Shown: in pieces, positions 1-56,591 of the stretch
Layout of the letters: every line of letters begins with the position of its first letter
How positions within the stretch are numbered: position 1 is the stretch's first letter
NCBI GenBank assembly: GCA_002169695.1
Contig: NHJO01000026.1
Coordinates: 1 to 56,591 of the forward strand
Direction: 5' to 3'
Source of the DNA: a bacterium TMED217
Lineage (GTDB): Bacteria; Fidelibacterota; Marinisomatia; Marinisomatales; UBA1611
DNA length: 56,591 bases
Program-made: the position numbers and the translations under genes
The notes under the pieces: model-generated
What the model saw: only the letters and a program-made list of their open reading frames with translations
Databases searched by the model: none
Told to the model about the DNA's origin: nothing

Positions 1-79
1 CCGAACTCGGAAGTTAAGGCTCATTGCGCCAATGGTACTGCGCGGGAAACCAGCGTGGGAGAGTAGGAAGTTGCCGGGA
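1..79 (+). rRNA. rrf: 5S ribosomal RNA, 3' part (5' end outside window)
   Basis: The window opens inside a 5S rRNA gene. The conserved CCGAACTCGGAAGTTAAG stretch at the very start and the GGGAGAGTAGGAAGTTGCC block near 57-75 match helix III, loop E and the 3' strand of bacterial 5S rRNA. The gene lacks its first 35-40 nt, which lie left of the window. The 3' end near 79 is estimated from where the closing-stem sequence stops. The 16S and 23S genes would be expected upstream. Confidence 0.93.
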
Positions 80-85
80 ATTTTT

Positions 86-120
86 AAAAAACTCTTCTTT
101 ATAAGAAGAGTTTTTTATTT
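86..120 (+). terminator. Rho-independent terminator after 5S rRNA
   Basis: A perfect 14-bp stem (arms 86-99 and 103-116) closes a 3-nt loop and runs into a T-rich tail to 120. It starts about 7 nt after the estimated 5S end, so it should end the rRNA transcript. The stem is AT-rich at its base with a CTCTTCTT/AAGAAGAG core. It is the only strong intrinsic terminator I found in the window. Confidence 0.88.
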
Positions 121-164
121 ATAGAGTACATATTAAATTGAAATGGTTAACATATAAACAAATT

Positions 165-1343
165 ATGTATTTTAAGAAATCAATAACAATTTTTGCTATT
201 ATAATATCTATCGTTAGTAGTCTTCAATCTCAGTCATTGGATGTAGATGTTCAAGGTGAGATATATGAATATGCAACCTACTATGTTAGTAGTTTTGATG
301 TTGGAACTGGTGGGACTAATGTTCAAATATTTAATTATTCAATTGAATCAAACATATATCCTATCTATCTAAAAATACGATTTAGAGCTAGTATTATAAG
401 TCCTGGCTTGGGTATTAATAATGAAGCTACAATTGTAGAAGTTGAAACAGACCCATTTATAATACAAGATGATTTATATCTTGATAATAGAGATTTATCT
501 TCTGAATTAACATATGTTAGTGACAATTCTGGAAACCAAATTGAATTACAGGGTCAATTAATTGATGTTTTAGACCCAGCTTTATCTGAAGCAATTATGC
601 AAACCATATTAACAAGTGGAAAATTATCTGATGGTCAATATACTTTTAGTGTTTCGATATTTGCTGGGGTAAATGAAAATAATTTGTCAATGGTATTTGA
701 TGATTCGAAAACTTTTGTTATCCAATCTCAAGTTCCTATTACTTTAGAATATCCTGGAGGAGCATTAAGTGATACAACAGATAATTTGCTCTACACCAGC
801 TTTCCTATCTTTCAATGGTCTTCTGGTCCCCCTTGTGCAGGATGTGAGACATATATTAGAGTTGCTCAATTTAATTCTGACATTCATAGTGGACTTGAAG
901 ATGCAATTCAAGACCAGAGAGTTCTTCCTTCTAATCAAAGTGAAGATTGGTGGCAAATTGATAATGTAAATAGTTTTCAGTATCCTTTTAGTGGTGCATA
1001 TCCATTGGATGCTGGTAATATTTATTGTTGGCAAGTTAGAATTACACTTCCCACTACAGCTGGCTCGGAGGATATGTTTTCTCCGATATCGGCTTTTAAG
1101 ATTGGGCAAGCTGGAACTATAGAAACTAATAGTGTTATTACAGACCCCTTGTTAATGATGTTGCAACAGGCTATTCCCAATGAGTTTAATAATTATTTTG
1201 GGCAAGGTAAATCGCTTGAAGGTTTTATTCCAAATGGACAGATAGAAGTTAATGGTGTTAATGTAGATCAATCTGTAATTACCAATCTTTTGCAACAAAT
1301 AATGAGTCAGAATTATCAAATTAAATCTGTGCAGGTTGAATAA
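165..1343 (+). CDS. Secreted protein of unknown function with beta-sandwich-like domains
   Basis: I do not recognise a named family. The reading frame extends to a TTG at 138, but the ATG at 165 gives a clean start followed directly by a signal peptide (MYFKKS then a hydrophobic run ending near SLQSQS), so I use 165. The mature part is rich in Ser, Thr, Asn and aromatic residues and looks beta-rich. A central segment (about residues 195-315) reads like a fibronectin-type or Ig-like module with two close Cys (PPCAGCE) and a WQVRIT strand. The C-terminal 70 residues differ in character. It is the first gene after the 5S terminator and its stop overlaps the ATG of the FecR-domain gene by 1 nt, implying translational coupling and a shared envelope role. 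Confidence 0.7.
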   Translation: MYFKKSITIFAIIISIVSSLQSQSLDVDVQGEIYEYATYYVSSFDVGTGGTNVQIFNYSIESNIYPIYLKIRFRASIISPGLGINNEATIVEVETDPFIIQDDLYLDNRDLSSELTYVSDNSGNQIELQGQLIDVLDPALSEAIMQTILTSGKLSDGQYTFSVSIFAGVNENNLSMVFDDSKTFVIQSQVPITLEYPGGALSDTTDNLLYTSFPIFQWSSGPPCAGCETYIRVAQFNSDIHSGLEDAIQDQRVLPSNQSEDWWQIDNVNSFQYPFSGAYPLDAGNIYCWQVRITLPTTAGSEDMFSPISAFKIGQAGTIETNSVITDPLLMMLQQAIPNEFNNYFGQGKSLEGFIPNGQIEVNGVNVDQSVITNLLQQIMSQNYQIKSVQVE

Positions 1344-2026
1344 TGATGTTTTATGATTCAAGAAAAACACTGCTGACATTTATTATTCTAATAAATTGTT
1401 TTGTCTATTCTAATAAAATTGCCGTCGCGACAAAAGTAAAAGGTATTGCTGAAATAATGAAGGTAGGGAAAAAGGATTTCAATAATCTTAGAGCGGGAAG
1501 TATTCTTGAAGATGGTGATAAAATACGAACGGGTAAATCAGGGTTTGTTGCAATAATATTTATTGATGATAAATCTATGCTTAAAATCAAAGAAGATTCA
1601 GAGGCTGTTATTAACGGTAGAAAAACAACAAAAGATATATCAAAAAAAATCAATATTGATGGTGGGACAATAAGGGCGTCTATTACAAAACAAAATGTAG
1701 ACTTTGTTATTCAAACACCTACATCTGTTGCATCTGTAAAGGGAACAGATTTTTGGATGATTGTAGATGAATTACTAGGTGATCAAGTTATTGGAATTGA
1801 AGGACAGGTCAGTCTAGTGAATACTGAAACTGGTCAAGAGGTTATGATAACTACTGGAATGACTGGAAATTCTACACCAGATGGTCAATTAGGAGTTTCT
1901 GAGACGAATGCTTCATCTATTCCAGAAGATCCTAGCGATTCATCTCAAGAAGGTCCTTCGCAGTTAAGGATTTATCTAGAGGGTCCAAATGGTGAGCAAA
2001 AAGTATTTATTATTGATTATCAATAA
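1343..2026 (+). CDS. FecR-domain periplasmic protein
   Basis: The 227-residue product has an N-terminal signal peptide (hydrophobic run about residues 9-22), then a FecR-type domain over about residues 27-150. Hallmarks are the AGSILEDGDKIRTGKSGFV stretch and the later TPTSVASVKGTDFW motif, both typical of FecR beta-strand repeats. The tail from about 180 is acidic, low-complexity and Ser/Pro-rich. FecR domains sit in the periplasm; in TonB systems they relay signals to sigma factors, but here no sigma or TonB receptor gene is adjacent. Instead the gene lies between a secreted protein (TAATG overlap) and a predicted outer-membrane barrel, upstream of a CHASE2 cyclase. Two in-frame ATGs (1343, 1346) are possible starts. 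Confidence 0.82.
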   Translation: MMFYDSRKTLLTFIILINCFVYSNKIAVATKVKGIAEIMKVGKKDFNNLRAGSILEDGDKIRTGKSGFVAIIFIDDKSMLKIKEDSEAVINGRKTTKDISKKINIDGGTIRASITKQNVDFVIQTPTSVASVKGTDFWMIVDELLGDQVIGIEGQVSLVNTETGQEVMITTGMTGNSTPDGQLGVSETNASSIPEDPSDSSQEGPSQLRIYLEGPNGEQKVFIIDYQ

Positions 2027-2067
2027 TTTTTTCTTTTATAAAAAATAAATCAAGTAAAATTATAACC

Positions 2068-4878
2068 ATGTCGTTGCTCAGCAATAGGTTTATTATCATT
2101 ATTTCTCTATTATGCATGAATAATGCTATTCATGGTCAATCTACTAATCAATATTATCATAAAAATCCGAGCATTGTTAATTCTGGGGAAGATATAAATA
2201 TATCTGTTACATTATTTATTACAGATCCAGTTGTATCAGGTATGTTGTTTTTTAGATCTAAGGGGCAAATGAGTTACCAGGAAATTTCTATGCAATATGT
2301 TAATGGAAATTGGGAGGGCGTCATACCTAGCAGAAACGTGGATTCAGATGGAATAGAATATGTGGTAATTTTACATAAAAAGTTATGGGGACGTATATCA
2401 GTTCCTAATAATGAGAATCCATTTAAAAATCCGTTATTTATAAATGTTTTAAGTAAAAAGTCCGAACGACAAATAATTGATGCACCAAAAATAAATAAAA
2501 TTCAGAGCGATAACTATGTTGACGCAGATATATTGATATTATCTCCAGAATCTGGGTCTATTAATAGACCAGATGAGGTTGTTATTGCTGTATCTTTATT
2601 TAATACTGAGGCTGTAGATACAATTAGTTATAGAGTTTTGATTGATGGTAAAGATTATACCAAAAGGTCTATATTGGATGATGGTATTTTAACGTTAACA
2701 CCAACCGAATTATCTATTGGGCCTCATTTTGTTAGGTTGTTATTTAAAACTTCTTATGGATTAGATATTACTCCAGTTGAATGGTCGTTTAATATTACTA
2801 AAGCCATGATAAATGTTTCTCAGTCATTTAGATATAAAGGTAATATAGGGGCGAATAATTCAAATACTTCAGCATCGGGAGTTGGCATAGAAGAACAATC
2901 GCATAATGGAAAAATAGATGGTGAGCTTAGTTGGATTAAAGCGAGGTATTCTTATCGTAATAGTTCAAGGGAGTCTAGTTTTATTCAACCCCTTAATAGA
3001 GAAACATTGACTTTACAGGTCACTGATTATTTAAAATTAGAGTATGGTGATGTATATCCTTCTTTATCTCCTTTTTTATTAGATGGGAAACGAGTAAGGG
3101 GGCGTCATATTCACATCGACTTACCTTGGTTAGACTTTCAATACGTTAATGGTAATTTAAATGAACAAGTAAACTACAAAAGTGGTAAAGTAGATGGTGG
3201 ATATATATTCTTAGCGAACAATACTGAGATTAACCCTGATGGAAGTAGAATCTTTAATTTGAATAGGACTGGATATACATTCCCTCAGAGTATTAGCGCT
3301 GCCCGTCTTTCATTTACTGTTTTCAGCTTATTTAGTGGAGGACTACATTTTTTAAAGGCACGTGACAATTTTGATGAGATGCCCATGAGTATAAGTGACC
3401 AGGAAATGTTTACATTTACTGCAATAGACTCCACCTTAGATTCAGCATATATTTTTAATGAATTAATTAATGATAATAGTGAATACAAATATGGTGATTT
3501 TAAACAATTATCTTTATCTAATGGTGATTCAATAATGATTCCAGAAAATAATTGGGTTGGTGTAAAACCAAGAGAGAATTTTGTGGCTGGTTTTAATTTT
3601 GAGACTGCATTAGATAATAGAAATATTATTTTTCAATTAGCATGGAATTATAGTTTGACGAATAATAATATTTGGAATGGCCCTTTAACACTAGATGAGC
3701 TTGATACAAAGTTAGATAGCTTAAAAGACGGTAAGATTTTAGATGTTTCATTAGATGGCGTTCCTGATCCTGATGATTATAAAAATCTTTTTACAATAAA
3801 TGAATTTATGACTCCTTTTTCTCCAGTTGATCCAGTGACAATGCAAAAAAATCCATTTCGGGCTATAATTAACATGCCATCCTCTGCTTTACATGTAAGA
3901 TTAAAGGGTAGTTATACTTTAAATAATTTATTGGTAGAGTACAAGCAAGTTGGACCAGAGTTTTATACCTTTGGTAATCCATATATGACAAATAATATAA
4001 GGGAGTTTACAATAAAAGATAGGCTTGCTCTTCTTGGTCGGAGGTTGATGTTTGTCGTAGGCTATAGCAAAAAAGATAATAAATTAGGTGAAACCGTTTT
4101 AAATCCACTTAAAACGAATACCCTCATGCTGAATACGACATTAGTACCAGGCCCAGGTGCGCCTTCGATAGTTTTCAATATGCAAATAATTGGTAAAAAC
4201 AATGGTGTGGATTCAGTTGAGGTCGATTCATTGGGACAGTTTTTAAAAGATAATAGAGAAGATTCCAGGGCATTAAATACTTTAGTTTCAATAAATATGC
4301 CAGGTAGTTTGGGACCAATAAGTAATACGATAGCAGTTAATTATAATTCAATTACTTATAAAGATATTATTGCGACAGATGAAAAATATTTAGATAGTCC
4401 ACGTCAAGATGACTTTCTTTTCCAAAAATCTGATACTAGAACATTTTCAGCAAATATTTCAAGTAGATTTCCCTTTCCATTGCGTACTGTTTTAAATTTC
4501 AATAAAACACAAATTTTTATGCCGATGATAGATCAAAATTTTATCGTGACTAAAAATGAAATAGCCTGGACATCAGTAGGCATTAATTGCACCTATTCTT
4601 TAAAAAACAATAGTATTCGTATAAGTTCTGGTGCCGATTATATGACAAATGGGACGGATGAAAGTTCTGTACAGATTGTTGGATTAAAATTGGGAGTTGA
4701 TTGGGATATTATCAATAATTTGGTTTTTAGTGCAAAAAGCAATATGAGGTTAAATAGAATTAAAGCAAATGAGGATGACGGAATAGATAATGATAATGAT
4801 GGAAAGACTGATAATAGAGGTGAAATCTGGTCTACAAGTAATTCTGGTTTGATCTTTTCAATGAATTATAGGTTCTGA
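2068..4878 (+). CDS. Predicted outer-membrane beta-barrel protein with N-terminal Ig-like domains
   Basis: The 936-residue product starts with a signal peptide ending near the HGQS segment. Residues about 25-115 and 155-240 look like two Ig-like or E-set domains (for example SPESGSINRPDEVVIAVSLF). From about 245 onward there are many alternating amphipathic strands with aromatic ends, and the protein ends in ...MNYRF, a terminal Phe as in BAM-inserted barrels. Close to the C-terminus (about 902-918) is an acidic Asp/Asn-rich loop resembling a calcium-binding thrombospondin type 3 repeat. The stop overlaps the start of the cyclase gene by 1 nt. Function is unknown; it may be a surface sensor or porin-like partner of the FecR protein. 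The barrel call is by pattern, not homology. Confidence 0.68.
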   Translation: MSLLSNRFIIIISLLCMNNAIHGQSTNQYYHKNPSIVNSGEDINISVTLFITDPVVSGMLFFRSKGQMSYQEISMQYVNGNWEGVIPSRNVDSDGIEYVVILHKKLWGRISVPNNENPFKNPLFINVLSKKSERQIIDAPKINKIQSDNYVDADILILSPESGSINRPDEVVIAVSLFNTEAVDTISYRVLIDGKDYTKRSILDDGILTLTPTELSIGPHFVRLLFKTSYGLDITPVEWSFNITKAMINVSQSFRYKGNIGANNSNTSASGVGIEEQSHNGKIDGELSWIKARYSYRNSSRESSFIQPLNRETLTLQVTDYLKLEYGDVYPSLSPFLLDGKRVRGRHIHIDLPWLDFQYVNGNLNEQVNYKSGKVDGGYIFLANNTEINPDGSRIFNLNRTGYTFPQSISAARLSFTVFSLFSGGLHFLKARDNFDEMPMSISDQEMFTFTAIDSTLDSAYIFNELINDNSEYKYGDFKQLSLSNGDSIMIPENNWVGVKPRENFVAGFNFETALDNRNIIFQLAWNYSLTNNNIWNGPLTLDELDTKLDSLKDGKILDVSLDGVPDPDDYKNLFTINEFMTPFSPVDPVTMQKNPFRAIINMPSSALHVRLKGSYTLNNLLVEYKQVGPEFYTFGNPYMTNNIREFTIKDRLALLGRRLMFVVGYSKKDNKLGETVLNPLKTNTLMLNTTLVPGPGAPSIVFNMQIIGKNNGVDSVEVDSLGQFLKDNREDSRALNTLVSINMPGSLGPISNTIAVNYNSITYKDIIATDEKYLDSPRQDDFLFQKSDTRTFSANISSRFPFPLRTVLNFNKTQIFMPMIDQNFIVTKNEIAWTSVGINCTYSLKNNSIRISSGADYMTNGTDESSVQIVGLKLGVDWDIINNLVFSAKSNMRLNRIKANEDDGIDNDNDGKTDNRGEIWSTSNSGLIFSMNYRF

Positions 4879-7436
4879 TGGAACGTATTAAAAATTATAT
4901 AATTGCTCATAAAATTGACTTGAGTTTAACTCTAGGTTCAATTCTACTAACTTGTTTAATGCATTGGCTGGGTTTTTTTGATTTTTTAGAATTAAAAACA
5001 TATGATTATAGATTTAATTATGTTCGTGGTCCATTAACAGGGTGGAGAGCTTCTGACTCGACAGTTATTAATTTAGGAACAGATGTTGTCCTTGTTGATG
5101 TAGATGATGAGACATGGCGTATACTTTCAGAGGGTAATATTATATGGCCATATCCAAGAGGTGACATTTGGGCAAAAGTAGTAAATAATTTATCCTTAGC
5201 CGGTGCTAAGGTTGTTGGTTTTGATATACAATTTGATTCCCCAGATGCGCGATCAACATATCTAAGAAACGTTAGTAATAATTGGCCTTCAGATTTAAGG
5301 CAGCATATCCCCGGTCATGGAGATGTGATTTTTTCAGATGCTATTAGAAATGCACATTTAAAGGGAACTCGAGTTGTAATGAATACAAAAATGGTACGTG
5401 AGCCATTGACAACGCCATCTCAATATATTGCTGAACCAGTAAAATTGATTATGGAAGCAAATCCTAGTACTGGACTTATTAATGATATAAAAGATATAGA
5501 TAATTTTTCAAGAGAATATAGTATTGCTGGTTTTTTTGATGATGATATAGAAAGGAGCAAACCATATTTTACATTAGGGCTGAGTTGTGTACAACAGTAT
5601 TATGGGATAGCTGACACTACAGAGCTAATTTGGGAAAGAGAAAACTTATTATGGAAGTTCGGTCCTTTATCAATACCGGCTCATGGGAAAACCAATAATT
5701 TTTTAGTGAATTATTATGGTCCGCCATCAGGTTATAAGCTTTCAAATACTGATTATCCCCCGTGGAATACTTTCCCAAGGTTTTCTTTATATCAAATACT
5801 TGATACAAGAGAGTTTGAATTGCCTGGGGATAATGATTTAGATTGGATGAGTCAATTTATACCTGGAGAAATACCGGATTGGATATTAGCTATTGAAGAC
5901 GATAATGAGAGAATTGAAATGATGCAAATAATGGGGATTGGCTCAAATTTTGATGTTACAAAATCACCTTTTTATAATAAGATTGTCATTATTGGTGCAT
6001 CTGTGGAGGTATTGCATGATGTCAAATCGACACCCTTTTATAATTATTTAGGCCAGACGCAGGATACGCCAGGTATGGAGACACATGCAAATGCAATTCA
6101 AACTATGTTGCACAATAATTATATTAGTGTTTTTGGATCTCGCATTACAAGACTTTTGGTTGATGGTAGGTTTTATCCATCAGTACATTTTTTGGTTATT
6201 TCTTTTTTATGTGTTATTGCATACATCATTTTTAGGAAGCTTGATGTTCATCCTATTTTAGCAGGGTTTATCATAATTTTAGAAATTGGAATTTATGTTG
6301 GTTTAGCTTTGGGGTTTTTTGCTAATGATATTTTATGGATGCTTAAAACTATGATATCAAGTATAATACCAAACTCAATTCATGAATATTTTTATGATAG
6401 CCTTTTAGTTCGTCTTCCTGAACCAGGTAAAACGTATGTAATGCCGATAGTCGCACCAATAGCTGGTATTTTTTTAACATATGGGAGTAATGTTATTTTT
6501 CAATTTTTGCATGAGCAAAAAGATAAGACGTTTCTAAAAGAAACTTTTGGAACATATATATCACCAGACTTAATAGATGAAATGTATGAACAAAAACAAG
6601 CACCAGAATTAGGAGGCGTCCAGGATTATCATACTGCATTTTTTAGTGATATTCAAAATTTTTCTACTTTTTCAGAAAAATTAGAACCAGATAAAATGGT
6701 CAAGCTAATGAATGAATATTTAACTGAGATGACAGACGTATTGTTAGAGCATCAAGGAACATTAGATAAATATATTGGTGATGCGATTGTTGCGTTTTAT
6801 GGTGCACCTGCACCAGTTAAAGACCAAGAAAAAAAAGCTTGTTCAACGGCACTTGTTATGAGAAACAGGTTAGATGACCTTCGAAATAAATGGCAAAAAG
6901 AAAATGACTGGCCTGATATAGTGTATAGCATGCAGCATAGGATAGGGTTGAACTCTGGTCAAATGGTTACCGGTAACATGGGGTCAGAGATGCGTATGAA
7001 TTATACAATGATGGGTGACACTGTTAATCTTGCAGCTCGTCTGGAGCCTGCAGCTAAGCAGTATGGGGTATATATATTTGTTGGTGAAAATATATATAAA
7101 GCATCAAATGATAAATATGTATTTCGATTTTTAGATTTTTTAAGTGTGAAAGGTAAGAATATACCTGTAAAAACATATGAGCTTATTGAGACAAGAGATT
7201 TAATTAATAAAAAATCATTAGATCTTATAGAAACTTTTGAAAAAGGGTTAGATTATTACTTTAAGCAAGACTGGGAAAATGCGTTAGAATATTTTCAAAA
7301 ATCACAAAAATTAGAAGATAAATTCGTTGGTCGTGATACAAATCCATCAGAAGTTTTTATTAAAAGATGTAAGTATTTTTTATCAGATCCTCCTAAAAAT
7401 GATTGGGATGGGGTTTGGAGGATGACTACTAAATAA
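4878..7436 (+). CDS. CHASE2-domain adenylate cyclase, class III
   Basis: The 852-residue membrane protein predicted to make cAMP has one N-terminal membrane helix (about 13-36), a large extracytoplasmic CHASE2 sensor (about 40-425, with the VDVDDETW and WPYPRG landmarks), and three membrane helices (about 430-455, 458-485, 520-548). A cytoplasmic class III cyclase domain follows (about 575-770). Both metal-binding Asp are present (D591 in FFSDIQNFS and D635 in KYIGDAIVAF). K631 and D714 fit the adenine-selecting pair, and N717 and R721 (GDTVNLAARLE) fit the transition-state residues, so ATP rather than GTP is the likely substrate. A short helical tail follows. It starts inside the stop codon of the barrel gene (TGATG), tying sensing outside to cAMP inside. 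Confidence 0.9.
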   Translation: MERIKNYIIAHKIDLSLTLGSILLTCLMHWLGFFDFLELKTYDYRFNYVRGPLTGWRASDSTVINLGTDVVLVDVDDETWRILSEGNIIWPYPRGDIWAKVVNNLSLAGAKVVGFDIQFDSPDARSTYLRNVSNNWPSDLRQHIPGHGDVIFSDAIRNAHLKGTRVVMNTKMVREPLTTPSQYIAEPVKLIMEANPSTGLINDIKDIDNFSREYSIAGFFDDDIERSKPYFTLGLSCVQQYYGIADTTELIWERENLLWKFGPLSIPAHGKTNNFLVNYYGPPSGYKLSNTDYPPWNTFPRFSLYQILDTREFELPGDNDLDWMSQFIPGEIPDWILAIEDDNERIEMMQIMGIGSNFDVTKSPFYNKIVIIGASVEVLHDVKSTPFYNYLGQTQDTPGMETHANAIQTMLHNNYISVFGSRITRLLVDGRFYPSVHFLVISFLCVIAYIIFRKLDVHPILAGFIIILEIGIYVGLALGFFANDILWMLKTMISSIIPNSIHEYFYDSLLVRLPEPGKTYVMPIVAPIAGIFLTYGSNVIFQFLHEQKDKTFLKETFGTYISPDLIDEMYEQKQAPELGGVQDYHTAFFSDIQNFSTFSEKLEPDKMVKLMNEYLTEMTDVLLEHQGTLDKYIGDAIVAFYGAPAPVKDQEKKACSTALVMRNRLDDLRNKWQKENDWPDIVYSMQHRIGLNSGQMVTGNMGSEMRMNYTMMGDTVNLAARLEPAAKQYGVYIFVGENIYKASNDKYVFRFLDFLSVKGKNIPVKTYELIETRDLINKKSLDLIETFEKGLDYYFKQDWENALEYFQKSQKLEDKFVGRDTNPSEVFIKRCKYFLSDPPKNDWDGVWRMTTK

Positions 7437-7454
7437 ATATAATATTTTAAACAA

Positions 7455-7467
7455 CAACTAATAGTTG
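7455..7467. promoter_or_regulatory. Short perfect dyad between cyclase and PorX-like genes
   Basis: The 13-nt CAACTAATAGTTG is a perfect inverted repeat about its central A at 7461, with partial extension on both sides (AA.../...GTT). It lies in the 65-nt gap 7437-7501, one of the larger gaps in an otherwise overlapping gene train. The spacing is too tight for a full 6-bp hairpin but suits a dimeric DNA-binding site. No clear -35/-10 pair can be assigned in this AT-rich sequence, so the role is a guess. Confidence 0.25.
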
Positions 7468-7501
7468 GTTGAAAAATATTAATGAAAATATAATTTATGT
7501 T

Positions 7502-9058
7502 ATGAATTCAAAAGGTCACATACTATGGATAGATGATGAAATTCATCACCTAAAACCACATATTCTTTTTTTAGAGACTAGAGGTTATAAAATTACTACT
7601 GCTACTAATGGAAATGACGCAGATATTTTAAATCAAACTAATAGATATGACTTAATTTTGTTGGATCAAACCATGCCTGGGTTAGATGGGATTGATACTT
7701 TAAAAAAAATAAAAAAAAATCGAATCTCTATCCCTGTGATTATGGTAACTAAATCAGAGGATGAGTGGTTGATGGATGAAGCGATATCTCAACAAATAAA
7801 TCAATTTTTAATTAAACCTGTAAGCCCGAATCAAATATTGAGTGCATGTAAACAAATTCTTGAAAAGAATAAAATTATTGAGGATAGAACGACATCAGAT
7901 TATTTAAAAGATTTTCAAAGAATTAATGATGAATTGCATAGTATGCTTACAATTAATGACTGGTGGGATTTATATGTAAGGCTAGTAAACTGGCAATTAA
8001 AATTTGAAGATCATGATGATACAAGTTTGAGCAATATTCTTTTTGAGCAGATGCAAAGCTGTAATAAAGAATTTTCGAATTTCATTGAAAATAATTATGA
8101 AGAGATATTGAAAAAAAATAACGATTCGATATTATCTCCAGGTGTATTTAAAAATCATATATTACCATTAATAAATGATAAAAATAAAGTCTGTTTAATA
8201 GTCGTTGATTGTATGAGATTCGACCAGCTACTTTCAGTATCTCCTTATTTAGAGTCATTATTTGATATAGAATTATCATATCATTTATCATTGCTACCTT
8301 CTGCAACTCCGTATTCTAGAAATGCAATTTTCTCTGGATTATATCCTGACGAACTAATTAAAAAGTATCCTAAGCAAAAAAAACTTTTTACAAATCATGA
8401 AAATGGATTAAATAAATATGAATATGATTTTTTATTAGATCAATTAGATAGACATAATGTCAATAACAAACGTGTCCATTATCATAAAATTTGGGCGGTT
8501 GAAGAAGGAATGAGATTCAGCAAAAAAATAAATAATCATCTTGAAAATGATTTTCTAGCCCTAGTTATTAATTTTGTTGATATGTTAGCTCATGATAGCT
8601 CAAAGATGGATGTATTGAAAGAAATTGTTCCTGATGAATCGGGGTATAGGTTAACTGTAAAATCTTGGTTTGAAAATTCATGGTTTAATGATGTTTTAAA
8701 AGCTTTAAGTAAAAGTGACTTTCAAGTGGTTATTACAAGCGATCATGGTAGTGTTAGAGTAAATAAAGATATAATGGTATCAGCAGATAGAGATGCTTCT
8801 AGTGGTATTAGATATAAATATGGAAGGAATCTAAAAACAAAAAATAAGAATGCATTTGTGATAAATGAGCCACAGAAATACAGGTTACCTATTCTTGGGC
8901 CACAGTTTAATTATTTAATTGCAAAAAATGATGCCTATTTTTTATATCCTAATGATGCTAATAAATATAAAAATAAGTTAAAAAGTTCTTTTCAACATGG
9001 AGGAATTTCCATGGAGGAGCTACTAGTTCCAGTCTTAACAATGAAAGGTCATAGATAA
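7502..9058 (+). CDS. porX: PorX-like response regulator with PglZ phosphatase-fold output domain
   Basis: The 518-residue protein has a CheY-like receiver (about 1-125) with acidic pair D11/D12, phosphoacceptor D55, T83 and K105. A helical linker is followed by a PglZ domain of the alkaline phosphatase superfamily (about 225-515). Visible active-site elements are VVDCMRFD (D236), T269 in the ATPYSRN nucleophile region, H364/D365, SDHGS (D414, H415) and H499 near the end. PorX of Porphyromonas has this architecture, acts as a zinc phosphodiesterase on nucleotides, and regulates type IX secretion with PorY. The frame opens at a TTG (7469), but PorX-family proteins begin just before the ILWIDDE strand, so I use ATG 7502. 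No kinase gene is adjacent. The stop overlaps tsaE by 1 nt. Confidence 0.86.
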   Translation: MNSKGHILWIDDEIHHLKPHILFLETRGYKITTATNGNDADILNQTNRYDLILLDQTMPGLDGIDTLKKIKKNRISIPVIMVTKSEDEWLMDEAISQQINQFLIKPVSPNQILSACKQILEKNKIIEDRTTSDYLKDFQRINDELHSMLTINDWWDLYVRLVNWQLKFEDHDDTSLSNILFEQMQSCNKEFSNFIENNYEEILKKNNDSILSPGVFKNHILPLINDKNKVCLIVVDCMRFDQLLSVSPYLESLFDIELSYHLSLLPSATPYSRNAIFSGLYPDELIKKYPKQKKLFTNHENGLNKYEYDFLLDQLDRHNVNNKRVHYHKIWAVEEGMRFSKKINNHLENDFLALVINFVDMLAHDSSKMDVLKEIVPDESGYRLTVKSWFENSWFNDVLKALSKSDFQVVITSDHGSVRVNKDIMVSADRDASSGIRYKYGRNLKTKNKNAFVINEPQKYRLPILGPQFNYLIAKNDAYFLYPNDANKYKNKLKSSFQHGGISMEELLVPVLTMKGHR

Positions 9059-9498
9059 TGGAAATAGATTGCAACTCTGAATTTGAGACAAAAAGTTTTG
9101 CTAGTGAAATGGCAAAAAAAATAAAAAAAGGAAGTATTATCGCCTTAAATGGCAATTTGGGATCAGGTAAGACTACATTTACTCAGGGTTTTGCAAAAGG
9201 ATTGGGAGTTGAACAACATGTAGGGTCGCCAACATTTAAATTAGTCAGCGAGTATTTTGGCTCTATAATGAAATTATACCATGTAGATTGTTATAGACTT
9301 AACAGTATTGAAGAATTTTTAAATTTAGGTGGTGAAAATTTATTATTGCCTTATGACGGGGTTACATTGATAGAGTGGGCCAATATTATTGAAGAATTAA
9401 TTCCTGTAGATAGTATAGAAATTAAATTTTCAAGGTTTAAAGGAAATACAAAAAAAAGGTTGTTAACTATTACTGGTATTGATGAATTAAATGACTAG
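9058..9498 (+). CDS. tsaE: tRNA t6A37 biosynthesis ATPase TsaE
   Basis: TsaE is the ATPase of the TsaB-TsaD-TsaE complex that installs threonylcarbamoyl on adenosine 37 of ANN-decoding tRNAs. The 146-residue length is usual. The Walker A loop is GNLGSGKTTF (about residues 32-41), followed by the family's VGSPTFKLVSEY and YHVDCYRL motifs and a late IEWAN segment. It overlaps the PorX-like gene by 1 nt (TAATG) and tsaB by 8 nt, so it is transcribed with the signalling genes upstream and its own pathway partner downstream. Confidence 0.95.
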   Translation: MEIDCNSEFETKSFASEMAKKIKKGSIIALNGNLGSGKTTFTQGFAKGLGVEQHVGSPTFKLVSEYFGSIMKLYHVDCYRLNSIEEFLNLGGENLLLPYDGVTLIEWANIIEELIPVDSIEIKFSRFKGNTKKRLLTITGIDELND

Positions 9499-10144
9499 TA
9501 AAAAAAACATTTTATCTATTGAAACATCTTCTAATATTTGTGGTGTTTCTTTTATTTCAAAAGGTGTTTGCATTGAAACTATAGAAGAGGGTAGTAAAAA
9601 GAAGCATGCAGAAATATTACCAGATTTTTATAGTAAACTGAAAAATATCACAGGGTTTATTTTAGATGATATTGATGCTATTGCTATTAGCATTGGACCA
9701 GGATCTTTTACCGGCTTACGTATTGGGTTAAGTTTTGCTAAAGGCTTAGCGTACTCTAAAGATCTCCCTATCATTCCAATTTCTACAATGATGTCTCTGG
9801 CTTATTCTCTAAAAGATAGTCGTCCTTATAAAGGGATAATTTATTCACATGCAAAACGTGTCTTTCTTCAGGATATAAAATGGCAAAAAGAAATTCCATA
9901 TCCAGGGAGTGATATTGAAGTGTATGAATGGGAGGAGGTATTTGAATATATAAATAATGTAAAAAATGTTTTTCAATTGAATTGCGAGGTGCTTAATAAA
10001 GAGAATAGTTTCATTGAGGCAAATCTATCTTCTTCTTATGTCGGTCTACTCGCTAGTATTAATTATAATAAATTAGTTATAGATAAACCCTATGATTTAG
10101 TGCCTAATTATGTCTCGCCTTTTGTTGTAAAGAAGAAAAAATGA
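9491..10144 (+). CDS. tsaB: tRNA t6A37 biosynthesis protein TsaB
   Basis: TsaB is the non-catalytic ASKHA-fold partner that stabilises TsaD. The N-terminal LSIETSSNICGVSF strand, the KKHAEILPD segment and the ISIGPGSFTGLRIGLSFAKGLA motif (about residues 55-80) are diagnostic. The product has 217 residues. The C-terminal half is divergent and ends in a Lys-rich tail, as is common in this family. The gene sits between tsaE (8-nt overlap) and rimI (4-nt ATGA overlap), a widely conserved order. The tsaD gene is not in the window. Confidence 0.94.
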   Translation: MTSKKNILSIETSSNICGVSFISKGVCIETIEEGSKKKHAEILPDFYSKLKNITGFILDDIDAIAISIGPGSFTGLRIGLSFAKGLAYSKDLPIIPISTMMSLAYSLKDSRPYKGIIYSHAKRVFLQDIKWQKEIPYPGSDIEVYEWEEVFEYINNVKNVFQLNCEVLNKENSFIEANLSSSYVGLLASINYNKLVIDKPYDLVPNYVSPFVVKKKK

Positions 10145-10578
10145 TTATTAGAAAAGGTCAAATCTTTGATTTGAAGTCAGTTATAAATATTGAAAAAAAT
10201 GCATACGACAAACCATATTGGAATGAATCAATGCTAAAAAGACTATTTAATAAAGACTCTAATGAAATTATTTGGATAACTGAGATTAAACAACAAATAG
10301 TAGGCTTTTTGATTGAGCAGCGATGTGATGATGAAATCAATCTTCTTAATCTTGCTATTGATAAATCCTTTCAAAATAGAGGTATAGGGGGTGAGATGGT
10401 GAGTTGTTTTCTAAGCATTATTCCTAATAATAGTTGCGTATTTTTGGAAGTCAAGAAAAATAATTTTATAGCGCGAAAGATTTATTCTAATCTTAATTTT
10501 AAGGATATAGATATTAGAAAAAACTATTATAATGATGGTAGTGATGCTTTTATAATGCAATACAAAAAATATTTGTGA
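10141..10578 (+). CDS. rimI: Ribosomal protein S18 alanine N-acetyltransferase-like GNAT enzyme
   Basis: This 145-residue GNAT acetyltransferase is the expected RimI, which acetylates the N-terminus of S18 or related targets. The acetyl-CoA binding motif A is visible as LAIDKSFQNRGIGGEMV (about residues 70-86), with the Q/RxxGxG core, followed by VFLEVKKNNFIARKIYSNLNF typical of RimI's C-terminal half. It overlaps tsaB by 4 nt. The tsaE-tsaB-rimI order strongly supports RimI over an unrelated GNAT, though exact substrate cannot be seen. Confidence 0.88.
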   Translation: MIIRKGQIFDLKSVINIEKNAYDKPYWNESMLKRLFNKDSNEIIWITEIKQQIVGFLIEQRCDDEINLLNLAIDKSFQNRGIGGEMVSCFLSIIPNNSCVFLEVKKNNFIARKIYSNLNFKDIDIRKNYYNDGSDAFIMQYKKYL

Positions 10579-10583
10579 ATAAT

Positions 10584-11420
10584 ATGGATTGGTTTAAACG
10601 TAAAGATAAAAAAATTAAAGAGAAAAATAAAAAATCTATACCAGATGGATTATGGCAAAAGTGTTCATCTTGCAATGAAATTTTATTTAAACCTGAGCTT
10701 GATAAAAGCCTTTCAGTTTGTAGGCATTGCAATTATCATTTCCGCATGCATTATAGAAGGTATTTAGATTTAATTATTGATGAAGGAACATCAGAAAGAT
10801 TATTTAGTTCATTAAAATCTACTAATTTCCTCAATTTTTCAGCTAATCGTGGCTACGATGATCAATTAAAAGATGCTTATCTTAAATCTGGCAAAACTGA
10901 TTCAATAGAGTTTTATAGAGGTAATATAAATAATAAATCTATTATTATGGGTGTTATGAACTTTGATTTTATCGGTGGTAGTATGGGTTCTGTGCTTGGC
11001 GAAGCAATTTCTAGAGCAATAGTCAAATCTAGAGACGAAAAAATCCCATTAATAATAATATGCAAATCTGGTGGAGCAAGAATGCAAGAAGGAGCAATCT
11101 CACTTATGCAACTTGCAAAAATAAGTTCTCAACTTGCAAAATTTTCTAATGAAGGAGGTCTATATATATCCATTCTTACAGACCCAACAACTGGAGGTGT
11201 GACTGCTAGTTATGGTATGCTTGGTGATATAATCTTAGCTGAACCGGGAGCGTTAATTGGTTTCGCGGGTCCAAGAGTAATTAAACAAACAATCGGTCAA
11301 GACTTACCAGAAGGTTTCCAACGCTCGGAGTTTTTACTTGAAAAAGGATTTATTGATCAGATTGTGACAAGAGATCGATTGAAAGATAGACTGTATCAGA
11401 TAATAGATATATTAAATTGA
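10584..11420 (+). CDS. accD: Acetyl-CoA carboxylase carboxyltransferase beta subunit
   Basis: AccD forms the carboxyltransferase with AccA and transfers CO2 from carboxybiotin to acetyl-CoA for fatty-acid synthesis. The protein (278 residues from ATG 10584) has the N-terminal zinc ribbon (C27-x2-C30 and C46-x2-C49) and the crotonase-fold core with GGSMGSVLGEAI, SGGARMQEG and DPTTGGVTASYGMLGD motifs. The frame opens at a GTG (10575) overlapping rimI, but the E. coli family pattern (M-x-W at the start) favours the ATG giving MDWFKRK. No accA lies in the window. It continues into surE with a 4-nt overlap. Confidence 0.95.
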   Translation: MDWFKRKDKKIKEKNKKSIPDGLWQKCSSCNEILFKPELDKSLSVCRHCNYHFRMHYRRYLDLIIDEGTSERLFSSLKSTNFLNFSANRGYDDQLKDAYLKSGKTDSIEFYRGNINNKSIIMGVMNFDFIGGSMGSVLGEAISRAIVKSRDEKIPLIIICKSGGARMQEGAISLMQLAKISSQLAKFSNEGGLYISILTDPTTGGVTASYGMLGDIILAEPGALIGFAGPRVIKQTIGQDLPEGFQRSEFLLEKGFIDQIVTRDRLKDRLYQIIDILN

Positions 11421-12181
11421 AAATATTAGTAACTAATGATGATGGAATATATTCATCAGGAATTTATGAGTTATGGAATGTTGCTAAAGAATTTGGTGAT
11501 GTGACTGTAGTAGCCCCAAGTACTCAAAAAAGTGCTGTTGGGCATGGTATTACCATCGATAAGCCATTATATATTAAGCAAATAGATAGAGGTAATGGTT
11601 TTAAAGGAAATTCCATTTCTGGGACACCAGCTGATTGTGTCAAGATTGGAATTAAAAAGTTGACAAAATCAATACCTAATCTAGTGTTATCAGGGATAAA
11701 TATTGGTTCCAATTTAGGTAATAATATTATTTATTCAGGTACAGTAGCGGCAGCAGTCGAAGGTGCTGTATCTGGAATCCCATCTATTGCTTTTAGTTTG
11801 GATTCATTTAGCCCTAATAGTTTTGCAACATCTAAAGCTGTTATTTATAAAGTATTAAGTTTATTGTTGGATAATAAACCACCAACAGGTACGATACTTA
11901 ATGTAAATATACCTAACTGTAAACCTGAAGATTTGAAAGGATATAGAGTTACTTCTCAAGGTAAGCAATATTTTGATGATAATTTTGATGAACGCATTGA
12001 TCCACGTGGTCGTAAATACTATTGGATGACGGGGAAAATTAATGATGATGATGAAGATTTAGATTGTGATGGCTTTGCAGTCAAGAATAATTATGTAAGT
12101 ATTACCCCTATTAATTTTGATATGACTAATATTAGTTATATAAATGAATTAAAAACAATATTTGAAAATGAAGAAAATTAA
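11417..12181 (+). CDS. surE: 5'/3'-nucleotidase SurE
   Basis: SurE is a metal-dependent nucleoside monophosphate phosphatase. The start is a TTG at 11417 within the accD stop (TTGA). It is convincing because the product begins exactly as the family does, MKILVTNDDGI, with the metal-binding DD pair. Further motifs are VVAPSTQKSAVGHGIT, SGTPADCVK and SGINIGSNLGNNIIYSGTVAAA. Length 254 is normal. The C-terminus overlaps guaA by 14 nt. Confidence 0.95.
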   Translation: MKILVTNDDGIYSSGIYELWNVAKEFGDVTVVAPSTQKSAVGHGITIDKPLYIKQIDRGNGFKGNSISGTPADCVKIGIKKLTKSIPNLVLSGINIGSNLGNNIIYSGTVAAAVEGAVSGIPSIAFSLDSFSPNSFATSKAVIYKVLSLLLDNKPPTGTILNVNIPNCKPEDLKGYRVTSQGKQYFDDNFDERIDPRGRKYYWMTGKINDDDEDLDCDGFAVKNNYVSITPINFDMTNISYINELKTIFENEEN

Positions 12182-13718
12182 AAAAGAGAGTGTTTTAATA
12201 ATAGATTTTGGTTCCCAGTATACCCAATTAATTGCTAGACGGGTTAGAGAACAAAATGTTTATTCTGAAGTTTTATCTCCCTTGGTATCTATTGATATGA
12301 TTAAATCAAAAAGCCCTAAGGCAATCATTCTATCAGGAGGACCCGCTAGTGTTTTTAATGATGATGCACCTGCTTTTGATAAAAATATATTAAATATTAA
12401 TATTCCAATTTTAGGAATTTGTTATGGTCTTCATCTCCTCGTCCATCATAATGGTGGTATTGTAGAATGTACTGGAGAAGGTGAATATGGTGTCGCAACA
12501 TTAAAAATAAATAAACCTGAGGGAGTAACTAATAATATGTCAAGCTCATCAGAAGTATGGATGAGTCATATGGATCAGGTTACATTAATACCAAAAAATT
12601 GGGAGGTTATCGCACATAGCTCAAATAATATTGTTGCTGCTTTAGCGAATAATGATCATACTAGAATTGCGACTCAATTTCATCCTGAGGTCTCACATAC
12701 GGAAGAAGGAGATATATTATTAAATAACTTTCTTTTTAATATATCTAAATGTGAAAAAAATTGGACTGCCAGTAATTTTATTCAAGAGAAAATTGAAAAT
12801 CTTAAAAACACTGTCAAAAATGAAAATATATTAGTAGGTGTTAGTGGAGGTGTTGATTCAACGGTTGTTGCATGCTTAATGAATAAAATTGCAGGGGAAA
12901 AATGCTTTGCTGTTTTGATTGATCATGGTTTAATGAGAAAAGATGAAGCAAAAAATTGTGTTAAGGCTTTAAAAAAAGGTTTAGGTATTAATATTCATCT
13001 TTATGATGAATCAGAATTGTTTTTTTCTAGACTTAAGGGGGTTATTGACCCAGAGGAAAAAAGAAAAATCATTGGTGATCAGTTTATTAAATCTTTTGAT
13101 AGAATAGCATTAGAGAGTGGTAGTTATAAATTTTTAGGGCAGGGCACATTGTATCCAGATATAATCGAAAGCGGAATAAGTACTGGGAATATAGCTCATG
13201 TTATTAAAAGCCATCATAATGTTGGTGGGTTGCCTGATGAAATGAGTTTTGAATTAATAGAGCCTTTAAAAGATCTATTTAAGGATGAAGTAAGATCAGT
13301 TGGGAAAAAATTAGGTATACCTACTGAGTTGATATTAAGACATCCATTTCCAGGGCCTGGCCTTGGCGTAAGGATTATTGGTGAAATTACCAGAGAACGT
13401 GTTTCAATTCTTCAAAATGCGGATTCAATATTCTTAGATATACTTAAAGAGGCAGATGAATATCATAATATTTGGCAGGCATTTGCTGTATTAATTCCTA
13501 TTAAGACAGTTGGTGTTATGGGAGATAAAAGAACATATGAAAATCTTATATCTGTAAGGGCTGTGACCAGCATAGACGGTATGACAGCAGATTGGTATAG
13601 GATGCCAACAGATCTATTATCAATGATTTCAAATAAGATTGTAAATAATGTTAAAGGTGTAAACAGGGTCGTCTATGATATAACATCAAAACCTCCAGGT
13701 ACTATAGAGTGGGAATAA
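12168..13718 (+). CDS. guaA: GMP synthase (glutamine-hydrolysing)
   Basis: GuaA converts XMP to GMP using glutamine and ATP. The N-terminal class I amidotransferase carries the triad C85 (GICYGLH), H172 and E174 (FHPEVSHT). The ATP-pyrophosphatase domain has the P-loop SGGVDS (226-231). The C-terminal dimerisation domain ends in the KPPGTIEWE signature. The frame opens at a TTG (12162), but the ATG at 12168 is preferred, giving 516 residues. It overlaps surE by 14 nt. The GICYGLH variant has His where most GuaA have Gln, a small difference outside the catalytic Cys. Confidence 0.97.
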   Translation: MKKIKKESVLIIDFGSQYTQLIARRVREQNVYSEVLSPLVSIDMIKSKSPKAIILSGGPASVFNDDAPAFDKNILNINIPILGICYGLHLLVHHNGGIVECTGEGEYGVATLKINKPEGVTNNMSSSSEVWMSHMDQVTLIPKNWEVIAHSSNNIVAALANNDHTRIATQFHPEVSHTEEGDILLNNFLFNISKCEKNWTASNFIQEKIENLKNTVKNENILVGVSGGVDSTVVACLMNKIAGEKCFAVLIDHGLMRKDEAKNCVKALKKGLGINIHLYDESELFFSRLKGVIDPEEKRKIIGDQFIKSFDRIALESGSYKFLGQGTLYPDIIESGISTGNIAHVIKSHHNVGGLPDEMSFELIEPLKDLFKDEVRSVGKKLGIPTELILRHPFPGPGLGVRIIGEITRERVSILQNADSIFLDILKEADEYHNIWQAFAVLIPIKTVGVMGDKRTYENLISVRAVTSIDGMTADWYRMPTDLLSMISNKIVNNVKGVNRVVYDITSKPPGTIEWE

Positions 13719-13733
13719 TTTACTTTTAAAATT

Positions 13734-13910
13734 ATGTCTACTAAAGAATCAGAATTAAATAGACTTATAGATAAGCTATGTGATGGTCAAAATGAAGAAT
13801 ATAAAATATTTATAAAAAAAATGTTGCTAAGCATGAGCGACGGTGATAAGTGGGCAAAACTTTCAAAGCTAAATGATTTAACAGCGAAAATTAAAACTAA
13901 GAAAAATTAA
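13734..13910 (+). CDS. Small protein of 58 residues, unknown function
   Basis: An ATG at 13734, 15 nt after the guaA stop, opens a 58-codon frame ending at TAA 13910. The product begins MSTKESELNRLIDKLCDG and is charged and predicted helical, with Lys-rich C-terminus, no signal peptide and one Cys. A short helical protein resembling no family I know would fit, and its position in the same direction right behind guaA makes it plausible. It fills most of the 238-nt gap between guaA and the MORN gene. The start is without a clear ribosome site, so the call is moderate. Confidence 0.5.
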   Translation: MSTKESELNRLIDKLCDGQNEEYKIFIKKMLLSMSDGDKWAKLSKLNDLTAKIKTKKN

Positions 13911-13956
13911 CAGGCTTTTTCTTGTTTTAAGGTAATTGTTTGTTAATATTTAGACA

Positions 13957-15789
13957 ATGACTAAAACTATTTTCTTTTTCTTTTTATTATTAATAAATAA
14001 TCTATTTGCAAAATCGGATAAAATAATTCCATCAATAGTTAAAATTGATGGAGTAGTATTTAAATCTAATGAAGAAAATCCATTCACCGGGAAAGTGTCA
14101 ATTTATTGGGAGAATGGTCAATTAAAAGAAGAAGGCCTTTATAGAGATGGTATTAAAAGTGGTCTTTGGAAATATTGGTACATGTCTGGAGTGATTCAAT
14201 CAAAAGGAATATTTAGAAGTAATGCAAGGACAGGTGTCTGGATAGAGTGGTATGAGAATACGAATAAAAAAATACAAACTATCTATAGAAATGGTTTAAA
14301 GAGTGGTAAGGAAATAAATTGGTCAGATGAAGGTAAAAAAGTAAGTGAATACAGTTATCAAGGTGGAAAGAAAAATGGTTCTTTTAGATCTTGGTTTTAT
14401 AATGGTAGAAAAAAATCTACTGGAACTTATATTGATGATGGTTATGATGGGGAAATTATTGAATGGTATGAAAATGGCAAGAAATATAGAGAACAAAATT
14501 ATAAAAATGGAAAAAAAGATGGTTTGATGTTTAGTTGGTATGAAAGTGGTTCAAAAAAAGAGCAAGAGTATTTTACGAGTGGTTTAATAAATGGAGTTCA
14601 TCAGCAGTGGTATGAAAATGGTCAAAAAAAAATAGAAGGTCATTATATTAATGGAAAATATGATGGATTATGGACACAATGGTATGCGAATGGTCAGATA
14701 TTTTTACAGGGTAAGTATACTGAAGATATGTTAATCGGAGAATGGAATCAATGGTATAAAAATGGGAATAAATACTTTTCTGGAAATTATAAAAATAGTA
14801 ATCAGGTTGGTAATTGGATTTATTTTTCACCAGATAGAATTGATAGTACAAAAATATTATACAAAGATGGTAAGCCTGAAAATGGTAAAAAGATAGAATG
14901 GTATGAAAATGGTAAAAAAGAATCTGAGATTACATATGTTAATGGAAAAATAAAAGGGCCTGTAACTTATTGGTATAATAATGGTAATAAAAAATTAGTT
15001 GAAAACTATTCAAATAATCAGCTTGAAGGATCAATAATAAAATGGGACGAGCAGGGTAGAAAATTTCTAAGGAAAAAATATTCGAATGGTGATTTAATTG
15101 AAGAGAAAAAATATAATTATCATGAATTAGGGCAGATAGAATCAACAATAGAATTTATTTATAATAGTAATAATGAGGTTACAAATGAGATTATTACTAG
15201 ATGGTCTATAAAAGGAAAATTACTTTCAAAATTAAATAATGGTAGCATTTGGAAAGGAGAGGTAACTAGTTGGTGGGACGATGATTCAAAAAAGAAAAAA
15301 CAGGTTGTTACTTATTTAGATGGCAAAAAACATGGAAAAGTTCAAGTTTATTATAAAAATAATAATAAACTAAGATATAATGGTAATTATAATAAAGGTT
15401 TCATGAATGGTAAATGGACTTATTATTGGGAAAATGGGAATAAAAAAGCTGAAGGAAAATTTATAAATGGTAATGGTGGTAATAAAAATAAAATAACGAA
15501 TATTCCTACAAATGGTAGGGATGGTCAGTGGTTGAGTTGGCACTCTAACGGTAAAAAATGGTCTGAATTAGATTTCATTGATGGTAAAAAACATGGCTAT
15601 CAAACTAATTGGTATGATAATGGTCAAAAAGAACTTGAAGGTCATTATGAAAATGACAACAAATTAAAAACATGGTTGTGGTGGTATGTTGATGGGAGTC
15701 CAATGCAAGAGGGCATTTTCTATTCTGGAGGTAAATTTGAAGGACTATATTTTATAAATCCTCCAGTTCCTGAGGTCACATATCCATAA
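13957..15789 (+). CDS. Secreted MORN-repeat protein (YwqK-like), about 20 repeats
   Basis: The 610-residue product starts with a signal peptide (about residues 1-18, ending near LFAKS). Residues about 41-600 are almost entirely MORN_2-type repeats of about 23-24 residues with consensus W-x-x-WYENG-x-KK-x-x-G-x-Y-x-NGK-x-G. I count about 20 modules, with a degenerate stretch around 370-450. Such YwqK-type repeats form elongated beta sheets. In many FCB genomes they are annotated as toxin-antitoxin antitoxin YwqK by family name only; nothing here suggests a toxin partner. It may be a surface or periplasmic scaffold. The genes after it are also small secreted proteins. Confidence 0.85.
   Translation: MTKTIFFFFLLLINNLFAKSDKIIPSIVKIDGVVFKSNEENPFTGKVSIYWENGQLKEEGLYRDGIKSGLWKYWYMSGVIQSKGIFRSNARTGVWIEWYENTNKKIQTIYRNGLKSGKEINWSDEGKKVSEYSYQGGKKNGSFRSWFYNGRKKSTGTYIDDGYDGEIIEWYENGKKYREQNYKNGKKDGLMFSWYESGSKKEQEYFTSGLINGVHQQWYENGQKKIEGHYINGKYDGLWTQWYANGQIFLQGKYTEDMLIGEWNQWYKNGNKYFSGNYKNSNQVGNWIYFSPDRIDSTKILYKDGKPENGKKIEWYENGKKESEITYVNGKIKGPVTYWYNNGNKKLVENYSNNQLEGSIIKWDEQGRKFLRKKYSNGDLIEEKKYNYHELGQIESTIEFIYNSNNEVTNEIITRWSIKGKLLSKLNNGSIWKGEVTSWWDDDSKKKKQVVTYLDGKKHGKVQVYYKNNNKLRYNGNYNKGFMNGKWTYYWENGNKKAEGKFINGNGGNKNKITNIPTNGRDGQWLSWHSNGKKWSELDFIDGKKHGYQTNWYDNGQKELEGHYENDNKLKTWLWWYVDGSPMQEGIFYSGGKFEGLYFINPPVPEVTYP
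14077..15759 (+). repeat. Tandem 69-72 nt coding repeat (MORN_2 modules)
   Basis: The gene at 13957 is built from in-frame tandem units of about 69-72 nt. A recurring core TGGTATGAAAATGG is seen near 14464, 14606 and 14898. Units differ from each other at many positions, so this is an old, diverged array rather than a recent expansion. A break in periodicity falls at about 15060-15260. Confidence 0.8.
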
Positions 15790-15814
15790 AATGAATCAAA
15801 CTATATTTTAATTC

Positions 15815-16282
15815 ATGAAGTTTTTGTATTTATTCTTGATATACTTTCTAATAAACATCAGTTTAATGCAGGGCAATGGTGATATTAATAAAATAAAAAA
15901 TAATATGTTTAATAATATTATTAGGGCTAGAGATAATTACTTAACAATAAAGAATAGTGTTTTATCTCCATATAATAACGTAGATATATCTTATAATTAC
16001 TATATAGATTCTTTAAAAACATTATCAATGCAGTTAGAAGAAAATAGAAGGGAATTATTTTCATTAACTAAAAAAATAGAACTTTCTCATGACGATATTT
16101 GTTCAATAGATGAATTGAATAATAATTCGATTTTGTTATATAACATAATTAATGGTTTTGGGAAGGCGTATAGTTCATATTTATTTAATCTAAATGTTTC
16201 ATATTCGTTTGATAAATATTCAGCAGATACAAAAGCATTATTTATGCTAGAAAAAAATATTCCGTATTTAAATTATAAATAA
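15815..16282 (+). CDS. Secreted protein of unknown function, 155 residues
   Basis: I do not recognise this family. The product has an N-terminal signal peptide (hydrophobic run about residues 3-18, ending near MQGNG), followed by a mainly helical mature region rich in Asn, Ile, Ser and Tyr, including a likely helix around EENRRELFSLTKKIEL. No Cys pair or metal motif stands out beyond a single Cys. It lies 25 nt after the MORN gene, suggesting the same transcript. Confidence 0.6.
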   Translation: MKFLYLFLIYFLINISLMQGNGDINKIKNNMFNNIIRARDNYLTIKNSVLSPYNNVDISYNYYIDSLKTLSMQLEENRRELFSLTKKIELSHDDICSIDELNNNSILLYNIINGFGKAYSSYLFNLNVSYSFDKYSADTKALFMLEKNIPYLNYK

Positions 16283-16323
16283 GGTTTTAATTAAAAATTT
16301 TCAAAACTATTTTGGAGTAAATC

Positions 16324-16656
16324 ATGTTAAAAAAAATATTGATTCTTTTTATTCTAACATATATCTATAATAATAAAATAATTGCTAATAACATTCCTAT
16401 AATTGAATTGGAAAAAAGGATTTTCAGTCTAGAAAGGCAAGTCGCAGAATTAAAAAACGAGTCAATTAATAAATTTTTAGATAATAAATGGAAAAATCTT
16501 AAAAAAGGTTTAAATAAAAATAGTATAAAAAATGATATTGGTAATCCAGACAGAATTGGTAAATATTCAAATGGAGATGAAATATGGGGGTTCAAAAAAT
16601 TTACTTTAAAATTTAATAAAAATGGTATATTAGAAAGCTGGACTAAGCCTTTTTAA
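16324..16656 (+). CDS. Secreted small protein with BamE/SmpA-like module
   Basis: The 110-residue product has a signal peptide (to about residue 22), a short coiled-coil-like helix (ELEKRIFSLERQVAELKNE, about 29-47) and a C-terminal module of about 55 residues. In that module, LKKGLNKNSIKNDIGNP followed by two beta-strands resembles the SmpA/OmlA (BamE) fold. A GGAG site at 16314-16317, six nt before the ATG, supports the start. The same GNP-type module appears at the C-terminus of the next gene. A role in outer-membrane assembly is possible but not shown. Confidence 0.6.
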   Translation: MLKKILILFILTYIYNNKIIANNIPIIELEKRIFSLERQVAELKNESINKFLDNKWKNLKKGLNKNSIKNDIGNPDRIGKYSNGDEIWGFKKFTLKFNKNGILESWTKPF

Positions 16657-16676
16657 AAATAGAATATTTTTTTTAT

Positions 16677-17543
16677 ATGATAAGAAGAACTATAATCCTT
16701 GTTTTTATTAACTTTTTCATTATTCAGACATTTTCTTGCAATTTGAGCAAGAAAGGTGATTTAGATTATTTAATATTAGAAAATCAATGGTCAGGTGAAA
16801 CAGTTTTTTATTCTGATGTTAGTAGTAATATTTTAAAACAAAAAAATATTAATAGAGGTTGGTCAAGGTTGAAGGGAAATAAGACGATTTCTTATTTTAG
16901 ATTACAACAAAGTAAGGGGACAGTTTTAGGTAATTATTTTAAAGATCAAAAAGAGTATTTGGTTATTCAATTAGAAAATGGAAGAAAATATAAATGGGAA
17001 AAAAATTATTGGGAGATTGATGACAAAGCTTTTCCTAGTCATTTATCTAGATTAAAAATTCAAAATGAAGCAAAAAAAATGATTGGTCAATTTATATGGT
17101 TAAATATAATCGATAGCGATACTGCTTATATTAATAATACTATATTGAAATATAATAAGTTTGATAAAGCAATAGTAAATGGTATAAAAGTATTTCAAAA
17201 CGGAGGTAGGGATTGGCCGATTTGGCTAGAGCTAAATGTAGATAACGATTTCAATACTTTTGTAAGATATAATGGTCAAAAAAAGATTAAAGGAAAACAG
17301 AATTATTATTTTGTTGATAATCCTATTCCTAAAAGTTGGGGGAGTGATATGATTAGAAAAATTATAAATGGTCAATTAGAATATGGAATGAAAGAAGAAC
17401 AGGTAAGGGCATCTATTGGTAATCCAAACACTATAAATAACACTTCAAGTAGGCATAATGTAAGTGAACAGTGGATTTATGGTAATATTTTAGGGAAGAA
17501 GAAATATTTGTTGTTTGAATATGGTACATTAGTTTCTATGTAA
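16677..17543 (+). CDS. Probable lipoprotein with C-terminal BamE/SmpA-like module
   Basis: The 288-residue protein has a hydrophobic N-terminal segment ending in TFSC at about residues 18-21, a possible though non-ideal lipobox. The middle part is beta-rich with many aromatic residues (WSRLKGNKTISYFRLQ). Residues about 229-288 form a module starting GQLEYGMKEEQVRASIGNP, the turn-helix pattern of SmpA/OmlA proteins. It lies 20 nt after another BamE-like small gene, so the pair may be related. No function can be assigned. Confidence 0.6.
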   Translation: MIRRTIILVFINFFIIQTFSCNLSKKGDLDYLILENQWSGETVFYSDVSSNILKQKNINRGWSRLKGNKTISYFRLQQSKGTVLGNYFKDQKEYLVIQLENGRKYKWEKNYWEIDDKAFPSHLSRLKIQNEAKKMIGQFIWLNIIDSDTAYINNTILKYNKFDKAIVNGIKVFQNGGRDWPIWLELNVDNDFNTFVRYNGQKKIKGKQNYYFVDNPIPKSWGSDMIRKIINGQLEYGMKEEQVRASIGNPNTINNTSSRHNVSEQWIYGNILGKKKYLLFEYGTLVSM

Positions 17544-17568
17544 TTGTGTTTTATTTGATTAATTATTT

Positions 17569-19428
17569 ATGATTAGAATTATAATATCAATTTTTTTATT
17601 TATAACACAATTTATTTTTGGAAGAGAATTAGATAGTGTACTTACATATACTGATCATTTTGATTTGGCTTTTAGGCATTATAATTCTAAACGATATAAA
17701 CTAGCTGAGTTTGAGTTTAAAGAAATTCTTATTGATAGAAAAAACTATTCCGATCCTGTTTCACATTTAATGTTAGCAAAATCGCAATATTTTCAGAATA
17801 AGATTGTCGAATGTCAAAGGACATGTAACTCTTTTTTGAATAAATACCCTCGAAGTAAATATGAACTAAATGTAAGAGTTTTATTAAGTGATATTTTCAT
17901 AAATAAAGAAAAATATTCTGATGTGTTAGAACAGTTAATTCCTATAAGAGATGAAGCGCAAGATTCAATTATGCAGTATAATATTGATTATAGAATCCTG
18001 TCTAGTATAATGATCGGAGTAAATTCAAGTAAGATTGAACAATTATTATTCTCGAGTGAAAATATAATCAATCGATCAATATTAAATTTAGCTAGGTCTT
18101 ACAGGTCTCTTTTAGATGGCAATATGAATGATATGGAATTGTCGTTAAGCGTAATTGAATCAGACATTCTTCCACTACAATATGAAAAATTATTTAATGG
18201 TTTAAATCGCTTTGTTGGTGATGAAAACAATATCCACGGTGTTGTTGCAGTAATCCTCCCATTATCAGGAAAAGATAGATTCAAAGGGCAAACGTTTTTA
18301 AGGGGTTTGTCAGGTATGGCGGTTGATTACCAGTATGATTTATCAACACATTTTAAGATATATGATAATAAAAGTAATGATATAGCGACATTGAAAATCC
18401 TTAAGTCAATTAATTTAGATAGAAGTATAATTTCAATTTTAGGATACTTATCAGAAGTATCTAATATTGCTGCTACTAGTTACTCTAGTCCTATACCAAT
18501 TTTATTGTCTAAAAGTAATTATAGTGAACTACCAATTATATCAGACAATATATATTTATTATCAACTAGTAGTGAAGCGCAGGCAAAATTATCAGCTCAA
18601 TACGCTGTTAACATACTAGGGTTTAAAAATATTGCAGTATTAGCACCAGCTGATGATATAAATAAAAACTATGCTGATAATTTTATTTTAGAACTAAATC
18701 AATTGGGCATTGACCCCGTTGTGACTGAATGGTATTATGGTAAACCCGAAAATATAAGTAGACAATTTTCATCTATTAGAAAAATTGCATGGTCATTATT
18801 ACCAAAAGAAGATCCTAATATTGAATATCTTGATATGGTGATTGATAGTTTAGATGCATTGTTTGATGTAGATGTTGCAGACTTTATAGATATGCCTGAA
18901 GATGATAATAATTATGGTAATAATAAAATGACGAGAAGAGACTCTTTAAAGGTCTCTCTAAATACTATTGACGCAATATATATACCCATTGATAGATCAA
19001 ACCTATCTTTTATTGGGACCCAACTTCCAATGTATAATTTAAATACTAAAATTATTGGTAATGAATCTTGGATAGATATTGATATTTTGAGTCAGGATAT
19101 TATTGGTCCACATTTGCAAGGCCTTACTGTTTTAAGTTCTGAATATCCTAAATTTGGGGTAACACAATCTTCAGAATTAGATAGAGTTTATTCTATGGGG
19201 TATGATCATGGTTATTTTATTAATTCATTAATAAAACTAAGTTCAAATTCAAGACAAAAATTTAAAAGTCTTCTAAAAAAAGGAGATTTATATATGGGCG
19301 CGTCTTCATTAATTGAACTAGGTGGACCTAGTAATAATGAAAATAAGATTGTCCGAGTTCTAGAATATAGAATAAATAAGATGGGTACTATTGGGTACTT
19401 TAACGGAACTGAATTAGTAAAAAATTAA
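17569..19428 (+). CDS. TPR plus periplasmic-binding-fold protein (LpoA or BCAA-binding-like)
   Basis: The 619-residue secreted protein has a signal peptide to about residue 18. The N-terminal part (about 25-200) has TPR-like helical repeats, for example YNSKRYKLAEFEFKEIL. From about 225, VVAVILPLSGKDRFKGQTFL marks a type I periplasmic-binding (Peripla_BP_6) fold, with later segments such as FKNIAVLAPADDINKNYADNF and the closing LDRVYSMGYDHGYF. This TPR plus binding-fold layout is that of LpoA, which activates a penicillin-binding protein from the outer membrane. No lipobox is visible, so an LpoA role is an analogy rather than a call. The insertion near 400-450 is Asp/Asn-rich. Confidence 0.68.
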   Translation: MIRIIISIFLFITQFIFGRELDSVLTYTDHFDLAFRHYNSKRYKLAEFEFKEILIDRKNYSDPVSHLMLAKSQYFQNKIVECQRTCNSFLNKYPRSKYELNVRVLLSDIFINKEKYSDVLEQLIPIRDEAQDSIMQYNIDYRILSSIMIGVNSSKIEQLLFSSENIINRSILNLARSYRSLLDGNMNDMELSLSVIESDILPLQYEKLFNGLNRFVGDENNIHGVVAVILPLSGKDRFKGQTFLRGLSGMAVDYQYDLSTHFKIYDNKSNDIATLKILKSINLDRSIISILGYLSEVSNIAATSYSSPIPILLSKSNYSELPIISDNIYLLSTSSEAQAKLSAQYAVNILGFKNIAVLAPADDINKNYADNFILELNQLGIDPVVTEWYYGKPENISRQFSSIRKIAWSLLPKEDPNIEYLDMVIDSLDALFDVDVADFIDMPEDDNNYGNNKMTRRDSLKVSLNTIDAIYIPIDRSNLSFIGTQLPMYNLNTKIIGNESWIDIDILSQDIIGPHLQGLTVLSSEYPKFGVTQSSELDRVYSMGYDHGYFINSLIKLSSNSRQKFKSLLKKGDLYMGASSLIELGGPSNNENKIVRVLEYRINKMGTIGYFNGTELVKN

Positions 19429-19439
19429 TTAATTAATAA

Positions 19440-20129
19440 ATGAAAAAAGAAATCTGGGATGATTATAGTTTAATATTCCCATTAAATGATATAAAAATGG
19501 TTTTTTCAAATAAACAAGCTGATATAAAAAAACCAAGTGACTTAATTGGCTTCTCTGATTTAGTAGGATTGAATTCAGATAATATTATAAATATTAATCA
19601 AATTCATTCATCAAATGTAATAATGGTTGAGACGCCAGGGGATTATAATGCAGCTGATGGTATTATTAACGAAGGCGGAAATCTTATTTGTTCGATAAAA
19701 GTAGCCGATTGCTTACCAATATATTTTGTTAATAATAATACAAAGACTATAGGCTTGGTTCATGCAGGTTGGCGAGGACTTTCCCAAGGTATAATTAATA
19801 AGTTTGCCGACAATATTAATAAATATTACGAAAATACATCTGATTACTATGCTTTGATTGGACCTTCTATACAATCTTGTTGTTTTGAGATAAAAGATGA
19901 TGTTCTATCTTTTTTTGATTCTAGGTTTTATAAACAAATAGGACATAATAAATATAAGGTTAATCTACAAGAATGGGCTTTAAATCAGTTAATGGATGTT
20001 GGGATAGCAAAAAAAAATATTTCTGTTATTAATAAATGTACATATTGTTTAGATACTATATATCATTCATATCGAAGGAGTGGATCAGCTACAGGTCGAA
20101 TGTATGCTCTTCTTGGATGGTCTAATTAA
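19440..20129 (+). CDS. pgeF: Peptidoglycan editing factor / purine nucleoside phosphorylase family (YfiH)
   Basis: This 229-residue protein belongs to the YfiH/PgeF (Cu-oxidase_4) family, which includes peptidoglycan editing factor and purine nucleoside phosphorylase/adenosine deaminase activities. Diagnostic segments are NQIHSSNV, ADGIIN, VADCLPI, VHAGWRGLSQGI (the metal-binding His), GPSIQSCCFEI and the C-terminal CTYCLDTIYHSYRRSG. Length is normal. It precedes uppP by only 3 nt, which fits a peptidoglycan role, though that is inference. Confidence 0.93.
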   Translation: MKKEIWDDYSLIFPLNDIKMVFSNKQADIKKPSDLIGFSDLVGLNSDNIININQIHSSNVIMVETPGDYNAADGIINEGGNLICSIKVADCLPIYFVNNNTKTIGLVHAGWRGLSQGIINKFADNINKYYENTSDYYALIGPSIQSCCFEIKDDVLSFFDSRFYKQIGHNKYKVNLQEWALNQLMDVGIAKKNISVINKCTYCLDTIYHSYRRSGSATGRMYALLGWSN

Positions 20130-20132
20130 TCT

Positions 20133-20891
20133 ATGGAATTATTCGAAATAGTTATTTTGGGTGTATTACAGGGTTTAACCGAATTTCTACCAGTTAGTAG
20201 CTCAGGACATTTAGTTTTAGGTCAATATATTTTAGGTATAAAGTCGCCTGGTAATACATTAGAAATTTTATTCCATTTTGGAACATTAGGGAGCGTTGTT
20301 TTTGTGTTTTTTGATGAAATAAAAAATATATTTGTAACAATTGATAAAAAACCAACTCAGAAATTATTGGTCTTTATCAGTATTGCAACTTTACCAGCAA
20401 TGTTTGTTGGATTACTATTTCGTCATGAAATAAATTTATTATTTGATAGTTTAGATAGTGTTGGATATGCTCTTTGTTTAACCGGTCTAATATTAATCAT
20501 TTCTATATTTTCTAATAATAAGAAAATAAACTTTTCTTATCATTCTTCTCTAGTAATTGGTCTTGTTCAGGCATTTGCAATAATACCAGGAATTTCTAGA
20601 TCGGGGTTTACTATAGTTGTATCATTGTTTTTAGGTATTTCTCCAAAAAAATCAGCAAAGTTTTCATTTTTACTTTCAATACCGATTATTTTTGGTGCTG
20701 GATTGTTAAGCTTCTTTGATTTGCAAAATGAAAACTTTTTTACATTTTCAACTATTATGACGGCAATTTTAAGTTCATTTTTTGTTGGGATATTAGCACT
20801 TAAAGGTCTTTTAAAGTTATTAGAACAGGGTAAATTTTATTTCTTCGGCATTTATTGTATATTTATCGGGATTATTTCTATTCTTGTTTAG
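20133..20891 (+). CDS. uppP: Undecaprenyl-diphosphatase UppP (BacA)
   Basis: UppP recycles the carrier undecaprenyl pyrophosphate to the monophosphate in the cytoplasmic membrane. The 252-residue protein has the two family signatures, GVLQGLTEFLPVSSSGHL (about residues 10-27) and PGISRSGFTI (about 150-159), and roughly seven to eight membrane helices. It follows pgeF by 3 nt and lies within a region of envelope genes, supplying lipid carrier for peptidoglycan and the glycan cluster at 27-36 kb. Confidence 0.95.
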   Translation: MELFEIVILGVLQGLTEFLPVSSSGHLVLGQYILGIKSPGNTLEILFHFGTLGSVVFVFFDEIKNIFVTIDKKPTQKLLVFISIATLPAMFVGLLFRHEINLLFDSLDSVGYALCLTGLILIISIFSNNKKINFSYHSSLVIGLVQAFAIIPGISRSGFTIVVSLFLGISPKKSAKFSFLLSIPIIFGAGLLSFFDLQNENFFTFSTIMTAILSSFFVGILALKGLLKLLEQGKFYFFGIYCIFIGIISILV

Positions 20892-20941
20892 AAAAAAAAT
20901 ACATTCCACGTAATTATTTTTAATAAATATTGATAATAGAT

Positions 20942-21916
20942 ATGATTGATATAAAAAATGCTATTAAACTAATCCAAAATAATAAAATAGATAATGTATT
21001 TTATTTAAAAGGAGAAGATCAATTCCTGCAAAATTTCTTCATACAGAAATTATGCGAAGCTATTTTTATTGATAATAAAGTTGTTAAAGAATTACTTACG
21101 CCAAATGAAATTTCAGGAAAAGAAATACTAGAGCATATTTTATACACAGATTTATTTAACTCAAAAAAATTATTTATTTTAAGAGACCCACAACATCTAA
21201 AAGGCAAGGCTTCTAAAGATTTATTAAACTATTGTAGTGGACCTATTTCTAATCATTTTTTAGTTATGATAAATGATAATTATATGGATAATAGTGCTTT
21301 TTCAAAATCTATAATTTTAAAAAATAATATTATCAATGTATCGACTCCTTTTGAAAATGATCTATTTAAATGGGCTAGATATTTTTTTAAAGAAAATAAT
21401 AAAAAAGCTGAACCAGAAATAATTGCAGAATTAATTGAAAATTATGGAGATTCAATATATAATATAAAAAATGAGATTGAAAAACTATGTTTAATGAATG
21501 AAAATGAAATAATTACTGTTGAGCATTTAAATTTTGAAAGTTCTTTTGGAAGAAGCAGAAAAAAGTGGGAACTAATTTCTTCTATAGGAAGACGAGATTT
21601 AAATAAGTCTATAATTTTATCGAAAGAGATAATTGGTAATTTAGATACTATGATATCTTTGATATATCAGTTGACAGTATTTTTTCAAGAACTTCTTTAT
21701 GTAAAAATGAATAATGGAACTTTTGTTAAATCTAAGAGTTATATACCATTATCAAACTCAGTTAAAAGCAATTTGTCAAACTATGCCAAATCATATAAGA
21801 CAGAAGAAATTATACAATCGATAAGAGAATTAAAAAAAATTGAGACAAGACAAAAAACTTCAAAGAGTAATGATGAGTCAGACCTCATCTATTTCGTCCA
21901 TAATGCAATTGGATAA
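20942..21916 (+). CDS. holA: DNA polymerase III delta subunit
   Basis: HolA is the clamp-loader subunit that opens the beta sliding clamp. The product has the family's N-terminal FYLKGEDQFL motif, a divergent AAA+ core without a working P-loop, and the C-terminal collar domain with the SLIYQLTVFFQELLYVK helix. The frame opens at TTG 20930; the ATG at 20942 gives a better N-terminus and 324 residues. Its 3' end overlaps the start of the ECF sigma gene. Confidence 0.88.
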   Translation: MIDIKNAIKLIQNNKIDNVFYLKGEDQFLQNFFIQKLCEAIFIDNKVVKELLTPNEISGKEILEHILYTDLFNSKKLFILRDPQHLKGKASKDLLNYCSGPISNHFLVMINDNYMDNSAFSKSIILKNNIINVSTPFENDLFKWARYFFKENNKKAEPEIIAELIENYGDSIYNIKNEIEKLCLMNENEIITVEHLNFESSFGRSRKKWELISSIGRRDLNKSIILSKEIIGNLDTMISLIYQLTVFFQELLYVKMNNGTFVKSKSYIPLSNSVKSNLSNYAKSYKTEEIIQSIRELKKIETRQKTSKSNDESDLIYFVHNAIG

Positions 21917-22493
21917 GAATAATAAAAATTATATTTATTCTGATGAGCAGCTTATTGCTCGTTTTCAAGAAGGTGATGAAAATGCATACGTTGAACTTGT
22001 AAATCGATATAGAGATAAGTTAATCAATTTTGTATATAATTATATTGGTGATTTGGAAATTTCAGAAGATATAGTTCAGGACACTATGGTAAAGCTTTAT
22101 CAGAAAAAACATTATTATAAAGAGATTAACAAGTTTTCAACTTGGCTCTATACGATAGCAAAAAATTTGGCTTTTACAGAATTTAGAAAAAGAAAACAAA
22201 GGAAGATTACGCTTTTTAGTCATATTAATAAGGATGATAAGCCTTATGATATTCCTGCTAATCAACCTGGAACAGATCAAGAGATTGAATCTGAAATTAC
22301 TAATAAAATTATTAGACAGGCTATTAATGGTTTGCCTGAAAAGTTTAAGGAAGTTATTAATATGCGCGATATTGATCAACTTTCTTATGAACAGATTAGT
22401 TGTATTATTGAAGTCCCTATTGGCACTGTTAAATCAAGAATTAACAGAGCTAGGTTACAGCTACAAATAGAATTAAAAGATCTTAGAAAATAG
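21903..22493 (+). CDS. ECF-family RNA polymerase sigma factor
   Basis: The product (196 residues from ATG 21903) carries sigma region 2 (QEGDENAYVELVNRYRDKL through ISEDIVQDTMVKLY and FSTWLYTIAKNLAF) and region 4 (LPEKFKEVINMRDIDQL, then VPIGTVKSRINRAR, the recognition helix). The frame is open from TTG 21840, with ATGs at 21870, 21873 and 21903; I choose 21903, which leaves a short linker and overlaps holA by 14 nt, but 21870 cannot be ruled out. It is followed by a likely anti-sigma gene with an AGGAG site, so the two form a regulatory pair. Confidence 0.9.
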   Translation: MQLDKNNKNYIYSDEQLIARFQEGDENAYVELVNRYRDKLINFVYNYIGDLEISEDIVQDTMVKLYQKKHYYKEINKFSTWLYTIAKNLAFTEFRKRKQRKITLFSHINKDDKPYDIPANQPGTDQEIESEITNKIIRQAINGLPEKFKEVINMRDIDQLSYEQISCIIEVPIGTVKSRINRARLQLQIELKDLRK

Positions 22494-22507
22494 GAGAAAT
22501 AATATCG

Positions 22508-23032
22508 ATGAATCGCTATGAATTTGAAAATTTAATATCTGATTATTTAGATGGTTCAATGCCATTTAAAAAGACAGAAGAATTCGAAGACTATATCAAA
22601 AATAATCCAGAAGCTAATAGCTTGGTAAAAGATATCAAGAAAACAATTTTTGATATGAATAAACTACATAGAGTAAAAGTTAATGAAGGCTTTAACAAAA
22701 AATTGCTTTCAAGATTAAAAAAAGAGAGAATAGCAAATTCATCGAATAATACAATTCTAGGTTTTACTCCTTTTTATGCATCAATATTATCATGCCTATG
22801 TATTGCTTTTTTTGTGGTTTCCGCTCAATTATTAAATTCATCCTCTGATTCTGATACTAATTCTAAATCAAATCAATTTATGATTGATTCAGAGAAAAGT
22901 ATTTCACCAATTGCGAAAAATTTGAACTTAAATAACGATAATTTAGTTGATTCAGATATTGATTCTTTAGATGATAAAAAAGAAAATGAAAAGCTAAATA
23001 ATTCAAATAAAATAAAATTTGTTAATTATTAA
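22508..23032 (+). CDS. Probable anti-sigma factor, single membrane helix
   Basis: The 174-residue product begins with a small helical domain, MNRYEFENLISDYLDGSMP, like the N-terminus of anti-sigma factors, but without the His-x3-Cys-x2-Cys zinc motif of zf-HC2 proteins. One membrane helix lies at about 85-108, and the tail is Ser/Asp/Asn-rich, likely periplasmic. The AGGAG at 22492-22496 is one of few good ribosome sites here. Adjacency to the ECF gene (14 nt gap) is the main evidence for function. Confidence 0.72.
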   Translation: MNRYEFENLISDYLDGSMPFKKTEEFEDYIKNNPEANSLVKDIKKTIFDMNKLHRVKVNEGFNKKLLSRLKKERIANSSNNTILGFTPFYASILSCLCIAFFVVSAQLLNSSSDSDTNSKSNQFMIDSEKSISPIAKNLNLNNDNLVDSDIDSLDDKKENEKLNNSNKIKFVNY

Positions 23033-23082
23033 TATTATTTCAAACCTACTTTAAATACACAAATTTACTTGGTAAGTTTATG

Positions 23083-23102
23083 CAAGAGGATAACAACTCT
23101 TG
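23083..23102 (+). other. Small stem-loop upstream of diguanylate cyclase gene
   Basis: CAAGAG (23083-23088) and CTCTTG (23097-23102) form a 6-bp stem with an 8-nt loop, ending 4 nt before the ATG at 23107. There is no T run, so it is not a terminator. It would lie in the ribosome-binding region of the GGDEF gene and might affect translation. The gap 23033-23106 holds nothing else clear. Confidence 0.25.
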
Positions 23103-23106
23103 AATT

Positions 23107-24801
23107 ATGATGAATAAACTTCCCATATCGACATTTATCTTTTTTGGTTTTTGCCTAAATATTTTTCTTATTATTTTTCTTTCAGATTCGAATAACATAG
23201 TAAATCTTGCACTAAGGTTGTCTGCAGTTGCTGGTATTATTTGGCTTATATATTTTTATTTTAAATATTTAAGAATAGAAGTTGAAAATAAACATTATGT
23301 TTCTCTTGATGTAAGAGATGAGTCAATTAATTTTGATATTAGTGCAAAAAATCAGTTTTTAGATTTAATTAATTTAACTTTTACTTTTATTAAGGAAATA
23401 AATATCGAGTTTGAATCTGCAATATATTTTATTGATCCAGATTCAAATAATTATAAACTAAATGATTCTACATCTAATAATTTTAACAGTGTATTGTTGG
23501 CTGACAGTATTTTAATCTCAAAAATTATTAATGAAAACGATGTAAATATACTATATCAAAAAGATAATCCTGTTGAATGGGTTAATTTATTTCAGGATGA
23601 ATCCTTTAAAGGTAGCGAATGTGTAATAATGCAAAAATTATTATTTAATAATTTTCCGGCAGGATTAATTATTGTTCGTTCTAATCACTTCAGTGATATA
23701 AATACTAAAGATCAGTTATTAATCAAACATTTATCAGAAATAATATCTTTATCTATAAAAGACTTAGATATTTTAGAAAAAACTATAAATAGAGGTAAAG
23801 ATCAATCACGGATATTCGATTTATTAATGCAAATTAACCTTACTCATTCAGAGTCTGAAATTTTGAATAAGTTTAGAAATTTAATTCATTACTTTTTTAA
23901 ATATGATTGTTTAACTATTTCAAGGCTTGATAATCAGAGTAACAATGCAGTTATTAAATTGATAGATGGTGTAAAGAAAAACCTTCCAGATATGAAGGCC
24001 TTTAATATTAATGGTACAATTAATGGGCTTCCATACATAAAAAAATGTTTAATTAATAGTTCGAGTGATAAGTATAATTTATTTCGTTATTCATCATCAG
24101 AAATAGATACGGATATAAATAATAATTTTTTATCTGCACCAATTTTTATAGATGAAAAATTATGGGGTGGAATAACCATAGAAAGCTTTGATAATCAAAG
24201 GTTTAATGAGCATGATGAAAAATTAATGTTATTAATTGTTAATGCAATTCAAACTAGCATGTTCTGGTATATTGAATATCAGAATATGTATGAGAATGCA
24301 ATAAAAGATGGTCTAACTGGATTATTAAATCATAAAACTTTTATGGATAGATCCAGAGAAGAAATTGAAAGAGCTCGACGTTTTCAGCATAATTTGGTCT
24401 TTTTAATGTACGACTTAGATAAATTTAAACGAATTAATGATACCTTAGGACACCCATATGGTGATTATGTAATAAAAACCACAGCAAAGATTATTAAAGA
24501 TAATGTTCGTAGTATTGATCTTGTCGCTAGATATGGTGGAGAAGAATTTGCCGTTGTTCTTGTTAATACTAATACTGAAGCTGCATTGACTGTTGCGGAA
24601 AGGATTGTTGAAAACATTGCAGATTATAATTTCATTATGGAAGAGAATGAGGTGAATATGACGATTAGTTCTGGTTTATCCGAATACCCTAATGATTCTG
24701 ATCAATTAAAAGATCTTATTCGCTTTGCTGATGAGGGTTTATATAATACAAAAGAAAATGGCGGAAATAGCGTCACTATATATCATTCTATGAATAAATA
24801 A
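23107..24801 (+). CDS. Membrane GAF-GGDEF diguanylate cyclase
   Basis: Predicted to make c-di-GMP. The 564-residue protein has two N-terminal membrane helices (about 8-28 and 33-54), a region with one or two GAF-like sensor domains (about 75-390), and a C-terminal GGDEF domain (about 395-560). The active site reads GGEEF (G477-F481), an active variant. The RSID at R468-D471, just upstream, matches the RxxD product-inhibition site. The landmarks DGLTGLLNHKTFM and DLDKFKRINDTLGHPYGD are intact. Two adjacent ATGs (23107, 23110) exist. It follows the sigma/anti-sigma pair and its stop overlaps the TPR gene by 1 nt. Confidence 0.93.
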   Translation: MMNKLPISTFIFFGFCLNIFLIIFLSDSNNIVNLALRLSAVAGIIWLIYFYFKYLRIEVENKHYVSLDVRDESINFDISAKNQFLDLINLTFTFIKEINIEFESAIYFIDPDSNNYKLNDSTSNNFNSVLLADSILISKIINENDVNILYQKDNPVEWVNLFQDESFKGSECVIMQKLLFNNFPAGLIIVRSNHFSDINTKDQLLIKHLSEIISLSIKDLDILEKTINRGKDQSRIFDLLMQINLTHSESEILNKFRNLIHYFFKYDCLTISRLDNQSNNAVIKLIDGVKKNLPDMKAFNINGTINGLPYIKKCLINSSSDKYNLFRYSSSEIDTDINNNFLSAPIFIDEKLWGGITIESFDNQRFNEHDEKLMLLIVNAIQTSMFWYIEYQNMYENAIKDGLTGLLNHKTFMDRSREEIERARRFQHNLVFLMYDLDKFKRINDTLGHPYGDYVIKTTAKIIKDNVRSIDLVARYGGEEFAVVLVNTNTEAALTVAERIVENIADYNFIMEENEVNMTISSGLSEYPNDSDQLKDLIRFADEGLYNTKENGGNSVTIYHSMNK

Positions 24802-26360
24802 TGTTGAACTTTTTAACGAAATACATTTTTTATTTATTCTTAATTGCAAGATCTATTTTATCAGCTGAGGATGGATCTTCTAATCAAAAAGAGTTAGCAA
24901 TTCATCATTTTATGCAAGGAGAATTTCTCTTGAATCAGGGCAACTATGCCCTTGCAGTTTTAGAGTTTCAGGATGCTTTAGATATCAATCCAAATGCATC
25001 AACAATTCATATTTCTATAGCTGACGCATATCGTCGCTTAGGCAGATCAAAGCATGCAGAAAATCATCTAAGAATTGCAATCGATCTTGACCCTGAAGAT
25101 TTAAGCAGCAGGGAAATGTTGGGTCATATTTATTTAATAAATCGAAAATATGAAATGGCAGAAAAAGAATTTCTTGTATTGACTAGTCTTGATAATGATA
25201 ATGATAATTATATAACTATTCTTGCTGATTTAGCAAAGTTGCAGGAAAAGTGGCTTCAATCCATCGATTATTATTTAAGAGCTCATAAAATTAATCCTCA
25301 GAATTATCAAGCACTTGAAAATGCATTACAGGTTTGTTTGGGTGCAGAATTATTTAAAAAAGCTGAATCTACTTGCCTTATGTTAGCACAGAGCAATCCT
25401 AACAATAGTAATTATTGGGAAACTTATAAACAGATTACAGCATATAATAAAAATTATAATAATACATTATTGGCAATATCTGAAATAGAGCGATTAGATG
25501 GGCCATCTTTGAAATTAATTTTAGAAAAAAGTGCTATCAAGCAAGAGCAAAACTATAATGATGAAGCGATAAAATATCTTTATGAAGCATATGAGCTAGA
25601 TAGCTCTAATGTAGAAGTCATCAAGAGACTAGTCTCAATTTATCTAGAAAATGAAAATTTTATTGATGCAGAAATTATTAATAATACTTTAATACGAAAA
25701 TTTCCGGATGACCCAAGTGGTTTTATTAATGCTTCAATTATCTCCTTAAATAATTCAAAACCTCAAAAAGCAATTGACTATCTAAAACCAAATACAGAAA
25801 AATTTGAAAACAATTATTCAGCACATTATATACTTGGAACATCATACTATCAGATTGATGATTTTGATAATTCGGAGTTTCATCTCAAAAGGGCTTTATC
25901 AATCTTCCCAGGTTCACGAAATAGTAAACATACTCTTGCAATGATATATGATCAGAATGGAATTTGGATCAAATCAGATAGTTTATATTTAGAATTGATT
26001 GCAACGGATAGTACAGATGCACAGGCATATAATAATTTTGCATATAGTTTAGTTGAACGGAATGATAATCTTGAATTAGCATTAGAAATGTCAATAATTG
26101 CAAATAGAATACAGCCTAAATCAGCACCATATTTAGACACATTAGGTTGGATCTATTTTATGCTCGAACAATATGAGAAAGCATTAGAATACGTTCAGAG
26201 GTCATATAGTTTAGATAATTCAAATCCAGTTATAGTAGAGCATTTGGCTGATATTTTAAAAGCCACTGACCAGATCTCAAAAGCAAATTTAATATATATG
26301 CAGGCTATTGGCATTGGAGCGGACAGTCTTCTTATTCAACAAAAAATTAAAATGGAATGA
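24801..26360 (+). CDS. Secreted TPR-repeat protein
   Basis: The 519-residue protein has an N-terminal hydrophobic segment ending near LSAEDG, a likely signal peptide. The rest is about 12 TPR units, for example the LNQGNYALAVLEFQDALDINPNAS, starting near 37, and late FAYSLVERNDNLELALE and LGWIYFMLEQYEKALEYVQ modules. TPR arrays mediate protein-protein contacts. It overlaps the diguanylate cyclase by 1 nt and the LolB-like lipoprotein by 4 nt, an arrangement common in FCB genomes where the two act near the outer membrane. Confidence 0.85.
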   Translation: MLNFLTKYIFYLFLIARSILSAEDGSSNQKELAIHHFMQGEFLLNQGNYALAVLEFQDALDINPNASTIHISIADAYRRLGRSKHAENHLRIAIDLDPEDLSSREMLGHIYLINRKYEMAEKEFLVLTSLDNDNDNYITILADLAKLQEKWLQSIDYYLRAHKINPQNYQALENALQVCLGAELFKKAESTCLMLAQSNPNNSNYWETYKQITAYNKNYNNTLLAISEIERLDGPSLKLILEKSAIKQEQNYNDEAIKYLYEAYELDSSNVEVIKRLVSIYLENENFIDAEIINNTLIRKFPDDPSGFINASIISLNNSKPQKAIDYLKPNTEKFENNYSAHYILGTSYYQIDDFDNSEFHLKRALSIFPGSRNSKHTLAMIYDQNGIWIKSDSLYLELIATDSTDAQAYNNFAYSLVERNDNLELALEMSIIANRIQPKSAPYLDTLGWIYFMLEQYEKALEYVQRSYSLDNSNPVIVEHLADILKATDQISKANLIYMQAIGIGADSLLIQQKIKME

Positions 26361-26962
26361 AAAATTTAATAATATTCATTTTAATTCTTTTTTTTGTTAA
26401 TTGTTCTGCAACTAGCAAAAAATTAAAAAGTAATATGAGTATAAAATCATATAATGAATTATCCAGCCATTATGTTTCATGCACTGGTTATGGCAATATT
26501 TCATCAATAGGAAGCTACAAGGGGCAACTTTCATTTAGTTTTATATCTCAAAATGATAGTTCTTTCTTTCAGTTTCAAGATTTTTTAGGAAGAAAAATAT
26601 TGTTGATGTGGTTAACTCCAAATTCAGCTAATGCATGGAATATATTAGAAAATAAAAGATATGATCTTAGTCAAATTAAAAACCTTTTTCCTCTATTATC
26701 AGTTGTTGAACCAATGAGTATTACAAAATTTTTATGGGGTGAAGAATCTATTTATAATTCTGATGATTTTAAGGTCTTAGGATTAAGGTCAGATAATTTA
26801 TCCGTAATTTTTGAAAAAAGTAGTCAAGAGGAGAGTTTAATTAATAAAGCTATTTTTAAAGATGCGACAAATAATCAAAAAATAGAAATTTTATTAAAAT
26901 CAAGAGTTCCTAGTATTGAATTTATCGATTTTGATAAAATTTGGAAATTAATGTTGATATAA
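26357..26962 (+). CDS. LolB-like outer-membrane lipoprotein
   Basis: The 201-residue protein has a hydrophobic N-terminus ending in VNCSAT (Cys about 16), a plausible lipobox, followed by a beta-rich domain resembling LolB and related DUF4292-type outer-membrane lipoproteins: a long twisted sheet with the SFISQNDSSFFQFQDFLGRK stretch. LolB receives lipoproteins from LolA in the outer membrane. The homology is weak by eye, so I give the fold as likely and the function as possible. It overlaps the TPR gene by 4 nt (ATGA) and is followed by glycosyltransferases. Confidence 0.6.
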   Translation: MKNLIIFILILFFVNCSATSKKLKSNMSIKSYNELSSHYVSCTGYGNISSIGSYKGQLSFSFISQNDSSFFQFQDFLGRKILLMWLTPNSANAWNILENKRYDLSQIKNLFPLLSVVEPMSITKFLWGEESIYNSDDFKVLGLRSDNLSVIFEKSSQEESLINKAIFKDATNNQKIEILLKSRVPSIEFIDFDKIWKLMLI

Positions 26963-26964
26963 CT

Positions 26965-27891
26965 ATGATGATATCTATAATCGTACCAGTATTTAATGAG
27001 GAAGAATCTTTATCAGATCTTTATTTAGAAATAACTGAGAATATTTCTTCTTATGGTGAATGGGAAATTATTTTTATTGATGATGGATCTTCTGACAAAT
27101 CTAAAGATAATATCATTGATATTATTTCAAAAGATTCAAAAGTTAAATTAATTAGTTTTTATAGAAATTTTGGTAAATCAGCTGCTTTATCTGAAGGTTT
27201 TAAGCACTCTAAAGGGGATATTATTATTACTATGGATGCTGACCTTCAAGATGACCCAGCAGAAATTCCAAACTTAATAAATAAAATCAATAAAGGTTTT
27301 GACCTTGTCTCTGGATGGAAAAAAGTTAGACACGATCCTTGGACTAAAACTTTTCCATCAAAAATATTTAATTTTGTTACAAGGATTCTAACTGGTGTGA
27401 AAATTCATGATTTTAATTGTGGATTAAAAGCATATCGTTCATCAGTAATTAAAACTATAGAGATCTTTGGTGGCAGGCATAGGTATATACCAGCATTAGC
27501 GGGGCAAAAGAATTTTTCTGTTTCTGAAATTATTGTTAATCATCGTGCAAGAAAATTTGGTACGACTAAGTATGGTGGTTCAAGATTATTTCATGGATTT
27601 TTTGATTTATTAACTATTTTATTTTTAAATAAATATACTCAACACCCGCTCCATTTTTTTGGTTTTATTGGTTTGACTAGTTTCTCATTTGGAACAATTA
27701 TAGAGTTCATAGTATTGTATTATAAGTTTTCCTTAGGCGAACCTTTTTCTAAGCATATCGCTCTTCTTTTATTAGGAGTGGTTCTTCTATTTATTGGAAT
27801 ACAATTTTTCTCTATAGGATTGTTAGGAGAAATGATGGCAAGATATAGTCAAAGAAAAGAAGATAGAGTTAAAGAGATTATCTCAAATTAA
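26965..27891 (+). CDS. Membrane-anchored GT2 glycosyltransferase (polyprenyl-phosphate type)
   Basis: The 308-residue product has an N-terminal GT2 domain (IIVPVFNEEESL; IIFIDDGSSDKS; TMDADLQDDPAEIP with the DxD-type metal site) and two C-terminal membrane helices (about 225-290). It follows the DPM1/ArnC/GtrB pattern, with the KFGTTKYGGSRLF segment typical of that group. It likely loads a sugar onto undecaprenyl phosphate for a surface polymer. The frame extends from TTG 26941, but the ATG at 26965 (or 26968) starts the first strand directly. It opens the glycan cluster. Confidence 0.87.
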   Translation: MMISIIVPVFNEEESLSDLYLEITENISSYGEWEIIFIDDGSSDKSKDNIIDIISKDSKVKLISFYRNFGKSAALSEGFKHSKGDIIITMDADLQDDPAEIPNLINKINKGFDLVSGWKKVRHDPWTKTFPSKIFNFVTRILTGVKIHDFNCGLKAYRSSVIKTIEIFGGRHRYIPALAGQKNFSVSEIIVNHRARKFGTTKYGGSRLFHGFFDLLTILFLNKYTQHPLHFFGFIGLTSFSFGTIIEFIVLYYKFSLGEPFSKHIALLLLGVVLLFIGIQFFSIGLLGEMMARYSQRKEDRVKEIISN

Positions 27892-27908
27892 GAATAAAAT
27901 AGCTACTT

Positions 27909-28937
27909 ATGGCTACTTCAAATCCAATCATTAGTATCGTTACTCCAACGTATAATCGCTCTGATGAGTTAGATCATTTAATTAAATCTATTAGTAATCA
28001 GACACTAGGAAATGATTATTTTGAAATGGTCATTTCTGATGATGGCTCAACTGATGATACAGAGCAAAGGATAAAGAGATGGATTAAAAAAGTTGGATTT
28101 AAACTGAAATATGTTTGTCAAAATAATAGTGGTCCAGGTGCTGCTAGAAACAATGGTGTAAAAAACTCAAAAGGTGAGCTTATTATTTTTATTGATTCAG
28201 ACTGTGAAGCCAAAAAAAATTGGTTAAAAATAATCTATGATTTTTATAAAGAAAACAAATTTGATGCTTTCGGTGGACCAGATAAGTCAAAAGAAGATTT
28301 TTTACCCATTCAGAGGGCGATAGATTTTTCTATGACATCTTTTTTTACTACAGGTGGAATGAGAGGGCATAATAAAAAAATGTTATCTAAGTTTTATCCA
28401 AGAACACATAATATGGGTGTAAAAAAAGTATTATTTAATAATTTAGGTGGATTTGGGTCACTTCGCCATGGTCAAGATATTGAGCTAAGTAATAGAATCC
28501 ATAAAAGTGGTGCAAAAGTTGTTCTTTTAACTGATGCTATTGTTTTTCATAGGAGGAGAACAACATTGAAAAAATTTTTCCGACAAGTTTTTAATTGGGG
28601 TGTAGCTAGAATTAATCTAGGGAAAATAGATTCAGATATGTTGGAGGTTATTCATTTCGTGCCTTCTTTTTTTACAGTATTCTCATTTTTATCAATATTA
28701 GGTTTAATTATATATCCAGCGATTTTTACTCCATTATTTATTCTTGGATTAGCGGCTTTATTATTTACTAGTATTATAGGAGCTCTTAAAACTAAAAGTA
28801 TAATTGTTATGTTATTATTATTTATTGTAATACCATTTCAATTATTTGGTTATGGATTAGGTTTTATAATAGCGTTTTTTAAAAGATTTATTTTAAATCA
28901 AAATGAATTCACAGGGTTTCAAAAAAAATATTATTGA
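27909..28937 (+). CDS. GT2 family glycosyltransferase with C-terminal membrane helices
   Basis: The 342-residue product has a GT-A fold typical of GT2: ISIVTPTYNRSDEL, MVISDDGSTDDTEQ and the IIFIDSDCEAKKNW metal site, then an acceptor-side region with the FGGPD and LRHGQDIELSNRI landmarks. Two to three membrane helices follow (about 250-330). Part of the run of glycan genes, 17 nt after the previous one. It overlaps the next gene by 4 nt at a TTGA junction. The acceptor and sugar are not predictable. Confidence 0.85.
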   Translation: MATSNPIISIVTPTYNRSDELDHLIKSISNQTLGNDYFEMVISDDGSTDDTEQRIKRWIKKVGFKLKYVCQNNSGPGAARNNGVKNSKGELIIFIDSDCEAKKNWLKIIYDFYKENKFDAFGGPDKSKEDFLPIQRAIDFSMTSFFTTGGMRGHNKKMLSKFYPRTHNMGVKKVLFNNLGGFGSLRHGQDIELSNRIHKSGAKVVLLTDAIVFHRRRTTLKKFFRQVFNWGVARINLGKIDSDMLEVIHFVPSFFTVFSFLSILGLIIYPAIFTPLFILGLAALLFTSIIGALKTKSIIVMLLLFIVIPFQLFGYGLGFIIAFFKRFILNQNEFTGFQKKYY

Positions 28938-30202
28938 ATTTGAAAAACGTATTAATAATATCATATTATTGGCCACCAAGTGGTGGGCCAGGTGTACAGA
29001 GAGTCTTAAAGTTTTGTAAATATCTTCCCCAATATGGATGGAATCCAATTGTCTTAACAGTAAAAGATGGGGAATTTCCAGTTACAGATATTTCATTTGA
29101 AAGCGATTCAAAATCTGTCCAGGCAATTAAAGTTAAGGGAATTTCCTTTTATAGCTTATTTAAAAAAATTGTAGGAAAACAAAAATTGCCTACTCATCAA
29201 TTAAGTCCAGGTTTAAATGATAGCCTTATCACAAGATTTTCTAGGTGGATAAGATATAATCTGATTATTCCTGATGGTAGAATTGGGTGGTATTGGAGTG
29301 CAGTAAAGAGGGGAAAACAAATAGTCTCAGAAAAAAACATTGATTTAATATTTTCAAGTGGGCCTCCGCAAACAGTTCACTTAATCGGTAGATCTATAGC
29401 TAAAAAGACAGATACCGCATGGGTTGCTGATTTTAGAGACCCTTGGACTGATCGTTTTTATTATTATGAAAACCCTAGAAATAGAGTTATTACTTTTTTA
29501 GATAAATATTTAGAAAAAAAAGTATTAAAAGACTGTGACTATTTAGTCACAGTTAGTAAAGGTTTTTTTTCTTTATTAAATAATAATTGGGGTATTGATC
29601 ATAAATCAGAAATAATATATAATGGTTATGATATCGACGATTTTAAATATATTAGTAAGGAATATGATTCAAATGATAGAATTATTATTTCCCATATTGG
29701 ATCTTTGTCCAAATCACAAATTCCTAAAGGATTGTTTAACTCTGTAAGAGTATATAATCAATTGAATAAGAAAAAATCAATATCAATTAAATTAATCGGC
29801 TCAGTTCATTCCTCAATAAAACACTTTGTAGATATAAATAATTTAAATGAATTTTTATCATATAAATCATATGTTAACCATGATTTAGCGATAAAAGAGA
29901 TGGTTCAATCTAAATTTTTATTTTTAGTTATACCTGATCTATCAAATAATGAGGGTATTATACCAGGTAAATTATTCGAGTATTTTGCTAGTAGGACTAA
30001 TATTATTTTAATTGGCAATAAAAATTCTGATGCAGCAAAATTAATGAAAGATTTAGGTTATTATTTTTTTTATGATATAAATGAGAATATAAATTTTAAT
30101 GATATAATAGATCATCACTGCGATGATTCTATAAATATTAAGGCGTTTAGTAGGTCAGAGCAAACAAAGCAATTATCCGAAATATTTGATAAAATAGCAT
30201 GA
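28934..30202 (+). CDS. GT4-like (GT-B fold) glycosyltransferase
   Basis: The 422-residue product begins VLIISYYWPPSGGPGVQRV, the glycine-rich N-lobe start of GT4-type glycosyltransferases, and continues with IFSSGPPQTVHLIG, ADFRDPWTDRF and a C-lobe with KLFEYFASRTNIIL in place of the usual E-x7-E motif. The start is a TTG at 28934, sharing bases with the upstream stop (TTGA); no ATG lies before the first strand, so the TTG is credible. Sugar specificity cannot be seen. Confidence 0.82.
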   Translation: MNLKNVLIISYYWPPSGGPGVQRVLKFCKYLPQYGWNPIVLTVKDGEFPVTDISFESDSKSVQAIKVKGISFYSLFKKIVGKQKLPTHQLSPGLNDSLITRFSRWIRYNLIIPDGRIGWYWSAVKRGKQIVSEKNIDLIFSSGPPQTVHLIGRSIAKKTDTAWVADFRDPWTDRFYYYENPRNRVITFLDKYLEKKVLKDCDYLVTVSKGFFSLLNNNWGIDHKSEIIYNGYDIDDFKYISKEYDSNDRIIISHIGSLSKSQIPKGLFNSVRVYNQLNKKKSISIKLIGSVHSSIKHFVDINNLNEFLSYKSYVNHDLAIKEMVQSKFLFLVIPDLSNNEGIIPGKLFEYFASRTNIILIGNKNSDAAKLMKDLGYYFFYDINENINFNDIIDHHCDDSINIKAFSRSEQTKQLSEIFDKIA

Positions 30203-31080
30203 TGAGAAAATCTGGAAAAAGAATAACTGATATTTCAATTAAAGATGTAAAAAGTTATTTTAAAGATGAGCGTTATAAAATAAAAAAACGAGTTGATTCT
30301 TATAGTGAATTACCAGAATTGATGTTTTCTGAAATGAATCCTGTTTTTGTTGTATCAACTGGGAGGGCAGGGAGTGAGCTTCTTGTGAAACTATTTAGTG
30401 AATCAAATATAGGAAGTGTATACCACGAGCCTAGGCCTAGGATGTTTTACGGATCTAAATTGTCATTTGAATTAAACCAGAATCTTCAGTCAAAACAAAT
30501 AGCATATTTAAATGCTCGATATGATTTATTAAAAAAATCTTACCTTGAAGAAAGACGTTTTGTAGAAACTAATAATAGGAATTCGTTTTTTATTAGTGCA
30601 TTAAACAACCTCTTTCCCAAAGCAAAATTTATTCATTTAGTTCGGCATCCCGGTGATTTTGTTAGAAGTGGTATCCGAAGAAAATATTATTCTGGAAATG
30701 AAAATGATGATAGCAGAATTAAACCGAATACAATTGAAAAGTCTTTAAATGATTGGGATAGATTTAGTGATGTTCAAAAAGTAGGTTGGTTATGGAATGC
30801 TACGAATAATTACATTGAAGAAGAAAAAAAGGACATAAACCTTAATAAAGTATTATTGATAAAATCAGAAGATTTATTTTTAAAAACAGATACATATAAT
30901 AAGATATGTAATTTTCTTAATCATCCTTTATTAAATGATAAAAAAATAGATCGTATTATCAAGAAACCAATTAATAAACAAAAACAAAGTTCTTATCCAA
31001 AATGGAAAGATTGGTCGGAAGGTGACAAATCATCTTTAATTAAGATTACTCCTTTAGGTAAAAAATATGGGTATTGGTAA
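30199..31080 (+). CDS. Sulfotransferase family protein
   Basis: The 293-residue product has the two PAPS-binding signatures of carbohydrate sulfotransferases: the 5'-phosphosulfate loop as VVSTGRAGSELLVKLF (about residues 50-65) and the 3'-phosphate site as FIHLVRHPGDFVRSGIR (about 144-160). A Lys- and Trp-rich C-terminal tail follows. It overlaps the GT4-like gene by 4 nt and the methyltransferase gene by 1 nt, so it is embedded in the glycan cluster and most likely sulfates that glycan. No PAPS synthesis genes are in the window. Confidence 0.85.
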   Translation: MMRKSGKRITDISIKDVKSYFKDERYKIKKRVDSYSELPELMFSEMNPVFVVSTGRAGSELLVKLFSESNIGSVYHEPRPRMFYGSKLSFELNQNLQSKQIAYLNARYDLLKKSYLEERRFVETNNRNSFFISALNNLFPKAKFIHLVRHPGDFVRSGIRRKYYSGNENDDSRIKPNTIEKSLNDWDRFSDVQKVGWLWNATNNYIEEEKKDINLNKVLLIKSEDLFLKTDTYNKICNFLNHPLLNDKKIDRIIKKPINKQKQSSYPKWKDWSEGDKSSLIKITPLGKKYGYW

Positions 31081-31670
31081 TGAGTGTAAAGAGAGATGAA
31101 AAAAAACCAATATTACTTGATATCGGTTGTGGAAAAAATAAACAAATACGTTCAGACTATAAAGTAATTGGAGTTGATATTTGGGAGAACTCAGATGCAG
31201 ATATTATTGGACTCGCCAATCATTTACCTTTCGATGATTCCTCTGTTGATGCGATATACACAAGACACTTTCTTGAACATTTTACATATGAAGAAACTAT
31301 TGAACTTTTTAATGAGTTTTTCAGAGTATTAAAGCCAGGTTGTTCAGTTGACATCGTTGTTCCCCATGTGAGTTGTATATCTGCTTTTCAAGATCCAACA
31401 CATAAAGCATTTTTTACAAAAAGGTCTTTTTTTAAATATAAGCATACAGGGTTTTATGTTGAAAAAGTTAAGTTTTATTGGTTTAGGCATCCATATAGAG
31501 GCTGGTTCCCCTTTATCATATATCCAATGAATAAAATCCTAAACCTTTTTAATGGTTTAGAGAGATTTTCGGGGTTAATTGGAGGAATATATGAGGTTCA
31601 TTGCAGGATGATTAAAGACTCTTCTGAATTAGATTTAAAACATACACCCGGCGCAAAATTACTTAATTAA
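31080..31670 (+). CDS. Class I SAM-dependent methyltransferase
   Basis: The 196-residue product has motif I as LLDIGCGKNKQI, an acidic motif II (VIGVDIWE), LPFDDSSVDAIYTRHFLEHF and VLKPGCSVDIVVPH, the layout of small UbiE/BioC-like Methyltransf_11 enzymes. The frame opens at a TTG (31074); the ATG at 31080, which overlaps the sulfotransferase stop by 1 nt, is preferred. Its location between a sulfotransferase and a GT2 suggests methylation of a sugar or lipid intermediate. Confidence 0.85.
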   Translation: MSVKRDEKKPILLDIGCGKNKQIRSDYKVIGVDIWENSDADIIGLANHLPFDDSSVDAIYTRHFLEHFTYEETIELFNEFFRVLKPGCSVDIVVPHVSCISAFQDPTHKAFFTKRSFFKYKHTGFYVEKVKFYWFRHPYRGWFPFIIYPMNKILNLFNGLERFSGLIGGIYEVHCRMIKDSSELDLKHTPGAKLLN

Positions 31671-31674
31671 TAAA

Positions 31675-32400
31675 ATGGAACAAAAAACTACTATTATTAT
31701 AGTTACTTATAATGCATATGATTATGTAAAAAGATGTATTGAGTCGGTTATAAAGTATACTAGTAGTATTCATGAAATTATATTAATTGATAATAAATCT
31801 GATCAAAAAACCAGAGATTATGTTAAATCGTTTTCTTCTGATAAAAGATTTAATATTATTTTAAATAAAAAAAATATTTTATGGTGCCCAGCATGTAATC
31901 AAGGATTTAAAAAAGCTTCTTCTGATTCACAATTTATTGTTTTACTTAATTCAGATGTTGAAATACATAGAAAAGATTGGCTTATTAGGCTTCAAAATCC
32001 AATGTTAGATAATGATATAATTGGTTTATCGGGTATAAAATATAATTTTCAACCTATAAAACCAACATACGGGGCTTTAGATGGGTGTTGCCTAATGATA
32101 AGAAAATCTCATTTAGATGAATTAGGGTATTTTGATGAAAATTATCCTTGGAACGGTGCTCCTTATATTTTTACTCAGAAAGCATGGAAGAGAGGCATTA
32201 AATATTACTATATCGATGATCAAAAACTATTAACTCATTTTGGGAAAAAATCTCGATTAGATAAAAATGTTCAATTAAAGAACAACTCGATTGATAAACG
32301 ATCAATTATTTTAAAAGAAGGATTAAAACCCGGGTTAGATATTTTTTCTTGGATATTATATAAGATGTCTTTTTTTGATATAAATAAGCGATTATTATAG
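31675..32400 (+). CDS. GT2 family glycosyltransferase (Rhamnosyltransferase-like)
   Basis: The 241-residue product has a GT-A core with IIIVTYNAYDYVKRCIES, IILIDNKSDQKTRDYV and the LLNSDVEIHRKDWL metal site, then the GALDGCCLMIRKSHLDELGYFDE segment typical of GT2 proteins acting on polysaccharides. It is shorter than most, with no membrane helices. Five nt separate it from the upstream methyltransferase gene. Confidence 0.85.
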   Translation: MEQKTTIIIVTYNAYDYVKRCIESVIKYTSSIHEIILIDNKSDQKTRDYVKSFSSDKRFNIILNKKNILWCPACNQGFKKASSDSQFIVLLNSDVEIHRKDWLIRLQNPMLDNDIIGLSGIKYNFQPIKPTYGALDGCCLMIRKSHLDELGYFDENYPWNGAPYIFTQKAWKRGIKYYYIDDQKLLTHFGKKSRLDKNVQLKNNSIDKRSIILKEGLKPGLDIFSWILYKMSFFDINKRLL

Positions 32401-32452
32401 AAAATTAGATTTGATTGGTTTAATTAATTATGGAGTATCTATAGCATAAAAA

Positions 32453-33922
32453 ATGGCTATTCGTTCTAAAATTAAGTCTTTCGGCTATTCAACAGTGATT
32501 TATGGTTTTTCAAATTTATTGACAAAGATTGTTGCAGTTACACTTATTCCTCTTTATACAAATTATCTGAGCGTTTATGAAGTCGGAATTATAGCTTTAT
32601 TAGAGATGGTGGAGTTATTTGTTGTTACTCTTATTCCTATGGGTTGTGTGAATGCAATGTGGCGATATCTACCGAATGAAAAAACATCAATAAAACATAA
32701 AATAATTATATCATCTTTTACGGTTATAATAATTAGTGGATTTTTGATAACAGCAGTTTTATTATTTTTCAAAAACTCTTTAATTAATATTTTAAATATT
32801 GATACTAGTATTAATCTTATTTCCTATGTTATAGTAAGCTGTTTTTTAAGGGCAATATCTAATTTTATTTATTGGATTTTGCAGTATAGGAATCAGGCCT
32901 TTTCTTATTTAATATTATCTTTAACACAATTCATTAGCCTTATTGGTTTAACAATTTATTTTATAATTGGTATTGAATCAGGTGTCATAGGGATTTATTA
33001 TGCAAAAATCATTGTATTTTCTATTTTACTAATTGCTACAATATTTTTTTTATTAAAAACAGTACCTGCAATGCCATCTATAAATTTAATGAAAAAACTT
33101 TTATTATATGGCTTACCAATCATTCCATTAATTTTATATTTGCCAGTTCTCACTGTATCAGATAGATATTTTTTACAATTGTATGGCTCCGTTGAAGATG
33201 TAGGAAGATATGGTATAGCATATAAATTTGGGATGTTGATAAATATGTTCTTAGTATTGCCTATTCAAAAGTCTTGGGGCCCACAGATGTTCCAAGTAGG
33301 TATTGCATCTGAAGATAATAAGAAGATACATCAAGATATAACATTTTATTATTCGTTCATCGGACAGTTTATCATTATATCCCTCAGTTTTTTTGCTGAT
33401 ACAATACTAACAGTTTTCGCTAATAAAAATTATTTAGAGGTATCCTGGGTAATCCCATGGATATCATTGGCATATTTTATTGGAGGGTTTAAAATTTTCT
33501 TAATGGCGAGTGCATCATTAGCAGATAGGACAGATCTATTTATAAAAACAGGTCTTTTAACAATTTCAGCTAATTTATTTTTGAATTTTTTTCTTATTAA
33601 AGAATATGGTGTATTAGGTGCAGTTTCTTCTACTATTATATCTTATATAATACTCATATTTCTATTATTTATTTATTCTCGTGGTTTAAATAATATAATA
33701 TGGCCTATAAAAAAAATTATACATGGTACAGTTTTAACAATATTAATAATTAGTGTTTTTAATATAATTAAAGATTATAATTTTGATTATGAGATTATGA
33801 TTAAGTTTATTTTATTAATGTCATTCCCAGTTTTAAGTATTTTAACCAAATTAATAGGTTCTAAGGAGATTAGTGGCATAAAATATCTTTGGAAGATAAT
33901 GACCGCAAAAATAATAACATGA
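32453..33922 (+). CDS. Polysaccharide flippase, Wzx/MATE-like
   Basis: The 489-residue protein has about 12-14 membrane helices and the family's opening GFSNLLTKIVAVTLIPLYTNYLS segment, with the later FLQLYGSVEDVGRYGIAYKFGM motif of Polysacc_synt exporters. It should flip a lipid-linked glycan across the inner membrane. It follows three glycosyltransferase genes, the sulfotransferase and the methyltransferase. Its stop overlaps the YfhO-type gene by 4 nt. Confidence 0.9.
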   Translation: MAIRSKIKSFGYSTVIYGFSNLLTKIVAVTLIPLYTNYLSVYEVGIIALLEMVELFVVTLIPMGCVNAMWRYLPNEKTSIKHKIIISSFTVIIISGFLITAVLLFFKNSLINILNIDTSINLISYVIVSCFLRAISNFIYWILQYRNQAFSYLILSLTQFISLIGLTIYFIIGIESGVIGIYYAKIIVFSILLIATIFFLLKTVPAMPSINLMKKLLLYGLPIIPLILYLPVLTVSDRYFLQLYGSVEDVGRYGIAYKFGMLINMFLVLPIQKSWGPQMFQVGIASEDNKKIHQDITFYYSFIGQFIIISLSFFADTILTVFANKNYLEVSWVIPWISLAYFIGGFKIFLMASASLADRTDLFIKTGLLTISANLFLNFFLIKEYGVLGAVSSTIISYIILIFLLFIYSRGLNNIIWPIKKIIHGTVLTILIISVFNIIKDYNFDYEIMIKFILLMSFPVLSILTKLIGSKEISGIKYLWKIMTAKIIT

Positions 33923-36267
33923 ATAAAAAATACGCGTGGTTGATATTACCAGTCATATCATTTATTTTTTTAAATGATCTTATATTAAATAATAAAATTC
34001 CATTAGCTAGTGATATGGTAGCACATGAGCCTATTAAGCAATGGAAGCAAACTACAACTGAGTTTCCTCATTGGTTTCCAAATCTTTTTTCTGGTATGCC
34101 TTCATATGGTGGATATATATATACCCCGGGTCATCCTCTAAAGCCAATATTAGACCTATTATTATTCAATACTGGTATTAAACTTTGGTTTTATTTATCG
34201 ATAGGAGGTGTAGGTCTTTTTTTCTTTCTTCGTTTTTTAAAAATTTCTATTAATTCTTCTATCTTTGGAGGGGTAGCATATTCTTTAACTCCATATGTTT
34301 TTGGATTAATTAATGCAGGGCATAATAATAAAATAATGGCTGGTGCTTTTATACCGTGGGTTGTATTTGGTGCCTTATATATGTTTAAACATCGATCTCT
34401 TAAATCTGTCTTATTTTTAAGCTTATTTTCTGCATTACAGCTTTGGACCAATCATCCTCAAATCGTTTATTATACCTGGATGGTTATTGGTTTATGGTGG
34501 TTGTTAGACTTAATTATTTCTTTAATAAAAAAGCGTATAAATATAAATACATCGTTTGTTGGATTAGGTCTAATGATTATATCATTAGTAATGTCATTGT
34601 TAATGGTCTCAGACCCTTATTATGAGGTATATAAATTTCAATCTGAATCAAATAGAGGATCTCCATCAGTATTAGACCAAACAAATGATACAAAGAAAGG
34701 AACAAAATGGGATTATGCGACCCAGTGGTCTTTTCATCCAGTTGAAACTATCTCATTTATTTTCCCTTATTATTTTGGGTTACAGAATTTTTCTGTGAAA
34801 GATAGAAGTTCTCCGGAAAAATTTATGAAGCAAGCTTCTTACTGGGGATATATGCCCTTCACTCAGTCAACACATTATCTTGGTTTATTAGTGATGATTT
34901 TTTCTTTTTATGGCATACTGTATTTCTTTAAATACAAGGTAATGAAAAGGATAGAAATTATATTATGGATTATTACTATTGCTGTGGTCATAACTGGTTT
35001 TGGTAGTCATTTTTCTATGATTTATAAACCATTATTCTATTTTGCTCCTTTTTTCTCAAAATTTAGAGTGCCATCAATGATTTATATGATGCTTTCTTTG
35101 ATTTTGCCAATGATTGCTGCAATTAACCTTGATAAAATGACTGATAATGAAAATAAAGGGATGATTTTTAGTGATGCCTTACAAGTATTTGGAGTATTTA
35201 TTTCATTAAGTCTTTTCTTTTTTTTATTTGGAGAAAGTATTCTTTCATTCTCTTCATCTGGGGATACTAGGTTCCCTCAATATTTAGATATAGTCCAAAA
35301 TATTAGAGTTGCCCTTTTTAATAAAGGTTTAATACTTGCACTATTTGTTAGTATTGTAACATTACTTTTGATTTGGCTTTATTCTGAAGATAGACTTAGT
35401 AAAAATGTATTGACATATTTTTTTATTGGTATTCTTGCAACAGATTTATGGATTATCAATAATGAGTTTCTTTCTTTGAAACCATCAAAGAGCATGGAAA
35501 ATCAATTTTATGAAACTAAAGACATTCTTTTTATGAAAAATGATACTAGTAGATTCAGGATTTATCCTGTTGATGAGTTTAACTCTAATAAATTTGGATA
35601 TTGGAATATCGAATCAATCGGGGGATATAGAGCAGTTAAGCTTAGACACTATCAAGACCTAATGGATAAATCTAACTTTCGCAAACCTGAATTATTAAAT
35701 ATGCTTAATGTGAAGTATCTAATTACAAGGAAAAAAGTTAAGAGCAGTTCATTTAAGCAGGTACCTGGAATAACTAATTTATATGAAAACCTTGATATGC
35801 TTCCTAGAGCTTGGTTTGTTAGTAATATAACAAATGTTAACGATCAAGAATCATCGCTATCTAAAGTAATGGATATTTCTTTTAGGCCAAAAAAGACTGC
35901 AGTCATTGTAAATTATAATGGTCCAGAATTATCTAGTTCTTTAGATGGCTCGATTGACTCAATATCCTATTCAACTAATAATATTAAATTAAATTGTCAA
36001 ACTAATGGTGGCGCATTATTAGTTCTATCTGAAATATTTTATCAACCTGGATGGAAATGCAAAATTGATGGTGTGATTACTCCAATATATCAAACCAATC
36101 ACATACTGAGATCAGTTTATGTCCCAGATGGAAGTCACAATATTGAATTCTATTATGATAGTACGAATTGGAAAATTGCTAGAATTATTTCAAGGTCTTC
36201 TTTCTTTATATTATTAATATTTTTAGGTGTTATTTTATTTAGGGAAAATAAAATAAAATTACTATGA
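33919..36267 (+). CDS. YfhO-family membrane protein
   Basis: The 782-residue membrane protein has about 12-13 helices and resembles YfhO, a GT-C-like family implicated in glycosylation of teichoic acid or other surface polymers. The N-terminal loop after the first helix has DMVAHEPIKQWKQ, with the acidic DM, and a C-terminal soluble domain (about 530-750) is beta-rich. The frame opens at TTG 33889, but ATG 33919 fits the 4-nt overlap with the flippase gene. A glycosyltransferase role is inferred from fold and neighbours. Confidence 0.8.
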   Translation: MNKKYAWLILPVISFIFLNDLILNNKIPLASDMVAHEPIKQWKQTTTEFPHWFPNLFSGMPSYGGYIYTPGHPLKPILDLLLFNTGIKLWFYLSIGGVGLFFFLRFLKISINSSIFGGVAYSLTPYVFGLINAGHNNKIMAGAFIPWVVFGALYMFKHRSLKSVLFLSLFSALQLWTNHPQIVYYTWMVIGLWWLLDLIISLIKKRININTSFVGLGLMIISLVMSLLMVSDPYYEVYKFQSESNRGSPSVLDQTNDTKKGTKWDYATQWSFHPVETISFIFPYYFGLQNFSVKDRSSPEKFMKQASYWGYMPFTQSTHYLGLLVMIFSFYGILYFFKYKVMKRIEIILWIITIAVVITGFGSHFSMIYKPLFYFAPFFSKFRVPSMIYMMLSLILPMIAAINLDKMTDNENKGMIFSDALQVFGVFISLSLFFFLFGESILSFSSSGDTRFPQYLDIVQNIRVALFNKGLILALFVSIVTLLLIWLYSEDRLSKNVLTYFFIGILATDLWIINNEFLSLKPSKSMENQFYETKDILFMKNDTSRFRIYPVDEFNSNKFGYWNIESIGGYRAVKLRHYQDLMDKSNFRKPELLNMLNVKYLITRKKVKSSSFKQVPGITNLYENLDMLPRAWFVSNITNVNDQESSLSKVMDISFRPKKTAVIVNYNGPELSSSLDGSIDSISYSTNNIKLNCQTNGGALLVLSEIFYQPGWKCKIDGVITPIYQTNHILRSVYVPDGSHNIEFYYDSTNWKIARIISRSSFFILLIFLGVILFRENKIKLL

Positions 36268-37439
36268 TTTCTTCTTATCGCCATATAGGCAATATAAAAG
36301 GCGGAATTTTTTTAATAGGTATTTTATTAGTTATTGGCTTATTTAGTTATACTAGTCATTTATCATCTCAATTACGTGAAGATAATAGACAAATTGTAAA
36401 ATTATATGCGGAAATCATTGCGGCGACTGTAAAGGATGATTCTAATACAAATATTGATTTTGTTTTTGATAATATTATAAAAAAAGTAAAGTTTCCTATT
36501 ATTCAGTCTGATCGTAATAAGGTTCCTCAGTTATGGACAAATCTTCCAACTGATATTAGTTCAATGAGTGATCGGCGTACTCTTTTAGTGTCAATGGACA
36601 AGATTAATAATCCTATACCGTTAATATTTAATGATAAAGTTAGTGGGCCTATTACTTTTGGGTATTTACATTATGGTGACTCAAAACTTATTCAAAAAAT
36701 TCAAATATGGACTTATATAGAGCTTTTGTCGATTGGTATTTTCGTACTTTTTGGTTTTTTTGGGTTTTCATTTATTCGCAATAGTGAAAAACAGCATATA
36801 TGGATTGGCTTATCTAGAGAGACAGCTCACCAGTTGGGCACACCAGTATCTGCTTTATTAGGTTGGTTAGATCTTTTAAAAAATGATAATGCTATTGTGA
36901 AAAAAATCATACCAGAACTTGAGTCAGATATTGAAAGGCTTCAGCAGGTTAGTAGAAGATTTAGTAAGATGGGTTCTAATCCTGAAATTGAATATTTTGA
37001 TCTTTCAAAAAGAGTTGAAGATGTTTTAAACTATCTAAATCGCAGGATACCAACTCTTGGGAAAAAAGTAGAATTGATTAATGATATAGAAAAAAATATT
37101 TCAATTAAGGCAAATGGAACACTGATTTCATGGGCTATTGAAAATTTAATTAGAAATAGTATTGATTCTATTACGAATGATTCTGGATTAATTCGTATAA
37201 GTATGAATCAAGGTTATAATAATGTTAAAATAAGAATATCAGATAATGGGTGTGGCGTGCCTAAAAAAGATTGGAAAAATATTTTTAGACCGGGATTTAG
37301 CACAAAAAAATCTGGGTGGGGACTGGGGCTATCATTATGCCAGCGAATAATCAATGAAGTACATAAAGGGAGCATATATATATTAGAATCCAATAAAGGT
37401 GCTGGGACTGTTTTTGAAATTAATATTCCATCTTTATAA
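36264..37439 (+). CDS. Sensor histidine kinase (orphan)
   Basis: The 391-residue protein has membrane helices at about 14-34 and 150-172, a periplasmic sensor of about 115 residues between, and a cytoplasmic HisKA domain with phosphoacceptor H189 (SRETAHQLGTPVSALLGWL). A HATPase_c domain follows with IENLIRNSIDS (N box), ISDNGCGVPKKD (G1) and GWGLGLSLCQRII (G2). All kinase boxes are intact. It overlaps the YfhO gene by 4 nt, but no response regulator is next to it. The only receiver protein in the window is the PorX-like one at 7502. Confidence 0.93.
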   Translation: MISSYRHIGNIKGGIFLIGILLVIGLFSYTSHLSSQLREDNRQIVKLYAEIIAATVKDDSNTNIDFVFDNIIKKVKFPIIQSDRNKVPQLWTNLPTDISSMSDRRTLLVSMDKINNPIPLIFNDKVSGPITFGYLHYGDSKLIQKIQIWTYIELLSIGIFVLFGFFGFSFIRNSEKQHIWIGLSRETAHQLGTPVSALLGWLDLLKNDNAIVKKIIPELESDIERLQQVSRRFSKMGSNPEIEYFDLSKRVEDVLNYLNRRIPTLGKKVELINDIEKNISIKANGTLISWAIENLIRNSIDSITNDSGLIRISMNQGYNNVKIRISDNGCGVPKKDWKNIFRPGFSTKKSGWGLGLSLCQRIINEVHKGSIYILESNKGAGTVFEINIPSL

Positions 37440-37509
37440 AAAACTTTTATTCTTATATTCAATTTTATTCTTTTACTAGTAAATTATATTCTAAAATAAT
37501 AGAATTATA

Positions 37510-37833
37510 ATGGATTTTCTTTTCGCACAATCACAACCAGTACAAAGTAGTGGAATTTTAAGCTTCTTACCATTTTTATTAATAATGGTAATATTGTATT
37601 TCTTTATGTTAAGGCCGCAGGCTAAAAAACAAAAAGAAAAACAAGCGATGATTAGTAATCTTAATAAAGGTGATAAAGTTATTACTATGGGGGGTATTAT
37701 TGGTACAGTAAGTGGTTTTAAGGAAAAGGGTAAAATTATAACTTTAAAAGTTGATAATAACACTACATTAACTTTTAATAGGTCTGCAATAGCAGGATTA
37801 TCTGGAAAGATTAGCGATGAGGATTTAGGGTAA
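37510..37833 (+). CDS. yajC: Preprotein translocase accessory subunit YajC
   Basis: The 107-residue protein has a membrane helix (about 14-35, FLPFLLIMVILYFFMLRPQ) with the RPQAKKQKE following basic segment, then the small C-terminal domain with GDKVITMGGIIGTVSGF. YajC binds SecDF-YidC. It overlaps def by 1 nt (TAATG). The 70-nt gap upstream of it is AT-rich and contains a weak ATTCT/AGAAT inverted pair around 37487-37505 but no clear promoter. Confidence 0.95.
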   Translation: MDFLFAQSQPVQSSGILSFLPFLLIMVILYFFMLRPQAKKQKEKQAMISNLNKGDKVITMGGIIGTVSGFKEKGKIITLKVDNNTTLTFNRSAIAGLSGKISDEDLG

Positions 37834-38381
37834 TGTCTGTTATCGAAGTAGTACATTATGGGAACCCAATTCTTAAAAAAAAATGTAAGACTGTTATAGA
37901 TTTCTCAGAACTATCAAATTTTATTGAGAATATGTTTGATACAATGTATGAAGAAGAAGGTATTGGCCTTGCCGCAAATCAGGTAGGTGTTGATATGAAT
38001 CTTTTTGTGATAGATATTTCTCATACTGATGATAATGAATCGCCTAGAGTTTTTATTAATGGTCAGATTATATCGTATGAAGGCGAATGTATTTTTTCTG
38101 AAGGATGTTTATCAATCCCTAAGGTTTCCTTAGATGTGACTAGACCAGAAAAAATTATTTTTAAATATCAAGATATATATGAAAAATGGCATGAAGAGGA
38201 ATTTGAAGGACTGTTAGCGCGTGCTATTCAGCATGAAATGGATCATCTCAATGGTGTCTTAATTATTGATTTAGTTAGTGAGATGCAAAGAGCAAGTGTT
38301 AGTCAGGAAGTAAAAAAAATAAAGAAAAATTCTGAGCTGAAATTAAAGCAACAATCAATTGCTAGAGGGTTTGTTCTTTAG
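37833..38381 (+). CDS. def: Peptide deformylase
   Basis: Def removes the N-formyl group from new proteins. The three metal-site motifs are intact: motif 1 GIGLAANQVG, motif 2 EGCLSIP (metal Cys), motif 3 QHEMDHLNG (two metal His and the catalytic Glu). The product has 182 residues and a Lys-rich C-terminal tail. It starts inside the yajC stop and precedes fmt, its functional opposite, a classical def-fmt pairing. Confidence 0.97.
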   Translation: MSVIEVVHYGNPILKKKCKTVIDFSELSNFIENMFDTMYEEEGIGLAANQVGVDMNLFVIDISHTDDNESPRVFINGQIISYEGECIFSEGCLSIPKVSLDVTRPEKIIFKYQDIYEKWHEEEFEGLLARAIQHEMDHLNGVLIIDLVSEMQRASVSQEVKKIKKNSELKLKQQSIARGFVL

Positions 38382-38404
38382 AATTATATTTACCTCAATA
38401 ATTT

Positions 38405-38417
38405 CACCAAAATGGTG
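38405..38417 (+). other. Short hairpin upstream of fmt
   Basis: CACCA-AAA-TGGTG is a 5-bp stem with a 3-nt loop in the 44-nt gap between def and fmt, ending 9 nt before the fmt ATG. There is no T tract, so it is not a good terminator. It may be a translational element or chance in AT-rich sequence. Confidence 0.2.
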
Positions 38418-38425
38418 TTGCTAAT

Positions 38426-39349
38426 ATGAAAATAGCATTTATGGGAAATCCTTCGTTCGCTTTACCTCCTCTTGCGGCGATTTCTAATAGTAGGCATGAA
38501 ATTAAAGCAGTTGTATCAAATCCTCCTAAACCAATGGGTAGGAAAAGAATTTTAAAGCATACAGAAGTTGGCAGTTTTGCTTTAGAAAATAAAATAGATT
38601 TAATAGAGCTAGATTCATTTAACGATGAAGTTTATAAAAAATTAATATCTATAGATGTTGATATATTTGTTGTCGTTGCCTTTCGTATTTTACCAGAAAA
38701 ATTTATTTCGATACCAAAATTTGGATCAATCAATCTACATGCTTCTATATTACCAAAATATAGAGGAGCAGCTCCAATCCAATGGGCTTTAATGAATGGT
38801 GAAAATACTACAGGTGTAAGTGTGTTTCAGATCGAAAAAAAAGTCGATACTGGAAAAATTATTATTCAGAATAAATTGAAGATTGAAAAAAATGATAATT
38901 TTGAAATAATCTCGGATAATTTGTCAAATATTGGTGCAAAGGCATTAATAAAATCTTTGAATCTTCTTGAAAAAGGTGATGTGGATTTTATTAAGCAAGA
39001 TAATTCTATTTTTACAAAAGCGCCTAAGATTTCAAAAGATATGCTATCTATTAGATGGGATTGGTCTGCAGAAAAAATAAACAATTGGATTCGTGGTTTA
39101 TCTCCTAGGCCAGGTATGACAACAAAATTACAGAATAAAAAAATCAAAATATTAAAAGCGAGTGTTGTAAATACTCATTCAGAAAATGAGCCTGGGAAAA
39201 TAAAAATTATTGAAAATAAAAAACTTCAAGTTTACACTGGGAAGGGATTGATTTCTATTTTAGAGATTCAACAAGAAGGTAAGAAGTCTTTACCAATTGA
39301 ACAGTTTTTGAGAGGAATAAATATAGTTGAAAGTGACTTATTTTATTAA
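38426..39349 (+). CDS. fmt: Methionyl-tRNA formyltransferase
   Basis: Fmt formylates initiator Met-tRNA using 10-formyl-THF. The 307-residue protein has the N-terminal IAFMGNPSFALPPL start, the SINLHASILPKYRGAAPIQW catalytic segment (Asn, His) and a C-terminal oligonucleotide-binding domain starting about 205 with WSAEKINNWIRGLSPRPG. It precedes rsmB with a 1-nt overlap. This def-fmt-rsmB order is conserved in many bacteria. Confidence 0.96.
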   Translation: MKIAFMGNPSFALPPLAAISNSRHEIKAVVSNPPKPMGRKRILKHTEVGSFALENKIDLIELDSFNDEVYKKLISIDVDIFVVVAFRILPEKFISIPKFGSINLHASILPKYRGAAPIQWALMNGENTTGVSVFQIEKKVDTGKIIIQNKLKIEKNDNFEIISDNLSNIGAKALIKSLNLLEKGDVDFIKQDNSIFTKAPKISKDMLSIRWDWSAEKINNWIRGLSPRPGMTTKLQNKKIKILKASVVNTHSENEPGKIKIIENKKLQVYTGKGLISILEIQQEGKKSLPIEQFLRGINIVESDLFY

Positions 39350-40671
39350 TGGTATCATCTCGTAAAATGGCTACAAAGATTTTAAATAGTTTTGATACTA
39401 ATAATGAAAAATTATCATTAATTATAGAACGTAATTTTAAAAACAATCATCTTCCTTCATCTGAAATAAAAAGAAGTAGGGTTATAATTAATGAAGTAAT
39501 TAGACGTCGTGGAATACTTGATTATATTATTGAAAAATGTTCAAGGAAAAGAATTAATCAAATACAGCCTAAGCTTAGGAATATTTTAAGAATAGGCTGT
39601 TATGAATTACTATTTGACAATTTTATTCCAGATTTTGCCTCTATTCATTCTATAGTGGATCTCAGTAAGAAAGTTATTAATAAAAAAACTGGCGCTATGG
39701 TTAATGCTGTAATGAGGAATATACAACGTCAACATAAAAATAACCCCAAATGGGTTGACTCAATAATAAAAAAAAAGGTTCACTTAGGTTATCCGGAATG
39801 GTTAGTCAAAAAATGGACAAAACAGTTTGGTAAGTTAAAAACTGATAGATTATGTTCAAATTTTTTGAATAAAACTTCTATGTTTATAAGATTAGATGAA
39901 AATCAATTAGAAATAAATGATGTCATTAATATTTTAAACGAATCTAATATTGAATTAAAACAGCATAATGAATTAAAGAATTTTTTAGAGGTTATCAAAG
40001 GTCAGGATAAGATTATAGATAATGAATTATTTAAATCAGGTATCTTATCTATACAAGATCCTGCTTCTGGTGCGGTTGTTTCTTTGGTAGATCCACAAAT
40101 AGGAGATACTATATTAGACGTATGTGCGGCTCCTGGGACGAAATCATTATTAATGTCTCAAAAAGTTGGTCCAAATGGAAAAATTTTTGCTTCTGATAAA
40201 AATATAAAGCGAGTAGAAAAAGGGATAAATGATGTTAATAGGCATAAAAAAGATAATATATCATGGTCCATTTTAGATGCTACGAAAGATGAATTCCCCA
40301 TATGTAAAAAAATTCTTATTGATGCTCCTTGTACAGGGACGGGTGTTATAGGAAGAAGGCCTGATATAAAGTGGCGAATTAATAAAAAAGATATAAATAC
40401 TATGGCTAGATTGCAAGAGTCTATACTTGATCATATGTCTGATTTTTTAATGCCTGGGGGAAAAATAATATATTCAACCTGCTCGCTTGAGTTTGAAGAA
40501 AATACTGAAATTGTTAAAAAATTTCTTTTTAAACATCAAGATTTTACTATACTTCCATCTAATGCATTATTGCCTAGCTCTTGGGTAAATTCAGATGGTT
40601 TTTTAATGACAATGCCATATGAATCAAAAACTGATGCGCTTTTTGCTGCAATATTATTAAAAAAAAAATGA
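39349..40671 (+). CDS. rsmB: 16S rRNA m5C967 methyltransferase RsmB
   Basis: RsmB (Sun/Fmu) methylates C967 of 16S rRNA. The 440-residue protein has an N-terminal NusB-like helical domain (about 1-140) and a C-terminal SAM domain with DVCAAPGTKSL (motif I), DAPCTGTGVIGRRPDIKWR (motif IV with PC catalytic helper) and STCSLEFEENTEIV (motif VI with the nucleophile Cys). It starts within the fmt stop and overlaps the PASTA gene by 4 nt. Confidence 0.95.
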   Translation: MVSSRKMATKILNSFDTNNEKLSLIIERNFKNNHLPSSEIKRSRVIINEVIRRRGILDYIIEKCSRKRINQIQPKLRNILRIGCYELLFDNFIPDFASIHSIVDLSKKVINKKTGAMVNAVMRNIQRQHKNNPKWVDSIIKKKVHLGYPEWLVKKWTKQFGKLKTDRLCSNFLNKTSMFIRLDENQLEINDVINILNESNIELKQHNELKNFLEVIKGQDKIIDNELFKSGILSIQDPASGAVVSLVDPQIGDTILDVCAAPGTKSLLMSQKVGPNGKIFASDKNIKRVEKGINDVNRHKKDNISWSILDATKDEFPICKKILIDAPCTGTGVIGRRPDIKWRINKKDINTMARLQESILDHMSDFLMPGGKIIYSTCSLEFEENTEIVKKFLFKHQDFTILPSNALLPSSWVNSDGFLMTMPYESKTDALFAAILLKKK

Positions 40672-41423
40672 GAATAAATTTTAAATTTTATTTTTTAAGT
40701 CTAAGTATTCTTATCGCTTTTAGTGTTTTTATTACAGACATTATTATAATGCCTATATATGTAAGACATGGTGAAGGAAGTTATATGGTCAATATAAAAG
40801 GTAAGACTATTGATTATGCAATCGATATATTATCGTCTGAGGGTCATAAAGGGATTATCTCAGATACGCTTTTTTCATCATCTTTTAAGTCTGGAACTGT
40901 AATAGATCAATATCCATCGCCTAATATGAGGGTTAAAGAAGGCCGAACTGTAAGACTAACAATAGCTCATCCAGAGAAAATGGTACTTGTTCCTGATTTA
41001 ATTGGAAGATCTGAGAGGAGTGCAGAGCTCGATATTAGGCAAGTTGGATTAGAGATTGATACAGTATATAAAGAATATAATTCAGATGTTCCTTTCGGGA
41101 ATGTTACGTGGCAGTATCCTAAAGGGGGGGATTTACTTAGTCGAGGGATGGGCATTCATTTAACAATAAGTTTAGGTGTTCCTCCAAATTTTTTTCAAGC
41201 ACCCAATGTATTTGGTTTGAGTAAAAAAAAGGCTATTAATGCACTTGAAAAATCAGGGTTTTCTCTTGGGAAAGTATTCTATAGACAAAATGAAGATTTG
41301 ATTCCATATACTGTTCTTGATCAATCTCTAAAACCTGGAACAGTATTGGAAAAGCCAACAGCAATAGACCTCACAATAAGCGTGCTTGATATGCAAGATA
41401 TATTCAATAATATTATAGATTAG
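40668..41423 (+). CDS. Stand-alone PASTA-domain membrane protein
   Basis: The 251-residue protein has one N-terminal membrane helix (about 9-28) and three PASTA modules (about 41-105, 107-170, 175-242). Examples of the signature are VPDLIGRSERSAELDIRQVG and APNVFGLSKKKAINALEKSG, each followed by a TVL or NVTW turn. PASTA domains bind peptidoglycan stem peptides or muropeptides and normally occur on Ser/Thr kinases or penicillin-binding proteins; here neither domain is present. It overlaps rsmB by 4 nt and the downstream kinase-like gene by 1 nt. Confidence 0.9.
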   Translation: MRINFKFYFLSLSILIAFSVFITDIIIMPIYVRHGEGSYMVNIKGKTIDYAIDILSSEGHKGIISDTLFSSSFKSGTVIDQYPSPNMRVKEGRTVRLTIAHPEKMVLVPDLIGRSERSAELDIRQVGLEIDTVYKEYNSDVPFGNVTWQYPKGGDLLSRGMGIHLTISLGVPPNFFQAPNVFGLSKKKAINALEKSGFSLGKVFYRQNEDLIPYTVLDQSLKPGTVLEKPTAIDLTISVLDMQDIFNNIID

Positions 41424-42016
41424 TGCAAAAAAATAAAACTAATGAGCTTTTTAGAAAAGCTATACACATTTCTAATATAATTATTCCTTTAGGGTATCTT
41501 TACATATTTCAAGAGAAAATTGAAATGTTAATGATTTTATCATTTTTTTTGATAATATGTTTTTTTATTGAAATAGCTAGAAGAAAAAACAATAAAGCTC
41601 TAAGTTTTTTTAATCAATATTTTAGTTTTATGATGAGAGAAAATGAAAAACAAGGAGCCTTAACAGGCGCGACATGGGTTTTTGTTGGGGCATTATTCAC
41701 TGTTTTATTAATACCTGCCCCATTTAGTATACTTTCGTTATTATTTTTATCAGTAGGAGATACATTTGCTGCAATTATTGGGATGCAATTTCCTTATTTA
41801 AAGTTAGGGGAAAAAACTTTATCTGGTTCAATAGCAGGCTTTATTGCATGTATTGTATCAGGATTAATTATTGATATTCACATAAGTCATGATGTCTTAA
41901 TTTTTGGAGCTTTTATGGCAATGTTTATAGAAATAATGCCTTTATCATTTGATGATAATGTGACGATACCAGTTTTTTCTGGTTTTTCAATGTATTTTTA
42001 TAATATAGTAGTATGA
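41423..42016 (+). CDS. Polyprenol/diacylglycerol kinase-like membrane protein (CTP-transferase family)
   Basis: The 197-residue membrane protein starts with LFRKAIHISN, the opening of dolichol kinase/SEC59 and phytol kinase relatives, and has about six helices with the conserved SVGDTFAAIIG and KTLSGSIAG motifs used by CDP-transferase-like kinases. It is likely a CTP- or ATP-dependent lipid-alcohol kinase. GTG at 41423, inside the rsmB-side TAG, is the start (TAGTG). It overlaps the BatA-like gene by 4 nt. Substrate is not clear; polyprenol or diacylglycerol are candidates. Confidence 0.8.
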   Translation: MQKNKTNELFRKAIHISNIIIPLGYLYIFQEKIEMLMILSFFLIICFFIEIARRKNNKALSFFNQYFSFMMRENEKQGALTGATWVFVGALFTVLLIPAPFSILSLLFLSVGDTFAAIIGMQFPYLKLGEKTLSGSIAGFIACIVSGLIIDIHISHDVLIFGAFMAMFIEIMPLSFDDNVTIPVFSGFSMYFYNIVV

Positions 42017-44058
42017 CATTTTTATATCCATCTTCTCTGTTTTTATTGTTTGCTATAGCTATACCAATAGCAATTCATTTATTGAATCGTTTTAATGTAA
42101 AAAATGTTGAATTTAGTACAATTCGTTTTCTTAAAAGTTTAGAAAATAATGCAATAAAAAAAATAAAATTTAAAAAATTCATTCTTCTTTTATTAAGGTT
42201 AGGAATTATAACATCTCTGGTGCTTATGCTTGCAAGGCCTGTAACAAAAGGTTTTATGCCAGGTTGGATATCAGCTGAATTAGAATCCAGATTGTTATTG
42301 GTGATAGACAATTCTTCAAGTATGAGTGGTAAAGTTAATACACAGACATTACTTGATATTGTGAAAAAGACAGCAAAAGATTTGTCTCAAATATTCAGCG
42401 AAAACACTACCGTTAATATTGTTCAAACTTGTCCACCAAAAATATTGTATTCAGGGAAAGTTACTGATTCATCAATACCATTAATTATTGATCAAATAAA
42501 TCAAACTGTAAAATATGATAATATTTGGACATTAGTTGATTCTTTGACGAAAACGATTCAAGCAACTGAACCAATAAAAGAGTGCATCATTTTAAGTGAT
42601 TTTCAGAATAATACTTTTCCTGATAATCGGTTGTCTGATGATTGGAAGTTCTATCTTTTAAATGCAGGTAAAATTAATAATAATCTATCAATTAATAATT
42701 TAGAAGTGGTCAGTAGAATAAAAGTTCCAGACCAATTACTAAAACTGAAAACAAGTATAAAAAATAATGGTAACATAAAAATAACTAATTCACCCATTAA
42801 TCTTTTTTTTGATGAAAATCGTGTTGGTCAGGTAATCTCTGAATTTGATAAAGGTTCAAATAAAGAATTTGTTTTTCAAGCCTACCCTGATAAAAAGGGC
42901 GTACTGACTGGTAGTATTAAACTTCCTAATGATGATTATTTAATGGATAATATTTGGTATATGACTGTACCTATTTTAGATAAGATTAATTGTTTAATGA
43001 TTGGCAGTAGTGATGAAGAAATTGAGATGTTTAAATTAATTGTAGATGCGATTGATCCTGATAAGCAATTAATTGATTTTGATTCAAAAAAACTTCCTGT
43101 AGTTAATAGATTATTCGTTGATGAAATTGATATTTTAATTATTCATAATCCAGAAGCATTTACAGAATCTGCCTTTGATGAATTGGATATATATCTTCAA
43201 GAGGGCGGTGGATTGATTTGGTTCAGTGGAGGTATGGAGATTGACCCAGCTTATAATAAATATTTTTCTAATTTTAATTTCCCAAATGCTATGAATTTAA
43301 TAGAGTCTGAAAGTGGTTTATTTAATCTGAATTTACCAGATATAGAGGATCATTTTTTGTCTGATATAAGTGTACGAAAACTAAAAAATGAACTGCCTGA
43401 ATTTTATCGTTATATAAAACATTCATATAACAACAAACATAATGTTCATTTGGAATTAAATAATGGTGACCCGCTTCTTTTAGATTTTAATAGAGGTAAT
43501 GGTAAAATTTTTTATTTTACATCTCTTATGAATCTAACATGGAGTGATATACCGTTAAGAGGAATTATGGTTCCTCTTATATATAAACTTCTTATTTTAG
43601 GTGGAACAGATGAAATAAATACTGCTCCTGTTATTATCGGCGATGTTAAATGGATAACTTTAGGAAGAAATGAGGTAAGAAATCGATGGGAAGTTAAATC
43701 GCCATCTGGCGAAATGACGCTTGTTGTTCCAGATTTTAGTAAAGAAAGTTTAAAAATAATAAATACTAATGAATTGGGTATTTATGAGATATATCAAGAT
43801 GGAAATTATTACTCAGCATTTTCAACATATTTACATTCAAATGAAATCATCCATAAACAGGTAACAAAGAATGAAATATCAGCTGTACTATCAGATGAAA
43901 TGTATAGATGGATTAATTTAGATAATAATTTTAATAATGTATTTAATGAAACGAGACAAGGTAAGTCATTATGGAAAATATTTTTACTAATTGCTTTTGT
44001 TCTTTTTTTATTAGAAACATGGATTGGTCGACCTATTTTAAAAAACATTAAAAATTAG
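42013..44058 (+). CDS. BatA-like membrane protein with vWA and glutamine-amidotransferase-like regions
   Basis: The 681-residue protein starts with the FLYPSSLFLLFAIAIPIAIHLLNR aerotolerance-regulator N-terminal (BatA) region and two membrane helices. A von Willebrand A domain follows at about 90-250, with the metal motif VIDNSSSMSG (DxSxS). A C-terminal part (about 360-520) contains LIIHNPEAFTESAFDEL and GGGLIWFSGG, as in class I glutamine-amidotransferase-like domains that lack a catalytic Cys. One membrane helix sits near the C-terminus (about 655-675). Such proteins are common in FCB genomes; their role is unknown. It overlaps the upstream gene by 4 nt. Confidence 0.78.
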   Translation: MTFLYPSSLFLLFAIAIPIAIHLLNRFNVKNVEFSTIRFLKSLENNAIKKIKFKKFILLLLRLGIITSLVLMLARPVTKGFMPGWISAELESRLLLVIDNSSSMSGKVNTQTLLDIVKKTAKDLSQIFSENTTVNIVQTCPPKILYSGKVTDSSIPLIIDQINQTVKYDNIWTLVDSLTKTIQATEPIKECIILSDFQNNTFPDNRLSDDWKFYLLNAGKINNNLSINNLEVVSRIKVPDQLLKLKTSIKNNGNIKITNSPINLFFDENRVGQVISEFDKGSNKEFVFQAYPDKKGVLTGSIKLPNDDYLMDNIWYMTVPILDKINCLMIGSSDEEIEMFKLIVDAIDPDKQLIDFDSKKLPVVNRLFVDEIDILIIHNPEAFTESAFDELDIYLQEGGGLIWFSGGMEIDPAYNKYFSNFNFPNAMNLIESESGLFNLNLPDIEDHFLSDISVRKLKNELPEFYRYIKHSYNNKHNVHLELNNGDPLLLDFNRGNGKIFYFTSLMNLTWSDIPLRGIMVPLIYKLLILGGTDEINTAPVIIGDVKWITLGRNEVRNRWEVKSPSGEMTLVVPDFSKESLKIINTNELGIYEIYQDGNYYSAFSTYLHSNEIIHKQVTKNEISAVLSDEMYRWINLDNNFNNVFNETRQGKSLWKIFLLIAFVLFLLETWIGRPILKNIKN

Positions 44059-44068
44059 CCTCTAGACT

Positions 44069-45301
44069 TTGGATAAAGCGCTACTTGTAGGAATAATTCT
44101 TCCGAATCATAATAAAATAGATATAGAAAATCATCTTTCTGAGTTAAGCATGCTTGCTGAGACAGCGGGTGTGGAAGTTTTAGGAGAGATTACACAAAAT
44201 CTATCAAACATAAATCCAGCATTTTATGTTGGAAAAGGCAAAGCAAGTCAGGTCGTAGAAAAAGCTAAGGTTTTAGATGCAAATCTAATTATTTTTGATG
44301 AAGAGTTAAGTCCTGCTCAGATAAAAAATTATCATAAATTATCTAAAAATATTAAAGTATTAGATAGGAGTGCACTTATACTAGATATATTTAAAAAACA
44401 TGCAAAAACTAGAGAAGCAAAAACTCAAGTGGAATTAGCATTATGTCAGTATTTGTTACCTCGATTAACAAGGCAGTGGACACACTTAGAAAGACAAATG
44501 GGCGGTGTAGGAACAAGGGCCGGAATGGGAGAGACTCAGATTGAGATTGATAGGCGGTTGATTAGAGATAAAATATCTAAATTAAAATTAGACTTAAAAA
44601 AAATAGATTCAGAAAGAATAACTCAAAGTCAAAAGAGGGGAAACGAATTTAGAGTTGCGCTTGTAGGATATACTAATGCTGGTAAATCAACATTATTTAA
44701 TTCTTTAACTGGGAATGATGTTTATGTTCAAGACCAATTATTCGCAACACTTGATACAACAGTAAGAAAACTAAGACTTAATAAAATGCATCGAGTTCTT
44801 ATTAGTGACACTGTGGGCTTTATTAGAAAATTACCCCATAATCTGGTGGCTTCCTTTAGGAGTACTCTTAAAGAGTTATTAGAAGCAGATCTTATTCTTA
44901 TAGTTTTAGATGCAAGTTCTAGCCTTATTGATGAGCATCTTAATACAATTAAAAATGTATTATCTGATTTAAATGCTATCGATATACCAAAGAGTATTAT
45001 CATGAATAAAATTGACCAGATAGATAAAGAACAAGAATTAAAAAAAATAAGGTCTAAATTTCCTGGTGCTATTTTTATTTCAGCTTTACATCATTTAAAA
45101 TTAGATGATATTAAGTTTCATATTATAGATAAAATTGAAAGTGAATTTGAAACATTTGATATAACTATTCCGTATCATAAGGGGAAAACCATTTCACAAT
45201 TACAAAATAAAGTTGAAATAATAGAAAGCAATTATGGGGACACAGAAATTTCTCTTAAGATTAAAGGGAAGAAAGATATTATTGAAAAAATATTAAGATG
45301 A
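44069..45301 (+). CDS. hflX: GTPase HflX
   Basis: HflX is a ribosome-associated GTPase that splits stalled ribosomes. The 410-residue protein has the N-terminal nucleotide-binding region (AETAGVEVLGEITQ), the glycine-rich LERQMGGVGTRAGMGETQIE linker and the G domain with GYTNAGKST (G1, 200-208), DTVGFIRKLPHNLVASFRSTL (G3 and switch II) and NKID (G4). It starts at TTG 44069; there is no ATG before the conserved N-terminus, so the TTG is credible. It overlaps the acuI-type gene by 4 nt. Confidence 0.95.
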   Translation: MDKALLVGIILPNHNKIDIENHLSELSMLAETAGVEVLGEITQNLSNINPAFYVGKGKASQVVEKAKVLDANLIIFDEELSPAQIKNYHKLSKNIKVLDRSALILDIFKKHAKTREAKTQVELALCQYLLPRLTRQWTHLERQMGGVGTRAGMGETQIEIDRRLIRDKISKLKLDLKKIDSERITQSQKRGNEFRVALVGYTNAGKSTLFNSLTGNDVYVQDQLFATLDTTVRKLRLNKMHRVLISDTVGFIRKLPHNLVASFRSTLKELLEADLILIVLDASSSLIDEHLNTIKNVLSDLNAIDIPKSIIMNKIDQIDKEQELKKIRSKFPGAIFISALHHLKLDDIKFHIIDKIESEFETFDITIPYHKGKTISQLQNKVEIIESNYGDTEISLKIKGKKDIIEKILR

Positions 45302-46323
45302 AAGTGATTAAAAATAAAAATATGAATAAATTAGAAGATTTTTTTTTTAATTCAATAATTATTGAAGAAAAAAATGGAAAATTTTCTCAAAATATTAAAA
45401 AAAAGAAGAATAGTGAATTACCTGCTGGAGACTTATTAATCAAAGTGCAGTATTCTTCTTTGAACTATAAAGATGCATTATCTTTTTCTGGTAATAAAGG
45501 AGTAACCAAATATTACCCACATACTCCTGGAATTGATGCCATGGGTATTATAGAGTCTTCGAGAACTGAAAAATTTAAGCCTGGCGATAAGGTACTTGTT
45601 ACGGGTTTTGATCTGGGGATGAATACTCCTGGTGGTTTTGGTGAGTATATTAGTGTCTCAAAAGATTGGGCAACCTTTCTTCCAGATGATTTAAGACCAA
45701 GAGACTCCATGGTATTAGGTACTGCTGGAATTACCGCTGGCCTATGTATTAATTCGCTCCAGGATAAACACACTATTAAAGACCAAAAAGCAATAGTCAC
45801 TGGTGCAACTGGAGGGGTAGGTTGTATAGCTATAAAACTCCTTGCGAAACTTGGAGCTAATGTAACTGCGATAACCGGCAAAGAGGATTCGAAAGAATTT
45901 TTATACTCTATTGGTTCTAATGAGGTCATACTAAGAAATGAGTTCCTAGAATCAGTTAGAAAACCAATGGGGAAAGGACGCTGGGACATAGCAGTTGATG
46001 TAGTAGGTGGGGAAATATTATCCGGGTTAATTGCTAGTATGAGTTATGGAGGTACAATAACGTGTTGTGGACTAGTAGCTAGTCCAGAATTTGATACTAC
46101 TGTATTTCCATTTATACTTAGAGGGATTAGTCTAATTGGGATTGATTCAGGTGAGGCGCCAATTCATGAAAAAACTAAAATTTGGGAGAAGTTTGCTGTT
46201 GAATGGAAATTAGACAATTTAGATAGTTTGCACCGGGTTGTAGATATGGAAGATATGATGAATGAAATAAAAAAGATTTTAAATGGGAAACAAGTAGGTA
46301 GAATTGTTCTTAAGCATAATTAA
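45298..46323 (+). CDS. acuI: YhdH/AcuI-type NADPH-dependent acrylyl-CoA reductase
   Basis: This 341-residue zinc-free medium-chain reductase matches the AcuI/YhdH family, which reduces acryloyl-CoA to propionyl-CoA. Conserved segments are SSLNYKDALSFSG, TPGIDAMGII, GTAGITAGLCINSL, GATGGVGCIAIKLLAKLG (NADPH loop), YGGTITCCGLVASPEF and FPFILRGISLIGIDS. The 4-nt ATGA overlap with hflX supports ATG 45298; ATG 45322 is a possible alternative. It stands before a beta-oxidation cluster, so a role in short-chain or DMSP-derived acyl-CoA metabolism is likely but not proven. Confidence 0.85.
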   Translation: MKVIKNKNMNKLEDFFFNSIIIEEKNGKFSQNIKKKKNSELPAGDLLIKVQYSSLNYKDALSFSGNKGVTKYYPHTPGIDAMGIIESSRTEKFKPGDKVLVTGFDLGMNTPGGFGEYISVSKDWATFLPDDLRPRDSMVLGTAGITAGLCINSLQDKHTIKDQKAIVTGATGGVGCIAIKLLAKLGANVTAITGKEDSKEFLYSIGSNEVILRNEFLESVRKPMGKGRWDIAVDVVGGEILSGLIASMSYGGTITCCGLVASPEFDTTVFPFILRGISLIGIDSGEAPIHEKTKIWEKFAVEWKLDNLDSLHRVVDMEDMMNEIKKILNGKQVGRIVLKHN

Positions 46324-46355
46324 AATACCTCCTTTGTATACTAGGAAAAAATCAT

Positions 46356-47558
46356 ATGAATAATGATGCATATGTTTTTGATGCAATAAGGACTCCAAGA
46401 GGGAAAAAAGATGGTGCTCTAAATCAATTAACACCAACGGATATTTTAGCAAAATTATTAAAAGCTCTACAGCAAAAACATAATCTTGATACATCTCAGG
46501 TTGAAGATGTTGTTATAGGTTGTGTTACTCCAGTAGGTGAGCAGGGTGGTAATATAGCAAAAGCAGCGGTTCAATATGCTGGTTGGGATGAGAGTGTAAC
46601 TGGTATGCAGGTAAATAGATTTTGCGCCTCAGGATTAGAGGCTATTAATTTGGCTGCTATGAAAATAAAATCTGGTTGGGAGGACCTTATTGTCGCCGGT
46701 GGCATTGATTGTATGTCACGAGTGCCTATGGGTTCTGATGGAGGTTCAATCATGTTTGAACCAAAGGTCAATCTTAAAACTCAATTTGTACCACAAGGAA
46801 TTAGCGCAGATTTAATTGCGACTTTGGGTGACTATTATCGTGAAGATGTTGACTCCTTTGCTTTTGAATCTCAAAAAAGAGCTACTATTGCTTTAAATAA
46901 AGGATATTTTAAATCTATTATTCCTTTGATTGATCAAAATGGGCTAAAGATTCTTGATTATGATGAGCACATTAGGCCAAAAACAACCATGGAAGATTTA
47001 AGAGCTTTGAAACCTTCTTTTGAAACGATAGGAAATCTAGGTTTCGACCAGATAGCAATTGGGAAGTATACAGAAGTTGAGAGTATTAACCATGTCCATA
47101 CTGCAGGTAATTCATCTGGTATTGCAGATGGAGCTGCTACGGTTTTAATTGGTTCAAAGCAAAAAGGTAATGAATTGTGTATCGTACCTCGAGCAAAAAT
47201 TATATCAATAGCCACTGTATCTAAAGATTCAACAATTATGTTAACTGGACTTGGGCCTGCATCAAAAAAAGCATTAAAAAAAGTGGGTATGGATATCAAA
47301 GATATTGACATTATTGAAGCAAACGAAGCTTTTGCTTCTGTTATTCTACGTTTTATTGATGATATGGGATTAGATAGTACTGAAAAAGTAAACGTGAATG
47401 GTGGCGCAATTGCAATGGGTCATCCTATTGGAGCTACCGGTGCTATGCTACTTGGTACAGCCATTGATGAAATGGAGAGAAGAGATCTTAATACTGGACT
47501 AATTACTTTATGTGCTGCTGGCGGCATGGGTATTAGTACAATCATTGAACGAGTTTAA
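46356..47558 (+). CDS. fadA: Acetyl-CoA C-acyltransferase (thiolase)
   Basis: The 400-residue thiolase has catalytic C90 ([10 protein letters not shown]), H356 (GHPIGATGA) and C386 (TLCAAGGMG), plus the NEAFASV motif. It catalyses the last step of beta-oxidation. An AGGA at 46343-46346, nine nt before the ATG, is a fair ribosome site. It precedes the FadB-type gene by 20 nt, together making a fatty acid oxidation pair. The exact chain length is unclear. Confidence 0.93.
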
Positions 47559-47577
47559 ATGATTTATATGTTATAAG

Positions 47578-49710
47578 ATGGCTTTTAATTATAAAAAAGA
47601 TAATCAGAATATTGTCACGGTAACAATGGATATGGTGGGGCGAACTACAAATGTTATAAATGAAGAGTTCTTCCAGTTATGGTCAAACACAATAGAAAGA
47701 CTAGAGAGTGAAAAAGATTTATCAGGAGTGATTCTTACGTCTGCTAAGAAGACTTTTTTAGCAGGTGGAGACTTAGAAATGATTTTCAAATTAAAAGATC
47801 CAAAGTATACTTTTGAACTCATAGAAAAACTAAAGGCTAAACAAAGAAGATTAGAAATCTTGCAAAAACCTGTAGTCGCTGCAATAAATGGAACTGCACT
47901 TGGCGGAGGCCTTGAAATTGCACTTTGTTGTAACTATAGGATTGCACTTAATGATGCCTTTATAAAATTCGGGTTTCCAGAGGTTAATTTTGGTATTATG
48001 CCAGCTGCTGGTGGTATTGTAAGATCTATTAGATTACTTGGCCTGGACACTGCGCTACCTTTTTTAATGGAAGGAAAACAAATAACCCCTGAGATTGCTA
48101 AAAAAGTAGGTTTCGTTGATGAAATTGTAGATAATCAAGAAGAATTGATTATTAAAGCGAAAAAATATATTTTTGAAAACCCTGAGGCTTGTCAGCTTTG
48201 GGATAAAAAGGGATATAAAATTCCAGGTGGTAACCCCCAAAATCCTAAAATAGCTAAGATGCTTGCTATTGCGCCAGCAATATTAAAGAAAAAAACTCAG
48301 GGTAATTATCCTGCACCAGAGGCAATCCTCTCTGCAGCGGTTGAAGGTTCGTTTGTAGATTTTGAAGTAGCAAGTAGAATAGAGTCTAGATATTTTGTTG
48401 AATTAGTTGTTGGTAAAGTAGCAAAAAATATGATTAATACTTTTTGGTTTAACTTAAATAAAATTAATTCCGGCTCAAGTAGACCAAAAGATATCCCCTA
48501 TTTAAAAACAAAGAAACTAGGTGTATTAGGTTCTGGGCTTATGGGCCATGGCATTACCTATGTTGCTGCTTTAAATGGAATCGAAGTTATAATGATTGAC
48601 TCAATCATAGATAATGCTCAGCTAGGTTTAGATAAGATTGAAGCAATATTAAATAATGGAATCAAAATAGGTCTTATATCAGAAAAGAAAAAGAATGAAG
48701 TTTTAGAGCGTATTACTGTTACGGACAAATACAATAAACTAGAGGGATGTGATTTAATCATAGAGGCCGTTTATGAGGATAGAGATTTAAAAGGAAAGGT
48801 AACCACTTTGGCTGAAGAAATAATGAAATCTAATGGTGTATTTGCATCAAATACATCAACAATACCAATTAGTAGACTAGCAGAAAAATCTATAAGGCCT
48901 GAGAAATTTATTGGAATTCATTTTTTTTCTCCTGTTCATAAGATGAAATTGGTTGAAATAATCAAAGGAGAAAAAACAAGTACAAAGACTTTAGCTAAAG
49001 CATTTGATTTTGTTAAAAAAATAAAAAAATTACCGATTGTAGTTAATGATAGCCGGGGATTTTATACTTCAAGAGTCTTTGAGAGATATACTTCTGAAGG
49101 GATGGCATTGTTAGCAGAAGGTAATTCTGCTGAGTCAATAGAGTCTGCAGGTAAAAAAGCTGGACATCCAGTTGGACCATTAGCTGTAGTTGATGAAATT
49201 AATATTGGACTTGCAGCACATATTAGAGACAAAAACAGGGAAGAACTTTCTGGGAAGGAAAAACAATTATCAAAGGGTAACTGGGATATTGTTATAGATT
49301 TTATGATAAAGGATGTGAAGAGACTTGGGAGATCTAATGGTGGTGGTTTTTATGAATATCCGGAAGGTGGCAAAAAATATTTGTGGCCTGAATTAAAAAC
49401 ATATTTTCCACTTTCAAAAGAACCATTATCGCAAGATGAAATGATTGATCGACTTTGTTTTATTCAATGTATTGAGACCATTCGGTGCTTTGAAGAGGGT
49501 GTTTTGAATTCTGTAGCTGATGCTAATATTGGAAGCATTTTTGGCTGGGGTTTTGCACCATTTAAGGGAGGTACTCTACAATTTGTCAATGATTATGGTC
49601 TAAAAGAATTTGTTCAAAGAGCTAAAGAACTAAAAGAGAATTATGGTAATCGTTTTTCACCTCCAAAATTGCTTTTAGATATGGCAGTTAAAGAAAAAAT
49701 ATTTAATTAA
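47578..49710 (+). CDS. fadB: Bifunctional enoyl-CoA hydratase / 3-hydroxyacyl-CoA dehydrogenase (FadB/FadJ-type)
   Basis: The 710-residue fusion has an N-terminal crotonase domain with both catalytic Glu (E113 in GGGLE, E135 in FPEVN). An NAD-binding dehydrogenase domain follows (GVLGSGLMG, about 316-324) with catalytic H448 in FIGIHFFSP, then two C-terminal helical domains (about 490-590, 620-705). It carries out steps two and three of beta-oxidation. It follows the thiolase gene. FadB or FadJ orthology cannot be decided. Confidence 0.94.
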   Translation: MAFNYKKDNQNIVTVTMDMVGRTTNVINEEFFQLWSNTIERLESEKDLSGVILTSAKKTFLAGGDLEMIFKLKDPKYTFELIEKLKAKQRRLEILQKPVVAAINGTALGGGLEIALCCNYRIALNDAFIKFGFPEVNFGIMPAAGGIVRSIRLLGLDTALPFLMEGKQITPEIAKKVGFVDEIVDNQEELIIKAKKYIFENPEACQLWDKKGYKIPGGNPQNPKIAKMLAIAPAILKKKTQGNYPAPEAILSAAVEGSFVDFEVASRIESRYFVELVVGKVAKNMINTFWFNLNKINSGSSRPKDIPYLKTKKLGVLGSGLMGHGITYVAALNGIEVIMIDSIIDNAQLGLDKIEAILNNGIKIGLISEKKKNEVLERITVTDKYNKLEGCDLIIEAVYEDRDLKGKVTTLAEEIMKSNGVFASNTSTIPISRLAEKSIRPEKFIGIHFFSPVHKMKLVEIIKGEKTSTKTLAKAFDFVKKIKKLPIVVNDSRGFYTSRVFERYTSEGMALLAEGNSAESIESAGKKAGHPVGPLAVVDEINIGLAAHIRDKNREELSGKEKQLSKGNWDIVIDFMIKDVKRLGRSNGGGFYEYPEGGKKYLWPELKTYFPLSKEPLSQDEMIDRLCFIQCIETIRCFEEGVLNSVADANIGSIFGWGFAPFKGGTLQFVNDYGLKEFVQRAKELKENYGNRFSPPKLLLDMAVKEKIFN

Positions 49711-49748
49711 ATGAGTTTATTAATTAATAATAATTTTTGATTTTGGTT

Positions 49749-50186
49749 ATGTTAAATCGTAATCTGATAGGGAAAGTATATAAACCGTTAACCTTTAAAA
49801 TAACAGGGCAGAGGCTCAAAATTTTCGCGAAGGCTACTGGACAAACAGACCCTATATATTTTGATCATGAAGCTGCTATTATGCAAGGGCATAAAGGTAT
49901 TATGTGCCCACCGACATTTTTAATTGTTGTTGGAATGGAACAGAAAAAACCATTTCAATTCTTAGAAGATTTAGAAATTAAAATTGAACGAATTTTACAT
50001 GCTGGGCAAGAATTTAATTATGAAGAAATAGTTTATGAAGGAGATAAGTTAGTAATGGAGACAAAGATTATCGATATGTATGATAAAAAAGAAGGGGCAT
50101 TACAATTTTGTGTGCTTCAAACAAAATTCAAAAACCAAAATAGTATACATGTTGCAACATTAGAGAATACCATAGTCGTAAGATGA
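49749..50186 (+). CDS. MaoC-like hotdog protein, degenerate active site
   Basis: The 145-residue protein has a hotdog fold of the MaoC_dehydrat_N/FAS1-hydratase type with the segment FAKATGQTDPIYFDHEAA, then CPPTFLIV. At the hydratase Asp and His positions it has Q32 and Y37 in place of the D and H seen in the next gene's product. This is the pattern of a non-catalytic partner subunit, as in mycobacterial HadA/HadC. The frame opens at TTG 49737, but the ATG at 49749 fits better. It is 7 nt before the partner gene. Confidence 0.78.
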   Translation: MLNRNLIGKVYKPLTFKITGQRLKIFAKATGQTDPIYFDHEAAIMQGHKGIMCPPTFLIVVGMEQKKPFQFLEDLEIKIERILHAGQEFNYEEIVYEGDKLVMETKIIDMYDKKEGALQFCVLQTKFKNQNSIHVATLENTIVVR

Positions 50187-50193
50187 GTAAATT

Positions 50194-50607
50194 GTGAATT
50201 TTAATTTAGATAATATTTCTGTTGGGGATAAAATTCCTGAGTTATTAATCGAACCAATAACAAGGTCTGCATTAAAAGCATATGCTCATGCTTCTGGCGA
50301 TTTTAATCCTATACATATTGATTCTAATTATGCAAAAAAAGTTGGAATGAAAGATGTTTTTGCGCATGGAATGCTTATTCTGGCATATCTAGGAAGAGCT
50401 TTAACGAATATTATTCCACAATCAAATTTGAAAAATTTAAATACTAATTTTTGCTCAATAACGAATATTGGTGATGTCTTAACTTGCAGTGGGAGCGTAA
50501 GCGAGGTTCATAATTATAATTCTAAATTAATGATAGTTTTTGATATAATGGCAGCAGATGAAACAGGAGATATTAAGATTATTGGAACTGCAACTATTGA
50601 AAAATAG
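50194..50607 (+). CDS. MaoC-family (R)-enoyl-CoA hydratase
   Basis: The 137-residue MaoC hotdog protein has the catalytic dyad D36 and H41 in ASGDFNPIHIDSNYAKKVG, followed by FAHGMLILAYLGRAL. The gene starts at a GTG (50194). With the preceding gene it likely forms a heterodimeric hydratase, analogous to the HadAB/HadBC arrangement. It would hydrate an enoyl-CoA or enoyl-ACP. Confidence 0.85.
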   Translation: MNFNLDNISVGDKIPELLIEPITRSALKAYAHASGDFNPIHIDSNYAKKVGMKDVFAHGMLILAYLGRALTNIIPQSNLKNLNTNFCSITNIGDVLTCSGSVSEVHNYNSKLMIVFDIMAADETGDIKIIGTATIEK

Positions 50608-50666
50608 TTTTGCTAATATTATAATTATAAATATGTTCTATTATCTAAAAAATAAGGTAATCATTA

Positions 50667-52460
50667 ATGGATAAAAAAGTTAGAATAGGTTGTGCTTCTG
50701 CATTTTGGGGTGATACGGATACTGCAGCGCCTCAATTGGTGAATTACGGGGAAATAGATTATTTAGTTTTTGATTATTTAGCAGAAGTAACTATGTCTAT
50801 TTTAGCATCTGCAAAACAAAGAAATGAAAATCTTGGTTATGCTATTGATTTTATCAAACATATCGGACCGTTGCTTAGTGCCATTAAAGACAAAAATATT
50901 AAAGTAATAAGCAATGCAGGAGGGGTGAATCTAAATGCCTGTAGAGAAGCATTGTTAGAAGAAGCAAAAGAACAGGATTTAAATTTTCAAATTGCGATTG
51001 TTGAAGGAGACAACATCCTTCATAAGGAAGGAGATCTACGATCTATTCCTGTTAAGGAGATTGAGACAAATGATTTTCTACCCGAGAATGTATTGAGCGT
51101 AAATGCTTATTTAGGCGCGCCTAGTATTAAAAAGGCCCTTGAGCTTGGAGCAGACATCATTATTACTGGGAGATGTGTTGACACTGCTGTGGTACTAGGT
51201 CCTCTTATGTATGAATTTGATTGGAAAATTACAGATTATGATTTATTAGCTAGTGGTAGTTTGGCTGGTCATATTATTGAGTGTGGTGCCCAGTGCACTG
51301 GGGGAAACTTTACAGATTGGGAACTAATAAATAATTTTGAGAATATGGGATTTCCAATTGTTGAGGTATTATCAAATGGAGATTTTTTAGTTGTTAAACC
51401 TAATGCTACAGGAGGATTAATTAATAGTGGTACTGTCTCTGAACAGTTTTTGTATGAGATTGGTGATCCAGGAGCTTATTTGTTACCCGATGTAGTTTGC
51501 GATTTTACTCAGGTAACAATTGAAGACAGAGGTGAAGATTGTGTATTCATTAGTGGTGCAAGAGGGCTTCCACCTACGAATACGTATAAGGTTTCAGCCA
51601 CCTATACTGACGGCTATAAAATTGTTGCTACTATTGTCATCGGTGGTGCAAAAGCAGTTAAAAAAGCTAATGTAATTGGAGAGGCAATTTTAGAAAAAAC
51701 ACGTTTAATTTTTAATGAAAAAGGTTTATCAGATTATACTGAAACAAATATTGGTGTTTTAGGGTCTGAAGCCATTTATGGTAGCGATTCAGAGGATTAT
51801 ATAAATACTAGAGAAGTAGTGCTTAGACTAGTAGCAACTCATCAAAATAAATCTGCATTAATTGTTTTATCAAGAGAAATAGCCCAGGCAGCGACAGGAA
51901 TGGCCCCCGGTGTGATGAATTATTTGGGAGGTCGCCCTTCTATATCTTCTTCAGTAAAATTATTTTCTTTTTTATTATCAAAAGACTATTTTGATGTTAG
52001 TGTAAACATTGATAAAAATAAAGTCCCAGTATCTATTATTAATAATCTTCAAACTCAAATATACAAAGGCGCAGATCATGCTGTGCTTGGAAAAAATTTA
52101 AATGAAAGATTAGATAAAGAGACAAAACTAATAAATCTAGCATATGTTAGAAGTGGGGATAAAGGTGATCATGCGAATATTGGTGTTATAGCAAGAAAAC
52201 CTGATTTTTTGCGATATATAAAACATAGTCTAACAATAGAACGCTTACAGAATCATTTTTCACATGTGTTAAATGGTTCTATTCATTGTTGGGAAGTACC
52301 AGGTATAAATGGTCTTAATTTTTTACTTGAAAATAGTTTAGGTGGTGGTGGTATGGCTAGTTTAAATATTGATCCACAGGGGAAGGCATATGCACAGCAG
52401 ATTATAGATTTTAAAATTGCAGTGCCAGAGTTTATTTATAATGAAGTACACAAGAAATAA
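50667..52460 (+). CDS. atuA: AtuA-family protein (DUF1446, acyclic terpene utilization)
   Basis: The 597-residue protein begins RIGCASAFWGDTDTAAPQLV and continues with the NAGGVNLNACREALL, GRCVDTAVVLGPLMYEF and PNATGGLINSGTVSEQ segments characteristic of DUF1446/AtuA proteins. A C-terminal domain with LAYVRSGDKGDHANIGV is the AtuA-like ferredoxin-fold module. AtuA belongs to the citronellol/geraniol degradation operon in Pseudomonas; its activity is unresolved. AAGG at 50654-50657 precedes the ATG by 9 nt. The carboxylase, hydratase and dehydrogenase genes follow. Confidence 0.85.
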   Translation: MDKKVRIGCASAFWGDTDTAAPQLVNYGEIDYLVFDYLAEVTMSILASAKQRNENLGYAIDFIKHIGPLLSAIKDKNIKVISNAGGVNLNACREALLEEAKEQDLNFQIAIVEGDNILHKEGDLRSIPVKEIETNDFLPENVLSVNAYLGAPSIKKALELGADIIITGRCVDTAVVLGPLMYEFDWKITDYDLLASGSLAGHIIECGAQCTGGNFTDWELINNFENMGFPIVEVLSNGDFLVVKPNATGGLINSGTVSEQFLYEIGDPGAYLLPDVVCDFTQVTIEDRGEDCVFISGARGLPPTNTYKVSATYTDGYKIVATIVIGGAKAVKKANVIGEAILEKTRLIFNEKGLSDYTETNIGVLGSEAIYGSDSEDYINTREVVLRLVATHQNKSALIVLSREIAQAATGMAPGVMNYLGGRPSISSSVKLFSFLLSKDYFDVSVNIDKNKVPVSIINNLQTQIYKGADHAVLGKNLNERLDKETKLINLAYVRSGDKGDHANIGVIARKPDFLRYIKHSLTIERLQNHFSHVLNGSIHCWEVPGINGLNFLLENSLGGGGMASLNIDPQGKAYAQQIIDFKIAVPEFIYNEVHKK

Positions 52461-52490
52461 AGTTTAATTAAATATGATAAGGCAGATATA

Positions 52491-54113
52491 ATGGCATCCT
52501 ATAAAACAAAAATAAATATTGAAAATGATAATTTCGAAAAAAATAAAAGTGAAATGATTTCACTTGTAGAGAAATTGGATGAGATAAAAGGCCGCGCAGA
52601 AAAAATATCAGAACGTAGGAGACCTAGATTTATTGAAAGAGGTCAGTTAACCCCGAGAGAAAGACTTTCTTCTTTAATTGATTCCGATATGCCTTTTATC
52701 GAATTATATAATATGATCAGCTATCTAGTTGATGATGACAATCGTGGTACAAGTATTCCCGGGGGAAGTATTATAGCTGGGATTGGGTTTGTTTCTGGCG
52801 TACGTTGTTTAATATTCGTTGATGACAGCGGGATAAATGCTGGCGCTTTGACCGCAAAATCTATAGATAAGGCACTAGGATGTTTAGATATATCTATGAA
52901 ACAAAAACTTCCTTTTATACATCTTGTTGAAAGTGCAGGAATAAACTTAATGAATTATACGGTTGAATTTTGGGCAAGAACAGGTGGGATGTTTAATGGA
53001 CTAGCAAAATTAAGTGCTGCAGGTATTCCAACAATCGCAGTTCTACATGGTCTTTCAACTGCTGGTGGTGCTTATCAACCTGGAATGAGTGATTATGTAG
53101 TAGGAGTAAAAAAGAATGGAATGGCAGCGCTTGCAGGACCGGCATTATTGAAAGCAGCTACGGGACAAATAGCTGATAATGAAGAGCTCGGTGGTAGTGA
53201 GATGCATGCTCGCGTTACAGGATTGGTGGAGTATCTAGCAGATGATGATAGTGAAGCTATTAACATAACTAGGGATATTATTGAAAAACTTGATTGGAAT
53301 TCAAAGTGTAAAAAAAGGGAAGAGGTATCATATAGTAACCCGATAAATGATACAAATGAGATTGCTGGAGTTGTCCCTGTAGATTATAGGACCCCTTATG
53401 AGGTCAGAGAAGTTATTTCTCGGATTGTAGATGCTTCAGATTTTATTGATTTTAAACCAATGTATGGAATCTCTACGGTATGTGTTCAAACAAAAATTTA
53501 TGGTCACTCTTGTGGAATTATTGGTAACAATGGTCCAATTGATCCAAATGGTGCGACAAAGGCTGCTCAATTTATTCAGCTTTGTGGTCAATCCAAAATT
53601 CCACTGATATTTTTTAGTAATACAACTGGATTTATGGTAGGGAAACAATCTGAACAGTTAGGAATGATAAAACATGGTGCTAAAATGATTCAAGCAGTCT
53701 CAAACGTAGATGTTCCTAAGATCACTTTCTATATTGGTGCAAGCTTTGGTGCTGGAAATTATGCGATGTGCGGTTATGCCTATGAGCCAGATTTCCTTTT
53801 TTCTTGGCCAAATGCTGTAACAGGTGTGATGGGGGGTGAACAAGCCGCCAAAACAATGGAGCAGGTTATGATTGCCTCTGCAAAAAGGAAAGGTCTCAAA
53901 TCAGATGAAAATAAAATGAACAAACAGGTTGAAGAGATTACTGATTATTATAATTCTCAGTCAGATGCTTTTTGTACTTCTGGAAGAGGACTTGATAATG
54001 GCATTATTGACCCCAGAGAAACTAGGAAAATTTTAGGGTTTTTATTAGAAACTTGCTGGGAGAGTAATCATCGTAAATTGTCACCTAATACTTTTGGCAT
54101 CGCTAGACTCTAG
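52491..54113 (+). CDS. Acyl-CoA carboxylase carboxyltransferase (beta) subunit
   Basis: The 540-residue protein has the two crotonase-like halves of biotin-dependent acyl-CoA carboxylases: the RGQLTPRERLSSLID start, the GGAYQPGMSDYVVGV oxyanion-hole region and, in the C-half, FSNTTGFMVG and GASFGAGNYAMCGY. It resembles methylcrotonyl-CoA or geranyl-CoA carboxylase beta (AtuC). Context with an AtuA-like protein favours a branched or isoprenoid substrate. The biotin carboxylase/BCCP subunit is not in the window. Confidence 0.88.
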   Translation: MASYKTKINIENDNFEKNKSEMISLVEKLDEIKGRAEKISERRRPRFIERGQLTPRERLSSLIDSDMPFIELYNMISYLVDDDNRGTSIPGGSIIAGIGFVSGVRCLIFVDDSGINAGALTAKSIDKALGCLDISMKQKLPFIHLVESAGINLMNYTVEFWARTGGMFNGLAKLSAAGIPTIAVLHGLSTAGGAYQPGMSDYVVGVKKNGMAALAGPALLKAATGQIADNEELGGSEMHARVTGLVEYLADDDSEAINITRDIIEKLDWNSKCKKREEVSYSNPINDTNEIAGVVPVDYRTPYEVREVISRIVDASDFIDFKPMYGISTVCVQTKIYGHSCGIIGNNGPIDPNGATKAAQFIQLCGQSKIPLIFFSNTTGFMVGKQSEQLGMIKHGAKMIQAVSNVDVPKITFYIGASFGAGNYAMCGYAYEPDFLFSWPNAVTGVMGGEQAAKTMEQVMIASAKRKGLKSDENKMNKQVEEITDYYNSQSDAFCTSGRGLDNGIIDPRETRKILGFLLETCWESNHRKLSPNTFGIARL

Positions 54114-54154
54114 TGACGAATATCATAGTAAGTATCTGATTTATTGAAAAGCAA

Positions 54155-54979
54155 ATGAAAAAATTCTCAAATACAGAAAATCTAATTCTTGAATACCATG
54201 ATGGTTGGTTAGATATTTGGCTAAATAGAATCGAAATTAGAAATGCTTTAACTGAGAGCTTGATAAAGGATCTTCTTAATGTTTTTAATTCTGTTCATAA
54301 TGATAGAGAAGTCCGAGGTATAACCATACGTGGGAAAGAGAACGTATTTTGTGCTGGTGCTGATTTAAAAGCAATGAAAAGAATATCAGAGTCAGGATCT
54401 TCTGCAAAGAAAATAGCACTAGAGATGAGCATGGTATTTGGTAATTTATTTCGTGTTATCAATCAGGCGCCACAGATTATTGTTTCGGTCACAGAGGGTT
54501 TCGCTCTGGCAGGCGGATTTGGCCTTGCTAGTTCATCAGATTTTATTGTTACTATGCCAGATACAAGATTTGCTTTAACTGAAACAAGAATAGGACTTAC
54601 GCCTTCGCAAATATCTCCATATGTGATTAATCGTTTAGGATATAAAAATGCCAGAAAAATGATGTTACTTGGTGCGAATATTAATGGAATGAAAGCTAAA
54701 GAAATAGGATTAGCAGATTATCTGGCTAATGATACTGATAATTTGAAAGAAATTTTAGATGGTATAAAGAATCAGGTTTTTAATTGTTCTCCGAATGCAA
54801 TTGCAATTACTAAAAAAGTTTTTAACATAAATAATTATTTTGACAAAGAAAAAGCTGCGGATTTATTTAGTGATTGTATCGTCAGTGATGATGGAAGGGA
54901 GGGTTTTAATTCTTTTTTTGAAAAAAGAAAACCTAAATGGATCCCTGATAAAAAAAAGAAAAATAATAGTGAGGAATAA
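54155..54979 (+). CDS. Enoyl-CoA hydratase family protein (AtuE-like)
   Basis: The 274-residue crotonase has FCAGADLKAM for the oxyanion hole and AGGFGLASSSD, in which the usual first catalytic Glu is Gly (G123). The second acid is E143 in LTETRIGLTPSQISPYV. This single-Glu pattern with an SQISP motif resembles isohexenylglutaconyl-CoA hydratases (AtuE) and related proteins. It lies between the carboxylase and acyl-CoA dehydrogenase genes, 41 and 2 nt away. Product could hydrate the glutaconyl-type intermediate made by the carboxylase. Confidence 0.82.
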   Translation: MKKFSNTENLILEYHDGWLDIWLNRIEIRNALTESLIKDLLNVFNSVHNDREVRGITIRGKENVFCAGADLKAMKRISESGSSAKKIALEMSMVFGNLFRVINQAPQIIVSVTEGFALAGGFGLASSSDFIVTMPDTRFALTETRIGLTPSQISPYVINRLGYKNARKMMLLGANINGMKAKEIGLADYLANDTDNLKEILDGIKNQVFNCSPNAIAITKKVFNINNYFDKEKAADLFSDCIVSDDGREGFNSFFEKRKPKWIPDKKKKNNSEE

Positions 54980-54981
54980 AA

Positions 54982-56133
54982 ATGTATTTCAATGAAGAAC
55001 AAAAAGCTTTATACAATGCGGTTAAAGAATTTGGTGAAAATGAAATTCGTCCTTTTGCCGAAGAGTGGGAGAAAAATGGTTTTTTCCCTGCACATGAGCT
55101 TTTCAAAAAAATGGGTGACCTTGATCTTTTAGGAATTACAAAAAATGAGAAATATGGTGGAATGGGTCTTGACTATACTTATGGATTAGTGTTCGCAGAA
55201 GCTTTAGGCCATGCAGAGGATAATGGTGTTGTGACGGCTATAGGCGTTCAAACAGATATGGCTACTCCAGCACTTCATAGATATGGAACAGAAGATCTAA
55301 AAAAAGAATTTTTAGTGCCGGCAATAAAAGGAGATATTGTCACTTCAGTAGCAATCAGTGAACCTGGAGGCGGGTCAGATGTCTCATCCTTAAAAACTAG
55401 TGCAGTAAAAAAAGGTGAAGATTATATAATAAATGGTCAAAAAATGTGGATTACAAACGCAACGCAGGCTGATTATTTTTGTGCACTTGTAAATACAAGC
55501 GATGATAAGCCACATGTAAATAAATCCTTAATTATTATTCCATCAGATACTAAAGGGGTTAGCGTTGGAGATAAAATTGATAAACTCGGCCTTAGGACCT
55601 CGGATACTGCTCCAGTGTTCTTTGATAATGTTTGTGTACCGCAAAGATTCAGAATTGGTAATGAAGGAGAGGGTTTTACGATGCAGATGGAACAGTTTCA
55701 AGAGGAAAGACTTTTTATTTCGGCTAGTATTTTAGTTGCGATGGATAACTGTATTGATAAAACCATAGAGTATTGTCAAGCTCGTAAAGCATTTGGCAAA
55801 AGGGTTATTGATAATCAAGCAATTCAGTTTCGTTTATCTGAATTAAAAACAGAAGTAGAAGCTGTTCGTTCTTTAGTCTATCGTGCTTGTCAAAATTATG
55901 TTAGAGGTGAAGATGTTACTCTTTTAGCTTCAATGGCCAAACTTAAAAGTTGTAGGCTAGTAAGAGAAGTTGCAGATACATGTGTTCAATATTATGGCGG
56001 GATGGGGTTTACTTGGGAAAATCAAGCTTCAAAATTATATAGAGATGGTAGGTTGTATTCAATAGGCGGAGGAACAGATGAAATAATGTTGAGAATTATC
56101 TCGAAATATTTAAACATGCTCGGTAAAAAATAA
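54982..56133 (+). CDS. Acyl-CoA dehydrogenase (IVD/citronellyl-CoA type)
   Basis: The 383-residue FAD enzyme has AISEPGGGSDVSSLKTSA and the WITNATQADYF flavin-binding strands, QARKAFGKRVIDNQAIQF and a C-terminal YRDGRLYSIGGGTDEIML. At the position of the common base (E in IYEGT) there is G363. E242 in FQEERLF aligns with the alternative base of isovaleryl-CoA and long-chain dehydrogenases. This fits a branched-chain substrate. GAGGA at 54971-54975 is a good ribosome site. It is the last + strand gene. Confidence 0.92.
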   Translation: MYFNEEQKALYNAVKEFGENEIRPFAEEWEKNGFFPAHELFKKMGDLDLLGITKNEKYGGMGLDYTYGLVFAEALGHAEDNGVVTAIGVQTDMATPALHRYGTEDLKKEFLVPAIKGDIVTSVAISEPGGGSDVSSLKTSAVKKGEDYIINGQKMWITNATQADYFCALVNTSDDKPHVNKSLIIIPSDTKGVSVGDKIDKLGLRTSDTAPVFFDNVCVPQRFRIGNEGEGFTMQMEQFQEERLFISASILVAMDNCIDKTIEYCQARKAFGKRVIDNQAIQFRLSELKTEVEAVRSLVYRACQNYVRGEDVTLLASMAKLKSCRLVREVADTCVQYYGGMGFTWENQASKLYRDGRLYSIGGGTDEIMLRIISKYLNMLGKK

Positions 56134-56183
56134 AAATTTGTATGTTTATACCGAAATTATAATAATTATTGAATTATAACACC

Positions 56184-56591
56184 TTATTCTGAGTTAACGG
56201 CTTTAGTTATTTTTTTTCTGAGGTACTTGCCCATAAAAAGATCAAGAAATGGAATAAGTTTAAGCTTCCAAGGTATATAAACTGTTTCTTTATCGTTTAT
56301 TATTGCCTGTATGATTCTATTTGTACATTCATCAACATCAACAGAATTTTTACTGTGTTTTCGTTTTGTTTCTCCCATTTTTTTTCCATCAGATCCAAAT
56401 GCGTTAGATCGCATATTAGTGCCTCTTATCCATCCAAGAAAAGCCTCTAAAAATAGTACTTTACCATTAAGTTCCATATTAAGAGTATCTAAAAAGCCAT
56501 GCAGTGCATGTTTTGATGCCGCATAGCCAGAGTGATTAGTAAAGCCAACTATAGCCTGGGCTGTTGAGCAGGTTACAATCATGCCTCTAGA
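56184..56591 (-). CDS. Short-chain dehydrogenase/reductase, C-terminal part (5' end outside window)
   Basis: On the complementary strand, the frame enters from the right edge and ends at 56184. The segment GMIVTCSTAQAIVGFTNH and the catalytic YAASKHALHGFLDTLNMEL (Tyr-x3-Lys) are SDR hallmarks; the Ser of the triad lies in the CSTAQ stretch. The N-terminal cofactor loop is beyond the window. It converges with the acyl-CoA dehydrogenase gene 50 nt away. SDRs belong to Atu-type pathways (AtuB, AtuG), but its opposite strand argues for a separate unit. Confidence 0.88.
   Translation of the reverse strand, partial: SRGMIVTCSTAQAIVGFTNHSGYAASKHALHGFLDTLNMELNGKVLFLEAFLGWIRGTNMRSNAFGSDGKKMGETKRKHSKNSVDVDECTNRIIQAIINDKETVYIPWKLKLIPFLDLFMGKYLRKKITKAVNSE

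Follow-up and report, generated by a model that had tools for sequence, protein, structure and literature searches.

A run of four genes in bacterium TMED217 raises the question of whether an acyclic terpene utilisation (Atu) module operates in this organism, on which substrates, and with which partner proteins. The 56,591-nucleotide stretch of DNA analysed here (the window, C18:1-56591) belongs to a 1.1 Mb genome that is 63.7% complete, and its contig, C18, runs on to position 79,971. The original prediction was that positions 50667-56133 encode AtuA, a carboxylase, a crotonase and an acyl-CoA dehydrogenase (ACAD) of a terpene rather than a leucine pathway, and reading frames and Pfam matches delimited the four genes at exactly this span.

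Gene content and phylogenetic placement of the module

The features of the window that bear on this question are as follows.

10575..11420, plus strand: housekeeping accD-type CT half of acetyl-CoA carboxylase, at a distance from the module (PF01039 matches in part, C18:10893-11303)
45298..46323, plus strand: AcuI/YhdH-family acrylyl-CoA reductase, same operon (TIGR02823 above cut-off)
46356..47558, plus strand: thiolase, same operon (NF006090 above cut-off)
47578..49710, plus strand: FadJ-like hydratase/3-hydroxyacyl-CoA dehydrogenase, same operon (domain profiles)
49737..50186, plus strand: FAS1-DH/HadA-like hydratase, same operon (frames and domain profiles)
50194..50607, plus strand: MaoC/HadB-like hydratase, same operon (frames and domain profiles)
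50667..52460, plus strand: AtuA, full-length fused form (N-terminal PF07287 and C-terminal PF23544), 597 aa, proposed retro-aldol lyase (frames, Pfam, tree, fold)
52491..54113, plus strand: carboxyltransferase (CT, beta) subunit, AtuC/GCC-beta clade, 540 aa (frames, Pfam, tree)
54155..54979, plus strand: crotonase, marine AtuE group, 274 aa (Pfam and tree)
54982..56133, plus strand: ACAD, AtuD (citronellyl-CoA dehydrogenase) clade, 383 aa (tree)

The AtuA protein scored 455 bits with PF07287 (AtuA) and 90 bits with PF23544 (AtuA_ferredoxin), above the gathering score; the CT scored 371 bits with PF01039, the crotonase 148 bits with PF00378, and the dehydrogenase carries the Pfam domains Acyl-CoA_dh_1/N/M. 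The four genes, separated by 30, 41 and 2 bases, form the end of a plus-strand run whose first gene is the AcuI-like one (45298) or the preceding hflX and whose gaps range from -4 to 59 bases; the order is AcuI-like reductase, thiolase, FadJ, two hydratases, AtuA, CT, crotonase and ACAD; the gaps at the thiolase, FadJ and hydratase genes are 7-59 bases. The AcuI-like gene is linked in many relatives as well. The block AtuA-CT-crotonase-ACAD was found again in relatives, indicating that it is not due to chance, and also in G102 and G125, both outside the first 81 genomes compared. The prediction had singled out the host as a non-pseudomonad, but Atu-type loci are also present in Alpha-, Beta- and Gammaproteobacteria, Myxococcota, Acidobacteriota and Actinomycetota.

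Right of the module, genes on the opposite strand encode an SDR, an AGPS-like FAD enzyme, PlsC, an HMG-CoA reductase and a dicarboxylate-type symporter, with unrelated genes beyond. The first four, consecutive on the minus strand at C18:56184-60653 (L036:184-4653), are conserved in the genus and resemble ether-lipid genes plus an NADPH-type HMG-CoA reductase. Mevalonate breakdown via a degradative HMG-CoA reductase was considered and rejected, since the reductase gene, 3.4 kb right of the module, fitted the NADPH type (280 bits, below the cut-off of 441.8) more closely than the degradative one (57 bits). No AtuB or AtuG dehydrogenase was found within the cluster, the SDR on the right belonging to the converging block, and no AtuH acyl-CoA ligase, which had been thought possibly to lie right of the window, was recognised by eye in the frames of C18:56001-79971. 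Elsewhere, window positions 13957-15789 encode a long protein built of repeated short WYENG-type units, which we take to be MORN-like, and the outer proteins have a sorting-domain style that would fit Marinimicrobia/SAR406.

Trees, all of them quick and with SH-aLRT as the only support, placed all four proteins in Atu-linked clades, in agreement with the predicted family. Among PDB sequences, the CT scored 559 bits with geranyl-CoA carboxylase (GCC) beta (5ikl), 404 with MCC beta (3u9r) and 225 with PCC (1vrg). In a 97-row tree (122 CTs collected, five PCC rows added and some near-duplicate rows removed beforehand), it fell inside a 60-row GCC clade (SH-aLRT 100) separate from MCC and PCC, and there within a 20-row marine subclade (100), where eight relatives from its order group with it (99). 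AU tests rejected constraining it with MCC (p-AU 1e-43) and with the Pseudomonas-type GCC (p-AU 0.003). The ACAD, 60% identical to the gene in the AtuD position of Pseudomonas, lies in a 46-row clade of atu-linked ACADs (AtuD; SH-aLRT 99), apart from IVD, and the crotonase clusters with marine Atu loci (29 rows, SH-aLRT 98). The 21 full-length AtuAs of the order form one clade (SH-aLRT 100), sister to the AtuAs of Pseudomonas, Marinobacter and Acinetobacter (98), and their grouping with marine AtuAs was rejected (AU test, 0.0015). Because the CT and the hydratase go with marine loci but AtuA goes with Pseudomonas-type AtuAs, the module is, as judged from these sequences, composite, with a common history for CT and hydratase and another for AtuA.

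In the substrate pocket, GCC is described as having Gly162 where MCC has Phe191, with a 3-residue insertion in MCC (PMC4673880). The window CT has Thr at this position, lacks the insertion and has no Phe, whereas the MCC-like CTs of the order displayed in our alignment carry both insertion and Phe (the display covered all eleven from AtuA genomes except G018 and G051). Of the GCC pattern of Jurado 2015, the window CT shows the lack of the insertion and of Phe, but it has Thr in place of Gly. Its kin vary at position 162, with Ala in G046 and G062 and Gly in G021 and G102, while G125 and L136 have Phe; the pocket might therefore not be the same as in the Pseudomonas GCC.

Biotin carboxylases of the order and absence of AtuF

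The missing biotin subunit had been predicted possibly to lie right of the window, but the remainder of the contig right of the module holds no biotin gene. AtuF, the alpha subunit with BC, BT and BCCP domains, is absent from this genome and from relatives up to 98% complete, in which only the housekeeping AccC and AccB were found. The outcome named beforehand as refuting the prediction, a carboxylase grouping with PCC or MCC and a biotin subunit encoded with leucine-degradation genes, was not observed. An AtuF query against 15 genomes matched nowhere over its whole chain: AccC aligned up to about residue 444 of 669, and the other matches were AccB and unrelated proteins of ATP-grasp or lipoyl type. 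Nine of the 81 genomes have an AtuC-like CT (at least 64% identity; G000, G001, G002, G003, G005, G006, G021, G046 and G062), and PF02785 detected one biotin carboxylase in each (partial in G001) except G005, which had none; in the neighbourhoods read, namely all of these apart from G001 and G005, it adjoins efp-accB.

The same holds more widely, with at most one biotin carboxylase in 39 of the 40 genomes that have a GCC- or MCC-type CT, the MCC-type CTs of the order likewise lacking an alpha subunit. As a positive control, two biotin carboxylases were seen in 10 genomes, including all eight that have a PCC-like CT, so the search is able to see a second one. One genome that is 92% complete (G007) has an MCC-type CT and HMG-CoA lyase, yet gave no biotin carboxylase match.

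AtuF could be present in parts of the genome that were not assembled, in keeping with the incomplete assembly, but this is highly improbable: no such gene lies beside the CT on the contigs or anywhere in the nine genomes with an AtuC-like CT, three of them 93-98% complete, and it is found near the CT in all 11 of the nearest proteobacterial loci (L134-L144). A biotin carboxylase gene was present in 74 of 80 loci, the other six (L155, L183, L191, L192, L206 and L210) being on short contigs or ending soon past the CT. GCC- and MCC-type CTs occur here in genomes that lack the alpha subunit by which the known holoenzymes are defined, a point to bear in mind when the carbon use of uncultured bacteria is annotated.

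AtuA and HMG-CoA lyase across the order

We found AtuA in 28 of the 81 relatives and in 39 of 130 genomes of the order. Canonical HMG-CoA lyase, defined as at least 43% identity to the Colwellia protein (a line set after viewing the gap to paralogs, which have 39% and less), was present in 24 of the 130, and no genome had both. The p value of this exclusion is 7e-5 if the kinship of the 130 related genomes is ignored and 0.04 by genus; among 49 previously unseen genomes, 11 had AtuA, eight had the lyase and none had both (p 0.11). Forty of the 81 genomes have a CT of GCC or MCC type: 20 of these have AtuA only, 16 have the lyase only, two (G013, G031) have a lyase that is divergent or contig-cut, and two (G008, G035) have neither.

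The exclusion is also visible at one locus. The neighbourhoods of all 31 MCC-like CTs were read, and the following counts cover those with a visible PPIase flank. The distance from PPIase to the MCC-type CT is 29-120 bases in 11 of 11 AtuA genomes, leaving the lyase slot empty, but 976-1763 bases in 11 of 12 genomes without AtuA, in which the lyase, with or without a hydratase, occupies the slot; in G008 (60% complete) the slot is empty and no AtuA was found. For the eight MCC-like CTs without a PPIase flank on their stretch, a lyase was found in six cases (five beside the CT and one, in G022, on another contig), only a fragment in G031 and none in G035. Across one order, the Atu module thus seems to have assumed the job of the classic leucine-breakdown enzyme, hinting at the function of AtuA.

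This distribution bears on whether the module serves terpenes or leucine. A dedicated pathway for isoprenoid acids (citronellyl/geranyl-type) as in Pseudomonas, in which methylcrotonyl-CoA would not be physiological and the MCC CT and HMG-CoA lyase would have been lost by unrelated genome reduction, would fit the Atu clades of all four proteins and the CT without a Phe block at the GCC/MCC position. We nevertheless consider it unlikely, as AtuC-like and MCC-like CTs, present in 9 and 31 of the 81 genomes, never occur together, and those AtuA genomes that retain a Phe-signature MCC-type CT have no HMG-CoA lyase at the same locus. Conversely, the Atu-family parts might act on isovaleryl-, 3-methylcrotonyl- and HMG-CoA only, as a replacement leucine/isovalerate route; complementarity with MCC CT, LiuC-like hydratase and HMG-CoA lyase, and a single dehydrogenase match in G000 and G002, speak for this reading, which we regard as quite unlikely because the CT and ACAD are nested in acyclic-terpene-linked clades distant from MCC and IVD. 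IVD, taken as a marker of leucine use, has no close counterpart in any of the 81 genomes, the best ACAD reaching 43% identity. The predicted Atu-type assignment is supported by the GCC clade of the CT and the AtuD clade of the ACAD. Phytol-derived or terpene acids are candidate substrates, and the module may well have two roles or more, as its distribution is complementary to that of MCC CT and HMG-CoA lyase.

HMG-CoA-lyase-like paralogs (27-36% identity) are present in many AtuA genomes, and one of these, rather than AtuA, might carry out the cleavage. The Cys of the GGCP motif of HMG-CoA lyase is catalytic; Ser or Thr replaces it in 15 of 15 aligned paralogs, while the lyase-like paralog of G068, a genome with split AtuA, retains it. 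The HMG-CoA-lyase-like proteins of AtuA genomes in L273-L287 have GGSP or GGTP at this motif. Such Cys-less paralogs might still be lyases, but cleavage by them is very unlikely, given the lost Cys, the lack of any paralog in G003 (93% complete), G046 (98%) and G062 (97%) and on the stretches read around AtuA, and the fold of AtuA, which is itself a lyase fold.

The AtuA model (pLDDT 90.3) matched just two PDB chains at E <= 0.001, 9evf_A and 9evf_B, both from one citramalate lyase-ADP-pyruvate complex, with E 9e-26 and Z 31.3 over 422 residues for 9evf_A. Many ferredoxin-like domains appeared at Z 7-9 in the structure comparison, which we took as a common fold. AtuA and citramalate lyase have the GR..D, EC and YE..DP residues in common, and the AtuA model resembles citramalate lyase A and B fused into one chain. 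AtuA is split in families f3 and f7 (about 450 + 108 aa), in parallel to the two chains of citramalate lyase. In G005 (L063:7148-8927), AtuA is interrupted by one TAG, giving two frames.

AtuA has been called a supposed acetate lyase, its reaction being a matter of speculation in these papers (PMC4847356, PMC9973270). A DUF1446 gene has been reported downstream of methylaspartate ammonia-lyase by a study that could not find the citramalate-cleaving enzyme (PMC4682846). Among the papers listed in literature searches on AtuA with HMG-CoA lyase, on CmlA and on marine bacteria or Marinimicrobia, none dealt with the arrangement described here. From its modelled fold and the mutual exclusion, AtuA is best read as a putative acetate-releasing lyase that could replace HMG-CoA lyase. 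We tentatively propose, with somewhat less than even confidence, that it represents a third type of enzyme cleaving HMG-CoA, one that releases acetate and has the citramalate-lyase fold, which displaced the canonical lyase in one order, perhaps several times, and that the MCC- and GCC-type gamma-carboxylases there rely on a single AccB-AccC pair, with no alpha subunit of their own. With the swap at a fixed locus and the fold, the guess on AtuA becomes directly assayable.

Two plasmid loci carry related gene sets. In Halalkalicoccus (L070:5342-9669), a symporter, a degradative HMG-CoA reductase and a split AtuA form an independent AtuA-HMG-CoA link, and in Sphingobium (L071:3645-13770) a GCC-type CT and AtuA adjoin methylmalonyl-CoA-mutase-family genes and MeaB.

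Proposed pathway and comparison with known systems

The reading that we prefer, and to which we give an even chance, is that the operon strips 3-methyl branches from acyl-CoAs as an Atu module on shared AccB-AccC, with AtuA as an acetate-releasing lyase that also covers the 3-methylcrotonyl-CoA route. The ACAD would introduce a 2,3-double bond into a 3-methyl-branched acyl-CoA; the GCC-type CT, which we infer to be charged by housekeeping AccB/AccC instead of AtuF, would carboxylate the gamma-methyl; the crotonase would hydrate the product to 3-hydroxy-3-alkylglutaryl-CoA; and AtuA would release acetate to give a 3-oxoacyl-CoA (acetoacetyl-CoA when the alkyl group is methyl), leaving the thiolase, FadJ and hydratases to complete the breakdown. 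Isoprenoids are plausible candidate substrates, and 3-methylcrotonyl-CoA is probably one too. If the module in this order also handles the final steps in the breakdown of 3-methylcrotonyl-CoA, this would explain why AtuA genomes lost the canonical HMG-CoA lyase.

Like Pseudomonas atuABCDEFGH (acyclic terpene utilisation), the window combines AtuA, a CT of AtuC type, an ACAD of AtuD type and a crotonase within a single operon, but in the order A-C-E-D and without AtuF, AtuB/G or AtuH found with it, and its CT belongs to another subclade than the Pseudomonas GCC. The marine proteobacterial AtuA-CT-ECH-AtuF loci (L135, L137-L144) have the order A-C-E and the closest CTs (55-66%) and hydratases; unlike the window, they keep AtuF, and their AtuA is just 41-44% identical. 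Citramalate lyase CmlA/CmlB (PDB 9erq, 9evf) consists of two chains instead of one, is 15% identical and acts on another substrate, but has the fold of both AtuA parts and the same conserved residues. The leucine (Liu) pathway of MCC and HMG-CoA lyase uses a CT and an ACAD of other clades and a lyase of another family, but follows the same logic of gamma-carboxylation, hydration and lyase cleavage and is complementary to AtuA in this order.
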